NCBI RefSeq assembly: GCF_003574315.2
Contig: NZ_AP025739.1
Span: 3,844,001 to 3,908,000 of the forward strand
DNA: 64,000 nt
DNA from: Capsulimonas corticalis
GTDB taxonomy: Bacteria; Armatimonadota; Armatimonadia; Armatimonadales; Capsulimonadaceae
Direction: 5' to 3'
Shown: positions 1 to 64,000 of the stretch, in pieces
Numbering within the stretch: position 1 is the stretch's first letter
Layout of the letters: each line of letters begins with the position of its first letter
Translations under genes and position numbers: made by a program
Notes under the pieces: model-generated
What the model saw: only the letters and a program-made list of their open reading frames with translations
The model's database searches: none
Told to the model about the DNA's origin: nothing

Positions 1-252
1 GTCAACACCAATTACCTCTCCCGTATTTACAAGCGCTCTTTCGGCAAAACCATGACTGAGGAGATCAACACCTGCCGCATGGCGCTGGCTCGGGTGAAGC
101 TCTTGGAAAACAAGGAAACCGTGGACTGTATTGCGCGTGAAGTTGGCTATCATGATGTCGTGTATTTTCGCCGCGTATTCCAACGCAGCCATGGAATGAC
201 GCCTCGCGCTTATCAACGCGCATTCTCACACGACAATGTTGTCAGCTATTGA
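1..252 (+). CDS. AraC-family transcriptional regulator, C-terminal fragment
   Basis: The gene is cut by the window edge; the visible 83 codons in frame 1 end at TGA. They form the second half of an AraC/XylS DNA-binding domain. NYLSRIYKRSFGKT is the recognition-helix region of the first helix-turn-helix, ARVKLLEN is the linker helix, and IAREVGYHDVVYFRRVFQR with GMTPRAYQR is the second helix-turn-helix with the family signature. Such proteins bind DNA and usually activate nearby carbohydrate or stress genes. The sensor or receiver domain lies outside the window, so the inducer is unknown. It sits 134 bp upstream of the secreted beta-helix gene in the same direction, so it could control that gene (inference). 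Confidence 0.9.
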   Translation, partial: VNTNYLSRIYKRSFGKTMTEEINTCRMALARVKLLENKETVDCIAREVGYHDVVYFRRVFQRSHGMTPRAYQRAFSHDNVVSY

Positions 253-386
253 AGAGAGGTGATATCCCTAGCGCTCCAAGCGCTTTGATCCCGCATCGTG
301 TGCGCCGCCTCTTTTGAATTAATAGTACTAAAGGTTGTTATTGCTGTCTTTGTTGCGATTTGTCACTTTGACATAGGAGTCATGAT

Positions 387-3203
387 ATGATGCCCTCTCT
401 TTTCTTGCGTCGCTGGCTGAAAACTCTCACGGTCAGCGCCTTTGCGGTGTTTGTCGTGTTGTTAAAGGCTGCGAACGCTTACACGACGGTAGGCGATACG
501 GCTCATCCGGATCAACTGTACTCCGCGATTATGAACGTCTATAACAGCGGGGGAACCGGGGTTACTATCAATGCCGGCGTATATAACATTCCCGTCAGCA
601 CGACGGGATATACATGGACTTTCAGCGCCATGTCGAACTTTACAATCAATGCTCCTAACGTCCGACTTGTCTTCAGCGACGCCGCCTATAACGAGATCAA
701 TTTCTATCACTGCGTCAACTTTACTTTCCAGGGAGCGATAATCTCGGCGGCGATCCCAAACTTTACTCAGGGAAGGATCTATAACGCCGGCAGCGATGCT
801 CAGGGGCCGTATATCGATGTGCAGATCGACGCCGGATATCCCATCGACTGGACGAACACAGTTCACTGGCCTTACGACGCCTCTCGGCAGAGCCAATTTA
901 CGAACTTTCAAGTCTTCGATTCCAAGACGCGCCGGTACAAGCCTGGAACCGGCGATTATGGCGCGACGCTGCCGCCCGCAACCTTGAACGCCGCAAACCG
1001 TCAGTATCGGTTCCATACCGATGGCAATAATGACTTTTTGCCCGCAAATCATTTAGTCGTGAATGGGGACATCGCCGGGTTTCGGGGAGGGGGCTCGCGC
1101 TTCTTTAACATTGATGGGTGCTCCAATCTGCTGCTCCAGGACCTGGTAGTCAATACTGGCGGTATTGGCTCCTGGCAGTGCGGCAACGGTCTTGTCACGA
1201 TCAATCGCTGCAACTTCGTCTATCAAACCCCGCCCGTCGTCGGCTCAGCGATCGGAGTGTTTGGGCCGACGGGAATGGCGTCGGGTAACAACAGCACTGG
1301 CCTGCATATGACGAATTCTCTCTGGCAAGGTTCGGACGATGACGTTATCAACGACGACGCTAATCCCGGATACACGGGGCAAGTCAATGGAGCGACTTTG
1401 ACGTTTGGGCAGGGCTATTGCCCATGGCGTGCGGGCGACACCGTCTATTTTTACGACCCGAGCGGAAATTTCCTGGGACAAAACACGATCGTCACCACTC
1501 CTATCCCCAATTCTGCTTACACGCCACCGGACAACACTTATGCGGGGTGGGGGCTCGCGTGGCGCAATGTCACGCTGGCGCGGCCCGTCTCGCTTGCTTA
1601 CAAAAGCCGTGTGATCGATCTCAATTGGAGCGGCGCCAACTTCACGCTGAAGAACGACGTCTTCCAAAATTACCGGGATATTGGCGTGATTGTCTGCTCG
1701 TCCAATGCCGACATCGAGAATTGCGTCTTTGACGGCGGCACGGTGAGCGCAATCGCCAGCGAGAACTTCTCCAACAACATGGTGATCAAGAATAACGTTC
1801 TCACCAACAACTGTCTGCGCTGGAACTATGGCAATACGGAGGGTGGGCGCAACGCTGGGGCAATCCAGATCGACGATGGATACGATACCTACGGCGGCGT
1901 TCAAGGCGCAGGGCTGACGCTGTTCAACACGCTCATTCAGAACAATGCATTCGTCGGAAACGGAACCATCAATATTGGACTGGAGAATGCGGCGAGCACC
2001 GGACTGCTGGGTAATGCTTTCTTCAACACGCATCCGGCAGGGCCAGGAGCAGTTGTCGCTCCCGTGGGCATTGTCAACGGTCAGGATTCGAACTGCGAAA
2101 TTTGGATGAAGAACGATTACGGAATTACGCTGGCAGGCAACGTCGTCGGAAATGTTGGACCTTACGGGACGCAGCTCGCCGAGATTTCTTCCGGATGCTC
2201 CAGTATCTTGGGCGCATCTTCGGGAGTGACACTGCAAAATCCGACTGCTTACTACGCGAAGAACGCCGTTGTCAACCATGGCGTTGTCTATCCCACCGGC
2301 GCTTCGGGCAGCGGATATGTTGGCGGGTTAGATTATTCGGACAGCTCCGTAACTTTCACGGTGAACGCGCCTGTCGCTGGAACATATCCCATCATCGTTT
2401 ACTACGACAACGCCAGTACGGACGTTACGGGACATTCCGTGACCGCCACCCACAGCATCGTGGTGAATGGAAACGCAGGCTCGCCCATTCCAATCAGTTA
2501 TCCCTTTACCGGGCCGTGGGGCGTCTTCGACACCACATATGTTACCGCCGCATTCGCGCCATTGAATGCGGGAAGCAATACGCTGCAATTCAAGCAGGCG
2601 ACAAACAAAGCGGAGTTGGACAACATCCAGATCCCGGGAGCAAGCGCATCGAGCAGTCTCGTTCAGGACGCAGATATCAATAGTCCCGCGATCGCAGGCG
2701 GCGCGACCTTCTCCAGCGGAGGAGGCGCCGTGAGTGGGGCGGGTTGGGATATTTGGGGATCGAGCGACCAATTCAACTTCGCCAGCCAGCCGTTCACCGG
2801 GAACGGAACGGCTATCGTCCACGTGGCGTCTTTCTCATCGGGAGATTATTGGGCTAAGGCGGGACTGATGCTGCGCGAGAATCTGACGCCAGGCTCGCGG
2901 ATGGTCATGGCGTTGGCCGCCAACCACGCCGAAAGCCAGGTGAACGCCCGTGTCAGCGCCGGGCAGAATGCGCAAACGACCGGCGATATCGGGACGGGTG
3001 TGGGCCTCTGGTACAAGCTTGTGCGCAGCGGCGACCAGATCACCGCCTACTCCTCGGCGGATGGAGCGAGCTGGACCTCATTCGGCTCTCCGGTAACACT
3101 CGCGGGGCTGTCACAGGAGGTATTTGTCGGGATGGCGGTGACATCCACCAACCAATCCGCGCTGGCGACGGCGGTGTTCGATCACTTCAGCATCGCCCCT
3201 TAA
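387..3203 (+). CDS. Secreted right-handed beta-helix protein with C-terminal carbohydrate-binding and lectin-like domains
   Basis: 938 residues starting after TAGGAGT-ATGAT. An N-terminal signal peptide (residues 1-31, hydrophobic core then ANA) indicates export. Residues about 40-620 show the short repeated Asn/Asp/Gly-rich strands of a parallel beta-helix (for example SNADIENCVFDGG and NMVIKNNVLTNN). The DDDVINDD stretch and general layout recall polysaccharide lyases and GH110-like alpha-galactosidases, but I cannot assign a catalytic family. Residues about 640-755 look like a CBM6/35-type beta-sandwich (APVAGTYPIIVYYDNAS, LDNIQI). Residues 760-938 resemble a concanavalin-like DUF1349 domain (YWAKAGLMLRENL, WYKLVRSGDQITAYSSADG). 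Likely role: extracellular attack on or binding to a plant polysaccharide (inference). Confidence 0.8.
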   Translation: MMPSLFLRRWLKTLTVSAFAVFVVLLKAANAYTTVGDTAHPDQLYSAIMNVYNSGGTGVTINAGVYNIPVSTTGYTWTFSAMSNFTINAPNVRLVFSDAAYNEINFYHCVNFTFQGAIISAAIPNFTQGRIYNAGSDAQGPYIDVQIDAGYPIDWTNTVHWPYDASRQSQFTNFQVFDSKTRRYKPGTGDYGATLPPATLNAANRQYRFHTDGNNDFLPANHLVVNGDIAGFRGGGSRFFNIDGCSNLLLQDLVVNTGGIGSWQCGNGLVTINRCNFVYQTPPVVGSAIGVFGPTGMASGNNSTGLHMTNSLWQGSDDDVINDDANPGYTGQVNGATLTFGQGYCPWRAGDTVYFYDPSGNFLGQNTIVTTPIPNSAYTPPDNTYAGWGLAWRNVTLARPVSLAYKSRVIDLNWSGANFTLKNDVFQNYRDIGVIVCSSNADIENCVFDGGTVSAIASENFSNNMVIKNNVLTNNCLRWNYGNTEGGRNAGAIQIDDGYDTYGGVQGAGLTLFNTLIQNNAFVGNGTINIGLENAASTGLLGNAFFNTHPAGPGAVVAPVGIVNGQDSNCEIWMKNDYGITLAGNVVGNVGPYGTQLAEISSGCSSILGASSGVTLQNPTAYYAKNAVVNHGVVYPTGASGSGYVGGLDYSDSSVTFTVNAPVAGTYPIIVYYDNASTDVTGHSVTATHSIVVNGNAGSPIPISYPFTGPWGVFDTTYVTAAFAPLNAGSNTLQFKQATNKAELDNIQIPGASASSSLVQDADINSPAIAGGATFSSGGGAVSGAGWDIWGSSDQFNFASQPFTGNGTAIVHVASFSSGDYWAKAGLMLRENLTPGSRMVMALAANHAESQVNARVSAGQNAQTTGDIGTGVGLWYKLVRSGDQITAYSSADGASWTSFGSPVTLAGLSQEVFVGMAVTSTNQSALATAVFDHFSIAP

Positions 3204-3210
3204 TAAATAT

Positions 3211-3250
3211 GGCTGGACCATTGAGGAGTTTCGTCCTCAATGGTCCAGCC
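3211..3250. terminator. Bidirectional terminator between the beta-helix gene and argG
   Basis: A perfect 17-bp stem (3211-3227 pairs with 3234-3250) with a 6-nt loop lies between two convergent genes, 8 bp after the beta-helix stop. AT-rich sequence flanks it on the left side, which suits termination of minus-strand argG transcripts. Confidence 0.85.
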
Positions 3251-3283
3251 GTGTCAATTCGTTGTCTTAAATTTGGATGGACT

Positions 3284-4654
<1,371 letters not shown>

Positions 4655-4794
4655 TCAAACACCTTATGATACCCCAAGAGACCGGCGGAGATCGCCGCCA
4701 AAAGATTCGAGGGTGAGAAAGAGTGACTTGCGGGTAAAAGGTCTCAAATCGTCGCCGACGGATAGGATGTTGATGACGTCAAAGGAAAAAAGCC

Positions 4795-5790
4795 ATGACT
4801 GCATTCTCCGTAAAAAAGGCAATACCCGTCATATCCACTCTTTTTGCGCTCAGCGCTTGTCTTCTCGGCGCGCCGGACACTCGGGCCGCGCCGCCGAGCG
4901 ATCCTGACTGGCCCTTCAACGCGAAGACCTTTGGTCGAACGTTTACCCATCGATTCACCACGGTGAACGGCGTGCGTCTACATTATGTCATCGGAGGCAA
5001 GGGGGATCTCGTCGTGCTGCTGCACGGCTACCCGGAGACCTGGTATGACTGGCGAAAAGTGATGCCGGGCCTGGCGGCGCATTACACCGTCGTGGCGCCG
5101 GATATGCGCGGTTTAGGCGAAAGCTCGATTCCCGCTGATGGCGATTATACCAAGAAAACCGTTGCGGACGATATTTACAAACTCGTGCGAAGTTTGGGAC
5201 GCAAGCGAGTCTTTCTCGTCGCGCAGGATATGGGGGGACCAGTTGCGATTAGCTATGCGGGAGCGCATCCCGGCGACGTCCCCGCTCTTGTCTTTATCGA
5301 GAGTGGGATACCGGGCTACGGCCTGGAAAAAGCCATGGATCCGTCCCAGGGCGGTATGTGGCACTTTGGCTTCTTCGCCGCTCCGAAATTTCCCGAGATG
5401 CTGACGCGCGGCCGTGAAAGAGAATTTTTGACGGCTTTTGCCTTCCGAAGCCATTTCGTCTATCAGAAAACCGCTTTTACCGACGCCGATATCTCCGAAT
5501 ACGTCCGTCGCTACACAAAACCAGGCGGCATGACGGCCGGCTTCGGCTATTACCGCGCATTCGCCCAGGACGCCAAGGACAGTCAGAAAATGTTCGCCAA
5601 AACCAAACTCACGCTGCCGATCCTGGCAATTGGCGGAGCGCATGGCCTGAAAGCTACCAGTAAAGAAAATGTCGAGCGTTTAGACGCCAATGTTACCGGA
5701 TTAATCTTCTCCGATGCCGGCCACTTTGTGAACGAGGAGCGGCCGGGCGAGCTCAATAAAGCCGTGCTGGCTTTCTTCGCCGGAAAGTAA
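4795..5790 (+). CDS. Secreted alpha/beta hydrolase, epoxide-hydrolase/haloalkane-dehalogenase type
   Basis: 331 residues with a signal peptide (about residues 1-31, ending DTRAAP). The fold signature is clear: HGYPETWYDW is the oxyanion-hole HGxP motif, DMRGLGES follows, and LVAQDMGGPVA is the nucleophile elbow with Asp in place of Ser, as in epoxide hydrolases and dehalogenases. The catalytic His is in DAGHFVNEERP near the C-terminus. An Asp nucleophile argues against an esterase. The substrate is not readable from sequence; export suggests action on an exogenous compound. It is a monocistronic gene facing the minus-strand rhaM gene. Confidence 0.85.
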   Translation: MTAFSVKKAIPVISTLFALSACLLGAPDTRAAPPSDPDWPFNAKTFGRTFTHRFTTVNGVRLHYVIGGKGDLVVLLHGYPETWYDWRKVMPGLAAHYTVVAPDMRGLGESSIPADGDYTKKTVADDIYKLVRSLGRKRVFLVAQDMGGPVAISYAGAHPGDVPALVFIESGIPGYGLEKAMDPSQGGMWHFGFFAAPKFPEMLTRGREREFLTAFAFRSHFVYQKTAFTDADISEYVRRYTKPGGMTAGFGYYRAFAQDAKDSQKMFAKTKLTLPILAIGGAHGLKATSKENVERLDANVTGLIFSDAGHFVNEERPGELNKAVLAFFAGK

Positions 5791-5818
5791 ATACACAGGC
5801 GCCCCGCGCATGCTCCCG

Positions 5819-6139
5819 CTACGCCAGATGAAAGACTTCCGGCAGCGGAACCATCGCCGCGTCGGGCGCCTGGCCTTCGAGGCTCTCGAAGTAGGGCGCC
5901 ATCTCGCGCTGCCAGCGCGCATTCACCTCCGTCCGGGCCATTGCGGCCGTGGATTCGGCGAAGTTCTCGACCTCCACATAGCCAAACAGCAGGCCATCGT
6001 CACGCAGGAAGAGGGAGTAGTTGCGCCACCCCGTTTCCCGCAGGGCGTCCTGCATCTCCGGCCAGACGTGGCGGTGGCGCTCCTTGTATTCCTCCAGAAG
6101 CTCACGCTTGATTTGTAGACAGAAAGCGACTCGCGGCAA
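5819..6139 (-). CDS. rhaM: L-rhamnose mutarotase
   Basis: 106 residues, the exact family size. It interconverts alpha and beta anomers of L-rhamnose in the cytoplasm, feeding catabolism of rhamnose released from polysaccharides. The family block EEYKERHRHVWPEM (His and Tyr of the active site), NYSLFLRDDGLLFGYVE, and the C-terminal MAPYFES are all present. It lies a few kilobases from the rhamnosidase and ABC transporter but on the opposite strand, so it is probably co-regulated rather than co-transcribed. No rhamnose isomerase, kinase or aldolase is in the window. Confidence 0.95.
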   Translation of the reverse strand: MPRVAFCLQIKRELLEEYKERHRHVWPEMQDALRETGWRNYSLFLRDDGLLFGYVEVENFAESTAAMARTEVNARWQREMAPYFESLEGQAPDAAMVPLPEVFHLA

Positions 6140-6189
6140 TTTTGGGCTCCTTTGTTATGAGGATCGCAGGAAATGTCGGCGTTTCACGG

Positions 6190-6825
6190 TTAACCGTAAG
6201 GGTATTGTACTTCCGCGGACATTTCCCCGGTCGATGGACGGTAAAATATGTAGAGAGAATGAAAATGCGGCGAGTTGGCGCTGGGGACAAGCGCCGCCAT
6301 GTTGGACGATGTAGACGTAACAAAACACTGCACGTCCGCGCCGGCGACATAATCCTGTTCGATTTGTGGATAATCGTCATGAAACACTTTGGCGAAATGC
6401 TCGTCCAATTTTGGCAGCGCAAGTTCTCTGGGAACGAAAACACCGGGAATATGCAGCTCGTACTCGGTGAAGATTCCCAGCTTCTGGTAACTTGGAAGGC
6501 GGGTCAAGTTGAACTTGCGGACGGCCTTGTCCGCGTCCTTTGGTGAAACATGGAATGTGCAGTATCCGGAGCGTGTCGTTCCGACCATGTGACAATCGAG
6601 GTCCTGTGGAATAACGCCTTGCCCTCGAAACAGAGTGGATACGTCAGAACGCAAAAATGGCTGATTGCTGATATCCCAAAGAAGTCTGCCGCCATATGGA
6701 GTGAGCCAAAGCGCGAACACCGCCAGCAGCACCAGTGGGATGGTTATCACAACAATTTTGAACGCGCGTCCCGCGATGAGCAGCAAGACGATCCATTGGC
6801 GTTTTCGCGCAAGATTTACTTTCAT
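6190..6825 (-). CDS. Unknown membrane-anchored protein
   Basis: 211 residues beginning after an AGGA-N5-ATG signal. The N-terminus is basic and followed by one strong transmembrane helix (about residues 20-43, VVITIPLVLLAVFALWL), so it is probably a type II membrane protein with a 165-residue outer domain. That domain has three cysteines and many aromatic residues, but no motif I recognise. It precedes rhaM in the same direction with a 50-bp gap, so co-transcription is possible. Function unknown. Confidence 0.6.
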   Translation of the reverse strand: MKVNLARKRQWIVLLLIAGRAFKIVVITIPLVLLAVFALWLTPYGGRLLWDISNQPFLRSDVSTLFRGQGVIPQDLDCHMVGTTRSGYCTFHVSPKDADKAVRKFNLTRLPSYQKLGIFTEYELHIPGVFVPRELALPKLDEHFAKVFHDDYPQIEQDYVAGADVQCFVTSTSSNMAALVPSANSPHFHSLYIFYRPSTGEMSAEVQYPYG

Positions 6826-6922
6826 GGTTTGTCCTATCGATTTTCCAGTTTACCACGCAGTGTACGCCTGCTGGAAATATCGGCCGAATATTCGGATATT
6901 TCGCAAAGATTTCACAATTTCC

Positions 6923-6952
6923 TTGACAGAAGAAAATATGTTGTGCTATGGT
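6923..6952 (+). promoter_or_regulatory. Sigma-70-type promoter for the GntR/LacI hybrid regulator
   Basis: TTGACA (6923-6928), an 18-bp spacer and TATGGT (6947-6952) lie about 60 bp before the regulator start. The -35 is perfect and the -10 fair. Confidence 0.6.
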
Positions 6953-7011
6953 GAATGTATCGTTGGATTTCTTATGGTAGGGTGTGAAAGCGTCGTGGGA
7001 AAGAGTGATCA

Positions 7012-8172
7012 ATGCCTGATATGAGCAATGGTGTGAGGCTTCCGGCTGCCGAGCGGCTTGCCGCGGCGCTTTTGGGCCGGATTGAGCGGGGGGAGTATGC
7101 GCCGGGCGAGTGGCTGCCGACGGAGCGGGAGCTGGCGGCGGAGTTCCGCGCGGACCGGTCGACGATCCGTTCCGCGCTTTCGTCGCTGGCGGCGAAGGAT
7201 TTGATCGTGCGCGAGACCGGGCGTCGGCCGCGTGTCAGCCTGCGCCCGGCCGATGAAGCGGGCGACCAAAACTCGCGTGAGGCGAAGGTCGCGCTGCAAA
7301 CGCTGGCGGTGCTCTCGCCGCAGACCCCGCATTACCCGGCGTCGCCCTCCATTCAGCGCGGCGTGCTGCAAGTGCTGATCAACAAGGAAGCCCCGTACCG
7401 ATTGATCGTCTTCGATAACAACGCGGAGACGCGCGCCGAGACGATCCGTCGCGAGCGGCGCGCGCTGGAATCGATCCGGAACGAAGGCATCAGCGGCGTC
7501 ATCGTCTGGCACCAGGGCAACCTGCACACGCTTCCCGATTTGCGGCTTCTTCAGGAAGCGGGGATCCCGATGGTGCTGGTGGACCGGTGCGATCCGTCGT
7601 TCGCCTGCGACTTTGTCGGGATCGATAACTCGGCGGCGGCGCGCGAGGCGGTCACGCATCTGCTCGATCTGGGGCACCAGCGCGTCATGCATTTGACCAT
7701 GGACGATCCCACCATCACGGTTCGGGACCGCGAGCAGGGGTATCGTGACGCGATGATGTCGCACGGCATTCGCCCGGAGCCGGATTGGACCTACCGGATG
7801 TCGAACGCCGTGCATTTGCAGCCGCCCGTGACGAGCGCGGCCGATCACTTCCTGGGACTGGCGGAGCGGCCGACCGCCGTATTTGTCTTGAACGACCTGA
7901 TCGCGCATGAGTTCATGACGGAGCTTCAGGCGCGCGGCGTCCGCGTGCCCGAGGACATCAGCATCATGGGCTTCGACGATATGGATCGCCATTCGCTGCG
8001 CCCATCTCCATTGACCACCGTGCATCAGCCGTTTGAGCAGATGGGGGAGAAGGCCGTCGACCTGCTGCTCACCCGCCTCGCCCAGCCGGCGGGCGCTCCC
8101 GTCGCCCATCGTCACATTTTGCTGCCCACGCGATTGGTCATCCGCACGTCCTGCATCCCGCTTCTTCCATAG
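7012..8172 (+). CDS. GntR-type DNA-binding domain fused to LacI-type sugar-sensing domain
   Basis: 386 residues. Residues about 8-78 are a GntR winged helix (RLAAALLGRIERGEYAPGEWLPTERELAAEF, then STIRSALSSLAAKDLIVRETG). Residues about 95-386 are a periplasmic-binding-protein-like LacI sensor: VLVDR, DFVGIDNSAAAREAVTHLLDLGH, AVFVLNDLIAHEFM, and ISIMGFDDMDRHSLRPSPLTTVHQP. This AraR-like architecture typically represses sugar genes until a mono- or oligosaccharide binds. It lies directly upstream of the prepilin pair, rhamnosidase and ABC transporter on the same strand, so L-rhamnose or a rhamnoside is the likely effector (inference). Confidence 0.9.
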   Translation: MPDMSNGVRLPAAERLAAALLGRIERGEYAPGEWLPTERELAAEFRADRSTIRSALSSLAAKDLIVRETGRRPRVSLRPADEAGDQNSREAKVALQTLAVLSPQTPHYPASPSIQRGVLQVLINKEAPYRLIVFDNNAETRAETIRRERRALESIRNEGISGVIVWHQGNLHTLPDLRLLQEAGIPMVLVDRCDPSFACDFVGIDNSAAAREAVTHLLDLGHQRVMHLTMDDPTITVRDREQGYRDAMMSHGIRPEPDWTYRMSNAVHLQPPVTSAADHFLGLAERPTAVFVLNDLIAHEFMTELQARGVRVPEDISIMGFDDMDRHSLRPSPLTTVHQPFEQMGEKAVDLLLTRLAQPAGAPVAHRHILLPTRLVIRTSCIPLLP

Positions 8173-8618
8173 AAGCGGGATGGATCGTCCCCTTCCTCCG
8201 CCTTCGCATCTCGCCCCAGCGCCGCCTTTGCCCGCTACAGAAACGTCATTAATTGTTTGGACGAACTCTGGTAGGGTCAATCGAGCCGCGCAGAGCGGCC
8301 TCCTTGCGGACAAACACCGTAACCATCATCAATCCAAATAATTTTTGTACATATTTTATGCCGAACAAAATCTGAAAATATCTTGGTTTTGTGCGAAGAT
8401 TCAATTGACATCACGTGGAAATCCACCTATAATATGCATCTAGAGCAATCGGAAAGCGCCTTTTCGGATGATCTTTGGATGCGAAAACGGGGATCATGCA
8501 GGCGCCAAAGATGAGAGCAGCCGGCCTTAATATGGGTTTATTATGGATTTTGTGTGGTTTCCGCGAACTCAGCGCGGCAGTCGAAATGTTCATTGATCAG
8601 TAAAAGAAGGAGAAACGC
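8173..8618. other. Intergenic regulatory region upstream of the first prepilin
   Basis: 446 bp with no supportable gene. It holds the strong promoter at 8405-8433 with a palindromic spacer, and then a leader of roughly 180 nt whose function is not apparent. Confidence 0.6.
8405..8433 (+). promoter_or_regulatory. Perfect consensus sigma-70 promoter with palindromic spacer
   Basis: TTGACA (8405-8410), exactly 17 bp, then TATAAT (8428-8433). The spacer contains GTGGA-AA-TCCAC (8415-8426), a 12-bp palindrome placed where a repressor would block polymerase. It lies 186 bp before the prepilin at 8619. The hybrid regulator encoded just upstream is a natural candidate to bind it (inference). Confidence 0.75.
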
Positions 8619-9497
8619 ATGTCTGTTGCCATTAACCCGCTCCGTCGTGGTTTCACACTCATCGAACTACTCGTTGTGATCGCTATTATTGCCATTCTAG
8701 CAGCCATTCTCTTCCCAGTCTTCGCCAAGGCGCGGGAGAAGGCGCGCCAGATCAGCTGCGCCTCGAACTTGCGGCAGATCGGCATTGGCATACTTCAGTA
8801 TGTTCAGGATAACGACGAGAACTATCCCACAGGCGCCCAAAACTGCCCGCTTGGCCAGGGTTGGGCCGGCCGTGTCTATCCTTACATCAAAAGCACAGCC
8901 GTTTTCAAGTGTCCCGACGATCCCAGCCCGGCGCCGCCGACGGGCTCGTATACCCTTTCGTATTCCGCCAATTTCAATTTCCTGCGCACCGATGGCGGTT
9001 CAGCCAATGATCCTCATTCGGGTCAGAATTTAGCGTCGCTCAGATCGCCCGCCAAAACCGTATTCCTCTGTGAGACGGAAGGCGACTATGCGCCCTTGCT
9101 GGATCCGGCGGAAAACAATGGGAATGGGGTCATTTCAGCAACCACAAACGGCAATTACAATGGCACCGTCTACGCTTTCAATGGATACAATACCGGCGGA
9201 CGAATGGCGACCGGCTGTTTAGGCGGCTCCAACTGCTCCGCCTATCTTGCGGCGCCGGCAAATTTTTATGAGGGCTTCACGGCGCTGACCGGACTTCACA
9301 CCGATGGCTCCAACTACATGATGTGCGACGGCCATATCAAGTGGTATCGCGGCTCGCAGGTCTCCGGCGGATCGAATGCGATCGCGGCGGACTGCCAGCA
9401 GGGCGGCGGCGCTCCGTCGGACTGCACGACGACCGTCCAGACAATGGCGGAAGGCACGGAGGGCAGCCGTTTCGCGGTAACCTTCAGCACGCAGTAA
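8619..9497 (+). CDS. DUF1559 prepilin-like protein
   Basis: 292 residues after AAGGAG-N6-ATG. It begins with a type IV prepilin/pseudopilin leader: a short basic segment, the cleavage site [10 protein letters not shown] with Glu at mature position 5, and a hydrophobic helix that serves as membrane anchor and assembly helix. The globular part carries the DUF1559 signatures [18 protein letters not shown] near the N-terminus and [18 protein letters not shown] near the C-terminus. Such proteins are expanded in Armatimonadota and Planctomycetota; their exact role is not established. A close paralogue follows at 9787, and the rhamnosidase lies downstream. Confidence 0.92.
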
Positions 9498-9530
9498 AAT
9501 CGCCGCTGCACCGACCAGATTTCGCTAGGC

Positions 9531-9568
9531 ATAGCCCTCCGCGCCTTCGGACGTGGAGGGCTATTTTG
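9531..9568 (+). terminator. Terminator after the first prepilin
   Basis: ATAGCCCTCC (9531-9540) pairs with GGAGGGCTAT (9555-9564), followed by TTTT. It lies 34 bp after the stop codon and separates the two prepilin transcripts. Confidence 0.8.
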
Positions 9569-9651
9569 CGCAAGGATCTCCCTTTTTGGCTCCAAAATCC
9601 CACTTTGGATTATTCTTGGATTTATTATTTTGAGTTTTGTCCCAATTGCAC

Positions 9652-9680
9652 TTGACAGAATACTCACGATCTGTTATATT
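9652..9680 (+). promoter_or_regulatory. Promoter of the second prepilin
   Basis: TTGACA (9652-9657), 17 bp, TATATT (9675-9680). It lies about 107 bp before the TTG start at 9787. Because transcription would begin near 9687, the longer open frame running from 9637 cannot be the real gene start. Confidence 0.7.
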
Positions 9681-9786
9681 TGTGCATCAGTGGATTTCTA
9701 TTGGATTTCATTGGTGTGGATGTTCATTGTACTTCGTTATCCAAAGCAGGATCTACCCTGCTTTTTCGGGGCAAAAGGAGAATTAT

Positions 9787-10668
9787 TTGCATACTGTTGG
9801 AAATCGAAGCCGTTCTGGTTTCACTCTGATCGAACTTCTCGTTGTTATCGCTATCATTGCGATTCTCGCCGCTATTCTTTTCCCCGTTTTTGCGAAGGCC
9901 CGTGAGAAGGCGCGCCAGATCTCCTGCGCGTCCAACGAACGGCAGATCGGTATCGGAATCCTTCAGTACGTGCAGGATAACGATGAAAATTTTCCGGCCG
10001 GCCGGAACGACCAGGGTCTTCAGCTTGGACAGGGATGGGCCGGGAAAGTATATCCCTACGTCAAGAGCACGCTGGTGTTCCACTGCCCGGATGATCCCAA
10101 TCCTCCCCAGAGAGACGCCGTCAACTATCAAATTTCCTATACCGCCAACTTCAACTTCCTGCGAACGGATGGCGGATCCACGGGCGATCCCCACTTTGGA
10201 CAAGCGCTGGCGGTGTTGAGTTCGCCCGCGAAGACCGTCTTCTTGTGTGAATCGAATGGCGATTTCGCGAAATTGCTGGACATCAATGAAGGCAACGGTA
10301 ATGGGATTCAGTCGGCGACGACGAACGGCAGCCTCGACGGCAGCATTTATGCAGCCGCGAATTATGGGAAAGGCGGCTCGATGGCGACCGGTTGCTTGGG
10401 CGGCGTCGACTGCTCGGCGAATGTTGGTGGCCCTGGGGGGAATGGCTTCCTTGCCAAGACCGGGCTTCACACCGATGGCTCCAACTACATGATGTGCGAC
10501 GGCCACATCAAGTGGTATCGCGGCTCGCAGGTTTCCGGCGGATCCAACGCTCTTGCCGCGGACTGCCAGCAAGGCGGCGGCGGCGGGGCGGAATGCGCGG
10601 GATCCGATAACACTGCCGCCGAAGGTACGGAAGGCACACGTTTCGCCATCACATTCAGCGTCAAATAA
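9787..10668 (+). CDS. DUF1559 prepilin-like protein (TTG start)
   Basis: 293 residues from TTG at 9787, chosen because AAAGGAG lies 5 bp upstream and the promoter at 9652-9680 excludes an earlier start. The leader is short ([10 protein letters not shown]) before [16 protein letters not shown], giving a normal prepilin cleavage site. The rest closely matches the 8619 protein, including [25 protein letters not shown] and [18 protein letters not shown], which indicates a tandem duplication. It is followed by a hairpin at 10709-10752 and then the rhamnosidase. Confidence 0.92.
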
Positions 10669-10708
10669 CTTTGACTGAGTCGCGCGATCTAAAATCGTGA
10701 TTTGGTAT

Positions 10709-10752
10709 CGCCAGTTCGCCCTTCGTATTTCGATACGAAGGGCGAACTGGCG
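10709..10752 (+). terminator. Long perfect hairpin after the second prepilin
   Basis: A 20-bp perfect stem (10709-10728 with 10733-10752) and a TTCG loop lie 41 bp after the stop. No T-run follows, so it may stabilise the 3' end of the prepilin mRNA as well as, or instead of, terminating. Confidence 0.6.
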
Positions 10753-10868
10753 GTAAGCTTCCGCCGAAAACCTGGATAAACAGTCTCTACAGTTTTGGAT
10801 GTTGTATGGATTTGCCTCTTTGCTTTGGAAATTTGGAAAATTTCTGGCGCGAAGGGGTGATTTTATCT

Positions 10869-10940
10869 GTACATAGTTCCGAAATCGGGTAAGATGTTCC
10901 TGTGTATCATTCCGAAAATCTTTGTATGGTTCCGAAGATC
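10869..10940 (+). promoter_or_regulatory. Three iterated TTCCGAA elements upstream of the rhamnosidase
   Basis: Three copies of GTA-N3/4-TTCCGAA-(A/G)ATC-like sequence occur at 10869-10886, 10904-10920 and 10924-10940. The last two are 20 bp apart, about two helical turns, so they lie on the same DNA face. They end 29 bp before the rhamnosidase start and look like activator or repressor binding sites. No convincing -35/-10 pair was found nearby. Confidence 0.5.
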
Positions 10941-10969
10941 TGTTTGGTCGATCCCTCCGAAAGAAATCC

Positions 10970-13900
10970 ATGAAACACCGCTTAACCTTTATCGCAGCCG
11001 CCGCCACTGCCGCCGCGCTTGCGCCCGCCGTCCACGGAGCCTCCGATTTGCAGCCAGGACAGCTTCGCTGTGAGTATCTGGTGAACCCGCTGGGCGTGGA
11101 CGCTCAGCATCCTCGCCTGAGCTGGAAATTGGCGTCGCAAACGCGCGGCCAGCGCCAGACGGCGTATGAGATCCTGGTGGCGCGCGGCGCGGGCGCGCTG
11201 AAGGCGAACCACGGCGATCTCTGGGATAGCGGTAAGGTCACTTCCGATGATTCCAGCGCCATTGAGTACGCCGGGCCGGCGCTGGCGTCCGGGCAGCAGT
11301 GCTGGTGGAAGGTGCGCGTTTGGGACAAGGACGGCGCCGTGGCGGAGAGCCCCGCCGCGTCCTGGCGCATGGGACTGCTGAAGCCGTCGGACTGGAAGGC
11401 GCAGTGGATTTCCGCGCAGACGCCGCGCGGCGTGCAGATCGACGGCAATAACCTTTCGCCCTCACCCTATCTGCGCCGCATGTTCTCCGTCGGCAAGACG
11501 GTCCAGCAGGCCACGGTGTTCGTGACCGCGCACGGCGTCTACGAACTGCATCTCAATGGCGCGAAGGTTGGCGACGCCGTCATGGCGCCGGGGTGGACGG
11601 ACTATAAGAAGCGTGTGGAGTACCAGGCGTACGATGTTACGTCGGCGCTCAAGAAAGGCGCGAACACCATCGGCGCGGTCCTGGGCGACGGCTGGTACAG
11701 CGGCTACATCGGTTTCAGTCACCGGCGCGACTACTTCGGCGTCCGTCCCGAGCTGCGCCTTCAGATGGAGATCGTATTCACCGACGGCTCGCGTCAAACC
11801 CTCGTGACCGATGGGGCGTGGAAGGGATCGCAGGGGCCGATCACTTACTCCGACATGCTGCAAGGCGAGTCTTACGACGCGCGTAAGGAACTGGCCGGCT
11901 GGGATCTTCCCGGATCCCGGTCCACGGGCTGGACCGGCGTTCTATTGAACGGCTCCAGCCAGCCGACGAACCAGGTCAATGTGACCGTGAAGGTGGCGTC
12001 GATGGTGGCGGACAACAAAGTCGCCGTCGTCTCCGGCAACGATCTTGGGGGCGATCCCGCCTACAACACCGTCAAGCGCCTGCGCATCGATTATACGCTG
12101 GACGGCGCGCCGCACTCGCAGACGGCGGATGAGAAAGAAACCATCAATATTCCTGGGCCGGGCGAGGCGGGCGGCAAGCTTGTCGTCCAAAAAGCCGTTT
12201 ACGGCGTGCTGGATCCGCAGAGCGGGCCGGCGGCGATGGTCGGCCAGCATGGTCCGCCCATCCGCGTGACCGAGCACATCAAGCCGATCGGCATGACGGA
12301 GCCCGCCCCGGGAGTCTATATTGTCGATCTCGGGCAGAACATGGTCGGCTGGACACGATTGAAAGTTCAGGCCAAGGCGGGAACGCGTATCCAATTGCGC
12401 TTCGCCGAGATGCTCGATCCCAAGGGGCAGGTCTACACGACGAACTTGCGGTCGGCCAAATCTACGGATACATATATCTGCAAGGGCGGAGGCGTCGAAG
12501 TCTGGGAGCCGCACTTCACCTTCCATGGCTTCCGCTATGTGGAAGTGACCGGGTACCCCGGCAAGCCGGCCATGGACGCCGTCACAGGATGTGTGATCGG
12601 CTCGGATACGCCGAAGACTGGGACGTTCGAGTGCTCCAGCCCGCTTGTCAATCAGCTTCAGCACAACATTGTCTGGGGGCAGCGCGGCAACTTCATCAGC
12701 ATTCCGACCGACTGCCCGCAGCGCGACGAGCGCCTGGGCTGGATGGGCGACGCGCAGATCTTCGTCCGCACCGCGACGTACAACCGGGACACGGCGGGCT
12801 TCTACGAGAAGTGGATGCAGGATGTCGAGGACGCGCAGTCGTCGCAGGGCGGATTTTCCGATGTTTCCCCGCGCACCGTGGACGATTCCGACGGGGCGCC
12901 CGCCTGGGGCGACGCCGGCGTGATCGTCCCCTGGACCGTGTATCAGGCGTACGGCGACAAGGGCATTGTCGAGAAGCACTGGGCGGCGATGAACCGCTGG
13001 ATGGACTATATCACCAGCGTCAACCCGGGCGGCCTCTGGATGGAGCGCCGCAACAACGACTTCGGCGACTGGCTCTCCATCAACGCCGACACGCCCAAGG
13101 ACGTGCTCGCGACGGCCTACTACGCCTACGATGCTTCGCTGATGGCGCGCATGGCGCGCGCGCTCGGCCACACGGAGGAGGCGGCGAAGTACGACGCCCT
13201 GTTCGCGCACATCAAAGACGCCTTCAATACGGCGTTTGTGTCGCCCGACGGCAAAATCAAAGGCGATACCCAGACCGGCTATGTGCTCGCCCTGCGCTTC
13301 CAACTGCTGCCAGACGCGCTTCGGCCGATGGCGGCGACACATCTGACGGACGATATCGCGGCGAAGAACAGCCACCTGTCCACGGGCTTTGTCGGCGTCG
13401 GCTACCTCTGCCCCACGCTCACGGCGACCGGCCATAACGATGTCGCCTACAAGCTGCTGCAAAACGACACCTTCCCGAGCTGGGGATTTTCGATCCGGCA
13501 GGGCGCGACGACGATCTGGGAGCGGTGGGACGGCTGGACGCCTGACAAGGGCTTCCAGGATCCCGGCATGAATTCGTTCAACCACTATTCGCTCGGTTCG
13601 GTCGGACAGTGGCTCTATCAAGATGTTGCGGGAATCGACACCGATCCCGATCAGCCCGGCTACAAGCATATCTTGATGCACCCGCATCCCGGCCCCGGAC
13701 TGAGCCACGCGAGCGCGACATTCGACAGCATTCATGGCCCGATCACGAGCGCCTGGAAGATTGACAACGGCGTGTTCGTGTGGAATGTCACCGTGCCCGC
13801 CAACACGACGGCGACGGCCTGGATCCCCGCCGCGGGCGCCGATGGCGTCACCGAGTCGGGCAAGAAGATCGACAGCGCCTCGGGAGTGAAGTTTGTACGG

Positions 13901-13978
13901 GAGGAATCCGGCTCCGCGGTGTATGAACTACAGTCCGGAACGTATCGCTTTTCGGCGCCCGCTGAGCCTACGATGTGA
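10970..13978 (+). CDS. Secreted alpha-L-rhamnosidase, GH78
   Basis: 1002 residues from ATG 10970; an upstream in-frame ATG at 10922 was rejected because only this start gives a clean signal peptide (MKHRLTFIAAAATAAALAP, cut near VHGA). It hydrolyses terminal alpha-L-rhamnose from pectic or glycosylated substrates. The GH78 order is visible: an N-terminal beta-sandwich (PRLSWKLAS), the accessory domain (YELHLNGAKVGDAVMAPGWTDY), then the (alpha/alpha)6 catalytic barrel with PTDCPQRDERLGWMGDAQ, which carries the conserved acid residues, and TTIWERWDGWTP with the second catalytic Glu. The stop overlaps the GTG start of the ABC ATPase, so the enzyme and the transporter are translationally coupled, which ties the transporter to its product. 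Confidence 0.95.
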   Translation: MKHRLTFIAAAATAAALAPAVHGASDLQPGQLRCEYLVNPLGVDAQHPRLSWKLASQTRGQRQTAYEILVARGAGALKANHGDLWDSGKVTSDDSSAIEYAGPALASGQQCWWKVRVWDKDGAVAESPAASWRMGLLKPSDWKAQWISAQTPRGVQIDGNNLSPSPYLRRMFSVGKTVQQATVFVTAHGVYELHLNGAKVGDAVMAPGWTDYKKRVEYQAYDVTSALKKGANTIGAVLGDGWYSGYIGFSHRRDYFGVRPELRLQMEIVFTDGSRQTLVTDGAWKGSQGPITYSDMLQGESYDARKELAGWDLPGSRSTGWTGVLLNGSSQPTNQVNVTVKVASMVADNKVAVVSGNDLGGDPAYNTVKRLRIDYTLDGAPHSQTADEKETINIPGPGEAGGKLVVQKAVYGVLDPQSGPAAMVGQHGPPIRVTEHIKPIGMTEPAPGVYIVDLGQNMVGWTRLKVQAKAGTRIQLRFAEMLDPKGQVYTTNLRSAKSTDTYICKGGGVEVWEPHFTFHGFRYVEVTGYPGKPAMDAVTGCVIGSDTPKTGTFECSSPLVNQLQHNIVWGQRGNFISIPTDCPQRDERLGWMGDAQIFVRTATYNRDTAGFYEKWMQDVEDAQSSQGGFSDVSPRTVDDSDGAPAWGDAGVIVPWTVYQAYGDKGIVEKHWAAMNRWMDYITSVNPGGLWMERRNNDFGDWLSINADTPKDVLATAYYAYDASLMARMARALGHTEEAAKYDALFAHIKDAFNTAFVSPDGKIKGDTQTGYVLALRFQLLPDALRPMAATHLTDDIAAKNSHLSTGFVGVGYLCPTLTATGHNDVAYKLLQNDTFPSWGFSIRQGATTIWERWDGWTPDKGFQDPGMNSFNHYSLGSVGQWLYQDVAGIDTDPDQPGYKHILMHPHPGPGLSHASATFDSIHGPITSAWKIDNGVFVWNVTVPANTTATAWIPAAGADGVTESGKKIDSASGVKFVREESGSAVYELQSGTYRFSAPAEPTM

Positions 13979-15507
13979 AACCGATGATGAATACACCATT
14001 CCTACAAGTCAGCGGGCTGAGCAAGGCGTACAATGGCGTTCCGGCGCTTTCGGGGGTTAGCCTCGCGATTGAGCCGGGCGAAGTCCACGCCTTAATGGGC
14101 GAAAACGGCGCCGGTAAGTCCACGCTGATCAAGTGCCTCTCCGGAGTTGTTCGGCCCGACGGCGGCTCCGTGCAGGTCGATGGCGCCGCCGTGTCGTCGG
14201 GCGATATCCGCGTATCCGAAGCGGCGGGAATCGTCGCGCTCCATCAAGAGTCGACGGCGTTCGCGCATCTCAATGCGATCGACAATATCTTTGTCGGCCG
14301 CGAGCCGCGCCTCGGGCCGGGGCTGCTGGACCGCCCGCGCATGCGGCGCGAGGCGCAGGCGCTGCTGGACCGGCTTGGCGAGCGCATCGACCTTGACAGG
14401 CCGCTGGAGGAGCTTTCGCTCGCCCAGCGGCAGATGGTTGGGATCGCGCGCGCCCTGTCGCACAAAAGCCGTCTGCTGATCATGGATGAGCCGACGGCGT
14501 CACTGTCGGCGCGCGAAACGCAGACCCTCTTTCGGATCATTCGCCAGCTGCAAAGCGAGGGCGTCGCGATCCTTTACGTCAGCCACCGGATGGAGGAGGT
14601 CTTCGCGCTCTCCAGCCGCGTCACCATTCTGCGCGACGGCAAGCTTGTGGAGACGCGCGCGATCGCCGATGTCAGCCGCAACGAACTCGTCAAACTGATG
14701 GTCGGTCGGGAGTTGCTCGCCGAGGAAAGCCGCGAAAGCGCCACGGCGCCCGGCGAAGTCATGCTCGATGTGCGCGGCCTCACACGGCCGGGCGTTTTCC
14801 GGGACATCACGTTTTCCGTGCGCAAGGGAGAGATCGTGGGGCTGGCCGGTTTGGTGGGCGCGGGGCGCTCGGAAGTCGCCGCCTCGATCTTTGGCGTGGA
14901 TCGGCCGGAATCCGGCTCGGTTCGCGTCGCCGGAGATACACTGGCGCCCGGTTCGGTCCCGAAGGCGATCGGGCGCGGGGTGGCGCTCGTTCCGGAGGAT
15001 CGACAGCATCAGGGATTGGTTCTGCCGCTGACGGTCGGGACAAACCTGCTGTTGTCCGTGCTTGGCTCTCCGGCAATGGGGCGCTTCCGCGCACGGGAAA
15101 AAGAGACGACGGTTGTTACGGACTTGATGCGCGATTTGTCAGTCAAGGCGGCGGGGCCGGATATCGCGGCCAACACGCTCTCGGGCGGAAACCAGCAGAA
15201 GCTGGCGCTGGGCAAATGGCTCGCGGCGTCGCCGCGCGTACTGATCCTGGACGAGCCGACACGGGGCGTGGATGTCGGCGCGAAGGCCGATGTTTATCGG
15301 ATCATCCGCCAGCTTGCGAGTGACGGAATGGCGACTTTGTTGATCTCGTCGGATCTGCCCGAGCTCCTGACTTTAAGCGACCGGATTCTGGTGATGCGGG
15401 AGGGGACGATCAGCGGCGAGCTTTCCCGCGCGGAAGCCACAGAGGAGAAGATTTTGGCGCTCGCCCTGCATTCCCAAAATTCCATGACCGGGGAGGCCAT
15501 CGCGTGA
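13975..15507 (+). CDS. Sugar ABC transporter ATPase, two-domain RbsA/RhaT type
   Basis: 510 residues from GTG 13975, which overlaps the rhamnosidase stop; ATG at 13984 or 13987 is also possible. It energises sugar import from the cytoplasmic side. The first nucleotide-binding domain has Walker A GENGAGKST, signature LSLAQRQ and Walker B LLIMDEPTASL. The second has the degenerate Walker A GLVGAGRSE, LSGGNQQK and LILDEPTRGVD, the pattern of the CUT2 family. It is the first gene of a four-gene transporter set. Placement after a GH78 enzyme and near rhaM makes L-rhamnose the likely cargo (inference), equivalent to RhaT of RhaSTPQ. Confidence 0.93.
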   Translation: MKPMMNTPFLQVSGLSKAYNGVPALSGVSLAIEPGEVHALMGENGAGKSTLIKCLSGVVRPDGGSVQVDGAAVSSGDIRVSEAAGIVALHQESTAFAHLNAIDNIFVGREPRLGPGLLDRPRMRREAQALLDRLGERIDLDRPLEELSLAQRQMVGIARALSHKSRLLIMDEPTASLSARETQTLFRIIRQLQSEGVAILYVSHRMEEVFALSSRVTILRDGKLVETRAIADVSRNELVKLMVGRELLAEESRESATAPGEVMLDVRGLTRPGVFRDITFSVRKGEIVGLAGLVGAGRSEVAASIFGVDRPESGSVRVAGDTLAPGSVPKAIGRGVALVPEDRQHQGLVLPLTVGTNLLLSVLGSPAMGRFRAREKETTVVTDLMRDLSVKAAGPDIAANTLSGGNQQKLALGKWLAASPRVLILDEPTRGVDVGAKADVYRIIRQLASDGMATLLISSDLPELLTLSDRILVMREGTISGELSRAEATEEKILALALHSQNSMTGEAIA

Positions 15508-16511
15508 CATCCCAAACGATTACTAAGCCGCCGTCGACCTTCGGCGCATCTCTGGGGCGTCTGTCGCGCCAGCGCGAGTACGGCGTCCTGGCGCTGCTGC
15601 TCCTGACTGTCTTCGCGGTCGGCTCGATCAACCATACCTTTTTGTCCGGCGGCAACCTGCGCGACATCCTCGTCTCCAGCGTTCCCGCCGTGATCGTCGC
15701 CTGCGGCCTGACGCTTGTGATCGTCCTCGGCGAGATCGATATCTCCATGGGCGCCTTGATGGGGCTGCTCGCGACGGTGATGGGACAGCTCACGTCGCCC
15801 ACGCACGCCAACTTGCCAGTCGCCGTGGGAATCGCCGCGACGCTGGCGCTGGGCGCCGGAGTCGGCCTGCTCAACGGTCTGCTGGTGGCCTATGGCCGGA
15901 TGCCGTCGATCATCGTCACGCTCGGAATGCTGACGGTGCTGCAGGGCGTCAATTTGACATTGATCAATGGCCGGTTCATCACGGACCTGCCGCAGGGCCT
16001 GCGCTTCTTCGGCATCGGAACGTTTCTAGGCGTCCCGGTGAGTATTTGGACCGCAGTGATCGTTGTCCTCTTAGCGATCTTACTGGTGCGGCAAACGCCG
16101 CTGGGCCGCCGGATCTACGCCGCCGGCAGCAATCCGGAGGCGGCGCGTCTGGCCGGCTTGCCGGTGCGCGGCCTGAAAGTCTTTGTGTTTACGCTGACGG
16201 GATTGCTGGTCGCCGTCGCCGCCGTCGTCAGCGTGCCCCGACTGGGCGTCATCGAGTCTGGGATCGGGCAGGGATTTGAGCTGCTCGCCGTGACCTGTGT
16301 CGTCGTCGGCGGAACCTCCATCAGCGGCGGGCGCGGGACGATCATCGGGTCGGTGCTGGCGGCGCTGCTGCTCAGCGTGATCAGTCCCATGCTGATCTTC
16401 CTGCGCCTTGGGGTTTCGGCGACGTACTGGGAGCGGGCGATCCAGGGCGCGTTTATTTTGGTTGCGGTGCTCATCGACCATATGGCGCGCGGACGACGGG
16501 AGGCCCATTAA
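15504..16511 (+). CDS. Sugar ABC transporter permease, CUT2 family
   Basis: 335 residues, overlapping the ATPase gene by 4 bp. It is a polytopic inner-membrane protein with 8-10 predicted hydrophobic segments. The CUT2 permease hallmarks are AVIVACGLTLVIVLGEIDISMGALMGL, quoted here only as landmark DISMG near residue 77, and AAGSNPEAARLAG, the EAA-like loop that contacts the ATPase. With the next gene it forms the transmembrane channel, corresponding to RhaP or RhaQ if the system is for rhamnose. Confidence 0.92.
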   Translation: MTSQTITKPPSTFGASLGRLSRQREYGVLALLLLTVFAVGSINHTFLSGGNLRDILVSSVPAVIVACGLTLVIVLGEIDISMGALMGLLATVMGQLTSPTHANLPVAVGIAATLALGAGVGLLNGLLVAYGRMPSIIVTLGMLTVLQGVNLTLINGRFITDLPQGLRFFGIGTFLGVPVSIWTAVIVVLLAILLVRQTPLGRRIYAAGSNPEAARLAGLPVRGLKVFVFTLTGLLVAVAAVVSVPRLGVIESGIGQGFELLAVTCVVVGGTSISGGRGTIIGSVLAALLLSVISPMLIFLRLGVSATYWERAIQGAFILVAVLIDHMARGRREAH

Positions 16512-16513
16512 TC

Positions 16514-17509
16514 ATGCAGCAAGTGACAAAATCCGATCGGGCCATTCCCGCAAAGCGCGCGTCCCCGCTGCGCGGCGTACTGCCGTCGCGCCAGGAAATC
16601 GTGCTGCTGGTCCTGCTGATCGGTCTCATGATCCTGGCCGGCTCGCTCAGCCCGACATTTTTGGCGCCGAACGCCCAAATGGGCCTTTCCACGCATGTCT
16701 GGGAACTGGCGCTGCTGGCGATCCCGATGACGCTGATCATCGTGACGGCGGGGATCGATCTCTCCGTCGGCTCGACGATGGCCCTGTGCGCCGTCGTCTT
16801 CGGCCTGTGTTTCCAGGCGCATATGCCCCTGGCGCTTGCTGGCGCGCTTACACTGGCAACGGGCGCGGCCGCTGGAGCGCTCAACGGTTTCTTCATCACT
16901 CGCGTTCGCGTTCATCCGCTGATCGTCACCCTCGCGACGCTCGCCGCATACCGGGGCGTCGCCGAAGGGCTGAGCTTAGGGCGTCCTGTCTCCGGCTTCC
17001 CGGAAAGCTTCACCTGGCTGGGGCAGGGGACAGTGCTGGGGATCCCGATTCCTGGCCTGATCTTCGGCGTCGCGGTCATCGCCGTCGGTCTGATTGCGGC
17101 GCGCACGCCGCTCGGCCTGTGGCTCTCGGCAATTGGATACAACGAAACGGCGTCGCTTTACTCAGGCATTGCCGTCGCGCGAATCAAAATGTGGCTTTAC
17201 ACCCTGTCGGGGACGACGGCGGGACTGGCGGCGCTGCTGTTTGTCGCCCGCCGCAACACGGCGAAGGCGGACATCGGAACGGGCATGGAGCTGGCGGTCA
17301 TCACGGCGGTCGTGCTGGGCGGCACAAGTATCTTCGGCGGCCGGGGACGACTGTTCGGGACGGTGCTGGGAGTTTTGCTGATTCACGAAACGCGCGAGTT
17401 CGTTTCATGGCAATGGAATCGCGATGAGCTGAACTTGATCGTTATCGGTTTACTTCTCATCTTGTCCGTACTGGCCGACAGCCTGCTGACGCCGAAATCG
17501 CGACGCTAA
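16514..17509 (+). CDS. Second sugar ABC transporter permease, CUT2 family
   Basis: 331 residues starting 2 bp after the previous stop. It has the same fold as its neighbour, with AGIDLSVGSTMALC and the cytoplasmic coupling loop AIGYNETASLYSGI. Two distinct permease genes rather than one homodimeric permease is the arrangement of rhamnose and autoinducer-type transporters, and differs from ribose systems that usually have a single RbsC. This supports a rhamnose transporter. Confidence 0.92.
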   Translation: MQQVTKSDRAIPAKRASPLRGVLPSRQEIVLLVLLIGLMILAGSLSPTFLAPNAQMGLSTHVWELALLAIPMTLIIVTAGIDLSVGSTMALCAVVFGLCFQAHMPLALAGALTLATGAAAGALNGFFITRVRVHPLIVTLATLAAYRGVAEGLSLGRPVSGFPESFTWLGQGTVLGIPIPGLIFGVAVIAVGLIAARTPLGLWLSAIGYNETASLYSGIAVARIKMWLYTLSGTTAGLAALLFVARRNTAKADIGTGMELAVITAVVLGGTSIFGGRGRLFGTVLGVLLIHETREFVSWQWNRDELNLIVIGLLLILSVLADSLLTPKSRR

Positions 17510-17564
17510 TCGTTCGGCGCCGATATCAAAATCTCAGAATATGAAGACCTCAAAGGGAACACGC

Positions 17565-18608
17565 ATGCGACACCTCACTCGCCCGATTACGCTTGGATTG
17601 CTTTGCGGAGCCGTTTTGACGGCCGGCTGCGGCGCTCATAAGGACGCCTCTGGCGGCGGAGGCGGGGGCGGCGCCACGTCTTCCGCCGGCAAAACGGTCA
17701 ATGTCTATCTGCTGCCCAAGCAAAAGGGAATTGCCTACTTCACCTCGTGCAGCGTGGGCGCCGAAGCCGCCGCGAAGGAGCTGGGGGATGTCAATCTTGT
17801 CTACGATGGGCCCACCGACGGCGCGCCGGAAGCGGCGGCGTCGCTGATCGAGTCCTGGACACTCAAAGGGGCGAATGTCATCTGCGTTTCTCCCAACGAT
17901 CCCAATGTGCTGGCGCCGGCGATGACGAAGGCGAAGCAGGGCGGCGTGCACATGCTCACATGGGACGCCGACAGCACGCCCGATTCACGCGAGTTTTTCG
18001 TCGATCAGGCGACCTCCGAACAGATCGGCGACGCCCTGGTCGATACGATGGCGAAGGATATCGGCGGCGCGGACCCGGTGGGGAAAGTCGCGATCGTCAC
18101 TGCGACCCTGACGGCGGCCAATCAGAACGAGTGGATCAAGTTCATGCAGGAGCGCCTGAAGAAGTACCCCAGGCTCCAGCTCGTCGCGATCAAGCCCTGC
18201 AACGACAACCAGACGCTGGCCTTTCAGGTTACTCAGGATCTCATGAAGGCTTACCCCGATCTCAAGGGCGTCTTCGGAATCAGCAGCGTCGCCTTCCCCG
18301 GCGCCGCCGAGGCGATCAAGCAGGCGGGCAAATCCGGCCAGGTGCTCGTTACCGGCCTGTCCACCCCCAACAACATGAAGCCGTACGTGAAGGACGGCAC
18401 GGTCAAGTCCGTTGTCCTCTGGAACACCGAAGACCTTGGCTACCTCACCATCTACGCCGCCGAGGCCGTCGCGAACGGCAAGCTCAAACCCGGCGCGACC
18501 ACCTTCCACGCCGGCAAGCTGGGCGACAAGAAGATCGAGGGCGATAAGATCCTGCTCGGCGATATCCTCGTCTTCAACAAAGACAACATCGACAAGTTCA
18601 ACTTCTAA
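17565..18608 (+). CDS. Sugar-binding lipoprotein of the ABC transporter
   Basis: 347 residues from ATG 17565, preferred over 17541 because AAAGGG lies 7 bp upstream. The signal peptide ends in the lipobox LTAGC, followed by a Gly/Ser-rich linker, so it is a lipid-anchored extracytoplasmic receptor. The periplasmic-binding-protein fold (Peripla_BP_4) is shown by FTSCSVGAEAAAKELGDVN, ICVSPNDPNVLAPAMTKAK, MLTWDADS and FGISSVAFPGAAEAIKQAG. The motif set resembles RhaS-type rhamnose and autoinducer receptors. It is the last gene of the operon and is followed by a terminator. Confidence 0.92.
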   Translation: MRHLTRPITLGLLCGAVLTAGCGAHKDASGGGGGGGATSSAGKTVNVYLLPKQKGIAYFTSCSVGAEAAAKELGDVNLVYDGPTDGAPEAAASLIESWTLKGANVICVSPNDPNVLAPAMTKAKQGGVHMLTWDADSTPDSREFFVDQATSEQIGDALVDTMAKDIGGADPVGKVAIVTATLTAANQNEWIKFMQERLKKYPRLQLVAIKPCNDNQTLAFQVTQDLMKAYPDLKGVFGISSVAFPGAAEAIKQAGKSGQVLVTGLSTPNNMKPYVKDGTVKSVVLWNTEDLGYLTIYAAEAVANGKLKPGATTFHAGKLGDKKIEGDKILLGDILVFNKDNIDKFNF

Positions 18609-18642
18609 AGCGCCGCTGCGGCAAATTGGCGTCCATAAAGAC

Positions 18643-18678
18643 GGAGTGGGAAGTTACGCTGGCGTAACTTCCCACTCC
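18643..18678. terminator. Bidirectional terminator between the transporter operon and the COG4705-like gene
   Basis: A perfect 17-bp inverted repeat (18643-18659 with 18662-18678) lies between convergent genes, 34 bp after the receptor stop and 7 bp before the end of the opposite gene. Confidence 0.8.
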
Positions 18679-18685
18679 GAAGTTT

Positions 18686-19450
18686 TCAATGGGACGCCGC
18701 GTTCAACGACATCGACTTCTGTTTTTGCCGACGCGTGAGATAGATCACCAGGCCGATAATGGTGATCAGGAAGATTGAGCTGGTGGCGACCGTGCCAAGG
18801 CCAAGCCCGGATTCCTTGACCGGCTGCGTCAATAAATCCCCCAGCGATGCGCCCAGCGGGCGCGTGAAGATATAAGCGATCCAGAACGCCAGGATCGCAT
18901 TCAGCTTGAAGAACCGATAAGCGATGTAGGTCGCCGCGATCACTCCGGCGAAGATCAGCGCGGAAAGCGCGTAGCCCACGCCAAGCCGCTCCGCGATCAG
19001 ATCTCCCGCCGAAGTCCCCAGAGAGAACGTACACAAAATCGCCGCCCAGTAGAATAGCTCACGCTTGGTGGTTTCGATGATGTGTACGGACAGCGTCTTC
19101 TCACTCAAATACCACAAGACAAAGACCACCAGCAGGGCAGACGCGAAGATGATCGATGTTGTCGCCAAGCTCACTCCCATCCTGTCCACAAGGTTATCCG
19201 ACAGCAGTGTGCCGACGACGCTGACCAGCACGACCACCAGCCAGTAAAGCGCCGGGATATACCGTTGTGATTTTAGCTGGACGAGCAGGGCGATCAAAAA
19301 TAGGGCGCTCATCACATACGACGTGCCGACCAGGCCAAGTTTCATCGTGGTTGATAAAAAGTCCGCGCCCGTTTCTCCCACGGTGGTCGCGAGGACCTTG
19401 ATGATCCAAAAGAAAATGGTGATTTCTGGGACCTTGTTCAGCATCTTCAT
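18686..19450 (-). CDS. COG4705-like multi-pass membrane protein
   Basis: 254 residues from ATG 19450, chosen because GAAGAGG lies 6 bp upstream; the longer open frame adds only an unlikely leader. It has about eight hydrophobic helices and two internally repeated motifs, TTVGETGADFLSTT and LGTSAGDLIAERLGVGY, plus PLGASLGDLL near the end, typical of the uncharacterised COG4705 family. The repeated acidic Gly-(E/A)-x-x-(A/G)-D sites inside membrane helices suggest a transporter or ion pathway, but no function is established. Monocistronic. Confidence 0.75.
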   Translation of the reverse strand: MKMLNKVPEITIFFWIIKVLATTVGETGADFLSTTMKLGLVGTSYVMSALFLIALLVQLKSQRYIPALYWLVVVLVSVVGTLLSDNLVDRMGVSLATTSIIFASALLVVFVLWYLSEKTLSVHIIETTKRELFYWAAILCTFSLGTSAGDLIAERLGVGYALSALIFAGVIAATYIAYRFFKLNAILAFWIAYIFTRPLGASLGDLLTQPVKESGLGLGTVATSSIFLITIIGLVIYLTRRQKQKSMSLNAASH

Positions 19451-19757
19451 GATTTGCCTCTTCGGTGTTCCCACCTCTCGATGGATGAACATACTTTCGC
19501 CCAATGGAAATAGAACTCAGCGGCAATCTTAGATTGCAAACATCTCTTTAAGATTCTTCGCCAGCCATGACGGTATCCCGTGGATTCCATACGCTGAGCC
19601 ACTCAATTATTCCACTGTATACCCATGTAAGTAAATGAATTATGCCTGTGTGAAATTAGGAAAAATTAACAGGGGGCGATTAATAGGAGAAGTTAAAATT
19701 ACTTAATGAGAATTTGCTTATTATATGCAATGCGCGATGACTGGGGAGATGAATCGG
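19451..19757. other. Intergenic region between two minus-strand genes
   Basis: 307 bp with no gene. It contains a short inverted repeat GCAATC-TTA-GATTGC at 19523-19537, upstream of the COG4705-like gene, which could be an operator. The part nearer the kinase gene is AT-rich and otherwise featureless. Confidence 0.4.
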
Positions 19758-21368
19758 TTATCGCGCTCTTCGCTTCCGAGGTTTGGCTGCGGAGAAGGCA
19801 TGGCGGCGGCTGTCTTCCGCATTTTGGGCCATCGCGTTTGCCTGAACAACGTCGCCCTTCGCGCGAAACGAATTCGCCAGCGCCATTTCCTGATGGTAAC
19901 TGGCGTCCCACGCCGCCGCAAGATTTCGGTGATTCGTCAGCCGTCCCGTGATGCGAGCCTTCACGAGCCTTGGTCTGCGCCGAAGCGTTAAGCTTCTGGG
20001 ATGGCGATCGTGAGGCAGGGCATGCGCCGTCATGGGCAAAGGCGAATGTTTGGTCACGTTCACTGCGGGTTTTGCGGCGGTTGCCGTCGCATGAGCGGCG
20101 GTTGCGGCCGGGTGCGTGGCCGCGCGTGGCGCGGGGAGGATCGGCGCGGGGACGGCCGTTTCGGGATGATTGACCAGGGGCGTCAGCGGCGTTTGAGTCG
20201 CGGGCAGCGGCGCAGGCGTGGCCGGCTTTTCCGACAGCGCCGTCAATTGTTTCGGATCCGAAGCCGGTATCGGCGTGGTTAATACGGCGTTTTGGCGAGT
20301 GATGGCCGCCGGTTTGGCGCCGCCGCCGATGCGCGCGGCGGTGGGCGAGAGGCGGGTGACGGCGAAAACCGTGGCGAGCGTCAGAGCGCCAAAGACGGCG
20401 GCGCCGACCAGCGGCCAGATGGTGCGCGGAGACCGCGCGGCTGTCCTCGTGGCGTTTGATTCGACAGCGGCGGCTTTCGGCGCCGTTACGATATTCGGGC
20501 TGGTTGTCGTGGGGGGCTCCGCGGCGCGCGGCGCCGTGAGCACCCGGACAAACTCGCCGCACGCGCTGAACCGCGCTTCGGGCGACTTGGCGAGGCTGCG
20601 CAGGAGCGCGTCACTGGTTGTCTGCGAGAGCGACGGCGCCAGATCGCGGGGCGTGGGCGGTTCGGAGTACACATGCGCCATCAGCAGCGCCATGGTCGTC
20701 GCCGGCTCCGGACCCTCAAAGGGCGTGCGCCCGCACAGCATTTCGTAGGCCACCACGCCGAACGAGTAGATATCCGCGCGGTAATCGACCGGCTGCTCGC
20801 TGGCCTGTTCAGGGGAGATATACTTCGGTGTGCCGACGATGCCGCCGGTTTGCGTGAGTCGGGCCGCCGCTTCCTCGGCCTGCACTCGGGCGATGCCGAA
20901 ATCCACAAGTTTGACGGTATAGCCGCCGGACGGGAGATCTCCCAGCAGGATATTGGCGGGTTTGATATCGCGATGGATGACGCCTAAACTATGGGCGTAA
21001 TCGATCGCTTCGGCGATCTGCTGGAGCAGCGGCGTGGCGTCGTCGAGCGTCAGCGGGCCGTGGCGGCGCAAGTGCTCGCCAAGATCGCGCCCTTCGATCA
21101 GCTCCATTGTGAAGTAGGGCTGGCTTCCGTTGCCGTCGCCGACCGAATAGATGGTGGCGATGTTTGGATGCTGGAGTTTGGCGGCGGTGCGGGCTTCCGA
21201 GAGAAAGCGCGCCACAATCGTCGCCTCGTGCGTCATCGAGTCCCGGAGTAGCTTGAGCGCTTCGTACCGGTGCAGCTCTGTGTGCCAGGCCTTATAGACC
21301 TGCGCCACGCTGCCCTCTCCGGTCAACTCATCCAGCCGATACGGTCCTAATTGTGTGCTTAATTCCAT
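19758..21368 (-). CDS. Membrane-anchored Ser/Thr protein kinase (PknB-like)
   Basis: 536 residues from ATG 21368, where the kinase fold begins (YRLDELTGEGSVAQVYKA). The kinase domain spans about residues 10-270: Gly-rich loop, catalytic Lys39 (EALKLL), IHRDIKPANIL with Asp134, DFG at 156-158, and the activation-segment end PKYISPEQASEQP. A single transmembrane helix (WPLVGAAVFGALTLATVFAV) follows at about residue 345. The remaining tail is Pro/Ala/Thr-rich and ends in a basic, Ala-rich segment. No PASTA repeats are present, so the external ligand, if any, differs from classic PknB. It is divergent from the unknown secreted protein at 21523. Confidence 0.92.
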   Translation of the reverse strand: MELSTQLGPYRLDELTGEGSVAQVYKAWHTELHRYEALKLLRDSMTHEATIVARFLSEARTAAKLQHPNIATIYSVGDGNGSQPYFTMELIEGRDLGEHLRRHGPLTLDDATPLLQQIAEAIDYAHSLGVIHRDIKPANILLGDLPSGGYTVKLVDFGIARVQAEEAAARLTQTGGIVGTPKYISPEQASEQPVDYRADIYSFGVVAYEMLCGRTPFEGPEPATTMALLMAHVYSEPPTPRDLAPSLSQTTSDALLRSLAKSPEARFSACGEFVRVLTAPRAAEPPTTTSPNIVTAPKAAAVESNATRTAARSPRTIWPLVGAAVFGALTLATVFAVTRLSPTAARIGGGAKPAAITRQNAVLTTPIPASDPKQLTALSEKPATPAPLPATQTPLTPLVNHPETAVPAPILPAPRAATHPAATAAHATATAAKPAVNVTKHSPLPMTAHALPHDRHPRSLTLRRRPRLVKARITGRLTNHRNLAAAWDASYHQEMALANSFRAKGDVVQANAMAQNAEDSRRHAFSAAKPRKRRAR

Positions 21369-21522
21369 GGGATAGATCGCGGGCGGCGATATTCGATATC
21401 TATGATCGCCTGCCTTGCTATGATACCCAAAAAACGCGCATCGGCGCCGATTTATCGCCGGCTGGACACGGTCTGAAGCGCAAGCCATGAGATAGGGTCA
21501 ACGCAAGTGTGGAGGACAGTTT

Positions 21523-22776
21523 GTGCGGCGCTTTTATATTCGAATATTTCTCATGCTGATGCTGCTGGCGCCCGGCGGAAAATATTGCCGCGCCGTTTCG
21601 CTGCAAGATCCATTTTCCTGGGCGATCCACGACCGCAGCACGTCGCCGTATTATCTCCTCGTCACCATTGTTGACGACACAACAGGTAAATCTCGGAAGT
21701 GCTGTATTTGCGCGACGTTTTTGGAAGGCGCCGTGATGACTCAGATGCGCCTGCCCGATGAACTTCAAAGCATGGACAAGGCGGCGCGGACGATCATCGA
21801 AAACAAATCTCGCACGTATCATTTCTCCAATCCAAAGGCGCTGGCGAATGTCGAGCCGCGATACTCCGAAGAGCAGTTGGCTGCGGCGCGCGAGCGTCTG
21901 AAGCCCTACACCAATGAGGATCTGCTCGGACGCCCGCAAAGCGATCAATCACGTCTCAAATTGAATTCGTTAGGATTGGCGCGCGATGCGGTTGCGTGTG
22001 TGCTATTGGAGCGCGGACTGTATGCTCGGCTGGGCGATGTACCCGGCGGAGTTTACGCCCTTAGTCCAAAGGATATTGCAGATGAGCAGCGTCAATTCGC
22101 AAAATGGCGTGAGAATGCAAGACAGGAATCATGGAGAGCCCATACCCTGGCGTGTCATTTGGACGGATACCACGCACTTGCGGAGAAATTCGTGCTTGTC
22201 GATTCTGATATCGGCGATATCAATTTGCTTCAATATTCTCTGTGCAGCGATATGACACGGCGTGGGCCGGCTTTGGTAGACGGGGCGCGCTGGTACGATC
22301 CCATCATAAACGAAAAGCCGAAATATGATTGGAATACTTTCCTGGAGAACTACCACCGCTCCGGTGTCGCCGCCGCGCGCCAGGCTTGGCTATCAGCGTG
22401 GAAGAGGAAATCTCACGGCTCCTTGGGGTTTACGAGTTTTGGCGGCAGCGGGATGGAAAACGGTGACGATATGGCAATCGCCATAAAAGCCTGGCGAAGA
22501 GGTGGGCTGGTCGGCCTGCCACGATTCCAATATGATCTGAGGCAGGGGCGAGAGTGGGTGGGAAGCGTGTATCTGGACACGAGCGGACGACAGGCGCTCG
22601 CATATAACGCAGGCGATCCTGAAGCGAATGCGAGTGATCCTAACCACATGCTCCCACCTCAGTTAGTCCCGAAGAACCGTGCGGCTCAGAATTGCCTGGG
22701 TATATTTTTTCGCCCTGTCAACGGGATCGAAGATTACTTTGTTATCGAATCGCGGGCCCGCCACAGTAAACAATGA
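21523..22776 (+). CDS. Unknown protein with signal peptide
   Basis: 417 residues from GTG 21523, preceded by GGAGGA-N6. The first 24 residues (basic, then FLMLMLLAPGG) look like a signal peptide. The mature part has no motif I recognise. It contains paired cysteines (KSRKCCICATF) and a Trp/Tyr-rich middle (GARWYDPIINEKPKYDWNTFL). Its GC content is slightly lower than that of its neighbours. It is transcribed away from the kinase gene, whose start is 154 bp away, so shared control is possible. Confidence 0.6.
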   Translation: MRRFYIRIFLMLMLLAPGGKYCRAVSLQDPFSWAIHDRSTSPYYLLVTIVDDTTGKSRKCCICATFLEGAVMTQMRLPDELQSMDKAARTIIENKSRTYHFSNPKALANVEPRYSEEQLAAARERLKPYTNEDLLGRPQSDQSRLKLNSLGLARDAVACVLLERGLYARLGDVPGGVYALSPKDIADEQRQFAKWRENARQESWRAHTLACHLDGYHALAEKFVLVDSDIGDINLLQYSLCSDMTRRGPALVDGARWYDPIINEKPKYDWNTFLENYHRSGVAAARQAWLSAWKRKSHGSLGFTSFGGSGMENGDDMAIAIKAWRRGGLVGLPRFQYDLRQGREWVGSVYLDTSGRQALAYNAGDPEANASDPNHMLPPQLVPKNRAAQNCLGIFFRPVNGIEDYFVIESRARHSKQ

Positions 22777-22826
22777 ACCCTGCGTTGCCGCAGGACTCGA
22801 AAATAGACTCTGGGATAATCAGATTA

Positions 22827-23441
22827 CTACCGAGCCGTCGCGATCGCGGATACGGCGCCGTTCTGGTCGAAGTCGGTTTTGCTGAATGAAATCTCCGCCT
22901 TGCCTGCGGCGCCCGGAACTGACGGTACGGAGATTTCCGGCGCCGAGCTATATCCCGATCCGCCGTTTGTCACCACGTAACCGACCACCACGCCGTTCTT
23001 CACCAGCGCGTAACCTTCGGCCGGCTTTGTCGGCCACATCTCTCCACGGCTGCGGACATAGCGATAGTAATTCGAGACTTCATCCAGCCGCTCGTTCGTC
23101 ACCCCATATTGGCTCAGCGCGTCCAGCAGCGCTTGTTTGTTCCGCTGCGCCTGATTCGGGTCCGGCCGGGTTCCCGCCGGCGCCGGACGGACATGGCGGA
23201 ACGCCTCGCGAAATACATCCGGCGGCACGCCGAGCGCGCCCGCGACCAGCGCCACCGGCCGGCCGCGATCTCGCGGATCGGTCTCGTGCCCGCCCGAAAA
23301 TACGATGGGCGCATGGACAGCGCCTGTATCTGCGGCGTTCGTGCGAGACGACAGCAAAAAGGATAGTGTGAGCGCCGCGCCCGCGAGAACGAACGCACTG
23401 TTCCGCCATGCTTTCGGCTTCGAAATATGGATCGACTTCAT
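22827..23441 (-). CDS. Unknown secreted protein
   Basis: 204 residues starting after AAAGGAA-N4-ATG. The signal peptide (AGAALTLSFLLSSRTNA) precedes a 165-residue mature protein. The middle is helical and charged (DPNQAQRNKQALLDALSQYGVTNERLDEVSNYYRY). The C-terminal VVTNGGSGYSSAPEISVP matches a short beta-motif common in extracellular repeat proteins. I cannot assign a function. Confidence 0.6.
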   Translation of the reverse strand: MKSIHISKPKAWRNSAFVLAGAALTLSFLLSSRTNAADTGAVHAPIVFSGGHETDPRDRGRPVALVAGALGVPPDVFREAFRHVRPAPAGTRPDPNQAQRNKQALLDALSQYGVTNERLDEVSNYYRYVRSRGEMWPTKPAEGYALVKNGVVVGYVVTNGGSGYSSAPEISVPSVPGAAGKAEISFSKTDFDQNGAVSAIATAR

Positions 23442-23542
23442 GATGTTTCCTTTGTGCTCCGCTGCAAAAGCGTGGTTATTGTACTGCTGGCATTATACAG
23501 CTGGGATTATGATGAATTCATGAAGCGCGTTGCTGGGATCTT

Positions 23543-24580
23543 CTATTTTTCCGACCGGCGGTGGCCGACGAGATCGATGCTTCCTGGATAGTCAGGATCC
23601 CATTTGACGCCCGCGTTCGGATTACCAATCTGGTCGCTGTTGGTTATTGAGGAGATATCGCTGCTGGGTGTGTTGTATTGTTCGCCGCCGACCAGGGAGC
23701 CGCTGGCGACGGCGACGTGATAGCAGCCGCCGCTTACGGTGGATTCGTAGCCGCTGGCGATGTTGCCGACGCCTCCGCTTACGGCGGCGCTGAAGTTTGC
23801 GGCTTTGTTGAAACAGCCGCCGGAGACCGCCGCGCCTTCATCGCCGGCCTTGTTGCCGACGCCGCCGCTAACCACCGCCTCCTGCGCGCTTGCCGCGTTG
23901 TGGTAACCTCCGCTGACTGAGGAGAATACGCCGTCCGCCATGTTGTAGTCGCCTCCGCTGACGGATGCGCAGTTGGCGATCGCGTTGTTGGTATAGCCGC
24001 CTGTCACCGTGGCGTAAAGGCCGCTGGCGATATTGTGGCTTCCGCCTATGACCGAGGCGTAGGGCGCGGCAATCGCGTTGCTGACGCCGGCTACGATCCC
24101 GCCGTAAGAGGGATAGTTATTGGCGTCGCCCAGAATCAGATTGTGGCTGCCGGCGCGCGCCTGATCGAATTCCGCGCTTGGCGCATTGTAGCCGACGATC
24201 AAATTCCCAAGGCCGGAGGCGCTCGCTGTTTTGCCGCTTCCATCCACGATATGCACGTTGACGCCGGTGAACGTCAAATCGGCGCCGGAGACGCTCATGG
24301 ACGCTGTCCGCGTTTGCAGCGTATGGATCGTGGTCTCGTCGTCGGCCAGCTTGCTCCGCAGGCTGGCGATCGTTTCGTCCTGCGCGCGGATGGCGGCTTC
24401 GGCGGAGGCCATCGCGCGCTGAAGCGCACCGATCTGCGCGGCAAGACTCATCTGCGGGTTTTGCGCCTGAACGGGAGTGGGTTGGAGAAGCGACATTGCT
24501 CCCAGAGCGGACAAGAAGCCGATGGACATCAGCCCGAAGTTTCGGCAGGATCGAATCAGTGACGCCGGGACGGTATTCAT
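23543..24580 (-). CDS. Secreted YadA-head-like repeat protein with coiled coil
   Basis: 345 residues from ATG 24580 (GGAAAGG lies 8 bp upstream). A signal peptide (to about residue 40, ending VQAQ) is followed by a heptad-type coiled coil (QIGALQRAMASAEAAIRAQDE, given here by position 48-90). Residues about 130-305 hold roughly eleven copies of a 14-residue repeat of the form VSGG-x2-N-x-A-x5-A, the left-handed beta-roll repeat of YadA/trimeric-adhesin heads. No membrane anchor domain of trimeric autotransporters is present, so it is not a complete adhesin. The fold suggests a trimeric surface or matrix protein. Confidence 0.75.
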   Translation of the reverse strand: MNTVPASLIRSCRNFGLMSIGFLSALGAMSLLQPTPVQAQNPQMSLAAQIGALQRAMASAEAAIRAQDETIASLRSKLADDETTIHTLQTRTASMSVSGADLTFTGVNVHIVDGSGKTASASGLGNLIVGYNAPSAEFDQARAGSHNLILGDANNYPSYGGIVAGVSNAIAAPYASVIGGSHNIASGLYATVTGGYTNNAIANCASVSGGDYNMADGVFSSVSGGYHNAASAQEAVVSGGVGNKAGDEGAAVSGGCFNKAANFSAAVSGGVGNIASGYESTVSGGCYHVAVASGSLVGGEQYNTPSSDISSITNSDQIGNPNAGVKWDPDYPGSIDLVGHRRSEK

Positions 24581-24823
24581 AAACGTAACCTTTCCATGGT
24601 ATTCGCAGGCGGCGGCCATCGGCGCGTTGCTCTTCGGCCAGGTAAAGCGGTCCGAAGAACGGATCGGAGCGGCTTGTATGCATACAGTCTAATCCTCTTC
24701 CCTTAACCAATCCTTAACAGATTGTCGAGAAGTCTTTTATTCGAGGCGCATTGGGCGAAATCCAGGTAAAATACGCTCACAATCGGTGTGAAATCTTGTG
24801 TTGCCTTTCGGGGAGAAGCGCTT

Positions 24824-27820
24824 TTGGACCCGCGATGCCGGATCAACCTGCTGGGGCCGCTGTGCGTCATTCAGGCGCACCAGACTGTGACCCGTTTTCG
24901 CACGCAAAAGGCCGCCGCGCTTCTTGCCTATTTCGCGCTGCGCCCCGGCCCGCATGCGCGCGAGCAAGTCATCGATCTCTTCTGGCCGGAGATGGATCTT
25001 GCCGCCGGGCGCGGCAACCTCAGCACAACGCTCAGTGGTTTGCGCCGTCGTCTTGAACCGCCCGGGATCCGTCCGGGCAGCGTGCTGGTAACCACGCACG
25101 CGCAGGTCGGACTGGACCCTGCGGCCGTGACGACCGATGTGGTCGAGTTCGAGCGGTTCTGCGCCGAGGGCGAGACCGCCGCAAGCCCGGACAAGGTTAT
25201 CTCACTTCTGAACCGCGCCGTCAACTTGTATGCGGGTGATTTTCAGGAGGGCAACTTCCAGGATTGGGCCGTGCGTGAATCGGAGAGGCTGCACGCGCGG
25301 CTGGTGTCGGCGCTGGACCGCCTGGGAGAAGCCTATGAGACGCTGGAGCGTTTTGCGGAGGCGGGCGAGGCGGCTCGGCGCCGGGTGAGCGCCGACCCCT
25401 ATACGGAAGAAGCGCATGTCGCTCTGGTCCGCCGTCTGGTTCGTTCGAGCCAGCGCGGCGCGGCGTTGGAGGCCGCGCGAAGCTTCGAGCAGTTTTTCGA
25501 GCGGGAGTTTGGCGAAGGCTCCGCTCGGGACGCCCGACGTGCCATGGAGGAATTCCTGGGCGAGATCGGTCCGGCGGCGCCGGTATCCCGCGCGCCGCTC
25601 ACACCGCCTCCACCGGCGCTTTCTTCCCAATCGGTCTTGCCAGCAGACCCCCTGCCCACGCCGCCCCTTGCGCCGATCCCATTCTGGCTGAGCCGCTTTT
25701 TTGGCCGCGAGCGGGAGATGCTTCGTCTCGCCTCTCTCCTGCTGCCGCCCAAGGGATCTGGGGCGCCTCTGCGTCTCACCACGCTGCTTGGACCGGGCGG
25801 GACGGGAAAGACACGTCTGGCCGCGGAGTTTGCCCGGCGCGCCGGCGAGCGCTTCGGGCTCTGGCGCGGCTTTGTCCCCTTGGCCGATCTGAACGAGCCG
25901 GAACAGATCGCCGCGCGTATCGCGCACAGCCTGCGCCTTCCGCCCGGGGGCGATTCGCAGGAACGGATCGCCGCGTTCTTCGTGAACCGAGAGCGTCCTG
26001 AGGGATCGCGCGACCTGTTAGTCCTCGACAACATGGAGCAGCTTCTTGCCGGCGGCGGTGAAGCGTCGGTCGTTCGTATTGTCGCGGAACTGCTGGCCCG
26101 CTCCCCCGAATTGACGATCCTCTGCACGTCGCGTCGCCCCTTAGGAGTGCAGGGCGAGCGGACAATCTCCGTGGAGCCGCTGGAAGTGCCGGACGCGCAG
26201 TGGGAGACGGATGGATCGGAGGAAGGCGGCTCGTCTGGAGATCTGGCGTCGCTGCTGGAGGTTCCCAGCGTGCGGCTCTATGTGGATCGCGCGCAGGCTC
26301 TGCGTCCCGAATTTGGCTTGAGCGCGGCGAACGCCGCTTCTGTCGCCGCTCTGTGCCGCGCGCTGGAAGGCAGCCCGCTCGCCCTGGAGCTTGCGGCGTC
26401 CTGGGTGCGCCTGCTGCCGCCGCGTAAAATGTGGGAGCGCCTGTCGCAGGGATTGGGGACGCCGGAAACGCGGCTGTCGGACCTGCCGGACCGTCAGCGC
26501 AGTCTGGAGGCGTCGCTGGAATGGAGCTGGCGGCTTCTGACGCCCGCGCAGCAGCGGCTTCTGGCCGGCTTGTCCATCTTCCGAGGCGGGTGGGATCTCC
26601 GGGCTGCCGAAACGGTTTGCGCGGAGCCCGGAGCGCTGGAGCTGCTGGCGGATCTTCAGGAAGCTTCGCTCGTCACGGCCTCGGAAACCGGCGACGGCGA
26701 TATCCGTTACGGACTTCTGGAAAGCGTCCGCGTCTTTAGCCAAAAACAGCGGGATCAGCGCGGAGAAACGGAAACGCTCCGAACGCGTCATCTGTCCTTT
26801 TTTGCGGATCTGGCGGCGGAGGCTGCGCCGGATCTATACCGATCGCGGCAAGCGTATTGGCTGGACGCCCTGGAGACAGAGCACGATAACCTGCGCGCCG
26901 CGCTGGAATGGACGGTTGTGGACCCATCTTCCCGCGAATTGGGCCTGCGCCTCGTCTCAGCTCTCGCGCCGTTTTGGCGAGCACGCGGCTACCTCCAGGA
27001 AGGATACGATCGCTGCGCCGCGCTGCTGTCCGGGGCGGCTTCCGCCGGGGCGAGCGAAGCTCGGATCGGCGCCCTGAACGCCGGCGGGCTTCTGGCGTCG
27101 CTGCTCGCCAAATACGCGGAAGCCGACGCGTTTCATCAGGAGGCGCTGGAGATCGCGCGGGCGCAGCGATCGATTCTGGGAGAGTCCGCCGCGCTGCTTG
27201 GCCTGGGCACGGTGCGCTACTGGCGCTACGACTACCCCGCCGCCGAACGTCTGCTGCAAGAAAGCCTATCGAAGCGATTCGAAGCGCGCGTCGATAAGCC
27301 CGATCCGCGCCGATACGACTGGGAAGAAGCGGCGACACATCACACGCTTGGCAACCTCGCGATACGGCTTGAAAACTACGCGGAAGCGCAGGCTCAATTC
27401 GGCCGCGCCCTGGATTTACGACGCGCCGCCGGCGATACTCTCGGCGTCGCCGGCACACTGGGCGCATTGGGACAGGTGGCGCTCGCGCAGGGCGAATACG
27501 ATACCGCGGAGATGCATCTGCGAGAATCCCAACACATATTCGATTCGCTGGGGCAGCGATGGACCGCCGCGCTCTGCCTGGCGGGACTGAGCCGGATTGC
27601 CGAAGAGCGGGGCACGATCGCCCTTTGCGCACGACTGCTGAGCGCCGCCATGGCGGTGCGTAAGCGCCATCACTTCCCGCTGCCGCCGGCGGAAAGACCC
27701 GGCCATGAGGAGCAGCTTCGGTGGCTCACAGAGGAATTGGGAGCGTCAGCCTTCAACGCCGCCTGGTCCGAAGGCCAAACACTTTCCTGGGAACAGAGCG
27801 ACGTCGTGCCTGCGGGATAA
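24824..27820 (+). CDS. BTAD/NB-ARC/TPR transcriptional regulator (SARP-like)
   Basis: 998 residues from TTG 24824, which has GGGGAG 8 bp upstream and begins right at the domain (RINLLGPLCV); GTG 24788 is an alternative. Residues 4-95 form a winged-helix DNA-binding domain, followed by a bacterial transcriptional activation domain to about 245 (DVVEFERFCAEGE, YTEEAHVALVRRLVRSS). An NTPase module follows, with Walker A GPGGTGKTR and Walker B DLLVLDNMEQLL, then TPR-like helical repeats from about residue 680. This is the STAND regulator architecture, in which ligand binding drives nucleotide-dependent assembly and activation. It is divergent from the YadA-head-like gene, a possible target. Confidence 0.9.
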   Translation: MDPRCRINLLGPLCVIQAHQTVTRFRTQKAAALLAYFALRPGPHAREQVIDLFWPEMDLAAGRGNLSTTLSGLRRRLEPPGIRPGSVLVTTHAQVGLDPAAVTTDVVEFERFCAEGETAASPDKVISLLNRAVNLYAGDFQEGNFQDWAVRESERLHARLVSALDRLGEAYETLERFAEAGEAARRRVSADPYTEEAHVALVRRLVRSSQRGAALEAARSFEQFFEREFGEGSARDARRAMEEFLGEIGPAAPVSRAPLTPPPPALSSQSVLPADPLPTPPLAPIPFWLSRFFGREREMLRLASLLLPPKGSGAPLRLTTLLGPGGTGKTRLAAEFARRAGERFGLWRGFVPLADLNEPEQIAARIAHSLRLPPGGDSQERIAAFFVNRERPEGSRDLLVLDNMEQLLAGGGEASVVRIVAELLARSPELTILCTSRRPLGVQGERTISVEPLEVPDAQWETDGSEEGGSSGDLASLLEVPSVRLYVDRAQALRPEFGLSAANAASVAALCRALEGSPLALELAASWVRLLPPRKMWERLSQGLGTPETRLSDLPDRQRSLEASLEWSWRLLTPAQQRLLAGLSIFRGGWDLRAAETVCAEPGALELLADLQEASLVTASETGDGDIRYGLLESVRVFSQKQRDQRGETETLRTRHLSFFADLAAEAAPDLYRSRQAYWLDALETEHDNLRAALEWTVVDPSSRELGLRLVSALAPFWRARGYLQEGYDRCAALLSGAASAGASEARIGALNAGGLLASLLAKYAEADAFHQEALEIARAQRSILGESAALLGLGTVRYWRYDYPAAERLLQESLSKRFEARVDKPDPRRYDWEEAATHHTLGNLAIRLENYAEAQAQFGRALDLRRAAGDTLGVAGTLGALGQVALAQGEYDTAEMHLRESQHIFDSLGQRWTAALCLAGLSRIAEERGTIALCARLLSAAMAVRKRHHFPLPPAERPGHEEQLRWLTEELGASAFNAAWSEGQTLSWEQSDVVPAG

Positions 27821-28024
27821 CGGAAGCGGAACTGCGACCGCGATCAATGGGTTGATCACGGTCGGCGCTGATCTGTAGGCGTCATTGATTATCGGCATTC
27901 AGCACTAGATCGTTAAAGGCCCCTATCTTGAACGTGCCGCCAGCCATCGCTAGTCGGTAGAACGCCCGGAAACTCATATCTGGAATTGATGTCGTTCGCC
28001 TATAAGAGTCATCAATTGCAGGCA

Positions 28025-28053
28025 TTGCCGTACATTGGGCGTCGTAGTATAAT
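28025..28053 (+). promoter_or_regulatory. Promoter of the sialate O-acetylesterase gene
   Basis: TTGCCG (28025-28030), 17 bp, and a perfect TATAAT (28048-28053). Transcription would start near 28060, leaving a leader of about 120 nt that contains the palindrome at 28075. Confidence 0.6.
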
Positions 28054-28074
28054 GGGATGTTGATTGTCTAAATT

Positions 28075-28093
28075 CAAGAAACTATGTTTCTTG
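28075..28093 (+). promoter_or_regulatory. Operator-like palindrome CAAGAAAC-TAT-GTTTCTTG
   Basis: A perfect 8-bp-arm inverted repeat just downstream of the predicted transcription start. The same core (AGAAAC-N3-GTTTCT) recurs at 39920-39934, and weaker forms at 32941-32955 and 36289-36300. It is suited to a dimeric repressor acting as a roadblock. Confidence 0.6.
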
Positions 28094-28181
28094 TGCGTTG
28101 TCAACGTGATTTTTGCGATTGTGTGCACTGCTCGTCCTCGGTCCGGATTTCCACTGAACCCACAATGAAGTAAAGGCCAAT

Positions 28182-30212
28182 ATGAATTTCCATCATCGTC
28201 ATCGCGCCGCCAGGGCGGCCTCCGCGTTTGTCCTTCTTTGCGCCGCCGCTTCCACAACTCACGCCGATATCGATACTCTCAGGGCGCCATTTTTGGCGTC
28301 CCTGTTTAGCGATAATATGGTGCTCCAGCGGGGACAGAGCGATCCGGTTTGGGGGTGGACGACGCCCGGCGCCAAAGTCACGGTTCGTATCGCCGGCAAG
28401 CAGGCCGTCGCCATGGCGGACGCGAAGGGCAAGTGGGTGGCGAAGCTTCCGCCGCTGCCCGTGGGCGGTCCGTATACGCTGGACGTTTCTGGATCGAACC
28501 AGGAGAGCGCGAAATGCTCCAATGTCCTGGTGGGGGATGTCTGGGTCTGCTCGGGGCAGTCGAACATGGAGTTCGGCATGGGATATACGCGGGACTCGCT
28601 TCAGGAGATCGCGGCGGCGAACTATCCCAACATTCGCCTGATGGTCGTGCCGCACAATCTACAAATCGATCCGCAGGCGCGGACGAACACGTCCTGGGCA
28701 GTCTGCACGCCGGCGGCGGTGAATACGCAGAATGGGACCTGGAACGGATTCAGCGCGGTGGGGTACTTCTTTGGCCGCGAGCTTTACAATGATCTGCACA
28801 CGCCCATCGGGTTGATCCAATCGGCCTTTGGCGGCACGAACGCGGAATCGTGGACGAGTTATGAGGCGCTCAAGGCTCATGTACCCGACTTCAAGCCGCA
28901 GCTGGCGCAATTGGACGCCGAGCGGGCGATCGGCGCGCCCGGCTGGGCGGAGCGTCAGGTGGCGAAGGACAACGCCTGGTATCAGCAAAATGATCCGGGA
29001 TCGAAGGAGGGACTGGGGTGGGCGGACTCGAGCCTGGATGTCTCTGCGTGGCCTGTGATGGCGCTGCCGGGATACTGGGAAACCAAAGGCGTTCCCGAGC
29101 TGGCGAACTTCGATGGCGTCGTGTGGTTTCGCCGGGAGTTCGACGTTCCCGAGGACGCCGTTGGAAAAGACATCACGCTCCACTTCGCGGTGGACGATGA
29201 CGATACGGCGTGGATCAACGGCGTCAATGTGGGCGCGACGGATCTCTTCACCGTACAGCGCGCCTATAAAATCCCGCACGGCGTGCTGAAGGCCGGCCGC
29301 AATACGATCGCGATCCGCGTGCTGGATACGGGCGGGGGCGGCGGCGTTTACGGCGATCCGAGCTCGCTTTCGCTGTCGGTCGATGGCGGAACGGATATCC
29401 CGCTGGCCGGCGACTGGCGCTATAAAATCAGCGCTTCCATCTACATGGCCAGCGCGCCGCCGCCGCTGGCGATCGAAGCGAACGCGAACTTCCCGACGAT
29501 GCTTTACAATGGCATGATCAGCCCGATCGCGACCTACGGCGTCAAAGGCGTCCTCTGGTATCAAGGCGAAAACAACGCGAACAAACCCGGGCAGTACCGG
29601 TCGCTGCTGCCGGCGCTGATCGGCGACTGGCGCGCGAAGTGGGGGCAGGGCGACTTTCCGTTTTTGATCGTCCAGCTCGCCGGCTTCCAAAACTCGGGGC
29701 AGGCGGACGATCCGTCCTGGCCGGAGCTGCGTGACGCCCAGTGGAACACCGCCCGGACCGTAAAGAACGCGGGGATCGTGACCGCGATCGATATCGGCGA
29801 GCCGACCGACATCCATCCGAAGAACAAGCAGGAAGTGGGTCGTCGTCTCGCGCTGGTCGCCCGCCATCAGGTCTATCATGAGAAGATCGAAGACTCAGGA
29901 CCTGTATACCAGTCGATGAAAACGGAAGGCGACACGGTTCGTCTGACGTTCACTCATACCGGCGGCAAGATGACCACGAAAAACGGCGATCCTCTCACCG
30001 GCTTCATCATCGCCGGCGCGGATCGCAAATGGCTGCCCGCGACCGCGCGGATCGATGGGGACACAATCGTCGTGTCGTCGCCAGATGTCAAATCGCCGGT
30101 GGCCGTGCGCTACTCCTGGGCCGGCTATTCCCAGAGCAACCTCATCGGCGCCGCCGGTCTGCCCGCGTTCCCGTTCCGCACGGACAACTGGCCGTATTTG
30201 ACGAAGGAGTAA
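28182..30212 (+). CDS. Secreted sialate-O-acetylesterase-type SGNH esterase
   Basis: 676 residues with a signal peptide (to about residue 29, STTHA). It belongs to the SASA (DUF303) group that removes O-acetyl groups from sugars. Landmarks are FSDNMVLQRGQ, the nucleophile block VCSGQSNMEFGM, SAFGGTNAES, and LWYQGENNANKPGQYR. An inserted galactose-binding-like beta-sandwich lies at about residues 280-425 (FDGVVWFRREFDVPEDA, DDDDTAWINGVNVG), as in many family members. Because the neighbouring genes are mannanases and other hemicellulases, the substrate is more likely acetylated mannan or xylan than sialic acid (inference). Confidence 0.9.
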   Translation: MNFHHRHRAARAASAFVLLCAAASTTHADIDTLRAPFLASLFSDNMVLQRGQSDPVWGWTTPGAKVTVRIAGKQAVAMADAKGKWVAKLPPLPVGGPYTLDVSGSNQESAKCSNVLVGDVWVCSGQSNMEFGMGYTRDSLQEIAAANYPNIRLMVVPHNLQIDPQARTNTSWAVCTPAAVNTQNGTWNGFSAVGYFFGRELYNDLHTPIGLIQSAFGGTNAESWTSYEALKAHVPDFKPQLAQLDAERAIGAPGWAERQVAKDNAWYQQNDPGSKEGLGWADSSLDVSAWPVMALPGYWETKGVPELANFDGVVWFRREFDVPEDAVGKDITLHFAVDDDDTAWINGVNVGATDLFTVQRAYKIPHGVLKAGRNTIAIRVLDTGGGGGVYGDPSSLSLSVDGGTDIPLAGDWRYKISASIYMASAPPPLAIEANANFPTMLYNGMISPIATYGVKGVLWYQGENNANKPGQYRSLLPALIGDWRAKWGQGDFPFLIVQLAGFQNSGQADDPSWPELRDAQWNTARTVKNAGIVTAIDIGEPTDIHPKNKQEVGRRLALVARHQVYHEKIEDSGPVYQSMKTEGDTVRLTFTHTGGKMTTKNGDPLTGFIIAGADRKWLPATARIDGDTIVVSSPDVKSPVAVRYSWAGYSQSNLIGAAGLPAFPFRTDNWPYLTKE

Positions 30213-30221
30213 ATCTCCTAA

Positions 30222-30252
30222 AAAGCCCTCCCGCAGCGTGAGGGAGGGCTTT
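30222..30252. terminator. Terminator between the two convergent esterase genes
   Basis: AAAGCCCTCCC (30222-30232) pairs with GGGAGGGCTTT (30242-30252), with A and T tracts on the two sides, so it can work in both directions. Confidence 0.85.
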
Positions 30253-30293
30253 GTCAACGGACGTGCGCAAGGCGACGCGCGATATCGGCTTCA

Positions 30294-31811
30294 TCACTTT
30301 TTCAGCACAAATGTCGGCGCGGGCAATCCGCTCTTTGTCCCAAGATTCGCCGCCTCGACAGGCTCGAACGGCGTGTACGCATAGCGGACTTCGATGGGGC
30401 GGGCGACGCCTTCGACGCGGACGTGGCTTTTGTCCGTGATGCGCGCCGCCGCCGGCGTTTCTTTGCCGTCGGCGTCAATGAGGGTGAAGCCTTTGAGCGC
30501 TCGGGCATCGCCGCCAGCTTCGGGCGCGAGGCCGGCGCCAGTGTACTTAAAGCGAATGATGACGCCATTTGCGTCCCAGGCCGCCTTCTCCGGCAGCGGG
30601 CTGGAGGCGCTGTTCATGCCGCCGATTTTGTAATCTCGCGCGAGCGCCAGGGCGGCGAGGCGCTGCCCGATGGGTTTCTTACGGATCGGGTGCGCCCAGT
30701 CAATCGCCGTCCTCAAATTGTCCGGATCGGGATCGCGCCATCCCTGATCGATGGAGACCACCATCGCCGAATTTGGAATGAGGTCCAGCGCCTGAAGCTG
30801 TGCGACGCGGATCTTCTGGATCGTCGCCCATCCTTTGCCGGGCGTGATCGCCGGATCGGCGTGACTGGACAATTGAACGTAATAGAATGGAAAGGCCGTG
30901 TTAAAGCGCCGGCGCAAATCCTCGACGAATCGGCTGAGATGCTCGGCGTAGACGCCGTCACGGCCGTCGTCGCTTTCGCCCTGGTAGTAGATCATCCCTT
31001 TGATGGACATCTTCTGGACCGGCGCCAGCAGTGCATTAAACATGCCGCCCACAGGAATGACGGTCGTCGCCGGGACAGTATAGCCGAGTTCCTGACCGAG
31101 TGCGGGCGGCATCAGCTCATAGAGCGGCGATCCGCCGGAAGCGACCATGACCATGCCGATGGGAATAGCGTTTTTCGTTTTTGCCGCGATCTCTTTGGCG
31201 AAGAAATAGCCAATGGCGGAAAACTCACGCACGGAGTCCCGATCGCACTTCTTCCAGCGATATGTCGCCTTGATCGGGTTTGCCTGTTCCGCGTACATCA
31301 ACGGCGGGTTATTGAAAGCATCCCAGCGGCTGGTCGCGAACAGTCGAATATTATCATCGGAGTTAATCTCCGCTTGATCCTTATCATACAGATGAGTGCT
31401 GTCGAACACTGTCGCGCTGGTCAGATCGGCGTTGGACTGTCCATCGACCAGCCACACATCGCCCACAAGCACGCCGGCCACATCCCGTTCTTCCGCGCCC
31501 TCGCCGTCCGCATAAACTCTCAGCGTGTCGGGCTTTGTGCTGACCAGCATCGGGTCTAACGCAACGCTCCACTTGCCATCGTCGCCCACTGTCCCAATCT
31601 TCTTCTGTCCCAGAAAATCGACGTGGATCTTCAATCCCTTATTATCGCTCCATCCCCAAACGTGTACTGGAGAGTCGCGCTGCAGCACCATACCGTCCGT
31701 GAACATACCGGAGAGGGTGAAATGGGCCGGAGCGTCAGCGCGCGCTTGATGGAATAGAGATAATAGTAAAGAACTGAGTAGCGCTGTTCTGATAGCCGTT
31801 TGTATTTTCAT
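30294..31811 (-). CDS. Second sialate-O-acetylesterase-type SGNH esterase
   Basis: 505 residues from ATG 31811, where a signal peptide begins (MKIQTAIRTALLSSLLLSLF); the longer open frame would run back through the terminator hairpin at 31831. No strong ribosome-binding site is visible. SASA-type motifs are FTDGMVLQRDSPVHVWGW, LVDGQSNADL with the nucleophile Ser, ASGGSPLYELMP, and IYYQGESDDGRDG. It lacks the inserted beta-sandwich of the 28182 protein, so the two are distant paralogues. It lies downstream of a prepilin gene on the same strand, although a terminator separates them. Confidence 0.85.
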   Translation of the reverse strand: MKIQTAIRTALLSSLLLSLFHQARADAPAHFTLSGMFTDGMVLQRDSPVHVWGWSDNKGLKIHVDFLGQKKIGTVGDDGKWSVALDPMLVSTKPDTLRVYADGEGAEERDVAGVLVGDVWLVDGQSNADLTSATVFDSTHLYDKDQAEINSDDNIRLFATSRWDAFNNPPLMYAEQANPIKATYRWKKCDRDSVREFSAIGYFFAKEIAAKTKNAIPIGMVMVASGGSPLYELMPPALGQELGYTVPATTVIPVGGMFNALLAPVQKMSIKGMIYYQGESDDGRDGVYAEHLSRFVEDLRRRFNTAFPFYYVQLSSHADPAITPGKGWATIQKIRVAQLQALDLIPNSAMVVSIDQGWRDPDPDNLRTAIDWAHPIRKKPIGQRLAALALARDYKIGGMNSASSPLPEKAAWDANGVIIRFKYTGAGLAPEAGGDARALKGFTLIDADGKETPAAARITDKSHVRVEGVARPIEVRYAYTPFEPVEAANLGTKSGLPAPTFVLKK

Positions 31812-31830
31812 AAAATTCGTAAATGAAAAA

Positions 31831-31870
31831 GGCGAAGAATTCGGAAAATATCTCTTCCGAATTCTTCGCC
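31831..31870 (-). terminator. Terminator after the third prepilin
   Basis: A 15-bp perfect stem (31831-31845 with 31856-31870), followed on the minus strand by TTTTTCATTT, lies 16 bp after the prepilin stop. The esterase downstream may be reached by read-through. Confidence 0.85.
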
Positions 31871-31886
31871 GCATCGTTAACTTGGT

Positions 31887-32780
31887 TTATTTTACGCTGA
31901 AGGTGCCGATAAAATTCTCCGGAGCCTGTCCCATATAGCCGGTGCCGGCGGCGTCAAATGCGCCTTGCTTGTCGTTTGGCGCATTGTTCGGGTCGCCAAG
32001 GGCTGCTTGATTTCCGTCATTATAACCAGAAGAGATTTGCTGCGCTCGCGTGTATTTGACATGACCATCAGAGAACGCAAAGTTTGCGCCGTCGGTATGG
32101 ACGGGCGCTAATAGGAACGCTCCATAATTCGTGCGAGGCGGCTGTCCAAGACCGATTGTCGCCGTTTTTCCGCAAACATATTTCGCGTTGATCGATTGGT
32201 CGATCCATCCAGCGGAATTGTCGCCGCCGTTTCCGGAAGGTGAAAAATGGAATGTTCCAGCAGCTCCGCCCGTCAGACCGGAATCGAGATTGATATCCGT
32301 AATCGGAGCTTGAGCGCCTTGAGTTTCAAACAAAGCGACCGTGGAAGCGGGAGCTCCAAACGACGCCAGCGTTGTTCCCGATCCACTGGCTCCGCCTCCA
32401 GAGTTATAAGCGTAGTTCAAGTTCAGCCCATAAGATACGGGGTAGAGGGTGTTGCCGCTTGCGTCTGTTGTAACTCCGGTGGGATCATCTGGACAGTGGA
32501 AAACGCCGGTACTCTTGATATAAGGATACATTTTTCCCGCCCAGCCCATGCCAATGCCTAGCCATCCAGACGCTGGAAACGTTTCGTCGTTGTCTTGCAC
32601 ATATTGCAGTAAGCCCAAGCTCAGTTGTTTGAGATTGGAAGAGCAGCTAATTTGACGCGCTTTCTCGCGTGCTTTCGCAAATACCGGAAAGAGGATCGCG
32701 GCAAGAATGGCAATGATAGCGATAACAACGAGCAGCTCAATGAGTGTAAAGCCACGATGAGAAGATGAAGACTGTTGCAT
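31887..32780 (-). CDS. DUF1559 prepilin-like protein
   Basis: 297 residues from ATG 32780 (AAAGGA 7 bp upstream). The leader [10 protein letters not shown] precedes [20 protein letters not shown], the type IV prepilin signal with Glu5. [20 protein letters not shown] and [18 protein letters not shown] are the DUF1559 landmarks. It has its own promoter (32895-32923) and terminator. It is flanked by the AGE epimerase upstream and the SGNH esterase downstream on the same strand. Confidence 0.92.
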
Positions 32781-32894
32781 GAATGTTTCCTTTGATTGGT
32801 GGTTATCCGGCGGATCGAGCAATGCAGTAGAGACGCTGATAGGTCAATGAAATTCTTTTGGTTTACTCATATCTAAATTGATAAAACCAATTGC

Positions 32895-32923
32895 AGTATA
32901 TCGCAAATTGCTATGGCTGTCAA
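32895..32923 (-). promoter_or_regulatory. Promoter of the third prepilin
   Basis: Read on the minus strand: TTGACA (32923-32918), 17 bp, TATACT (32900-32895). A variant of the AGAAAC-N3-GTTTCT palindrome (one mismatch, with TAT spacer) lies just upstream at 32941-32955, overlapping the end of the AGE gene. Confidence 0.7.
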
Positions 32924-32945
32924 GCAAAAAACGGCAAAACAGAAA

Positions 32946-34145
32946 CTATGTTGCTTTTTCGTGTTTGTTCGGCAAAGCAATGATCTCCAGGCACATATTT
33001 ACGGAGTGATAGTCGAGTTTCCAGCAGTTGCCTTTATCGTGGACGCGTCCCGTTCCATCGCAGCTGAGCGATGCGAAGAGGCCGCCATAGATGGGATCGA
33101 CAAAGCTGTGCTGGTAGAAGTCGAGCGTTCGGCGCAGGGGGCGCGCGGCGTTTGGGAGGTGATGGGGATGAACATAGCGCTGCATGGCCCGGATCGCCTC
33201 GCACTGGGGCCAGAGTTCTTTCTGGGGCGCCGTCAGTCGCCCGTCCGGGTCGCAGGCTTCCCACACGCCGCCGTCGGTATCGACGCCGCGACTCAGCGCC
33301 GTCTCCAGGAATGCGCGGCCGGTCACGGCGGCCCAAGGCTCGCCGGTCAGCGCATACCAATCCGAGAGCAGCAGAGCCCATTCGAACTGGTGTCCAATAT
33401 TCAAAACACCACCCTGCTGGATTGGCAAAGGCGCCCAGTTCGTATCGTAACATTCGATCAAGCGGCCGCGCTCAAAGCCGGGCAGGGAGCGCATAAAACT
33501 GAGGAGGCATGCGGCGCCTTGACGCGCGTCTCCGGACGGATCTACCGCGCAGAGCGCCATCAGCGCCTCGAAGAGATGCATGATCGGATTTTGTGATCGC
33601 ATCTCGTCTGGAGGATTCGGGGTTCCCACACGCCAGAGGACGCCGCCCAGGCGATCCACGAACGCGCCGTCGGTGAACCGCCATGCGGCGATCGCCTGCG
33701 CGGCCAATGAGGGACGATCGAGGGCTTTGGCGGCGGCGCTCAGCGCGAGGATCGCAAAGGCGTGCCCGTAGCTGTCCAGAGTCTCCTCAATCACGCGGCC
33801 TTCGTGGGAAATGGCCCAGCAGTAGCCGCCGTCCGGGCGTGCGAAGTACCGGGCGAGGGCTTCCGCGCCGCGCTCGGCGGCGGCGGCGTAACGCATCTCT
33901 CCAAAGACTTCAAATCCCCGGCTGAAGTTATAGATCAAGCGGCACTGGCTGACCAGCGTCGCCCCCGAGGATTCTCGTCTGCGCCATTGCCGGTCGAGGT
34001 CGGGATAAAAGATCCCCGTTTTGGCGGAGGCGGCGCCGAGCCAGAAGTCGAGCAGTGAGCGCAGGAGCGACGCGGCCCAGGCTGCGTCGCTCCCCGCGCC
34101 GCCGGCGGAGATGTCCGGCGTCGTTTCGGAGAATGCGCTTTGCAT
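32946..34145 (-). CDS. AGE-family epimerase/isomerase (N-acylglucosamine 2-epimerase fold)
   Basis: 399 residues, no signal peptide, so cytoplasmic. Family features of the (alpha/alpha)6 barrel are LIYNFSRGFEVFG, DSYGHAFAILALSAA, QNPIMHLFEALMAL, NIGHQFEWALLLSDWY and the C-terminal WKLDYHSVNM, which supply the conserved His residues. The family includes mannose isomerases, cellobiose 2-epimerases and mannobiose 2-epimerases. Its ATG overlaps the stop of the GH26 mannanase gene (TAATG), so the two are translationally coupled and a mannose or mannobiose substrate is likely (inference). Confidence 0.85.
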   Translation of the reverse strand: MQSAFSETTPDISAGGAGSDAAWAASLLRSLLDFWLGAASAKTGIFYPDLDRQWRRRESSGATLVSQCRLIYNFSRGFEVFGEMRYAAAAERGAEALARYFARPDGGYCWAISHEGRVIEETLDSYGHAFAILALSAAAKALDRPSLAAQAIAAWRFTDGAFVDRLGGVLWRVGTPNPPDEMRSQNPIMHLFEALMALCAVDPSGDARQGAACLLSFMRSLPGFERGRLIECYDTNWAPLPIQQGGVLNIGHQFEWALLLSDWYALTGEPWAAVTGRAFLETALSRGVDTDGGVWEACDPDGRLTAPQKELWPQCEAIRAMQRYVHPHHLPNAARPLRRTLDFYQHSFVDPIYGGLFASLSCDGTGRVHDKGNCWKLDYHSVNMCLEIIALPNKHEKAT

Positions 34146-35122
34146 TATTGACTCTCAGCCGGGCGGTTGAGCGCGCGGGCCGAGTGAAAGAGCGCCCGCA
34201 GGTCCTCCGGGCTGTTTTCCTTCGTCAGGAAGTTGGTCCAGATCATAAACCAGGTCCAGAGAGGCTGCGCTTCTAAGATTTCGGGAGTCGGCGCGTTGCC
34301 GACTTCGCCGAGCGCGATGGGGCGTCCCTCGGCCAGCTCCGCCAGCCCCACATAAGCGGGTTGATAAAATTCGTTTGCGTAGATATCGACGGCGAGCGCG
34401 TCCACATATTCATGTCCGGGATAGCAGTCGGCGTAGGGCAGGATCTTCTCATTGGGCGTGCTGGCGTTCCAGACCCACAGGAGATTATCCAGGTGGTGGA
34501 CGTGGACAAAACGGTCATACATCTGCCGATAAAGAGCCGCGTAGCCGTCCGCGCCGCCCCGCGCGCCCCACCAGAACCACGCGCCGTTCAGTTCATGGTA
34601 TGGCCGCCAGATCACTGGGACGCCGGCTTCTTTCAGCTGCGTGAGAAATCCCGCGATGACATCCACCTGCTGTGTCCAGCGTGCGTGGATCGCCGTGCCC
34701 GGCGTGATCAGATCCGCCCAGTCGTCGTCGTCGAGCTTTCCCTTGCAGATGCTGCCTTCGAACGTGACGGGCTCATCTTCCGTCGGACGCACCGCGTGCC
34801 ACATCAGCGTCACGATGGAGCCGGCGGCGTGCTGCCGGATGGCTTCCGCCACGATGGCCGGACGAAAGTTGACGCCGTCCATATCGCCGTCTTCGGAAAA
34901 CCCAAAATCCTGGCCCCAGACCGCCGGATACTGGCCCGTGATGGTCTGAGCTTCATCGCTGTACTGCGAAATCTCGCGCGGCGTGTTGTGCTGCCCCGTC
35001 ATGGTTCGGGAGCCGGAAATCTCATAAAGATGGTCAAGAAGCGCCCGGACTTCAGGAGTCGCGTTGGGGTTGACGGGCGCGCGCCGTACGACGGCGGATG
35101 GAGTGATGACGGAACTGGTCAT
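34145..35122 (-). CDS. Beta-mannanase, GH26, without signal peptide
   Basis: 325 residues from ATG 35122; the GTG at 35140 is an alternative but has no better ribosome-binding site. GH26 enzymes cleave beta-1,4-mannosidic bonds. The catalytic acid is in VIWRPYHELNGAWFWWG (Glu177) and the nucleophile is Glu273 in IALGEVGNAP. TMTGQHNTPR and TLMWHAVRP are further family blocks. No export signal is visible, so it may process imported manno-oligosaccharides together with the coupled AGE epimerase, unlike the exported GH26 at 37839. Confidence 0.92.
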   Translation of the reverse strand: MTSSVITPSAVVRRAPVNPNATPEVRALLDHLYEISGSRTMTGQHNTPREISQYSDEAQTITGQYPAVWGQDFGFSEDGDMDGVNFRPAIVAEAIRQHAAGSIVTLMWHAVRPTEDEPVTFEGSICKGKLDDDDWADLITPGTAIHARWTQQVDVIAGFLTQLKEAGVPVIWRPYHELNGAWFWWGARGGADGYAALYRQMYDRFVHVHHLDNLLWVWNASTPNEKILPYADCYPGHEYVDALAVDIYANEFYQPAYVGLAELAEGRPIALGEVGNAPTPEILEAQPLWTWFMIWTNFLTKENSPEDLRALFHSARALNRPAESQ

Positions 35123-35226
35123 ATACGGTTTACCTGACACAAATTTTCAACGGCCCAGACAGCGCGAACGAGTTCACGATGCCCAAGCCGTCGAAAATAT
35201 GAGTTTCTTGCCGAGCGAGTCGATGC

Positions 35227-36120
35227 TTAGTTGACGCTGAAGGTGGCGGCGACGCGCGGATTGCTGGTGCTGGTGTTAGCGGCGCAGACCCAGCTGGTCA
35301 GGAAGTTGAGGGCGCAGGTGTCCTGGCCGCCATCGTCCGGACCGCTCGCATAGTTGGTGCCGCCGGCGGAGACGCTGGAGCCTTTCAGCCACTTCGCATG
35401 GAAGTCCGCCATGATGAAGTTCGAGCCGTCTTGATGGCGTCCGGTCGCGCTGATGAACACATTCGGAGTGCTGGCGGGGCCATAGCCCGATTTGCCGCTA
35501 TTGATCATATAACCCGTGGCGTATTCGGGGCAGTCTCCCATATTGGCGCAGCCGCCGCCGATCGCCGCCTTGCCGATGGGGTCGGCGCCGGGGAAGCCAA
35601 CGCCGTCGCCGCCGGGCGAGTTGCCGTTGACATCATCCAGGAAGTTGCCGCTATGGTTGTTCAGGTCCGTGTACGCAAGCTTGGCCGCTTCCCACAGCAG
35701 AACGGTTTTTGCGGGGCTGGTGAACGTCGCGATCGTCTGCGGGTGGAACGAGTTCCCGGCGTCTCCATGTTTCAGGACGTTGCAGTTGATGCCGTAAGAG
35801 ATCGGGGTGGGCGAGCCGACTCCTCCTTCGTCATCGGCGCACTTGAAAACGCCGACGCTCTTGACATAGGGGTAGATCTGCCCGGCCCAGCCGCTCGCGG
35901 CGAAGGTGCGGCCATTGGGCATCGTTTCGTCATTGTCCTGGGTGTACTGCGCCATTCCCAGTCCGAGCTGCTTTGTGTTGGACAGGCAGGCAATGGCGCG
36001 GGCCTTTTCACGGGCCTGGGCGAAGACCGGGAAGAGGATGGCGGCGAGAATAGCGATGATGGCGATGACTACGAGCAATTCAATGAGAGTAAAGCCATAA
36101 GACTTGTGAGAGTTTCGCAT
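35227..36120 (-). CDS. DUF1559 prepilin-like protein
   Basis: 297 residues from ATG 36120 (GAAAGGA 6 bp upstream). The short leader MRNSHKSYG leads into [37 protein letters not shown] and [19 protein letters not shown] are the domain landmarks. It lies between the LacI regulator gene (upstream) and the GH26-AGE pair (104 bp downstream) on the same strand, with no clear terminator before GH26, so co-transcription with the mannan genes is plausible. Confidence 0.92.
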
Positions 36121-36285
36121 AATAAATCCTTTCGATGCTGTCATGGAGGGAACTTCCGCCCGAGGGTCGGACATTAACGGACGCTGTATATGTATGATGT
36201 TAAAGTCCTTTCTTACTGCGACGTCTTTGTACCGTTGCAAGTACTGTATTGCGGTTAATGCAAATGCATACGACATCATTGATCG

Positions 36286-36307
36286 GTGAACAATGTTTCT
36301 TGTTCAC
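36286..36307. promoter_or_regulatory. Palindrome upstream of the fourth prepilin
   Basis: GTGAACAA-TGTTTC-TTGTTCAC: perfect 8-bp arms around a 6-bp centre, lying between the LacI gene end and the prepilin start. It includes a half of the AGAAAC/GTTTCT motif seen elsewhere. It could be an operator or, as a hairpin, part of the LacI transcript end. Confidence 0.5.
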
Positions 36308-36318
36308 TTCGTCAAAAA

Positions 36319-37419
36319 TCACACGGGCGGCGCCGCCGTTGTCTGTCGTACGACCAGCTTTGTCGGCAGCTGCTCGAACACCGGCGGGTGCGCGGCCTCG
36401 CCTTGCCGCGCGGCGGCGATGCGCGCATGCAGACGTCGTACGGCGGCTTCTCCCATGGCGCGCATGTCCACACGCACGGAGGAGAGGGGCGGTTCGAGCT
36501 CCGCGCTGGTGTCCGCATCGTCGTAACCGATCACGCTCATGGCGCCGGGGATGGAGATATCGAGCGCGCGGCAGGCGCGCAGCACCAGGGCGGCGTGATC
36601 GTCGTTCGCGCAGACAAACGCCGTGGGGCGGCCCGGCTTTTTCAGGAAGGCGACGACTTCCTGCATGGAGCGCTCACGCAGCTCCTTGCCCGACAGCGTT
36701 TCATTCTCTCCGTCTCCGGGCGTGCCCACCGCGACGATATGATCGTGGTTGATCGCGACGCCAGCGTGGAAGTGCGCGCAGACAAATCCGTTCAGCCGAT
36801 CGCGGAATGTCAGCTCGGTGGCCCTGGATGTCAGGAAGCCGATATGCCGATGTCCCAGATCCAAAAGGTGCTTGGTCGCTTCATAGGCGCCGCCGAAGCC
36901 GTCTGAGAAGACGCTGTCGTGCCGTCCGCGGATGTCCCGGTTGTCGAGCAGCACGATATGCGGCACATACTGTACGAATGTTTCCAGAATATCCGCGTCG
37001 GCCGCGCCGACCAGCAGCATCCCCGCGACCGCCTGCTCCCGCACCATCGGCGGCAGCTCCTGCGACGGCTTGTGGCGGTGTGTCGTGCTCAGCAGCATGT
37101 GCATGCCCAGCCGCGCCGCTTCGGCCTGAGCTCCGTCCAGCACCGCGCTGTAGAACCCGTTCGAGGGCAGCGTGTCGGAGGGGACGTACGCGAAATATTC
37201 AAACCCGATCGTCGTGCTGACCGAAGCGTTCGGGGCGGCGACGGTGCGGCTGCGCGTAGTTCGTGAAGCCAGGCCCCGTGGGCGGTAGTTCAGCCGCTCG
37301 GCGATTTCCAAAACGCGACCCCGTGTTTCGTAGCTCAGCGCGGACGTCTCGGTGAAGCTCCGCGATACGGTCGCGGTTGAGACTCCTGCAAGCTTTGCAA
37401 CATCGTGGATTGTGGCCAT
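36319..37419 (-). CDS. LacI-family transcriptional regulator
   Basis: 366 residues. The N-terminal helix-turn-helix is canonical (MATIHDVAKLAGVSTATVSR), followed by the hinge helix NYRPRGLASRTTRS. The sensor domain spans about residues 70-345, with GMLLVGAADADI, IVLLDNRDIRGRHDSVFSDG, AFVCANDDHAALVL and MSVIGYDDADTSAELEPPLSSVRVDM. Such repressors release DNA on binding a sugar. It is divergent from the secreted GH26 and upstream of the prepilin-GH26-AGE genes, so control of the mannan locus, perhaps through the repeated TGCAAA words at 37462-37658, is likely (inference). Confidence 0.95.
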   Translation of the reverse strand: MATIHDVAKLAGVSTATVSRSFTETSALSYETRGRVLEIAERLNYRPRGLASRTTRSRTVAAPNASVSTTIGFEYFAYVPSDTLPSNGFYSAVLDGAQAEAARLGMHMLLSTTHRHKPSQELPPMVREQAVAGMLLVGAADADILETFVQYVPHIVLLDNRDIRGRHDSVFSDGFGGAYEATKHLLDLGHRHIGFLTSRATELTFRDRLNGFVCAHFHAGVAINHDHIVAVGTPGDGENETLSGKELRERSMQEVVAFLKKPGRPTAFVCANDDHAALVLRACRALDISIPGAMSVIGYDDADTSAELEPPLSSVRVDMRAMGEAAVRRLHARIAAARQGEAAHPPVFEQLPTKLVVRQTTAAPPV

Positions 37420-37424
37420 GTCCT

Positions 37425-37453
37425 AAGATAACACAGGCTATGAAATTTGTCAA
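37425..37453 (-). promoter_or_regulatory. Promoter of the LacI-family regulator gene
   Basis: On the minus strand: TTGACA (37453-37448), 17 bp, TATCTT (37430-37425). The -10 ends only 5 bp before the ATG, so the transcript would be leaderless or nearly so. TGCAAA at 37462 lies just outside the -35, a position suited to autoregulation. Confidence 0.6.
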
Positions 37454-37646
37454 CCATTTTATGCAAACTATTTTAAATTTTTGCACGAACTATTTGCATT
37501 GCTTTTCAAACCGGACCGAATCACTTCCAGGGAAATTGTCCTGAGAGCGCCTGGAATTTTCCAGGAACGCAAGGAAAGAAGCAGGCGAGCACTGGTGCAA
37601 ATAAATTTATGCAATTTGCATTGAAAATTCACCGTGCAAATTGTTG

Positions 37647-37675
37647 TTGACATGCAAAACGTTCGGTGATATAAT
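37647..37675 (+). promoter_or_regulatory. Perfect consensus promoter of the secreted GH26 gene
   Basis: TTGACA (37647-37652), exactly 17 bp, TATAAT (37670-37675). A TGCAAA word (37653-37658) lies inside the spacer next to the -35 and another (37635-37640) just upstream, as expected for repressor control. Confidence 0.8.
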
Positions 37676-37838
37676 GGCCCCGGACCACACAAAAGCGTTT
37701 CGCCAGGGCCGTCTAAACCTGAAATGGTTCTTTTGATTCAAATGCAATGTAAATTGGATGAGCCCATGAACGCTGTCGTCCGCCGCTTTAGTTTTAATTG
37801 TTATAATCGGAACACAGTGATGTGGATAAGGAGACAAC

Positions 37839-39803
37839 ATGATCGCTTTTGCTAAACATTGGAAGAAGCTGGCCGCTCCAGCCGCTTTGATCTCTTTCGG
37901 GTTGGCGCTGACGCCGATTCCGAGCGCCTTCGCCGCCGCAGACCCAAATATCACCACGGCGGCGCAGAACGAGCTGAACTATATCGCCTCGATACGCAAT
38001 CAGGGACTGACGCTTTCATCGCAGACAGTCGCCAATCCCTGGTTTCCGGATAATCTCGATCCCAATCCGCCGAACGATAAGATGTCCGAGATCACGCGCG
38101 TCAATCAGATGACCGGGAAGTTTCCGGCGATCATCGGCGAGGATTTCCTCAACTGCGACGCCTACCCGGACCATGGCGCGGCCATCATTCGTCTCGCCAA
38201 GAACTACGCCGCGCGCGGCGGCTTGGTCCAGTTCCAGTTCCATGAGGGCAGCCCGCGCTCCTGGGCGCCCGAAGGATCGTCGTTCTATGTCGGCGGCTCG
38301 AACCCCGCCCCGCTGAGCGGGGGCGAGTGGAGCGATCTGCTGTACAACCCCGGCTCCGCCATCCATCAGAACTGGCAGCACCATATGGATCTGGTCGCCG
38401 GATGGCTGGGGCAGCTGCGCGACGCCAATATCCCCGTGCTGTGGCGGCCGTACCACGAGGCCGACGGCAACTGGTTCTGGTGGGGCGGCAACGCCGGCAA
38501 TTATCAGGCCCTCTGGCGGATGCAGTACTCTTATCTGACCGGGACCAAGGGACTGCACAACCTGATCTGGGTCACATCGTCGCCGACGTCTGGGTTTTAT
38601 CCCGGCGCGAACTTCGTCGATATCAGCGGCATGGATATCTATTCGTCCAACACCACCGATGGATCGTACACATCGTCCAACAACTCGGTGCGCGCGGACG
38701 CCCCCGGCGCGCCGACTGTACTCTCCGAATGCGGGACACTCCCGGATACGAACTATATCCACCAGCTGAATTACGCCTATGTGGATGTTTGGGGCGGTCC
38801 GTATCTGGACCCGAACTATTACTCCACCGGCGGCGCGGCCGGAGCGTACAATTCCCTTCAGCAGGTGCAGAACTTCTACAATGACGGCCGTACCGTCAAC
38901 CTGGACCGCGTCGCGATCCCGACGGCGTTCCTCAGTCCGAACACCTGGTACAAGATCGTCAACAACCACAGCGTCAAGGTGCTGGGCGTCGCGGGCGCTT
39001 CCGGCGCGCTCGGCGCCAACGCCGTGCAGTATGCGGATAACGGTACGCCGGATCATAACTGGCGCTTCGATCTTCTGCCCAACGGCGGCTACCATATCGT
39101 TAACCAGAACAGCGGTCTGCTGCTTGCGGTGAACGGCGCCTCGGGCGCGCAGGGCGCCCAGGTGACTCAGTGGAGCGATAACGGCACGGCGGACCATAAC
39201 TGGGACCTCGTGTCGCAGGGCAATGGGCGCTACCATATCGTCAATCAGAACAGCGGCTTGGCGCTGGGCATCGCGGGAGCGTCGACTTCGGACAGCGCGA
39301 ACGCCGTGCAGTGGGGCGACAACGGCGGCGACGATCACAACTGGGCGATTGTCCCCGTCAGCAGTCCGATCGCGTCAGGCCATCGCTACCATATTGTCAA
39401 TGCGCACAGCGGCCTGTTCCTGGACAATCCCAACGGAACGAATGTCGCGGGAACCTACCTTCAACAATTCGTGAACACCTACTCGCCGGCTCAAGAGTGG
39501 GTGCTGAACAATGTCGGCGGCGACCTCTGGACGGCCGTCAACTACGCCGGCGGCCTGGCGCTCGACGACTACGGCTGGAGCAATACGGCCGGCACGCAGA
39601 TCGACGAATGGTCGTTCAACGGCGCGGCGGTCCAGCAGTGGCATGTCGTCGCGCTGGGCGACGGGACTTACCAAATCAAGAGCGCCGTCAGCAATCTGCC
39701 CATGGAGATCCAGGGCGCCAGTATTGCCAACGGCGGCGCGGTTGGCCAGTGGACCGACAACGGCAACGCCTGCCAGCACTGGACATTCCAGTTCGTCCAA
39801 TAA
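37839..39803 (+). CDS. Secreted GH26 beta-mannanase with ricin-B-type lectin modules
   Basis: 654 residues after AAGGAGA-N5-ATG. A signal peptide (to about residue 33, AFAAA) indicates secretion. The GH26 barrel covers about residues 35-340, with acid Glu207 in LWRPYHEADGNWFWWG and nucleophile Glu297 in VLSECG. From about residue 365 the protein holds two ricin-B-like beta-trefoil lectin modules (CBM13-like), seen as repeated W-x-(I/L)-V-N-x-(N/H)-S-G and Q-x-W elements such as YHIVNQNSGLALGIAG and DHNWRFDL. These probably target the enzyme to mannan or galactose-containing side chains. A terminator hairpin follows. Confidence 0.93.
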   Translation: MIAFAKHWKKLAAPAALISFGLALTPIPSAFAAADPNITTAAQNELNYIASIRNQGLTLSSQTVANPWFPDNLDPNPPNDKMSEITRVNQMTGKFPAIIGEDFLNCDAYPDHGAAIIRLAKNYAARGGLVQFQFHEGSPRSWAPEGSSFYVGGSNPAPLSGGEWSDLLYNPGSAIHQNWQHHMDLVAGWLGQLRDANIPVLWRPYHEADGNWFWWGGNAGNYQALWRMQYSYLTGTKGLHNLIWVTSSPTSGFYPGANFVDISGMDIYSSNTTDGSYTSSNNSVRADAPGAPTVLSECGTLPDTNYIHQLNYAYVDVWGGPYLDPNYYSTGGAAGAYNSLQQVQNFYNDGRTVNLDRVAIPTAFLSPNTWYKIVNNHSVKVLGVAGASGALGANAVQYADNGTPDHNWRFDLLPNGGYHIVNQNSGLLLAVNGASGAQGAQVTQWSDNGTADHNWDLVSQGNGRYHIVNQNSGLALGIAGASTSDSANAVQWGDNGGDDHNWAIVPVSSPIASGHRYHIVNAHSGLFLDNPNGTNVAGTYLQQFVNTYSPAQEWVLNNVGGDLWTAVNYAGGLALDDYGWSNTAGTQIDEWSFNGAAVQQWHVVALGDGTYQIKSAVSNLPMEIQGASIANGGAVGQWTDNGNACQHWTFQFVQ

Positions 39804-39813
39804 ATCCTCACAA

Positions 39814-39853
39814 TTTCACCCCAGCCACACAGAAATGTGAGGCTGGGGTGAAA
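39814..39853 (+). terminator. Terminator after the secreted GH26 gene
   Basis: A 13-bp stem (39814-39826 with 39841-39853) with an inner CACA/TGTG pairing lies 11 bp after the stop. Only a short AT run follows. Confidence 0.7.
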
Positions 39854-39889
39854 ATTCGTCACAAGAAAGCCAATCGGTAAAACTGATTG

Positions 39890-39918
39890 TTGACAGTGGG
39901 ACATATTTGTTTTATAAT
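39890..39918 (+). promoter_or_regulatory. Perfect consensus promoter of the 40027 gene
   Basis: TTGACA (39890-39895), exactly 17 bp, TATAAT (39913-39918). The spacer and -10 lie inside the large palindrome 39901-39953, so occupancy of that site should block transcription. Confidence 0.8.
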
Positions 39919-39953
39919 AAGAAACTTGGTTTCTATCGATAAAACAAATATGT
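39901..39953. repeat. Nested 53-bp palindrome overlapping a promoter
   Basis: Perfect 15-bp outer arms (39901-39915 with 39939-39953) and a perfect inner inverted repeat AGAAAC-TTG-GTTTCT (39920-39934) share exactly the same centre, base 39927. Only the 4-bp segments between the arms are imperfect. It covers the promoter spacer, the -10 and the first transcribed bases. Confidence 0.85.
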
Positions 39954-40026
39954 GATTGCTCTCATCGCAATATAAATGGATTTTATTGCGATTATTGATA
40001 TTCTGTCCCGATGAAGGAGACATAGC

Positions 40027-42027
40027 ATGACTGACATCTCAAGGGCGTTTCGGCGGCTCGCCGCCACCGTCGCGGCGGGAGCCGCCTTCGCCGCGCTGAC
40101 GCCCGCCGCCCAGGCCGACAATTACGCCTGCATCTTTTACTTTTCGAGTTTTGGGGATACGTTCTTCCAGCCGGGCAATCTCGCTCCTACGGGGGATTCG
40201 TGGATCATGCAGGGACAAAGCCCGGCGTACAGCCCCGGCGGCGGGTTAAGCAACTGGTGGGGCAAGCCGCTCTGGGCGGCGACCCATGGCGACGGCACGA
40301 TCAAAAACAACTATCGGTTCTATTTCAATGGCGATCCCGCGCAGACCAACAACGATCTGCTCGACTACCACGCCGACCTTTTGACGCGAATGGGCGTGGA
40401 CTTCGTCGTGCTGGACTTCACCAACGGCGCCGGCGACTTTCCCAACGGCCCGACGTATTTGACGGCGACCAAGGCGCTTTGCAACCGCTGGCAGGCGCGA
40501 ATCGCGGCCGGATTGCCCACGCCGAAAATCGTCTTTTTTGCCTACAATGAAGACACGCTCAACACGATCCAGAACACCTATTTCGCCAACTACGACCCAA
40601 ATCTGTTCTTCAACTATCTTGGGAAAAAGCTCGTCCTCGTCGCCCGTCCGAACATGAACCTGGGGCAGGGGGACGCCGGGCAGCCCGCCATTCCCACCAG
40701 CGGCGCATTCGCCAACTACACCTGCCGCCACACCTGGGGGCTTCAAACCGATGGCTCCTGCTGGCAGTTCAAAGTGGGGTCCAATACGCCGCCGCCCGCG
40801 TTTATGTATAACGGAGCGCCCGAGCAGATGTGCGCGCCGGTCTCCTCGCAATCCAGCACCATGACCACCGACGGCGTCAACCCCAGCCCCGGCGCGTTCG
40901 GCCGCAACGACGGCCAGTATTTCAACACCTATATGACGGCGGCGCAGCAAACAAAGCCGACCTTCACGTTCCTGCATTCCTGGAATGAATGGAACGCCGG
41001 CAATTTCGGCTCGCAGGGCGCTCCATACTTAGTGGACCAATGGCTCGAAGGTTACAGCTCGGATATCGAGCCGATGGCCGGCGGCCACGGTTACCAATAC
41101 TACGACTTGGCCGCGCAGCAAGTCGCCCGACTCAAGAGCAACTTCCCGGTCATCTCCGGCCAGTCCTATATGGTTTACAACCAGAACAGCGGCATGGCGC
41201 TCGATGTCCCCGGCGGCACGAATGTCCACGGGACACAGCTCCAGCAATGGACTCCCAACGGCGCGACCGCGCAGGCATGGACCTTCCACGACCTCGGCGA
41301 CGGCTACTGGGAGATCACCAGCGTCGTCAACGGCCTCGCCCTCGACGATTACGGCTGGGGAACGACCGACGGAACCGTGGTCGACCAATGGGACGCAAGC
41401 TCTTCGCCAGTCTCGTACGCCCAGCAATGGAGCCTGCGTCCGGCGGGCAACGGCTCCTGGAAGATCGTCAACCGCAACAGCGGCCTGACGCTCGGAATCG
41501 CCGGCGCGTCCACCACGGCGGGCGCCAAGACGATGCTTTGGGACGATAACGGCACGGCCGACCACAACTGGTTTCTCATGCCCTCCATCGCCGACGGCTC
41601 CTACAAGATCGTGGCGACCACCACCGGCAACGCGCTCGACGTCGCCAATCTCAACAACGGGGCGCTCGCGCAGCTTCACCCTTACGTCAGCGGCGCGAAT
41701 CAAAAATGGAGCATCCACAACCTGGGCAACGGCAGCTTCTCCATCCGCAACGCCAACGGACGCTCACTCGACTGCATCGGCTGCTCGCCCGCCAACGGAA
41801 CACAAACCGAACTTTACGACTACTGGGGCGGCCCCTGCCAGCAATGGACCATTACGCCAACACCCGGCGGCGCGTACCGAATCAGTACGGCCAATCCCAA
41901 GACCGATGGAACGCACGACGTCCTCGACGGCGCGGGCTGCTCCGGCGCGTCCGGAGCCAATGTGCTCCTTTGGACCTGGGGCGGCGGCGGTTGCCAGCAG
42001 ACGTGGTACATACAGCCGGCGAATTAA
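40027..42027 (+). CDS. Secreted protein with unassigned TIM-barrel-like catalytic domain and ricin-B lectin modules
   Basis: 666 residues after AAGGAG-N8-ATG, with a signal peptide ending AAQA near residue 30. Residues 31-365 form a domain that I cannot place in a glycoside hydrolase family. It has the look of a TIM barrel: strand VDFVVLDFTNG with Asp130, KIVFFAYNED, and FLHSWNEWNAGNFG with Glu321, a position reminiscent of GH99/WbsX-like enzymes. Residues from about 375 contain two ricin-B lectin modules (MVYNQNSGMALDVPGGTN, SIRNANGRSLDCIGC, GGPCQQW). A paralogue with the same architecture lies at 46386. The setting suggests an extracellular glycosidase acting on hemicellulose (inference). 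Confidence 0.75.
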   Translation: MTDISRAFRRLAATVAAGAAFAALTPAAQADNYACIFYFSSFGDTFFQPGNLAPTGDSWIMQGQSPAYSPGGGLSNWWGKPLWAATHGDGTIKNNYRFYFNGDPAQTNNDLLDYHADLLTRMGVDFVVLDFTNGAGDFPNGPTYLTATKALCNRWQARIAAGLPTPKIVFFAYNEDTLNTIQNTYFANYDPNLFFNYLGKKLVLVARPNMNLGQGDAGQPAIPTSGAFANYTCRHTWGLQTDGSCWQFKVGSNTPPPAFMYNGAPEQMCAPVSSQSSTMTTDGVNPSPGAFGRNDGQYFNTYMTAAQQTKPTFTFLHSWNEWNAGNFGSQGAPYLVDQWLEGYSSDIEPMAGGHGYQYYDLAAQQVARLKSNFPVISGQSYMVYNQNSGMALDVPGGTNVHGTQLQQWTPNGATAQAWTFHDLGDGYWEITSVVNGLALDDYGWGTTDGTVVDQWDASSSPVSYAQQWSLRPAGNGSWKIVNRNSGLTLGIAGASTTAGAKTMLWDDNGTADHNWFLMPSIADGSYKIVATTTGNALDVANLNNGALAQLHPYVSGANQKWSIHNLGNGSFSIRNANGRSLDCIGCSPANGTQTELYDYWGGPCQQWTITPTPGGAYRISTANPKTDGTHDVLDGAGCSGASGANVLLWTWGGGGCQQTWYIQPAN

Positions 42028-42087
42028 GACCGGCCAATTGCGGATTTAATGACGCAAAAGAACGCAAGCGGATTTCGTAGTCAGGCC

Positions 42088-42209
42088 GGCGAATAAATTC
42101 GCGCCTATAAGTATGGTCGTCCCCCTCCGGGGACTTCAGAACGTTTACGATCACGTTTCTGAACCCGCGCAGGCGGGTGACCGTACTTTTAGCCGCGAAT
42201 TCATTCGCC
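42088..42209. repeat. REP/MITE-like intergenic palindromic element
   Basis: 122 bp bounded by 19-bp terminal inverted repeats (42088-42106 and 42191-42209, 17 of 19 matching; GGCGAAT-x-AATTCGC cores). Inside are hairpins GTCCCC/GGGGAC (42119-42134) and ACCCGC/GCGGGT (42163-42178). It has no coding capacity and looks like a small mobile or extragenic palindromic repeat. Confidence 0.6.
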
Positions 42210-42310
42210 AGGCATCCTAACGGCGAAGCGCCTTTCTATGTAGGTTTCAATCGCAATATTTACCATTCAGGTCCGAGCCCACACACTGCACTTCACAGGA
42301 GAAACTCACC

Positions 42311-44194
42311 ATGTCCCTCGCTTCTATCCTGGGCGTCCCCAGAACTCTTCGCCTCGGCCGCTCGGTCGCCGCCGCCATGCTTGGCGTCTCCGTGCTCGGC
42401 GGCGTAACGGCCGTCACCGCGCCGGCCGCGCGGGCGTTTACCAATCCCGTTTATAGCTCGGCGGACCCATTCGTCACCTACCAAAACGGCGTGTATCTGA
42501 TGCTCGGCACCAACTATCGCGGCGATGTCACGATCGTTCGGTCGCCCACGATCGCCGGACTTTCTTCATCGCCCCAGCTCAGTGTCTTCGGCACGCCGCG
42601 CGGCTTTGAAGCGCCGGAGATCTACTGGCTGAACAACCATTGGTACATCTATTACACGGACTTCAACGCCAACGGCATGGTCGTCATCGAGAGCGACACC
42701 TCCGATCCGGCCGGCACATACCATTTTAAGAATGTGCTGACGACGAACTCTTACGACGGGACCATTTTGCAGGTCAACGGCGCGCTGTATCTGGTGAGCT
42801 CCACCTTCGGAGACTTGCAAGTGCAGACGATGTCCAATCCTTACACTGTCAGCAGTGGGATGACATCGATCGCGCATATGGACCAGCCCTGGGAATCGGC
42901 GGTGATCGAAGCGCCCAATCAGGTCAACCACAATGGGCAGACGTTTTTACTGTACTCGTCCGGCGTCTACAACCAGAACAACTACGCGGTTGGCGCGCTG
43001 CGCTATAACGGCGGCGATCCCACCAACGCGGCGTCGTGGACGAAGCTTTCCGGCCCGCGCTTTACCGGCAACGGCGGCGACGCCTTTGGGGCCGGCGCCG
43101 CGAGCGCTTTCTACTCGCCTGATGGAACCCAGACATGGTTTGCGTACTCGGCGTACAACGGGGCGCCGGTCGGCGACAACCGCACGATCCGCATCCAGCA
43201 GATGTCTTGGAACGGGGACAACACGCCGAATATGGGAGCGCCGGTCGGCTTGGGCGTCAACCTACCGGAGCCGTCGAGCGGCGGGGCCGCAGCCTCCGTC
43301 TCCAACGGCGTCTACGAGATTCTCGCGAAGACGACGGGCAATGCATTAGATTGCACGGGCTGTGGCAACACCAATGGGACGCAGGTTGAGCTTTGGAACA
43401 CTCTGGGCGGCTCCTGCCAGCAATGGGCGGTCTCCTACAAAGGCGGCGGCGCATACTCCGTGCGCACCATCAATCCCGACGGCAGCGTTGGACGCTCGCT
43501 CGACGCCACCGGATGCTCGCCCAACGACGGGACCCAAGTTGAGCTCTGGGATTTTAGCTTCGCTCCCTGTCAGCAATGGCAGATCAACCCGCAGCCCGAT
43601 GGATTCTTCAACATCGCCACCAACCAGGCCAAGTCTGACGGCACGCATGACGTACTGGACGGCAACGGCTGCTCGGGTGCGGCGGGAACGCATGTGATTC
43701 TGTGGTCGTGGGGCGGAGGCGGCTGCCAGCAGGAGTGGCAGTTCGCGCCGATCAACACGCCGGCGATCGTGTCGGGCGCTTACTACACGCTGACAAACGT
43801 GGCGGCGGGCTTGAACCTGGACGATCCCAACGGAACGAATGCGGCGGGAACAAAGGTCCAGCTGTTCCCGGCGAACGGCGCGACGGCTCAGAACTGGAAG
43901 CTGACGCGTCAGGCGGACGGCAACTACACGCTGACCAATCAGGCGGGCGGTTTGAACCTCGACGATCCCAACGGCCTGGGGGCTGGCACGCTCCAGCAGA
44001 TCTGGCCGGCGAACGGGGCAAGCGCGCAGGAATGGAAGCTGACGGCGTCCGGCAGCGGCGCCTACACGCTGACGAATGCGGCGACCAATCTCAACTTGGA
44101 CGATCCGAACGGCGCGAATACCGCTGGGACTCAACTTCAACTCTGGCCGTCAAACGGGGCGACGCCCCAGCAGTGGAGACTGACGCCGCAGTAA
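42311..44194 (+). CDS. Secreted GH43-like glycosidase with ricin-B lectin modules
   Basis: 627 residues with a signal peptide ending ARAF near residue 38. Residues about 40-320 resemble the five-bladed beta-propeller of GH43 (arabinofuranosidase/xylosidase group). The expected acidic residues are in YSSADPFVTYQNGVYLM, SYDGTILQVNGALYLV and AVIEAPNQVNHNGQTFLLY. From about residue 330 there are two ricin-B-type modules with GNALDCTGCGNTNGTQVELW and repeated LNLDDPNG-x-N-x-AGT elements. Its 3' 890 bp is almost identical at DNA level to the 3' part of the next gene. The start follows a weak AGGAGA site 10 bp upstream. Confidence 0.85.
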   Translation: MSLASILGVPRTLRLGRSVAAAMLGVSVLGGVTAVTAPAARAFTNPVYSSADPFVTYQNGVYLMLGTNYRGDVTIVRSPTIAGLSSSPQLSVFGTPRGFEAPEIYWLNNHWYIYYTDFNANGMVVIESDTSDPAGTYHFKNVLTTNSYDGTILQVNGALYLVSSTFGDLQVQTMSNPYTVSSGMTSIAHMDQPWESAVIEAPNQVNHNGQTFLLYSSGVYNQNNYAVGALRYNGGDPTNAASWTKLSGPRFTGNGGDAFGAGAASAFYSPDGTQTWFAYSAYNGAPVGDNRTIRIQQMSWNGDNTPNMGAPVGLGVNLPEPSSGGAAASVSNGVYEILAKTTGNALDCTGCGNTNGTQVELWNTLGGSCQQWAVSYKGGGAYSVRTINPDGSVGRSLDATGCSPNDGTQVELWDFSFAPCQQWQINPQPDGFFNIATNQAKSDGTHDVLDGNGCSGAAGTHVILWSWGGGGCQQEWQFAPINTPAIVSGAYYTLTNVAAGLNLDDPNGTNAAGTKVQLFPANGATAQNWKLTRQADGNYTLTNQAGGLNLDDPNGLGAGTLQQIWPANGASAQEWKLTASGSGAYTLTNAATNLNLDDPNGANTAGTQLQLWPSNGATPQQWRLTPQ

Positions 44195-44206
44195 TCATGC
44201 TCGCAA

Positions 44207-44240
44207 CCGCCGCGCCGATATTTTCATATCGGCGCGGCGG
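44207..44240 (+). terminator. Terminator-like hairpin after the GH43-like gene
   Basis: A perfect 14-bp GC-rich stem (44207-44220 with 44227-44240) with a TTTTCA loop, 12 bp after the stop. No T-run follows; the second large palindrome starts immediately after it. Confidence 0.65.
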
Positions 44241-44290
44241 CTTGATATACGCATGCCCGAATCCTAATATTCGGGCATGCGTATATCAAG
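44241..44290. repeat. Perfect 22-bp-arm inverted repeat before the SGNH esterase gene
   Basis: The arms at 44241-44262 and 44269-44290 are perfectly complementary with a 6-nt loop. It directly abuts the preceding hairpin and ends 31 bp before the ATG at 44322. It could be a regulatory site, a second terminator, or a structure in the leader. Confidence 0.8.
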
Positions 44291-44321
44291 CCAAATTGCA
44301 CGGTCAGAGAGGACGGAAATC

Positions 44322-46355
44322 ATGGCAAGCATCGCGACATTGTGGTCTCGGCTGGCAATTGTTGGACCTTTGGCGTGTCTGGGAATCGGCATGGCCCAGC
44401 CCCCGGCGGCGTCGGCCGCCGCGCCCACGCGGATCATGCCGCTGGGCGACTCGGTTACCGATGGCTGGACGCCCGAGCCGGGCGGCTATCGCATTCAGCT
44501 TTGGAACGATATCGTCAACAGCGGCGAGGTCGCCGAATTTGTCGGTTCGCAATTCAACGGTCCAGCGGCGCTTGGCTCCCATCACCATGAGGGGCATGCC
44601 GGCTGGACCACGAGCGATATCGCCGGGCAGGTGAGCGGCTGGATGGCGGCGTACGCGCCGCAGATCGTCCTTCTGCAAATCGGCACGAACGACATCAACA
44701 TGAACAAAGATCCGGCGGGCGCGCCCAGCCGCCTCAGCGGCATCATCGATCAGATCTGCACCCAGCTTCCGGCGGGCGGTAAAGTGTTCGTCACAACGCT
44801 CACGCCGGAATCCGATCCGAACTTCAACAATCAGATCCTCAATTTCAATAATCAGCTTCCGGGCATTGTCCAGAGCAAGCAGAGCGTCGGCAAGCCTGTG
44901 TTTCTGGTGGATCAGTACCATACGATCACGACCGCGGACCTCGCCGATGGAACCCATCCCACCCCCGCCGGCTACTCCCGCATGGGCGACGCCTGGTTCA
45001 GCGCCATCCAGTCGTCGGTCGCGTCCGGCGGAACCGGCGTGAACGTCGCTGTCGGAAAGGCGGTGACCGCCTCCAGCTCCGGCGCGGGGCGCGCCGCCAG
45101 TTTGGCGGTTGACGCCAACTGTGGCACGGAGTGGACCGCCAACGGCAACATCCGTCCGTCCTCCCTCACCGTGGACCTGGGCGCCAATGTCAATATTTCG
45201 CGCGCGGAGACGCAGTTCGAGTTTGGCGACGGCGAGTTCTATCAGTATCGCATCGATTCTTCAACGGACGGCGTGAACTGGACAACCTACGCCGATCGCA
45301 CCGGCAACACGGCGCCGACGTCGCTCTATGTGGACAACAATCCGGTTACCGCGCGCTATTTCCGGGTTACGGGAACGGCGGCGCAAAATTCGGGAGATTG
45401 GATCGGTATTTCAGAATTCCAACTTTACAATGGAGCATCGACTGTCGCCGCTTCTTCATTGACTAACGGCGTCTATGAGATCCTCGCGAAGACGACGGGC
45501 AACGCATTAGATTGCACGGGCTGTGGCAACACCAACGGGACGCAGGTTGAGCTTTGGAACACACTCGGCGGCTCCTGCCAGCAATGGGCGGTCTCCTACA
45601 AAGGCGGCGGCGCATACTCCGTGCGCACCATCAACCCCGACGGCAGCGTTGGACGCTCGCTCGACGCCACCGGATGCTCGCCCAACGACGGGACCCAAGT
45701 TGAGCTCTGGGATTTTAGCTTCGCTCCCTGTCAGCAATGGCAGATCAACCCGCAGCCCGATGGATTCTTCAACATCGCCACCAACCAGGCCAAGTCTGAC
45801 GGCACGCATGACGTACTGGACGGCAACGGCTGCTCGGGTGCGGCGGGAACGCATGTGATTCTGTGGTCGTGGGGCGGAGGCGGCTGCCAGCAGGAGTGGC
45901 AGTTCGCGCCGATCAACACGCCGGCGATCGTGTCGGGCGCTTACTACACGCTGACAAACGTGGCGGCGGGCTTGAACCTGGACGATCCCAACGGAACGAA
46001 TGCGGCGGGAACAAAGGTCCAGCTGTTCCCGGCGAACGGCGCGACGGCTCAGAACTGGAAGCTGACGCGTCAGGCGGACGGCAACTACACGCTGACCAAT
46101 CAGGCGGGCGGTTTGAACCTCGACGATCCCAACGGCCTGGGGGCTGGCACGCTCCAGCAGATCTGGCCGGCGAACGGGGCAAGCGCGCAGGAATGGAAGC
46201 TGACGGCGTCCGGCAGCGGCGCCTACACGCTGACGAATGCGGCGACCAATCTCAACTTGGATGATCCGAACGGCGCGAATACCGCTGGGACTCAGATTCA
46301 GCTCTGGGCGTCGAATGGGGCGACGCCTCAGCAGTGGCGGCTAACGCCGCAGTAA
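44322..46355 (+). CDS. Secreted SGNH/GDSL esterase with discoidin and ricin-B lectin modules
   Basis: 677 residues from ATG 44322 (GAGAGGA 8 bp upstream); the signal peptide ends near ASAAA. Residues about 35-225 are an SGNH hydrolase: IMPLGDSVTDGW (nucleophile Ser), LLQIGTNDINMN (Asn block) and DGTHPTPAGYSRMG with the catalytic Asp/His. Such enzymes often deacetylate hemicellulose. Residues about 240-375 are an F5/8-type C (discoidin-like) sugar-binding domain (SLAVDANCGTEWTANG, ARYFRVTGTA). The remaining 300 residues are ricin-B modules nearly identical to those of the GH43-like protein upstream. Confidence 0.9.
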   Translation: MASIATLWSRLAIVGPLACLGIGMAQPPAASAAAPTRIMPLGDSVTDGWTPEPGGYRIQLWNDIVNSGEVAEFVGSQFNGPAALGSHHHEGHAGWTTSDIAGQVSGWMAAYAPQIVLLQIGTNDINMNKDPAGAPSRLSGIIDQICTQLPAGGKVFVTTLTPESDPNFNNQILNFNNQLPGIVQSKQSVGKPVFLVDQYHTITTADLADGTHPTPAGYSRMGDAWFSAIQSSVASGGTGVNVAVGKAVTASSSGAGRAASLAVDANCGTEWTANGNIRPSSLTVDLGANVNISRAETQFEFGDGEFYQYRIDSSTDGVNWTTYADRTGNTAPTSLYVDNNPVTARYFRVTGTAAQNSGDWIGISEFQLYNGASTVAASSLTNGVYEILAKTTGNALDCTGCGNTNGTQVELWNTLGGSCQQWAVSYKGGGAYSVRTINPDGSVGRSLDATGCSPNDGTQVELWDFSFAPCQQWQINPQPDGFFNIATNQAKSDGTHDVLDGNGCSGAAGTHVILWSWGGGGCQQEWQFAPINTPAIVSGAYYTLTNVAAGLNLDDPNGTNAAGTKVQLFPANGATAQNWKLTRQADGNYTLTNQAGGLNLDDPNGLGAGTLQQIWPANGASAQEWKLTASGSGAYTLTNAATNLNLDDPNGANTAGTQIQLWASNGATPQQWRLTPQ

Positions 46356-46385
46356 ATCCCTCGTCACATGCTGAAGGAGAAAATC

Positions 46386-48377
46386 ATGCCTGACATCTCG
46401 AGAACGTTTCGGCGGCTCGCCGCCGCAGTGGCGGCGGGAGCGGCGGTCGCCATGCTGGCGCCGGCCGCCAAAGCCGACAACTACGCGTGTTTGTTTTATT
46501 TCCCGGGCTACGGAGACACACTGTATACGCCCAGCGATGAAATCTCGCCGGCCGGGGATTCGTGGATCATGCAGGGGCAGAACCCGGCGTATGGACCTCC
46601 CGGAACGCTCTCCTGGTGGGGCAAGCCGCTGTGGGCGGCGACGCACGGCGACGGGACGATCGTCAATAACTATCGGTTCTATTCCAATGGCGATCCGACG
46701 CAGACCAACAATGCCCTGCTTGACTATCACGCCGATCTGATCAGCCGCGCGGGCGTGGATTTCGTCGTGCTGGACTTCACGAACGGCGCTCAGGACTTTT
46801 TCGCCGGCCCCAGTTATGTGTCCGGGACAAAGGCGCTTCTCAACCGATGGCAGGCGCGTCTGGCGGCTGGACTGCCGACGCCGAAAGTTGTCTTTTTCGC
46901 CTACAATGAAGACACGCTCAACACGATTCAGAGCACGTTTTTCGCCAATTACAATCCGAATCTGTTCTTCAACTACCTTGGCAAAAAGCTTGTCCTGGTC
47001 GCCAAGCCCAATATGAGCCTGGGGCAGGGGGATCCCGGTCAGCCGGCGATCCCGACCAGCGGCGCGTTCGCCAACTATACCTGCCGCCATGCCTGGGCGC
47101 TCGACACCAGCGGCTCCTGCTGGCAGTTCAAGGAGGACGCCACGACGCCTCCGCCGGCGTTTATGTATAATGGAACGCCCGAGCAGATGTGCGTCCCGGT
47201 CTCCTGCGGCGGGACATCGGATGGAGTCAATCTGCTGCCAAACGCTCAGGGGCGGCAGGACGGCGCGTTCTTCAATAAGTATATGACGGCGGCGCAGCAG
47301 GTCAAGCCGACGTTTACGTTCCTGCATTCGTGGAATGAATGGAACGCTCGCAATGGCGGTACGCAGGCGAATCCGCAATTTATCGACCAGTGGCTCACGG
47401 AGTGGAGTTCGGACATTGAGCCGATGGCGGGCGGCCATGGCTATCAGTACTACGACCTGGCCGCGCAGCAAGTCGCGAGACTCAAGGGCAACTTCCCGGT
47501 GATTTCCGGACAATCGTATATGCTGCTCAATGAAAATAGCAACATGGCGCTGGACGTTCCCAATGGGACGAATGTCCACGGAACACAGCTTCAGCAATGG
47601 ACCCCCAACGGAGCCACCGCGCAGGCCTGGAAGTTTACGGATCTGGGCGACGGCTACTGGGAGCTCATCAATGTCGCCAGCGGATTGGCCCTCGACGATT
47701 ACGGCTGGGGAACGGCGAACGGCACAGTCGTGGATCAATGGGACGCCAGCGCGTCTCCAGTGACGAACGCCCAGCAATGGAGTCTGCGACCGGCGGGCGA
47801 CGGCTCCTGGAAGGTTGTCAACCGCAACAGCGGCCGGACGCTCGCCATTTCGGGTGCCTCCACATCGGCGGGCGCTAAGACGATCCTCTGGGACGACAAT
47901 GGCACGACCGACCACAACTGGTTCCTCATGCCCTACATCGCCGACGGCTCCTACAAGATCGTCGCGACGACTACGGGGAACGCGCTCGACGTCGCCAATC
48001 TCAACAATGGAGCGCTCGCGCAGCTTCACTCCTACGCGAGCGGCGCGAACCAAAAATGGAGCATCCACAACCTGGGCAACGGCAGCTTCTCGATTCGCAA
48101 CGCCAACGGACGCTCACTCGACTGCACCGGCTGCTCGTCCGCCAACGGTACGCAAACCGAGCTTTATGATTACTGGGGCGGTCCCTGCCAGCAATGGAAG
48201 ATCGTTCCCGTTGGCGGCGGCGTCTACCGGATTGTCACGGCTCAGGCCAAAGCCGATGGGACGTGCGACGTGCTCGACGGCGCGGGCTGCTCCGGTACCT
48301 CGGGGACGAACGTGCTGCTGTGGAGCTGGAACGGCGGCGGCTGCCAGCAGACTTGGTACATTCAGCCGGCGAACTAA
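46386..48377 (+). CDS. Paralogue of the 40027 protein: unassigned catalytic domain with ricin-B lectin modules
   Basis: 663 residues from ATG 46386 (AAGGAG 6 bp upstream). It matches the 40027 product along the whole length, including signal peptide, VDFVVLDFTNGAQDFF, FFAYNEDTLNTIQ, FLHSWNEWNA and both lectin modules. The two genes flank the GH43-like and SGNH genes, so the block probably arose by duplication. Divergence is concentrated in loops of the catalytic domain, for example around PEQMCVPVSCGG, which may reflect different substrate preference. It follows the SGNH gene by 30 bp and may be co-transcribed with it. Confidence 0.75.
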   Translation: MPDISRTFRRLAAAVAAGAAVAMLAPAAKADNYACLFYFPGYGDTLYTPSDEISPAGDSWIMQGQNPAYGPPGTLSWWGKPLWAATHGDGTIVNNYRFYSNGDPTQTNNALLDYHADLISRAGVDFVVLDFTNGAQDFFAGPSYVSGTKALLNRWQARLAAGLPTPKVVFFAYNEDTLNTIQSTFFANYNPNLFFNYLGKKLVLVAKPNMSLGQGDPGQPAIPTSGAFANYTCRHAWALDTSGSCWQFKEDATTPPPAFMYNGTPEQMCVPVSCGGTSDGVNLLPNAQGRQDGAFFNKYMTAAQQVKPTFTFLHSWNEWNARNGGTQANPQFIDQWLTEWSSDIEPMAGGHGYQYYDLAAQQVARLKGNFPVISGQSYMLLNENSNMALDVPNGTNVHGTQLQQWTPNGATAQAWKFTDLGDGYWELINVASGLALDDYGWGTANGTVVDQWDASASPVTNAQQWSLRPAGDGSWKVVNRNSGRTLAISGASTSAGAKTILWDDNGTTDHNWFLMPYIADGSYKIVATTTGNALDVANLNNGALAQLHSYASGANQKWSIHNLGNGSFSIRNANGRSLDCTGCSSANGTQTELYDYWGGPCQQWKIVPVGGGVYRIVTAQAKADGTCDVLDGAGCSGTSGTNVLLWSWNGGGCQQTWYIQPAN

Positions 48378-48422
48378 GCCTCGGCAATAGCCGATTGATT
48401 TTGGGATGACGCCTTCGACGCC

Positions 48423-48456
48423 AAAAAGGCCGGTGAATCAATTCACCGGCCTTTTT
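48423..48456. terminator. Terminator between the lectin-enzyme locus and the collagen-like lipoprotein gene
   Basis: AAAAAGGCCGGTGAA (48423-48437) pairs with TTCACCGGCCTTTTT (48442-48456). A and T tracts on either side make it a bidirectional rho-independent terminator for two convergent genes. Confidence 0.92.
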
Positions 48457-48485
48457 GACACGTCTCAGATCTCAGATCCGTAATA

Positions 48486-48767
48486 TTACTTCGGCGCCGC
48501 CGCTGGTCCTGGCGCTCCGGGAGCTCCCGGGGCTCCAGGCGCGCCCGATGCTCCGGGGGCTCCGGCTGGTCCAGGAGGTCCTGGCGACGCAGGGACGACG
48601 ACTGTCGTATCCTTCGGAGCAGGCGCGGGCGTCACGACGGTCGTTGTCGAAGGCGCGGGCTCAGCCGCCGGCTGATCCTGGTTGCATCCCGTAACTCCGA
48701 ATGTGACGGCGCTCAGCATCAGGGATGCCCCGATCAGTCGTATCGCGATTCCATTTCTCATGTGCAT
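48486..48767 (-). CDS. Small lipoprotein with collagen-like tail
   Basis: 93 residues (ATG 48767, or 48761 for the second Met). The leader ends in a lipobox, FGVTGC, giving a lipid-anchored Cys near residue 28. A Pro/Thr/Val linker follows, then about nine uninterrupted Gly-x-y triplets (GPPGPAGAPGASGAPGAPG) to the end. Gly-x-y repeats can form collagen triple helices, although nine triplets without Hyp is short. Function unknown; a surface spacer or repeat-unstable protein is possible. Confidence 0.7.
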   Translation of the reverse strand: MHMRNGIAIRLIGASLMLSAVTFGVTGCNQDQPAAEPAPSTTTVVTPAPAPKDTTVVVPASPGPPGPAGAPGASGAPGAPGAPGAPGPAAAPK

Positions 48768-49009
48768 GCACTCCTTAAGAATAAGAATCTTTCACGTAAA
48801 GAGAAATGTTCCCTCCAGTGATTCTTAATGACTGCATATACCCCGGATCTTCGCTGCGATAAACGCGCGCCGATGGGACTTCTTTCGCGACGTTCGAGGC
48901 GGTCAACCTCGCAGGATTCTCATCTGCGCGAGACGAACCTTTCTCCCGTCGCGCACTGCGGAAATCGTCCCGCCGCAACGACTTTTTATCCATGCAGGAG
49001 ATATCGCTT

Positions 49010-49501
49010 ATGTCGCCGCTCGACCATTACCGTCAGATGTACGAATACGAAAAAGAGTGCGACCAAAAGATGCTCGCCATGATCGAATCGGTCCCGAACG
49101 TCCATCGCGGCGACGCCCGGTTCCAGCAAGCCGTCACGCTCGCCGGGCACCTGGCGGCCTGCCGTGAGAACTGGCTCGACTACATGGACCGTGACGGCCT
49201 TCAGCAGGCGCCCTGGTGGGACAGCGCCTGTGATCTCGCCACATTGCCCTCGCGCTACGCGGCTCTTCAGGCCGGATGGACCGACTATCTCGCGCGCCTT
49301 GACGACGATCGCCTCGCCTCAGACTTCCAGTTTCCCATTGATGGAGGCGTGTTCTATCGATTGAAAACCGAAATACAGGTCGTCCAACTGATCGGGCACG
49401 CCAGCTATCATCGTGGGCAGATCGCTTTGCTGGTCGACCAATTGGGAGGAGAAACAGTCGATACCGACTACGCTGACTGGGCTGTGTCCGCTTCTGCTTA
49501 A
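49010..49501 (+). CDS. DinB-family protein
   Basis: 163 residues from ATG 49010, chosen because AGGAG lies 9 bp upstream; ATG 48992 has none. It has the DinB/YfiT four-helix-bundle pattern with the metal-ligand His residues in [16 protein letters not shown] and [15 protein letters not shown]. Family members include thiol-dependent transferases and many unassigned proteins. The gene overlaps the stop codon of the convergent prepilin gene by 4 bp. Confidence 0.88.
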
Positions 49502-50370
49502 ATCGGACAGAATGTGGCCGCCCAGCGCTGTGAGGATTCCGTTCCTGCGGGGGATGCTCCGGTGCGCAGGTCCTGGTCGTCGGTGGACTGCGTGATTACG
49601 GTTGGGTCAGGGTTATTGGGGCCAAAGTAGACCCCGGACGAGACTTGGGATCCTAGCATCCATTTGACATGCCCGTCCGCCAGCAGAAAATTCGATCCCT
49701 CGCCATGCCTCGGCTTATCTTCGAACACGAGTGGCTGCGGCTTGCGCCCTCCGAGGGGACCGGTGGCGTACGACGCTCCATTGCGGCCGGACAGCCCGCT
49801 CGCCCAAGTGATGATTTCCAGCCCCTCGCCGCACGCCGAATAATAGCTGATGCTGCCGCCCGTTTCCTCCGCGTTTGTCACATTCGCCACGGAATCGAAC
49901 CAGCCGTCGGAGCGTTTGCCGATTTCGAACATCATGACTGTCTTCGCGGGCGCGTTCAGCGAGGGAGTAAATCCGTCGATGCCGTACTGGTAGGAAAGCA
50001 AGTTGGTGTTGAAATCATAGGACATCGGATAGAGGGTGTCTGGCCCCATGGGCAGACTCTGGGTGGTGTCGTTCGGGCATTGATAGATATTGGTGGATTT
50101 CACGTACGGGTAGAGCTTGCCTGCCCATCCCGCGCACCAATTGACGTTGACCGTGGACCAGATCGGGTGCGGCATCCGTTCGTCGTTGTCATTGACATAC
50201 TGCTGAACGGCAAGCCCCAGCTGGCGGATATTGCTCGCGCAGGATGTCTGCCGCGCTTTCTCGCGTGCTTTCGCGAACACAGGAAACAAGATTGCAGCGA
50301 TAATCGCCACCACGGCGATGACGACCAGCAGCTCGATCAGGGTAAATCCAAATCTCTTCGTATTGTTCAT
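49498..50370 (-). CDS. DUF1559 prepilin-like protein
   Basis: 290 residues from ATG 50370, which has AAAGGA 9 bp upstream; the ATG 9 bp earlier abuts the site and is less likely. The leader MNNTKRFG precedes [41 protein letters not shown] and [19 protein letters not shown] are the domain landmarks. Unlike the other four, it is not next to a glycosidase gene; its neighbours are two DinB genes. Confidence 0.92.
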
Positions 50371-50627
50371 CGGCTGCATTCCTTTGCATTGGATCACTTC
50401 AAAGATGTTCCATTCCGGCATCCCGATCCCCTGCGCGATCTGCACAACAGGGTGTGACTGATTCAACGCAGCAGCGGCCGTATCATTTCTTGGACGATCT
50501 GTCGAATTCCGGTCCGGCCGTTCGACGATATCGTGAAGGCCGGGCGACCAGCCTGAGTTGCCGGCCGACCAGATCCAGAGCAGGATGCCTGCGCAATTAC
50601 TACAAGTTCACGAGAGGACTGAAAAGA

Positions 50628-51104
50628 ATGGTAGACTATATCGCGATATGCAAGGACCGCACGACAAGCGCCATGGACAGTTTTTTCCATGTGCTGAGCT
50701 TCGTTCCTGCGGACAAGCTGACCTGGAAACCGGCGCCGACCGCCAAATCCGCACTGGAGATCGTGGCGCACTGCGCCGGCCACAGCGGCGCCTTCGCCTC
50801 CGTGATCCGCGCCGGAAAGTTCCCGGCCACCGTCGAGGAATTCATCGGTCCGATCCAAGCGGCGACCCAGAGCATCACGACATTAGAACAGGCGGAGACG
50901 ATGCTGCGCAAGGGCATCGCGGACACAATCGCGGCCCTCGATACCGTCCAGCCGGAGCAAGTCGGCAGCACGATGGAAGTGCCCGTTTTGGGTGATACCC
51001 CGTTCAATTTCTTATTGGCGCTCCCTGCGCGCCACCTTGAAAGCCACGAGGCGCAGATCGACTATCTCCAAACGTGTTGGGGCGACCTGGAAGTTCATTT
51101 CTAG
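50628..51104 (+). CDS. Second DinB-family protein
   Basis: 158 residues from ATG 50628 (GAGAGGA 9 bp upstream); the open frame upstream lacks a ribosome-binding site. The DinB_2 pattern is SFVPADKLTWKPAPTAKSALEI with VAHCAGHSGAF, and ARHLESHEAQIDYLQ near the C-terminus, giving three His ligands. It is divergent from the prepilin gene. Its relationship to the DinB gene at 49010 is distant. Metal-dependent enzyme of unknown substrate. Confidence 0.85.
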   Translation: MVDYIAICKDRTTSAMDSFFHVLSFVPADKLTWKPAPTAKSALEIVAHCAGHSGAFASVIRAGKFPATVEEFIGPIQAATQSITTLEQAETMLRKGIADTIAALDTVQPEQVGSTMEVPVLGDTPFNFLLALPARHLESHEAQIDYLQTCWGDLEVHF

Positions 51105-51156
51105 CATCGCGCAGGGTATCTTATCATCCCTCTCACACGAACGGACCTCAGCCAAT

Positions 51157-51627
51157 ATGGCGACACTCTTCACCGCCCAATGTGACCGATGCGACTTCAA
51201 CCAAACCATCGCCGCCCGCACAAACTACGCTTATCGACTGCCGGAGCCGCCCGACGTGTTCCTATGGACGCAATTCGTCTGGTGCGGCGAATGCCGCAAG
51301 ATTGTCCAAGCGGAAAAGCTGCTCACCGAAGAGGAGATTGACGCATGGCTCGCCGGACAATGGAATCGCCGGATTCGTCTCGACGGCGAGCGCTACCGGC
51401 AGATTATTGTGGGGAGGCAATCGCCGGCGCGATGTCTGACGTGTGGCAGTGTAGATATCGTTGCGGCGAAGAGCGGCGAGCATGTGGCTACGGTTTTGCA
51501 TGGAGATTGTGGAGGAGTGGTCTCCCTCAATCGTAGCGGAAGTGCTCGTATTGAGGGAGGGATCGATGTCTATTCTGCCGAGGGCGAGTTTATTGTTGGG
51601 GTGCTTAAGCAGTATTGCTATCCCTAG
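51157..51627 (+). CDS. Unknown protein with zinc-ribbon-like cysteine pairs
   Basis: 156 residues from ATG 51157, 52 bp after the DinB gene. Three CxxC pairs (CDRC near residue 9, CGEC near 43, CLTC near 93) and a later HGDC suggest metal binding. The remainder is a mixture of beta-strands with no motif that I recognise. Probable cytoplasmic protein of unknown function; similar proteins occur as single-domain hypotheticals in soil bacteria (inference). Confidence 0.6.
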   Translation: MATLFTAQCDRCDFNQTIAARTNYAYRLPEPPDVFLWTQFVWCGECRKIVQAEKLLTEEEIDAWLAGQWNRRIRLDGERYRQIIVGRQSPARCLTCGSVDIVAAKSGEHVATVLHGDCGGVVSLNRSGSARIEGGIDVYSAEGEFIVGVLKQYCYP

Positions 51628-51771
51628 AGGCTATGACAGAGCTTGAAGAGGCAACGATTTGTTGACACAAGTAGACGAGATTATGTTGAAACATGTAAAA
51701 AAATAATAACTAAGTGGTTCATCTCGTAACTGATGGGGTAGGAAATCTCTAGCCATTGCTGGAGGTGCCCC

Positions 51772-52341
51772 ATGTACCTAAAACTGCGTGACCTTACCGC
51801 CGAAGAACGAACGACACTGGATCGGATCGCTCGCTCGCGCACCGAAGCCGTTCGCTTAGTGGAACGCGCCAAAATGATCTTGGCGATAAATGAGGGTCAG
51901 AGTGGTCCCGAAATCGCACGGCAATTCGGCTGTGACGCCGATAAAGTCTATCGCTGGGTCCATCGGTTTTACGATCAAGGACTGGATGGGCTGCAGGACA
52001 AGCGGCGCAGTGGGCGGCCACGCATTTACACGCCTGATCAGTATGCCGAAGTCATTGGAACTGCTCTGACCAGTCCACAAGAGTTACATCTGCCCTTTGC
52101 CAGTTGGACGTTAGACCGCTTGGCGGCCTATCTCAAAGAGCAAAAGAACATTGCGATGGGGCGTAACCGTATCGATCAGATTTTGATTGCCGAAGGACTG
52201 CTTTTGATTGCCGAAGGACTGCGCTGGCAAACTCAGGAAAGCTGGTTTAGTGTCAAGACCGATCCCGATTTTAAGGCAAAAAGGGGGCGCTCGAAGCACT
52301 CTACCAGCAAGTCCCTGAAGATGCCGTTGTCGTCTGTTTAG
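51772..52341 (+). CDS. IS630 transposase, N-terminal frame
   Basis: 189 residues. It carries the helix-turn-helix DNA-binding part (GQSGPEIARQFGCDADKVYRWVHRFYDQGLDGL) and the linker. A 21-bp perfect tandem duplication (52181-52201 and 52202-52222) adds seven residues, LLIAEGL repeated. The frame is lost at A5G5 (52278-52287), where a -1 shift continues into the catalytic frame. The tail after that point (KRGRSKHSTSKS) is not transposase-like. Confidence 0.88.
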   Translation: MYLKLRDLTAEERTTLDRIARSRTEAVRLVERAKMILAINEGQSGPEIARQFGCDADKVYRWVHRFYDQGLDGLQDKRRSGRPRIYTPDQYAEVIGTALTSPQELHLPFASWTLDRLAAYLKEQKNIAMGRNRIDQILIAEGLLLIAEGLRWQTQESWFSVKTDPDFKAKRGRSKHSTSKSLKMPLSSV

Positions 52342-52346
52342 ACGAG

Positions 52347-52922
52347 ATGGGTCCCGAAGCCGCCAAAACTTATCCTGGCAAACAACTGGTTCGAACGCCA
52401 CAGGTCGGCGACGCGGCCATTCGCGCCAAATACGAAGCTGATTATGGCCGTCGCGGGAAGGGCTACTTCTTTGGAGCCTTCATCCCTGCCACAGGCCAGG
52501 CGTTCACCGCACCCTACGAACGGCGTACAGGCGAGAACTGGGTCTGTTTTCTCGAACAGGTTGATCAATGGGAGCCTTGCCAGGGCAAGCGCGTCCTCGC
52601 CATTACGGACAATCTTGGTTCGCATTTGGGCACGGATGCCCAGCTCTTTTCTGCGGAACACGCGCACTGGGAATTTGTTTTCACGCCAAAATACGCGCCG
52701 TACCTGAACCTGATCGAGCCCTGGTGGAAAATCCTGCGCTCGCTGGCGCTCAAAGGACGCCGCTTCGAAACCTTTGAGCAAATATGCACAGCGGTCGAAG
52801 CGGCGACCGATTACTGGAACCATCATCGACACCCATTTCAGTGGGGACATCGACGGCGGCATTTACATCACAGGCAGCCAGGCATAGCGCAAACACCGAC
52901 TGCCGTAGCAATTACGAGATGA
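52347..52922 (+). CDS. IS630 transposase, DDE catalytic frame
   Basis: 191 residues from the first ATG, but the homologous frame begins upstream at about 52281. The first catalytic Asp (VVVCLDEMGP) lies mostly before this ATG, so a functional enzyme requires the -1 frameshift from the upstream frame. ITDNLGSH and PYLNLIEPWWK supply the second Asp and the Glu. If the A5G5 run is a programmed slippage site, the element may be active; if it is an indel, the element is dead. Confidence 0.85.
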   Translation: MGPEAAKTYPGKQLVRTPQVGDAAIRAKYEADYGRRGKGYFFGAFIPATGQAFTAPYERRTGENWVCFLEQVDQWEPCQGKRVLAITDNLGSHLGTDAQLFSAEHAHWEFVFTPKYAPYLNLIEPWWKILRSLALKGRRFETFEQICTAVEAATDYWNHHRHPFQWGHRRRHLHHRQPGIAQTPTAVAITR

Positions 52923-52982
52923 ACCACTTAGTAAACAGGTATAATTGGATTTGCGGTTATGAAGTATATAAGGGGAAATAAG

Positions 52983-53777
52983 ATGCAATCTGATGAGAAA
53001 CCTGTTAGGTTTTTTGCACGTCACTTTGTTCGCCTCTGTGGTATGGCGGTAACTCATGATATCGATGGAAATGAAACAAAACAATACCTAAATTACTCTG
53101 CCTTCATAATATCTTACGAGGGCCACTGGACATTGGTAACTGCTGGGCATATAATTGAGGATATCGAAAAGCTATATGCCGCAGGCGGTCGATTCGCCGA
53201 TGTGGCGCTTGACGACTCTGCGGCTGCTGATGCTACATGTGTATATCCATTACCATTTGATTATCAAAGTGCTCCTAAGATGCACATATTCGATGAAGAA
53301 AATGGTATAGACATTGGCTTGATTGCGCTAAGTAATTTCTATTGCCAAGGATTAATAAAAAATAATATCGAGCCTCTTTCGGAACAAAGTTGGCAAATAG
53401 ACACTCCAGCAGAATTTGATGCATATTGGTTGTTCGGACTTCCTGCTGAAAGAGTTATAGATCAAGGGAATGGGGGCAAGGTTGGCTATGTTATGCTCCA
53501 TCTCAATCTAGTAGAAGATATTCCTGTCGATATGCGAAAACCTTTCCCAAGATTTTATGCTCAGATTACAGATAAAGGCAGCCTGAAGAGCATAGAAGGA
53601 ATGAGTGGCGGGCCAATTTTCGGTATTAAGGCACAAGCCGATGATAGGCAGTTTTATTGGCTAGTCGCAGTTCAAAGTGGATGGAGATCAGATATTGGTC
53701 TCGTCACGGCATGTCCCATAAATGCATTTTTCGAGTGCATACGATCTGAGATGGCAGCCAAAGGATTAATCTATTAA
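52983..53777 (+). CDS. Trypsin-like serine protease domain protein
   Basis: 264 residues from ATG 52983, chosen for AAGGGG 7 bp upstream. The chymotrypsin-fold triad is visible: His56 in LVTAGHIIED, Asp110 in NGIDIGLIAL, Ser208 in EGMSGGPIFG. No signal peptide or membrane helix is present, so it is a cytoplasmic protease, unusual for this fold outside HtrA-like quality control and conflict systems. No PDZ domain is present. The gene is AT-rich compared with its surroundings and lies immediately after the IS630 element. It is convergent with the nucleoside-phosphorylase-fold gene, so the two could form one functional unit (inference). Confidence 0.85.
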   Translation: MQSDEKPVRFFARHFVRLCGMAVTHDIDGNETKQYLNYSAFIISYEGHWTLVTAGHIIEDIEKLYAAGGRFADVALDDSAAADATCVYPLPFDYQSAPKMHIFDEENGIDIGLIALSNFYCQGLIKNNIEPLSEQSWQIDTPAEFDAYWLFGLPAERVIDQGNGGKVGYVMLHLNLVEDIPVDMRKPFPRFYAQITDKGSLKSIEGMSGGPIFGIKAQADDRQFYWLVAVQSGWRSDIGLVTACPINAFFECIRSEMAAKGLIY

Positions 53778-53881
53778 GTGTTTTGTCAAAGTTGTTGTGA
53801 TATCGAACTCTATGTACTTTTCGATTTTGGACGAACTCATAAAATGGCACTTGAGTTATCATTATAAATAGGGCTCTCAAC

Positions 53882-53916
53882 AAAAAAGCCCTCAGTAAAA
53901 ATATTTCACTGAGGGC
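53882..53916 (-). terminator. Terminator, mainly for minus-strand transcription
   Basis: GCCCTCAGT (53888-53896) pairs with ACTGAGGGC (53908-53916); on the minus strand the stem is followed by six Ts. It is the likely end of the phosphorylase-fold transcript, about 220 bp beyond its stop. Confidence 0.75.
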
Positions 53917-53963
53917 ATCGAAGGCCGTCGATCTGCATAGACCGGCGCCCTAGTGTTTCTTAT

Positions 53964-54122
53964 GTGGGAATCCAAGCGTCAGCTATCTACACATTCGCGC
54001 CAGTCAATCGCGCCACCTACGGCACAGCACTTTTCGTTCCCACCGGCGGGCAGCTTCGCAAACATACTCCGCGCCTGGCACAGCAAACCAGAAACAAGCA
54101 AGCAGAACTCACGCTTGAGTGA
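53964..54122 (+). pseudogene. Short GC-rich coding remnant
   Basis: An open frame with host-like codon use (GTG 53964 to TGA 54122) reads GIQASAIYTFAPVNRATYG and then ALFVPTGGQLRKH. The frame is open back to 53913 but has no ATG. It lies between two AT-rich genes, ends 11 bp before the phosphorylase-fold gene, and looks like the tail of an older gene broken by insertion of the accessory segment. I do not recognise the family. Confidence 0.35.
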
Positions 54123-54133
54123 TGTTTGCAATT

Positions 54134-55927
54134 CTACAGTTCATCGGATTCTAACAGGTGAATCACTATAGACGCTGTGTTTCTCATAGCAACCTTCCGT
54201 AATATACCAATGGGTTCGACTGCGTCCAGTGCACCTTTATCGCAACTCGCATTATCCGATATGCCTCGGAAAAACAAGGTTCGTATTTTATCGGATTTTA
54301 GGCTATTCCTCGTCTCAACAGCCACATGCATACCAGCCGATTTCATTTCGACTACGCTATTACCTCTAGCAGCTAAAACAGGATGCCAGCTTTTTCCTGC
54401 TGCTACCGCATCGCTTGATGCAAACGCTACGCAATGCAATGTGACGATATCGTCATGATCAAGTACAGAATCCTTAATTTCGTCTGGTATTTTCTTAATG
54501 ATGTTATAAATGTTTCGGAAGTTGACCTGAATCTCGTTCCTCTTTTCTTCGAAAACACTTTGTATTATCTTGATAAGATCCTCATCCGCTGTGTAAAGCC
54601 TGAGCGGGCTTTCCCCAATATTGGTAATAGATGTGTCTTCAAGATAAGGATCTACTGTCTTGGCAACAGCGACATCACAAACCTTAATATCCTCACTTAG
54701 GCTACCACCCACGCCAATCAAAATCAGTAATTGCAGATTTGGACAAGTGTTCAAGAAAGTATTCGTAGCAAGGGCTGTTTGCACTAATCCCATATCTCCT
54801 ATGAATTGGCACGCGCACTGCTTTTTGCCCAATTCAAAAGAATATAGAAATCGGTCCTCATTAGAATCATAATGAGGGTTAAGAGAAACAGGTAACTGCT
54901 CCGAAAAATATCCAAATTCCTCTTCTAGAGGAACTAGTATCCCAACCTCCACCTTCTCTGGCTTAGAAAGATTGGCTAGCGATTCGCTTTTGAATTTCAA
55001 CATCCATGCCATGAAGTAGCATGCATTCTGGAAGGCGCATTTCTGCGAATGCTTTCGAATTGGCTGAATTTTTTCTCTCGTTTCATCGCAAAAATCGGCT
55101 GCTGCACGAATAACGATTGTCTTTATTTGATTGGTCGAGCGTCTCTGGTTGTGCATCCATATTGCTGCCATCATTCCTCCGCTCTCCATATCAAGCATAA
55201 GTAGTTTGCGGTCCCGTGCTTTCACCCAGCCTACAGCTGTAGCAGTTGTCGATAGGAGAGTAGCAGATGCGAGGTGTGGCGTATGAATTCCGATAGTGTC
55301 TTGTCTCATAAACTCAAGGATATTACTATCAAAGTTCTGGTCTCTTCTCACTCTTAGACAATTTTGTCGGAAGTCTTCGAATCCTTTAGGATCAAGATAC
55401 ATCATGTTTTGGGCAAGGCGAACGAATTCCAATGTGGGGCGGTACACCTCGCCAGAGAACTCAACTCGCTGGTCATTTCCTGTCTTTTGAGTTTCACTCT
55501 TTGGGTTATCTGATAATTTGGCTTTCTCCATATAACAGTCGATTTGTGATGCAATGCCAACGTCACCAATTTTGAACTCATCACCCTTCAGGGTGCCACA
55601 GAATCCGATTAAAATGATGCGATCTATCCGATAATTGCATTTGCCATCATTTGCCAGTGTCGAAAAATATTCTAGGATTAATTGAGTTGTAATGGCTGTG
55701 AAGTCTATACGCTTTGCCTGAATCAGAAACGCGAATGCTTGTCTATTTTCATAGCGCGTCCGGAACCTGCAAAACGGTATGTCCGGCAAATTTTTCCATG
55801 ATTCGATATGGATTTTATCGGCCGTCAGGATTTCATGGATACCTTCGTTCCAAAATGTCCATGCATGTGTTGGCAACAGGTAGATATCAATCTCTTCTTG
55901 TCCAGATGATTCGGTTTCAGTGGTCAC
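54134..55927 (-). CDS. Tandem nucleoside-phosphorylase/nucleosidase-fold protein (PNP_UDP superfamily)
   Basis: 597 residues from GTG 55927, fixed by GGAGGT 5 bp upstream. Two MTA/SAH-nucleosidase-like domains follow each other. The second (about 320-597) has VGILVPLEEEFGYF, IGVGGSLSEDIKVCDVAVA, VVEMKSAGMHVA and RGISDNASCDKG with the catalytic Asp. The first (about 10-305) has LIGFCGTLKGDEFKIGDVGIA, LMLDMESGGMMAA and VIRAAADFCDE, but no acidic EEE loop. Domain 2 has Lys where the family keeps a ribose-binding Glu after VEM. Stand-alone cytoplasmic enzymes of this fold hydrolyse nucleosides; related domains serve as ATP-degrading immune effectors. The low GC content, the protease neighbour and the tRNA/IS borders point to an acquired conflict gene (inference). 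Confidence 0.82.
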   Translation of the reverse strand: MTTETESSGQEEIDIYLLPTHAWTFWNEGIHEILTADKIHIESWKNLPDIPFCRFRTRYENRQAFAFLIQAKRIDFTAITTQLILEYFSTLANDGKCNYRIDRIILIGFCGTLKGDEFKIGDVGIASQIDCYMEKAKLSDNPKSETQKTGNDQRVEFSGEVYRPTLEFVRLAQNMMYLDPKGFEDFRQNCLRVRRDQNFDSNILEFMRQDTIGIHTPHLASATLLSTTATAVGWVKARDRKLLMLDMESGGMMAAIWMHNQRRSTNQIKTIVIRAAADFCDETREKIQPIRKHSQKCAFQNACYFMAWMLKFKSESLANLSKPEKVEVGILVPLEEEFGYFSEQLPVSLNPHYDSNEDRFLYSFELGKKQCACQFIGDMGLVQTALATNTFLNTCPNLQLLILIGVGGSLSEDIKVCDVAVAKTVDPYLEDTSITNIGESPLRLYTADEDLIKIIQSVFEEKRNEIQVNFRNIYNIIKKIPDEIKDSVLDHDDIVTLHCVAFASSDAVAAGKSWHPVLAARGNSVVEMKSAGMHVAVETRNSLKSDKIRTLFFRGISDNASCDKGALDAVEPIGILRKVAMRNTASIVIHLLESDEL

Positions 55928-56100
55928 AATACACCTCCGTCGAGTAGTCAGCTTTGATTGAATGAAGATCACGAATTATAGGAAAACCTGCTGATTTGTA
56001 CTATGCTGCAGAATGGATTTCCTCTGCTTAAGACTACCCGGCCAATGCCGCCTTTGAATTACTTCTATCTTGCGGGCGCTTACATGGAAGAAAGTACTAA

Positions 56101-56144
56101 AAAAAGCCATCCTACAGATAGAAACATCTGTAGGATGGCTTTTT
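56101..56144 (-). terminator. Terminator after the initiator tRNA gene
   Basis: GCCATCCTACAGAT (56106-56119) pairs with ATCTGTAGGATGGC (56126-56139), followed on the minus strand by a T-run, 7 bp beyond the tRNA 3' end. Confidence 0.9.
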
Positions 56145-56150
56145 ATTGTG

Positions 56151-56227
<77 letters not shown>

Positions 56228-56473
56228 TCATTTGCGTTTACAAGGAATAGTATACCTCGGGGTGGAGGCAAAGTCAACCCTGGCGGATGGAAAATATTGA
56301 TGTCGCCTGGCAAGCGTGTGATGCGGGAGCGGGGTGAGGTTCACCTGGGAGGTGGGGATTTGGGGTGGGAGGCGACTGGAATTTGGGGTTTTGATTGTCT
56401 CAGATTTGTTTCTTTTGGGTTTTTGGGAAGGAGGGTAAGAGAGGAGAATTGGGGGCGATTTGCGGTTCAGCCC

Positions 56474-56502
56474 TTGACAAGAGTCCAGCCTTCCGATACA
56501 AT
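56474..56502 (+). promoter_or_regulatory. Promoter of the queA operon
   Basis: TTGACA (56474-56479), 17 bp, TACAAT (56497-56502). Transcription would start near 56509, only a few bases before the TTG at 56513. This rules out the long upstream open frame as part of the protein. Confidence 0.7.
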
Positions 56503-56512
56503 ACTTACTCAC

Positions 56513-57580
56513 TTGAACCCAGCAATCACAACAGATTTGGATGAGCCTCTGCGGCTCTCGGATTTCGATTACACCCTGCCTCCGGAACGTATCGCCCAGT
56601 CTCCTTTGCCCGAGCGTGACAGCTCGCGGCTGCTTGTGCTGGACAGGAAGACGGGCGCTATTCAGCATCGCGTCTTTACGGATTTGCTGGAGTATTTTCG
56701 ACCGGGAGACGTGCTGGTCATCAATGATACGCGCGTGACGGCGCAGCGGCTGTTCGGCGCGCGGCTTGGGAAGCCGGGCGAGCGGGTGGAGGCGTTTTTG
56801 ACGCACCGCGTGGCCGATGGACTCTGGCGCGGTCTGGTGCGGCCGGGGAAGAAATTGCAGCCGGGCGTAGTGGTGGAGTTTGGCGATGGGCTGAGCGCGG
56901 AGATACTGGATCGGACCGATGAGCGCGGCGGCCGGCTGATGCGGTTTTCGACGGCGGATGGCGGCAATGTCGAGGCGGCGATTGAGGCGCACGGCGCCGC
57001 GCCGTTGCCTCCTTATATTACGCGCGTGCTGCCGCCGGAGGAGCGCGGTCGGTATCAGACGGTGTATGCGGACGAAGGCGGGTCGGCGGCGGCGCCGACG
57101 GCGGGGCTGCACTTTACGCAGGATTTGCTGGGCCGGGTGCGGGAGCACGGCGTCGAGATCGCGCATGTGACGCTGCATGTGGGGCTGGGGACGTTCCGGC
57201 CCATCGAATCCGAGCACATCGCCGATCACACGATGCACGCCGAGCGGATCCACCTGTCGCCGGAAGCGGCGGAGACGATCAATGGGGCGGCCGGACGAGT
57301 GATCGCGGTCGGCACGACGTCGGCGCGGACTTTGGAGTCGGCGGCGGTGGGGCCGGGGCGCGTCGAGGCGGTGGATAAAGAGACGTCGCTGTACTGCACG
57401 CCGGGGTATCAATTTCAAATCGTCGACGCATTGATCACGAACTTCCATATGCCGCGCAGCACGCTCCTGGTGCTCGTGAGCGCCCTCGCCGGACGTGAGA
57501 AGATCTTCGCCGCGTACCAGGAAGCCCTGGCGCGGGAATATCGATTTTTGTCCTTCGGCGACGCGATGTTTATTCAATAG
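56513..57580 (+). CDS. queA: S-adenosylmethionine:tRNA ribosyltransferase-isomerase
   Basis: 355 residues from TTG 56513; TTG 56537 is an alternative. Family proteins begin at LRLSDFDYTLPPERIAQ, close to these starts, and the promoter excludes the GTG-rich extension upstream. QueA transfers and isomerises the ribosyl group of SAM onto preQ1-tRNA, giving epoxyqueuosine in the anticodon wobble base. Landmarks are PLPERDSSRLLVLDR, VLVINDTRV, PLPPYITR, and the conserved AAPTAGLHFT. It heads a likely operon with the MerR-like gene (25 bp gap) and the GT4 gene. Confidence 0.95.
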   Translation: MNPAITTDLDEPLRLSDFDYTLPPERIAQSPLPERDSSRLLVLDRKTGAIQHRVFTDLLEYFRPGDVLVINDTRVTAQRLFGARLGKPGERVEAFLTHRVADGLWRGLVRPGKKLQPGVVVEFGDGLSAEILDRTDERGGRLMRFSTADGGNVEAAIEAHGAAPLPPYITRVLPPEERGRYQTVYADEGGSAAAPTAGLHFTQDLLGRVREHGVEIAHVTLHVGLGTFRPIESEHIADHTMHAERIHLSPEAAETINGAAGRVIAVGTTSARTLESAAVGPGRVEAVDKETSLYCTPGYQFQIVDALITNFHMPRSTLLVLVSALAGREKIFAAYQEALAREYRFLSFGDAMFIQ

Positions 57581-57605
57581 AGTTTTTTAAAGGAGAACGG
57601 TAACA

Positions 57606-58064
57606 TTGCCGGACTTGCAGGATTGGCATAAACGGATTGAGCTTGAGGCTCAGGCGACGGAACGTTCGCTCGCGAATTTGCGCCATGCGCCTGAGACCGA
57701 GGAACGCCGGGGCGGTTCGCCGGCGACGATTGTCGCAGAGCATGCGAGCCGGGTCGCAGTGGCGAAGGCCGCCGCGCCGGTCGCGGAGCGGGAAACGGCC
57801 GCCGGCGTCAATCGGCGCGCGCGCGGACCGCGTAAGGAAGAGACGCGGGAGGAGCTCCTATCGCGCCTGCTGGACCCAACTCTGACGCTGGAGGAGACGG
57901 CGCGCATGCTGGAGGTCTGTCCGACCACGGTTCGCCGCTACACGAATCGGGGTATACTCCCGCACGAGCGGTCGCAGGGCAACCAGCGCCGATTCAAACT
58001 CTCGAGCGTGCTTGCCTTTATGGAATCACAGGCGCGGGTCGGCCCCAAAGCCGGCGAGGAATGA
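57606..58064 (+). CDS. Small MerR/excisionase-like helix-turn-helix protein
   Basis: 152 residues from TTG 57606, with AAAGGAG 9 bp upstream. The N-terminal 80 residues are charged and Ala/Arg-rich, probably helical or disordered. Residues about 93-140 form a winged-helix DNA-binding domain (LTLEETARMLEVCPTTVRRY, then RGILPHERSQGNQRRF and LSSVLAFMES). No sensor domain is present, so it may be a DNA-binding adaptor. It sits between queA and the GT4 gene with gaps of 25 and 10 bp, so probably in one transcript. Confidence 0.8.
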   Translation: MPDLQDWHKRIELEAQATERSLANLRHAPETEERRGGSPATIVAEHASRVAVAKAAAPVAERETAAGVNRRARGPRKEETREELLSRLLDPTLTLEETARMLEVCPTTVRRYTNRGILPHERSQGNQRRFKLSSVLAFMESQARVGPKAGEE

Positions 58065-58074
58065 CGAAATCTCT

Positions 58075-59268
58075 ATGCGTGTCGGCATCTTTTCGGAAAG
58101 CTACCAGCCGCTGATCAATGGCGTGACGACCTCGGTCAACACCCTTGTCGCGGAACTGGAGCGCGCCGGCCACTCCGTCTTTATTTTCACTTCCCGATTT
58201 CCGAACTACACCGATGAGCGGCCCGGCGTCTTTCGATTTCCGTCCATCAACTCGATGGTCGAGCCGGATTACGTCCTGCCCATCCCGATCTCGCCGCACA
58301 TCCAGTCCAGCATCGCCCGTTTGAAGCTGGACATCGTGCATTCACAATCGCCGTTCTTCCTCGGCGTGGTGGCGCGCCAGGTGGCCCGGCGATACGGCAT
58401 TCCGCACGTCTCCACCAACCATACGCTCTACTCCGAGTACACGCACTATGTGCCCATCGCCCCCAAGGCGTGGACCGGCGCCGTGCTGTCGCGCTGGATG
58501 CGGGGATTTTATAACTCCTGCGACCAGGTCATCGCGCCCTCGGAGATGACCAAGCGCGTCCTGCTGGATGAGTACAAAGTCGAGCGGCCCATCACGGTCG
58601 TCCCCACGGGGATTCCGGAGCCGCCTTACGTACTGGCGTCGGAAGAAGAAACCCGGCGCAGTCTCGGCATTCCCGCCGACGCGCGCGTGCTCCTTTATGT
58701 GGGACGCCTCGCCCCCGAGAAGAATCTGCCGGTGCTCATCGACGCCTTTGCGAGGATCGCCGCGCGCGAGCCCAAAGCCGTGCTCGTCCTCGCCGGCTCG
58801 GGCAAGAGCGCCGAATCCCTGCGCGCCCATATCCACACCCTCGGCCTCTCGGACCGCGCCGTTTTCACGGGCTTTCTCGGCCGCACCAAACTGGACCCTC
58901 TGTACTTGCTCTCCGAAGTCTTCGTGTTCCCCTCGAAGACCGAAACCCAGGGTCTCGCCATCGGCGAAGCCCTCGCCGCCGGAACCCCCTGCGTGATCGT
59001 CAACGCCGGCGGCGCCCCGGAATCGATCCACGACGGCGAAGATGGCTTCTTAGTGGAAGACGATCCCCAGGAGATGGCCGACCGCGTGCTCTCCCTCCTC
59101 GACAACGACCTGCTCCGCAAGCAGATGTCCGAACGAGGACGCTACAACGCCCGCGCCCTGCGCCCCGAGCGCGTCGCCCAGCGGGTGATCCAGGTCTATG
59201 AAAATTTACTGGGGAAGCCTTCGGCGCCGACGGAAGAAGGGGAGAATCGGGAGGGGGAAGGGCGGTAG
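58075..59268 (+). CDS. GT4-family glycosyltransferase
   Basis: 397 residues from ATG 58075, where the GT-B N-terminal strand begins (MRVGIFSESYQPLINGV). It transfers sugar from a nucleotide donor with retention of configuration. Landmarks are HSQSPFFLGVVARQVAR, TVVPTGIPEP, LLYVGRLAPEKNLPVLI, and the donor-site E-x7-E in SKTETQGLAIGEALAAG. The closest look is to diacylglycerol glucosyltransferases and phosphatidylinositol mannosyltransferase-type enzymes, so membrane glycolipid synthesis is likely (inference). The C-terminal tail after LGKPS is short, acidic and probably disordered. Confidence 0.93.
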   Translation: MRVGIFSESYQPLINGVTTSVNTLVAELERAGHSVFIFTSRFPNYTDERPGVFRFPSINSMVEPDYVLPIPISPHIQSSIARLKLDIVHSQSPFFLGVVARQVARRYGIPHVSTNHTLYSEYTHYVPIAPKAWTGAVLSRWMRGFYNSCDQVIAPSEMTKRVLLDEYKVERPITVVPTGIPEPPYVLASEEETRRSLGIPADARVLLYVGRLAPEKNLPVLIDAFARIAAREPKAVLVLAGSGKSAESLRAHIHTLGLSDRAVFTGFLGRTKLDPLYLLSEVFVFPSKTETQGLAIGEALAAGTPCVIVNAGGAPESIHDGEDGFLVEDDPQEMADRVLSLLDNDLLRKQMSERGRYNARALRPERVAQRVIQVYENLLGKPSAPTEEGENREGEGR

Positions 59269-59289
59269 GAGCGCAAGTCCCGACTCCAG

Positions 59290-59335
59290 TCCCTATTCCC
59301 CCGCGTTCATCCCTATTCCCCCGGCGCTTTAGCGC
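59290..59335. repeat. Dispersed intergenic repeat, left copy
   Basis: Two versions of TCCCTATTCCCCCG and one CGCTTTAGCGCG lie between the GT4 gene and the IS3 element. The same words occur in inverse orientation at 60890-60917, on the other side of the IS3 element. Confidence 0.55.
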
Positions 59336-59369
59336 GCTTTGGACTTGCTCGGGTTTTGTAGACACTTCG

Positions 59370-60305
59370 TTAAGCGGCTCTTGCGAGCTGTTGCTGTTGC
59401 TCAAAATGGCGCTGTTCAAATTGAGCGGGGCTGATATAACCAAGCGTCGAATGTCGACGCTTGCGGTTATACCAGACTTCAATATACTCGAACACACAAG
59501 CTTTCGCTTCCTCCCGAGTACGAAATACCTGCCGAGTACGAAATACCTGCATTCGAGATACTTGCGCAGGCAGCATCTCGGTCTTCAACGTCGAGAAAAA
59601 ACTCTCCGCCACGGCATTGTCCCAGCAGTTGCCCTTACGGCTCATGCTGGCCACCATGCCGTGGCAATTCAGTTTGTCTTGGTAAACGAGGCCGGCGTAT
59701 TGCCCACCTCGATCGCTATGGTAAACAAGCCCCGCCTGCGGACAGCACCGCTGGATTGCCATTTCGAGAGCGTCACAGACCAAGCGGGTTTCCATCGTCG
59801 CCTGCATCGACCAGCCGACCACACGGCGGCTGAACAAGTCCAGGACGACCGCCAAATACAGCCAGCCTTCACGCGTCCACAGATACGTGATGTCGCCCAC
59901 CCAGCATTGATTGGGAGACGCCACCGTGAACTGTCGATCCAGCACATTGGGAGCGATGGGCAACGCATGATCCGATTGGGTTGTCACTCGGAAACGTCGT
60001 CTCTTCTTCGCCACAATCTGATGGGACTGCATCAAGCGCGCCACTCGATGGCGACCACAAGCAATCCCTTGCTCTCGCAGCTCTAAATGGATGCGTGGGC
60101 TGCCATAGCTTCTGTCGTAGCTTTGCTGGTGTACTTTCTGGATCTGGTCCACCAACGCCAAGTCTCGCTCTTGTTTTTCATGGCGACGCACGGCGCGTTT
60201 CTCAGAGCGCCATGCGTAATAGCTTCTGGTTTTGAGCTCCATGACCTCACAGAGCATCTGCACGGAAAATCGTCCCGCATAGTCTTGAATGAATCGGTAT
60301 CTCAC
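59370..60305 (-). CDS. IS3-family transposase OrfB (integrase catalytic domain)
   Basis: 311 residues from GTG 60305, overlapping the OrfA stop. It has the HTH_21-type N-terminal part (YYAWRSEKRAVRRHEKQERD) and the rve core: VGDITYLWTREGWLYLAVVLD, VYHSDRGGQYAG, and WDNAVAESFFSTLKTE give the DDE triad. The frame is open without stops back through the A7 run in OrfA, so it is normally expressed as an OrfAB fusion by -1 slippage. A short in-frame repeat QVFRTRQVFRTR occurs near residue 260. Confidence 0.92.
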   Translation of the reverse strand: MRYRFIQDYAGRFSVQMLCEVMELKTRSYYAWRSEKRAVRRHEKQERDLALVDQIQKVHQQSYDRSYGSPRIHLELREQGIACGRHRVARLMQSHQIVAKKRRRFRVTTQSDHALPIAPNVLDRQFTVASPNQCWVGDITYLWTREGWLYLAVVLDLFSRRVVGWSMQATMETRLVCDALEMAIQRCCPQAGLVYHSDRGGQYAGLVYQDKLNCHGMVASMSRKGNCWDNAVAESFFSTLKTEMLPAQVSRMQVFRTRQVFRTREEAKACVFEYIEVWYNRKRRHSTLGYISPAQFEQRHFEQQQQLARAA

Positions 60306-60586
60306 TGCGGGCGGTTCGTGAAGATACCGACCGCTTTTTTTAGGATTTCATTCTCCTCTTTGAGGCGGGCGTTTTCGCGTTTGAGCTGTGCGAGTTCGGG
60401 ATCGGAGGGATTACCTTTGCCGGGGAAAGGATTCTCAGGCTGGACCTCCAAGCTCTTCTTCCATTTGGCGATCAAGCTTTCGGCAATTCCCAAATCGCGT
60501 GCTGCGCCGCTGAGATTGCCCTTCTCCTCGGCCAGGCGGATCGCCTCGCGTTTGAACTCTTCGGTGTAAGATTTACGGTTCGTCAT
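60302..60586 (-). CDS. IS3-family transposase OrfA (helix-turn-helix protein)
   Basis: 94 residues from ATG 60586. It has the HTH_8-type DNA-binding pattern (YTEEFKREAIRLAEEKGNLSGAARDLGI) and a leucine-zipper-like end (LAQLKRENARLKEENEILKKA). A run of seven As on the coding strand (60335-60341) in CTA AAA AAA GCG is the probable -1 slippage site producing OrfAB. Confidence 0.92.
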   Translation of the reverse strand: MTNRKSYTEEFKREAIRLAEEKGNLSGAARDLGIAESLIAKWKKSLEVQPENPFPGKGNPSDPELAQLKRENARLKEENEILKKAVGIFTNRPQ

Positions 60587-60916
60587 AAAACTCCTCGCGC
60601 CATCAAGCATTCATTAAGATGGCTTCCTAATGTTAAGATTAGGCTTTTCGAGGTGTCTATCCTACCAGGGCAAGTTCACTTTCCCCCTTTTTCCCAGCAA
60701 GCCGCTTCGCGGGGGAAAAGGGGAGCCAATAATTATTGTCCATTCACTCGTCACATGACCGTGAGGAGTTGATATTGCGAACGCCATAACACTCTTCACA
60801 TATTCTTGCTACTTGTCGAGCGAGAATGGCTGTCAATGAGTGGCTCCCCTTTTCCCCTGCGAAGCAGCTTGTTGGGAAAAAGGGGGAAACGCGCTAAAGC
60901 GCGGGGGAATAGGGAC
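60587..60916. other. Region between the IS3 transposase and rpoN
   Basis: 330 bp with no gene. It includes the right end of the IS3 element, the 49-bp inverted repeat pair (60680-60728 and 60841-60889) and the inverted copy of the dispersed repeat (60890-60917). Confidence 0.6.
60680..60889. repeat. Large 49-bp inverted repeat pair downstream of rpoN
   Basis: 60680-60728 and 60841-60889 are inverted copies matching at 46 of 49 positions, separated by 112 bp of AT-richer sequence. It may be a degenerate non-autonomous element, a hairpin-forming 3' region of rpoN mRNA, or a repeat family into which the IS3 element inserted nearby. Confidence 0.8.
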
Positions 60917-62482
60917 TCACCGCTTCTTTCGCAGATACGACGCCGGGATGCGCAGTTCGTCCCGGTACTTGACCACCGTCCGGCGCGCCACCGAAAGTCC
61001 TCGGCGCGTCAGTTCATCCACAATCGCCTGATCGCTCAGCGGCGCGGTGGGGTTCTCCTCCGCGATCAATTGCGCGATGGCTTCCTTTGCCGTGGGCGGC
61101 GTTCCAAAGAAGATATCGAATGAGACGACTTCCTGCGAGGGGAGCTGGACGAATTTGTGCAGCAGGGCGCGGCTGATGGTCGACTCGTGCATGCCGAGCT
61201 CCTGGGCGATCTGCGTGCGCGTGAGCGGGCGCAGGAACGATTTGTTGCCGGTCTCTAAGAACCCCTGCTGATGTTCGACCAGCGTGATGGCGATGCGCTG
61301 GATCGTGCGCTTGCGTCGCTGGAGGTTCTTGATGAAGAGATTGGCGCGTTCGACGTACGCGACGACGTGCTTTTCGTGCTCGGGGGTGAGCGGCGCGGCG
61401 GCTTTGACGCCGGGCGCCGGCTTGCGTCCGCTGCGGATCTCTTCATACAATCCATTGTAATGGGGATTGATGTGCAGGCTGAGATTGTCCAGGCCGTTGA
61501 TCTCCACTTTGAATCCGATCGCGCCGCGGACGATGATCACATCCGGGCGAACCGGCATGCTCTCGCCGTCGGGACGGTGGTCCCAGGGCTGGCGAAACTG
61601 GGCGGCGGGGTGGGGGGAGAGTTTTTGCCGGATGAACTCCAGCGCGCCCTCGATCTGGGCCGTGCTGGAATCGGTGCGGCGGGCGAGCTGCGGGAAGCGG
61701 CGCTGGGTGAGCAGCTCCCAGTGGTCGCGGACGACGATTTCGGCGAGGGGGTTGAGGTTCTCGTCCTCGTCTTCGTCTCGCAGATGCTGCATTTGCAGAA
61801 GAAGGCACTCGCGCAGGTTGCGTCCGCCGATGCCGGGCGGGTCGCACGCCTGAAGCTTGGCGACGCCCGCTTCGATCTCGCGCTCGGTCGTGTGCAAGAC
61901 GGCGCAGGCTTCATCGATGTTGAGCTGAAGGTAACCCCGGTCGTCGAGGCTATCGACCAGGAACTCCAGAATCTGCGCTTCCGCGCTCGATTTGGCCGAG
62001 GCCCTCAAATGGGAGAGAAGCTGGTCGCGCAGCGAGGACGGAGCCTGGGCGAGCATAATCGGATCGAAGTCCGATGATGCGCCGTTCTGGCTTTCCGCGC
62101 CGCTGGTCGTTTTGGCGAGCATGATCTCACGGTTCAGAGACCCATCGTCTCCGCCGTCGTCGCTGCCGCCCATCATGAAGGTGAACTGTTCGGTCGGCTC
62201 CGAATCGCTCTGCGTCTCTCGCGAGGGACCGTCGAGCGTATGGTTGGAGCGGCTGTAGGGGCAGTTGGCGCACTGACCGCCGCCAGGACAAAGGGCGCAG
62301 CCGCCCGCGCTCTCCAGAAGGCTGTCTGAACCTTCAAGGGCCGGATTTTCCTGCTGCTCCTTCTCAATAAGCTGCATCAGCTCCGTGTTGGTGCACTGGA
62401 GCATGGCGTTCGCATGAATAAGGTGCGGCCCAATTTTCTGGACCTGCGCTTGCCGCTGCGAATTGTCCTGGCGTAGTTGCAA
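60917..62482 (-). CDS. rpoN: RNA polymerase sigma-54 factor
   Basis: 521 residues from TTG 62482. Sigma-54 directs RNA polymerase to -24/-12 promoters and requires AAA+ activators. Region I is the Gln/Leu-rich N-terminus (about 1-50). The core-binding domain spans about 145-340 (LRDQLLSHLRA, LEFLVDSLDDRGYLQ, DPPGIGGRNLRECLLLQ). The DNA-binding part has the helix-turn-helix LTRTQIAQELGMHESTISRAL and the RpoN box ARRTVVKYRDELRIPAS near the C-terminus. Odd feature: residues 61-75 (GCALCPGGGQCANCP) insert a four-cysteine cluster between region I and the core, possibly a metal or redox site. Confidence 0.95.
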   Translation of the reverse strand: MQLRQDNSQRQAQVQKIGPHLIHANAMLQCTNTELMQLIEKEQQENPALEGSDSLLESAGGCALCPGGGQCANCPYSRSNHTLDGPSRETQSDSEPTEQFTFMMGGSDDGGDDGSLNREIMLAKTTSGAESQNGASSDFDPIMLAQAPSSLRDQLLSHLRASAKSSAEAQILEFLVDSLDDRGYLQLNIDEACAVLHTTEREIEAGVAKLQACDPPGIGGRNLRECLLLQMQHLRDEDEDENLNPLAEIVVRDHWELLTQRRFPQLARRTDSSTAQIEGALEFIRQKLSPHPAAQFRQPWDHRPDGESMPVRPDVIIVRGAIGFKVEINGLDNLSLHINPHYNGLYEEIRSGRKPAPGVKAAAPLTPEHEKHVVAYVERANLFIKNLQRRKRTIQRIAITLVEHQQGFLETGNKSFLRPLTRTQIAQELGMHESTISRALLHKFVQLPSQEVVSFDIFFGTPPTAKEAIAQLIAEENPTAPLSDQAIVDELTRRGLSVARRTVVKYRDELRIPASYLRKKR

Positions 62483-62555
62483 TCTTCAGGCGCCTTGTAC
62501 ATCTCGACTCGGTGACTGCCTGCGGTGGACCGATCGGCGAATCGAACCGGTCGTA

Positions 62556-63494
62556 CTAGTCGAGCTTCGTGCGGAAGTACTCGATGGTGCTTCCCAGACC
62601 TTCCTCCAGCGATACTTTCGGCTCCCAGCCGAGCAGAGTGCGCGCCTTCGTGATATCGGGGTTGCGCTGCTTGGGATCGTCGGCGGTCGGCAGCGGCAGA
62701 TAGGTGATCTCGCTCTTGCTTCCGGTCGCCTTCAGGATCTCGTGCGCGAATTGGATCATCGTGCGCTCGGTCGGGTTGCCGACATTGATCGGGCCGGACT
62801 GATCGGAGACGGACAGTTTGTAGATGCCGTCGATCAGGTCCGAAACGAAGCAGAACGAGCGGGTCTGCGTGCCGGATCCAAATACGGTGAGCGGCTCGCC
62901 GCGCAGCGCCTGGCTGATGAACGCGGGGACGACGCGGCCGTCCTTCACCCGCATGCGCGGGCCGTACGTGTTAAAGATTCGGACGATTTTCGCGTCCAGG
63001 TTATACAAACGGCGGTAAGCGAACGTGACCGCCTCGGCGTAACGCTTGGCTTCGTCATAGACGGCGCGGGTGCCGTTCGGGTTCACATTGCCCCAATATT
63101 CTTCCGTTTGTGGGTGAACGGTCGGGTCGCCGTAGACTTCCGAGGTGGAAGCCACCAGGAACCGCGCGCCCTTCGCCTTCGCCAGCTCCAGGGTATTGTG
63201 CGTGCCGACGGAGCCCACCAGCAGGGTCTCCAGGGGCAGCTCCAGGTAATCCACGGGGCTCGCGGGAGAAGCAAAGTGGTAGATCGCGTCCACCGGCCCG
63301 TCCACGGTGTAGGGCTGAATGATATCCTGCTCGATGAACTGGAAGTGAGGATTGGATGCCAGATGCGCAATATTGTCGGTGTTGCCGGTGATGAGATTGT
63401 CGACGGCGACGACATCATAGCCTTCCGCCAGAAGTCGGTCGCTGAGGTGAGATCCAAGGAATCCAGCCCCGCCTGTAATAATCGCTCGCGCCAT
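62556..63494 (-). CDS. NAD-dependent sugar-nucleotide epimerase/decarboxylase, UDP-glucuronate-decarboxylase-like
   Basis: 312 residues. The Rossmann motif GGAGFLGSH is at residues 8-16. The extended SDR active site is TSEVYGDP and [10 protein letters not shown], the YxxxK motif. [20 protein letters not shown] and [16 protein letters not shown] are typical of UDP-xylose synthase (UXS), which converts UDP-glucuronate to UDP-xylose. A UDP-glucose epimerase is less likely because of the ASPASP loop. It probably provides nucleotide sugar for cell-surface polysaccharide. It lies 73 bp upstream of rpoN on the same strand. Confidence 0.9.
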
Positions 63495-63536
63495 TCAGTC
63501 GCTCCTCGTGGTGAAAATGCGTAATTTAACGGATGT

Positions 63537-63565
63537 TTGACAGTGCGTACGGAAACTATTATACT
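63537..63565 (+). promoter_or_regulatory. Promoter of the partial 3'-end gene
   Basis: TTGACA (63537-63542), 17 bp, TATACT (63560-63565), 166 bp before the ATG at 63731. GAAACTATTAT occurs twice, at 63552-63562 and 63592-63602, exactly 40 bp apart. Confidence 0.6.
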
Positions 63566-63730
63566 CCCTAGCGTCGGCGATTGCTTCGGGTGAAACTATT
63601 ATCGCATACTATTGTCAGAGTACTGTACGGCGCAGCGCCGCAGCGGCCGGGCGATCCGGAACCATGCCCGCGTTGCGAAAGTTCTGGAGATATGCTAAAC
63701 TTTTCGCGTTCAATTTTCGGTAGTAACCTT

Positions 63731-64000
63731 ATGACCATTGATTTCGCCTGGCAGCGAAGGCGCTGCGGCGCACTTGCTCTTACTCTATTTCTAGCGGCGC
63801 TCAGTCCTGCTTTCGCCGCCACCGGCGTTGGTGTTACCGGACAGGGCAGTTATGTCACGCAGCCCGATCCCAAGCATCCCGGCATGTACCTCTGGAAGCT
63901 CTGGGCGCGCGATTTCATCATCGAAGCGCCGGATAAAAACGTGAGCGGCACGCTGAAGGGCGTCCACGCCATCCTGTTTCAGAACGGCAAGCAGACCGCC
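63731..64000 (+). CDS. Secreted protein, N-terminal part, possibly LptC/LptA-like
   Basis: Ninety codons are visible from ATG 63731 before the window ends; no stop is reached. A signal peptide is clear (basic start, then LALTLFLAALSPAFAAT). The mature start GQGSYVTQPDPKHPGMYLW is followed by WARDFIIEAPDKNVSGTLKG, which alternates short beta-strands, as in LPS-transport proteins of the LptC/OstA type. That assignment is tentative and needs the rest of the gene. Confidence 0.55.
   Translation, partial: MTIDFAWQRRRCGALALTLFLAALSPAFAATGVGVTGQGSYVTQPDPKHPGMYLWKLWARDFIIEAPDKNVSGTLKGVHAILFQNGKQTA

Follow-up and report, generated by a model that had tools for sequence, protein, structure and literature searches.

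RESULTS

The promoter of a lectin gene and its palindrome

The window, meaning the whole stretch of 64,000 nucleotides of the Capsulimonas corticalis genome analyzed here, carries at 40027 to 42027 on the plus strand a gene encoding a secreted protein that bears ricin-B lectin repeats at its C terminus and an N-terminal domain to which Pfam gave no name. The GH26 gene upstream of it ends in a hairpin of its own (39814 to 39853), probably serving processing or termination and separate from the palindrome described below. Downstream, the adjoining GH43 and GDSL genes (42311 to 46355) have near-identical long C-terminal ricin-lectin regions, which are probably the product of a recent duplication.

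The promoter of the 40027 gene is an exact consensus on the plus strand (39890 to 39918), with TTGACA at 39890 to 39895, TATAAT at 39913 to 39918, and a spacer of 17 nt. Upstream of the -35 lies CAATCGGTAAAACTGATTG (39871 to 39889), which includes TCGGTAAAACTRATT, a sequence common to this promoter and the one at G000:C1:7633.8 kb; a variant of it, AATCGRTAAAA, is found at the 57% paralogue at 6581.4 kb. Transcription is predicted to start at about 39925, a position inferred as about 7 nt past the -10. The leader has a second inverted repeat, ATCGCAATATAA/TTTTATTGCGAT, at 39964 to 39992. We rejected ATTGCGAT/ATCGCAAT as a leader motif when most of its AT-rich hits proved to be the VIAIIAIL codons of DUF1559 pseudopilins, but the repeat at 39964 to 39992 is still real.

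Overlying the promoter is a 53-bp palindrome whose 25-nt arms (39901 to 39925 and 39929 to 39953) pair at 21 of 25 positions about a center at 39927, which coincides with the predicted start. Its outer arms, ACATATTTGTTTTAT (39901 to 39915, reaching from the spacer to halfway into the -10) and ATAAAACAAATATGT (39939 to 39953, about +15 to +29), are complementary at 15 of 15 positions. At its core is AGAAACTTGGTTTCT (39920 to 39934, about -5 to +10), a putative LacI-type operator in which AGAAAC (39920 to 39925) and GTTTCT (39929 to 39934) pair 6 of 6. The four mismatched pairs separate the inner from the outer arms and lie beside and within the second half of the -10. The initial annotation had described the TTGACA-17-TATAAT promoter, the perfect 15-bp outer arms, the 6-bp inner arms, and the shared center at 39927, and all of these were confirmed exactly. 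Its further statement, that the spacer and the -10 lie within the outer arms, holds for the 12 spacer nucleotides nearest the -10 and for the first 3 bases of the -10 itself, but the AAT of the -10 falls in the mismatched stretch.

The palindrome against the background of the genome

An ideal promoter is routine in this genome, because perfect TTGACA-N16-18-TATAAT occurs 144 times in its 7.65 Mb, compared to once in the control. The palindrome, on the other hand, is not due to chance: given the local composition, a concentric 15-bp run has a probability of about 7e-9 per offset, or about 1e-5 over the 144 perfect promoters, and as a DNA hairpin the element folds at -14.6 kcal/mol (z = -8.0 versus shuffles).

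We also compared the element with 152 near-consensus promoters (at least 11 of 12 matches) from 1.64 Mb of the same genome, about a fifth of it. Its palindrome score ties for the top among them, and several of the other top promoter palindromes are paired or nested operators. The concentric layout of inner and outer arms was found in only two places in the 1.64 Mb, the other being absent from the highest-ranking promoter palindromes. Repressor operators usually lie around the transcription start, and in the interval from -10 to +29 of the predicted start the 152 promoters hold 22 palindromes with arms of at least 6, compared to 5 in shuffles. For very long palindromes, by comparison, no clear excess is seen at promoters over other AT-rich stretches; those in the latter are probably terminator-like hairpins. 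One more large palindrome, ATTTACTATGTATGCATATATAATGCATACATAGTAAAT, lies on a -10 near 9964 (L162), and at 44199 to 44292 there are two tandem long hairpins, perfect or near-perfect, the second with arms of more than 20 bp and with no obvious T run.

The inner palindrome in other promoters

The inner motif recurs. GAAACN3GTTTC is found 16 times in the genome (7.6 Mb), compared to 4 times for a reversed control; 7 of the 16 sites are in AT-rich promoter regions and most of the others are inside open reading frames. With a one-mismatch site at 32941 in the window, the promoter-region set comes to eight sites, which precede three esterase, cellulase, or lectin genes, three DUF1559 pseudopilin genes, one unnamed gene, and one LacI-family gene. 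The longer form AGAAAC-N3-GTTTCT is exact at 28077 and 39920 in the window and at 293674 and 7624488 in the genome, with near-matches that include 32941 in the window and 6823812, 7622720, and 7633785 elsewhere.

In the window, AGAAACTATGTTTCT (28077 to 28091) precedes a gene at 28182 for a SASA carbohydrate esterase, and AGAAACTATGTTGCT (32941 to 32955), the one-mismatch site, is upstream of a DUF1559 pseudopilin gene on the minus strand (31887 to 32822), whose promoter, downstream of AGAAACTATGTTGCT, reads by eye as TTGACA/TATACT. Outside the window, the site at 7624488 (7624.5 kb) precedes a gene for a GH5 cellulase with a ricin lectin, that at 7622720 (7622.7 kb) an unnamed protein gene, and those at 7633785 (7633.8 kb) and 6823812 (6823.8 kb) DUF1559 pseudopilin genes. 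The site at 7633.8 kb fills the spacer of a TTGACA-17-TATAAT promoter, the sites at 39920 and 7622.7 kb start immediately past the -10, and those at 28077 and 7624.5 kb lie further downstream.

These promoter-region locations and the linked functions of the targets fit a repressor operator. The case rests on where the sites are, because AGAAACN3GTTTCT with at most one mismatch is not commoner genome-wide than its control (28 versus 60), and both the motif set and the regulator proposed below are predictions formed after the data were seen. The earlier suggestion of a repressor operator over the promoter gains from the clustering of palindromes at predicted starts and from the recurrence of the inner motif in other promoters. 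The inner core is thus most likely, judged from sequence, an ordinary LacI-family repressor site common to several similar genes.

A candidate regulator

A domain search of the genome gave 56 matches for the LacI helix-turn-helix and 100 for the LacI-type sensor domain. One LacI-family gene carries an inner-type site in its own promoter. This gene (G000:C1:293735-294808) is about 3.6 Mb from the window, and ahead of its start codon at 293735 there is a 33-bp perfect palindrome, at 293674, around AGAAACCATGTTTCT. Autoregulation has been found for 72% of the LacI-family factors studied (PMC4052901). Coincidence has to be weighed against this: we estimate a probability of about 3% that, of the 16 sites, one would lie by chance no more than 150 bp upstream of any of roughly 100 LacI-type genes. 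A divergent LacI-family neighbor has its own AACCGGTTA sites in the same intergenic region. The promoters of genes for relatives of the 293735 protein in four other genomes (G002, G006, G015, and G018) contain GAAAC boxes (shuffle P ≤ 0.016), and paralogues of that protein are encoded at 4332.6 kb (57% identity), 4691.7 kb (44%), and 36319 in the window (40%). A literature search on LacI regulators in Armatimonadota returned nothing of use.

The hinge of LacI-family proteins normally inserts at the central CG of the operator, and CytR is not known to carry the usual LacI hinge motif. None of 17 proteins in the candidate's subgroup has the PN of the usual PN..A..L motif, while PN is present in 6 of the 7 other LacI proteins of the genome that were examined by eye (a strict pattern flagged 3 of the 7). 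LacI-family sites are even palindromes for 1251 of 1303 factors, odd ones accounting for about 4%, and have a central CG for 1173 of 1303 (PMC4052901). An even palindrome with a central CG is thus common among LacI-family sites but not required. The site described here is an odd palindrome centered on TTG, which fits a hinge-less factor. CytR is known to tolerate half-site spacings of up to three turns and uses TGCAA half-sites (PMC3454398). In the present set, the gap between half-sites is a constant 3 nt, but it appears by eye to vary in the promoters of relatives. The subgroup would fit a CytR-like manner of binding, a likeness that implies no claim of membership.

Among the promoters read for this LacI subgroup (37419 to 37453 in the window, and L218 to L231), 16 of 16 look by eye like TTGACA-17-TANNNT placed 5 to 9 nt before the start codon. 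The subgroup's regulators thus look leaderless in several genera.

DISCUSSION

Our preferred reading, to which we assign a probability of roughly 0.6, is that a LacI-family dimer at the inner palindrome represses the 40027 gene, the regulator being the 293735 protein or its 57% paralogue encoded at 4332.6 kb. AGAAAC-N3-GTTTCT (39920 to 39934) would be an operator overlapping the transcription start, and a dimer seated there would keep RNA polymerase off the consensus promoter; a sugar or glycan breakdown product would release it. The same regulator would control the scattered genes for secreted carbohydrate enzymes, lectins, and pseudopilins. On both sides of this core the outer arms would add symmetry, either by offering contacts to a second dimer or as a relic of hairpin-templated copying that began at the inner palindrome.

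The outer arms belong to this promoter only. They are absent from all other sites of the inner-site set, and a search for further copies of the whole element, which might have been mobile or repetitive, gave nothing but self matches in this genome and no match in 40 relatives. A single outer arm is no recurring motif either: it has 64 genome matches with up to three mismatches, compared to 46 for the control, and those with up to two share no promoter context. A further candidate motif, ATCGATAAAAC, had four matches without a common context. No orthologous promoter was found in the relatives searched, the best full-length matches of the 40027 gene being paralogues in its own genome. The comparison proposed in the initial annotation, of whether the arms are conserved along with the promoter, could accordingly be made with paralogues only. 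The 57% paralogue (6581.4 kb), read by eye, keeps the upstream AATCGRTAAAA...TTGACAG without the palindrome, and the 81% paralogue has no separate promoter.

Tentatively, then, the arms may be a mutational by-product: a nascent strand would have folded back at the inner palindrome and served as its own template, TATAAT being kept or regained on one side, and the inner site alone would be the operator. The confinement of the arms to this promoter and the palindrome-free 57% paralogue agree with such an event, as does the placing of the sole four mismatched pairs, exactly where the promoter needs AAT. The event is, however, undatable without close relatives, and it does not explain why 15 bp have stayed perfect.

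Selection for the arms is the slightly more doubtful converse, in which a tetramer or a pair of dimers on the same helix face would bind the whole 53 bp cooperatively as one composite operator. Neither the length of the arms nor their exact concentricity fits chance, and other promoters of the genome hold paired or nested operators at the start (two AAGCGCTT, two AACCGGTTA, and a nested CGTAAACGTTTACG palindrome). The spacing tolerance of CytR half-sites, up to three turns, is likewise compatible with a composite operator (PMC3454398). Yet other sites do not have the arms in common with this one, and TAAAAC, tried as a secondary half-site (7 versus 1.05 expected with this site included), had to be dropped because it ranks only 54th among 6-mers once this site is left out. 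It is unlikely that the hinge-less, CytR-like subgroup goes further and binds a 53-bp concentric operator of this kind, as two dimers or a tetramer, with the arms as half-sites of a second geometry.

We regard it as quite improbable that the palindrome is bound instead by either regulator named in the initial annotation, the LacI protein encoded at 36319 to 37419 on the minus strand or the GntR-LacI hybrid at 7012 to 8169. Both are encoded at the same locus as the palindrome, and the 36319 and 293735 proteins are paralogues with 40% identity. The promoter of the 36319 gene itself, however, has TGCAAA rather than GAAAC boxes (3 versus 0.36 expected), as does that of its relative in G008 (5 versus 0.42), and the hybrid has no GAAAC-N3-GTTTC in its promoter or in the adjoining one. 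In the other subgroup promoters read, neither box was clear. Since the GAAAC boxes go with relatives of the 293735 protein and the TGCAAA boxes with the 36319 protein, we infer that the former is the better candidate. TGCAAA/TTTGCA boxes are also numerous between the 36319 gene and the GH26 gene (37420 to 37838) and before a pseudopilin gene (36210 to 36280), and these are probable operators of the 36319 LacI protein.

Readings that dispense with a protein fare worst. The 5' mRNA hairpin raised in the initial annotation does not hold up: with the predicted start at the palindrome center, only the right arm would be transcribed, so the promoter's own mRNA cannot form the hairpin, and the leader from 39925 folds like its shuffles (z = -0.31). 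It is hardly more credible that read-through transcripts from the GH26 gene, which is on the same strand, fold the element into an RNA hairpin or terminator. An RNA stem with both arms included would be stable, but it is AT-rich, is followed by no T run on either strand, and is absent from the terminator scan list, and a separate hairpin already ends the GH26 gene. The least credible proposal is a supercoil-driven cruciform that turns the promoter off, for although the element is an AT-rich 53-bp inverted repeat with the DNA hairpin stability noted above (-14.6 kcal/mol, z = -8), its arms are interrupted by four mismatched pairs, and the recurrence of the inner site without outer arms points to a protein.

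The preferred reading, a LacI-family dimer at the inner palindrome, has parallels in known systems. As with LacI-family operators (lac O1; RegPrecise; PMC4052901), the palindrome overlaps the start, the targets include sugar enzymes, and a site precedes a gene for a regulator of the family; in contrast to them, the palindrome is odd and lacks a central CG, the regulator gene is far from most targets, and long extra arms are present here. Like CytR, the subgroup lacks the usual hinge and has half-sites without a CG center, and the TGCAA half-sites of CytR (PMC3454398) resemble those of the 36319 type; by eye, the spacing and orientation of the subgroup's half-sites appear to change in relatives. 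CytR, which is known for cooperating with CRP, controls nucleoside genes, and the predicted targets here are mostly glycan-enzyme genes. Dual or nested operators that use two dimers, as in the looping of lac and gal, also place symmetric elements on either side of a promoter, but the arms here form one concentric inverted repeat and do not repeat the inner operator.

In sum, these analyses offer a testable candidate pair of operator and regulator for genes of glycan enzymes, in a genome that has received little study. They would also connect a LacI subgroup without the usual hinge to two distinct half-sites, GAAAC and TGCAAA. As for the outer arms, they lend themselves well to the question of whether a near-perfect inverted repeat at a promoter owes its existence to selection or arises as a by-product of replication.
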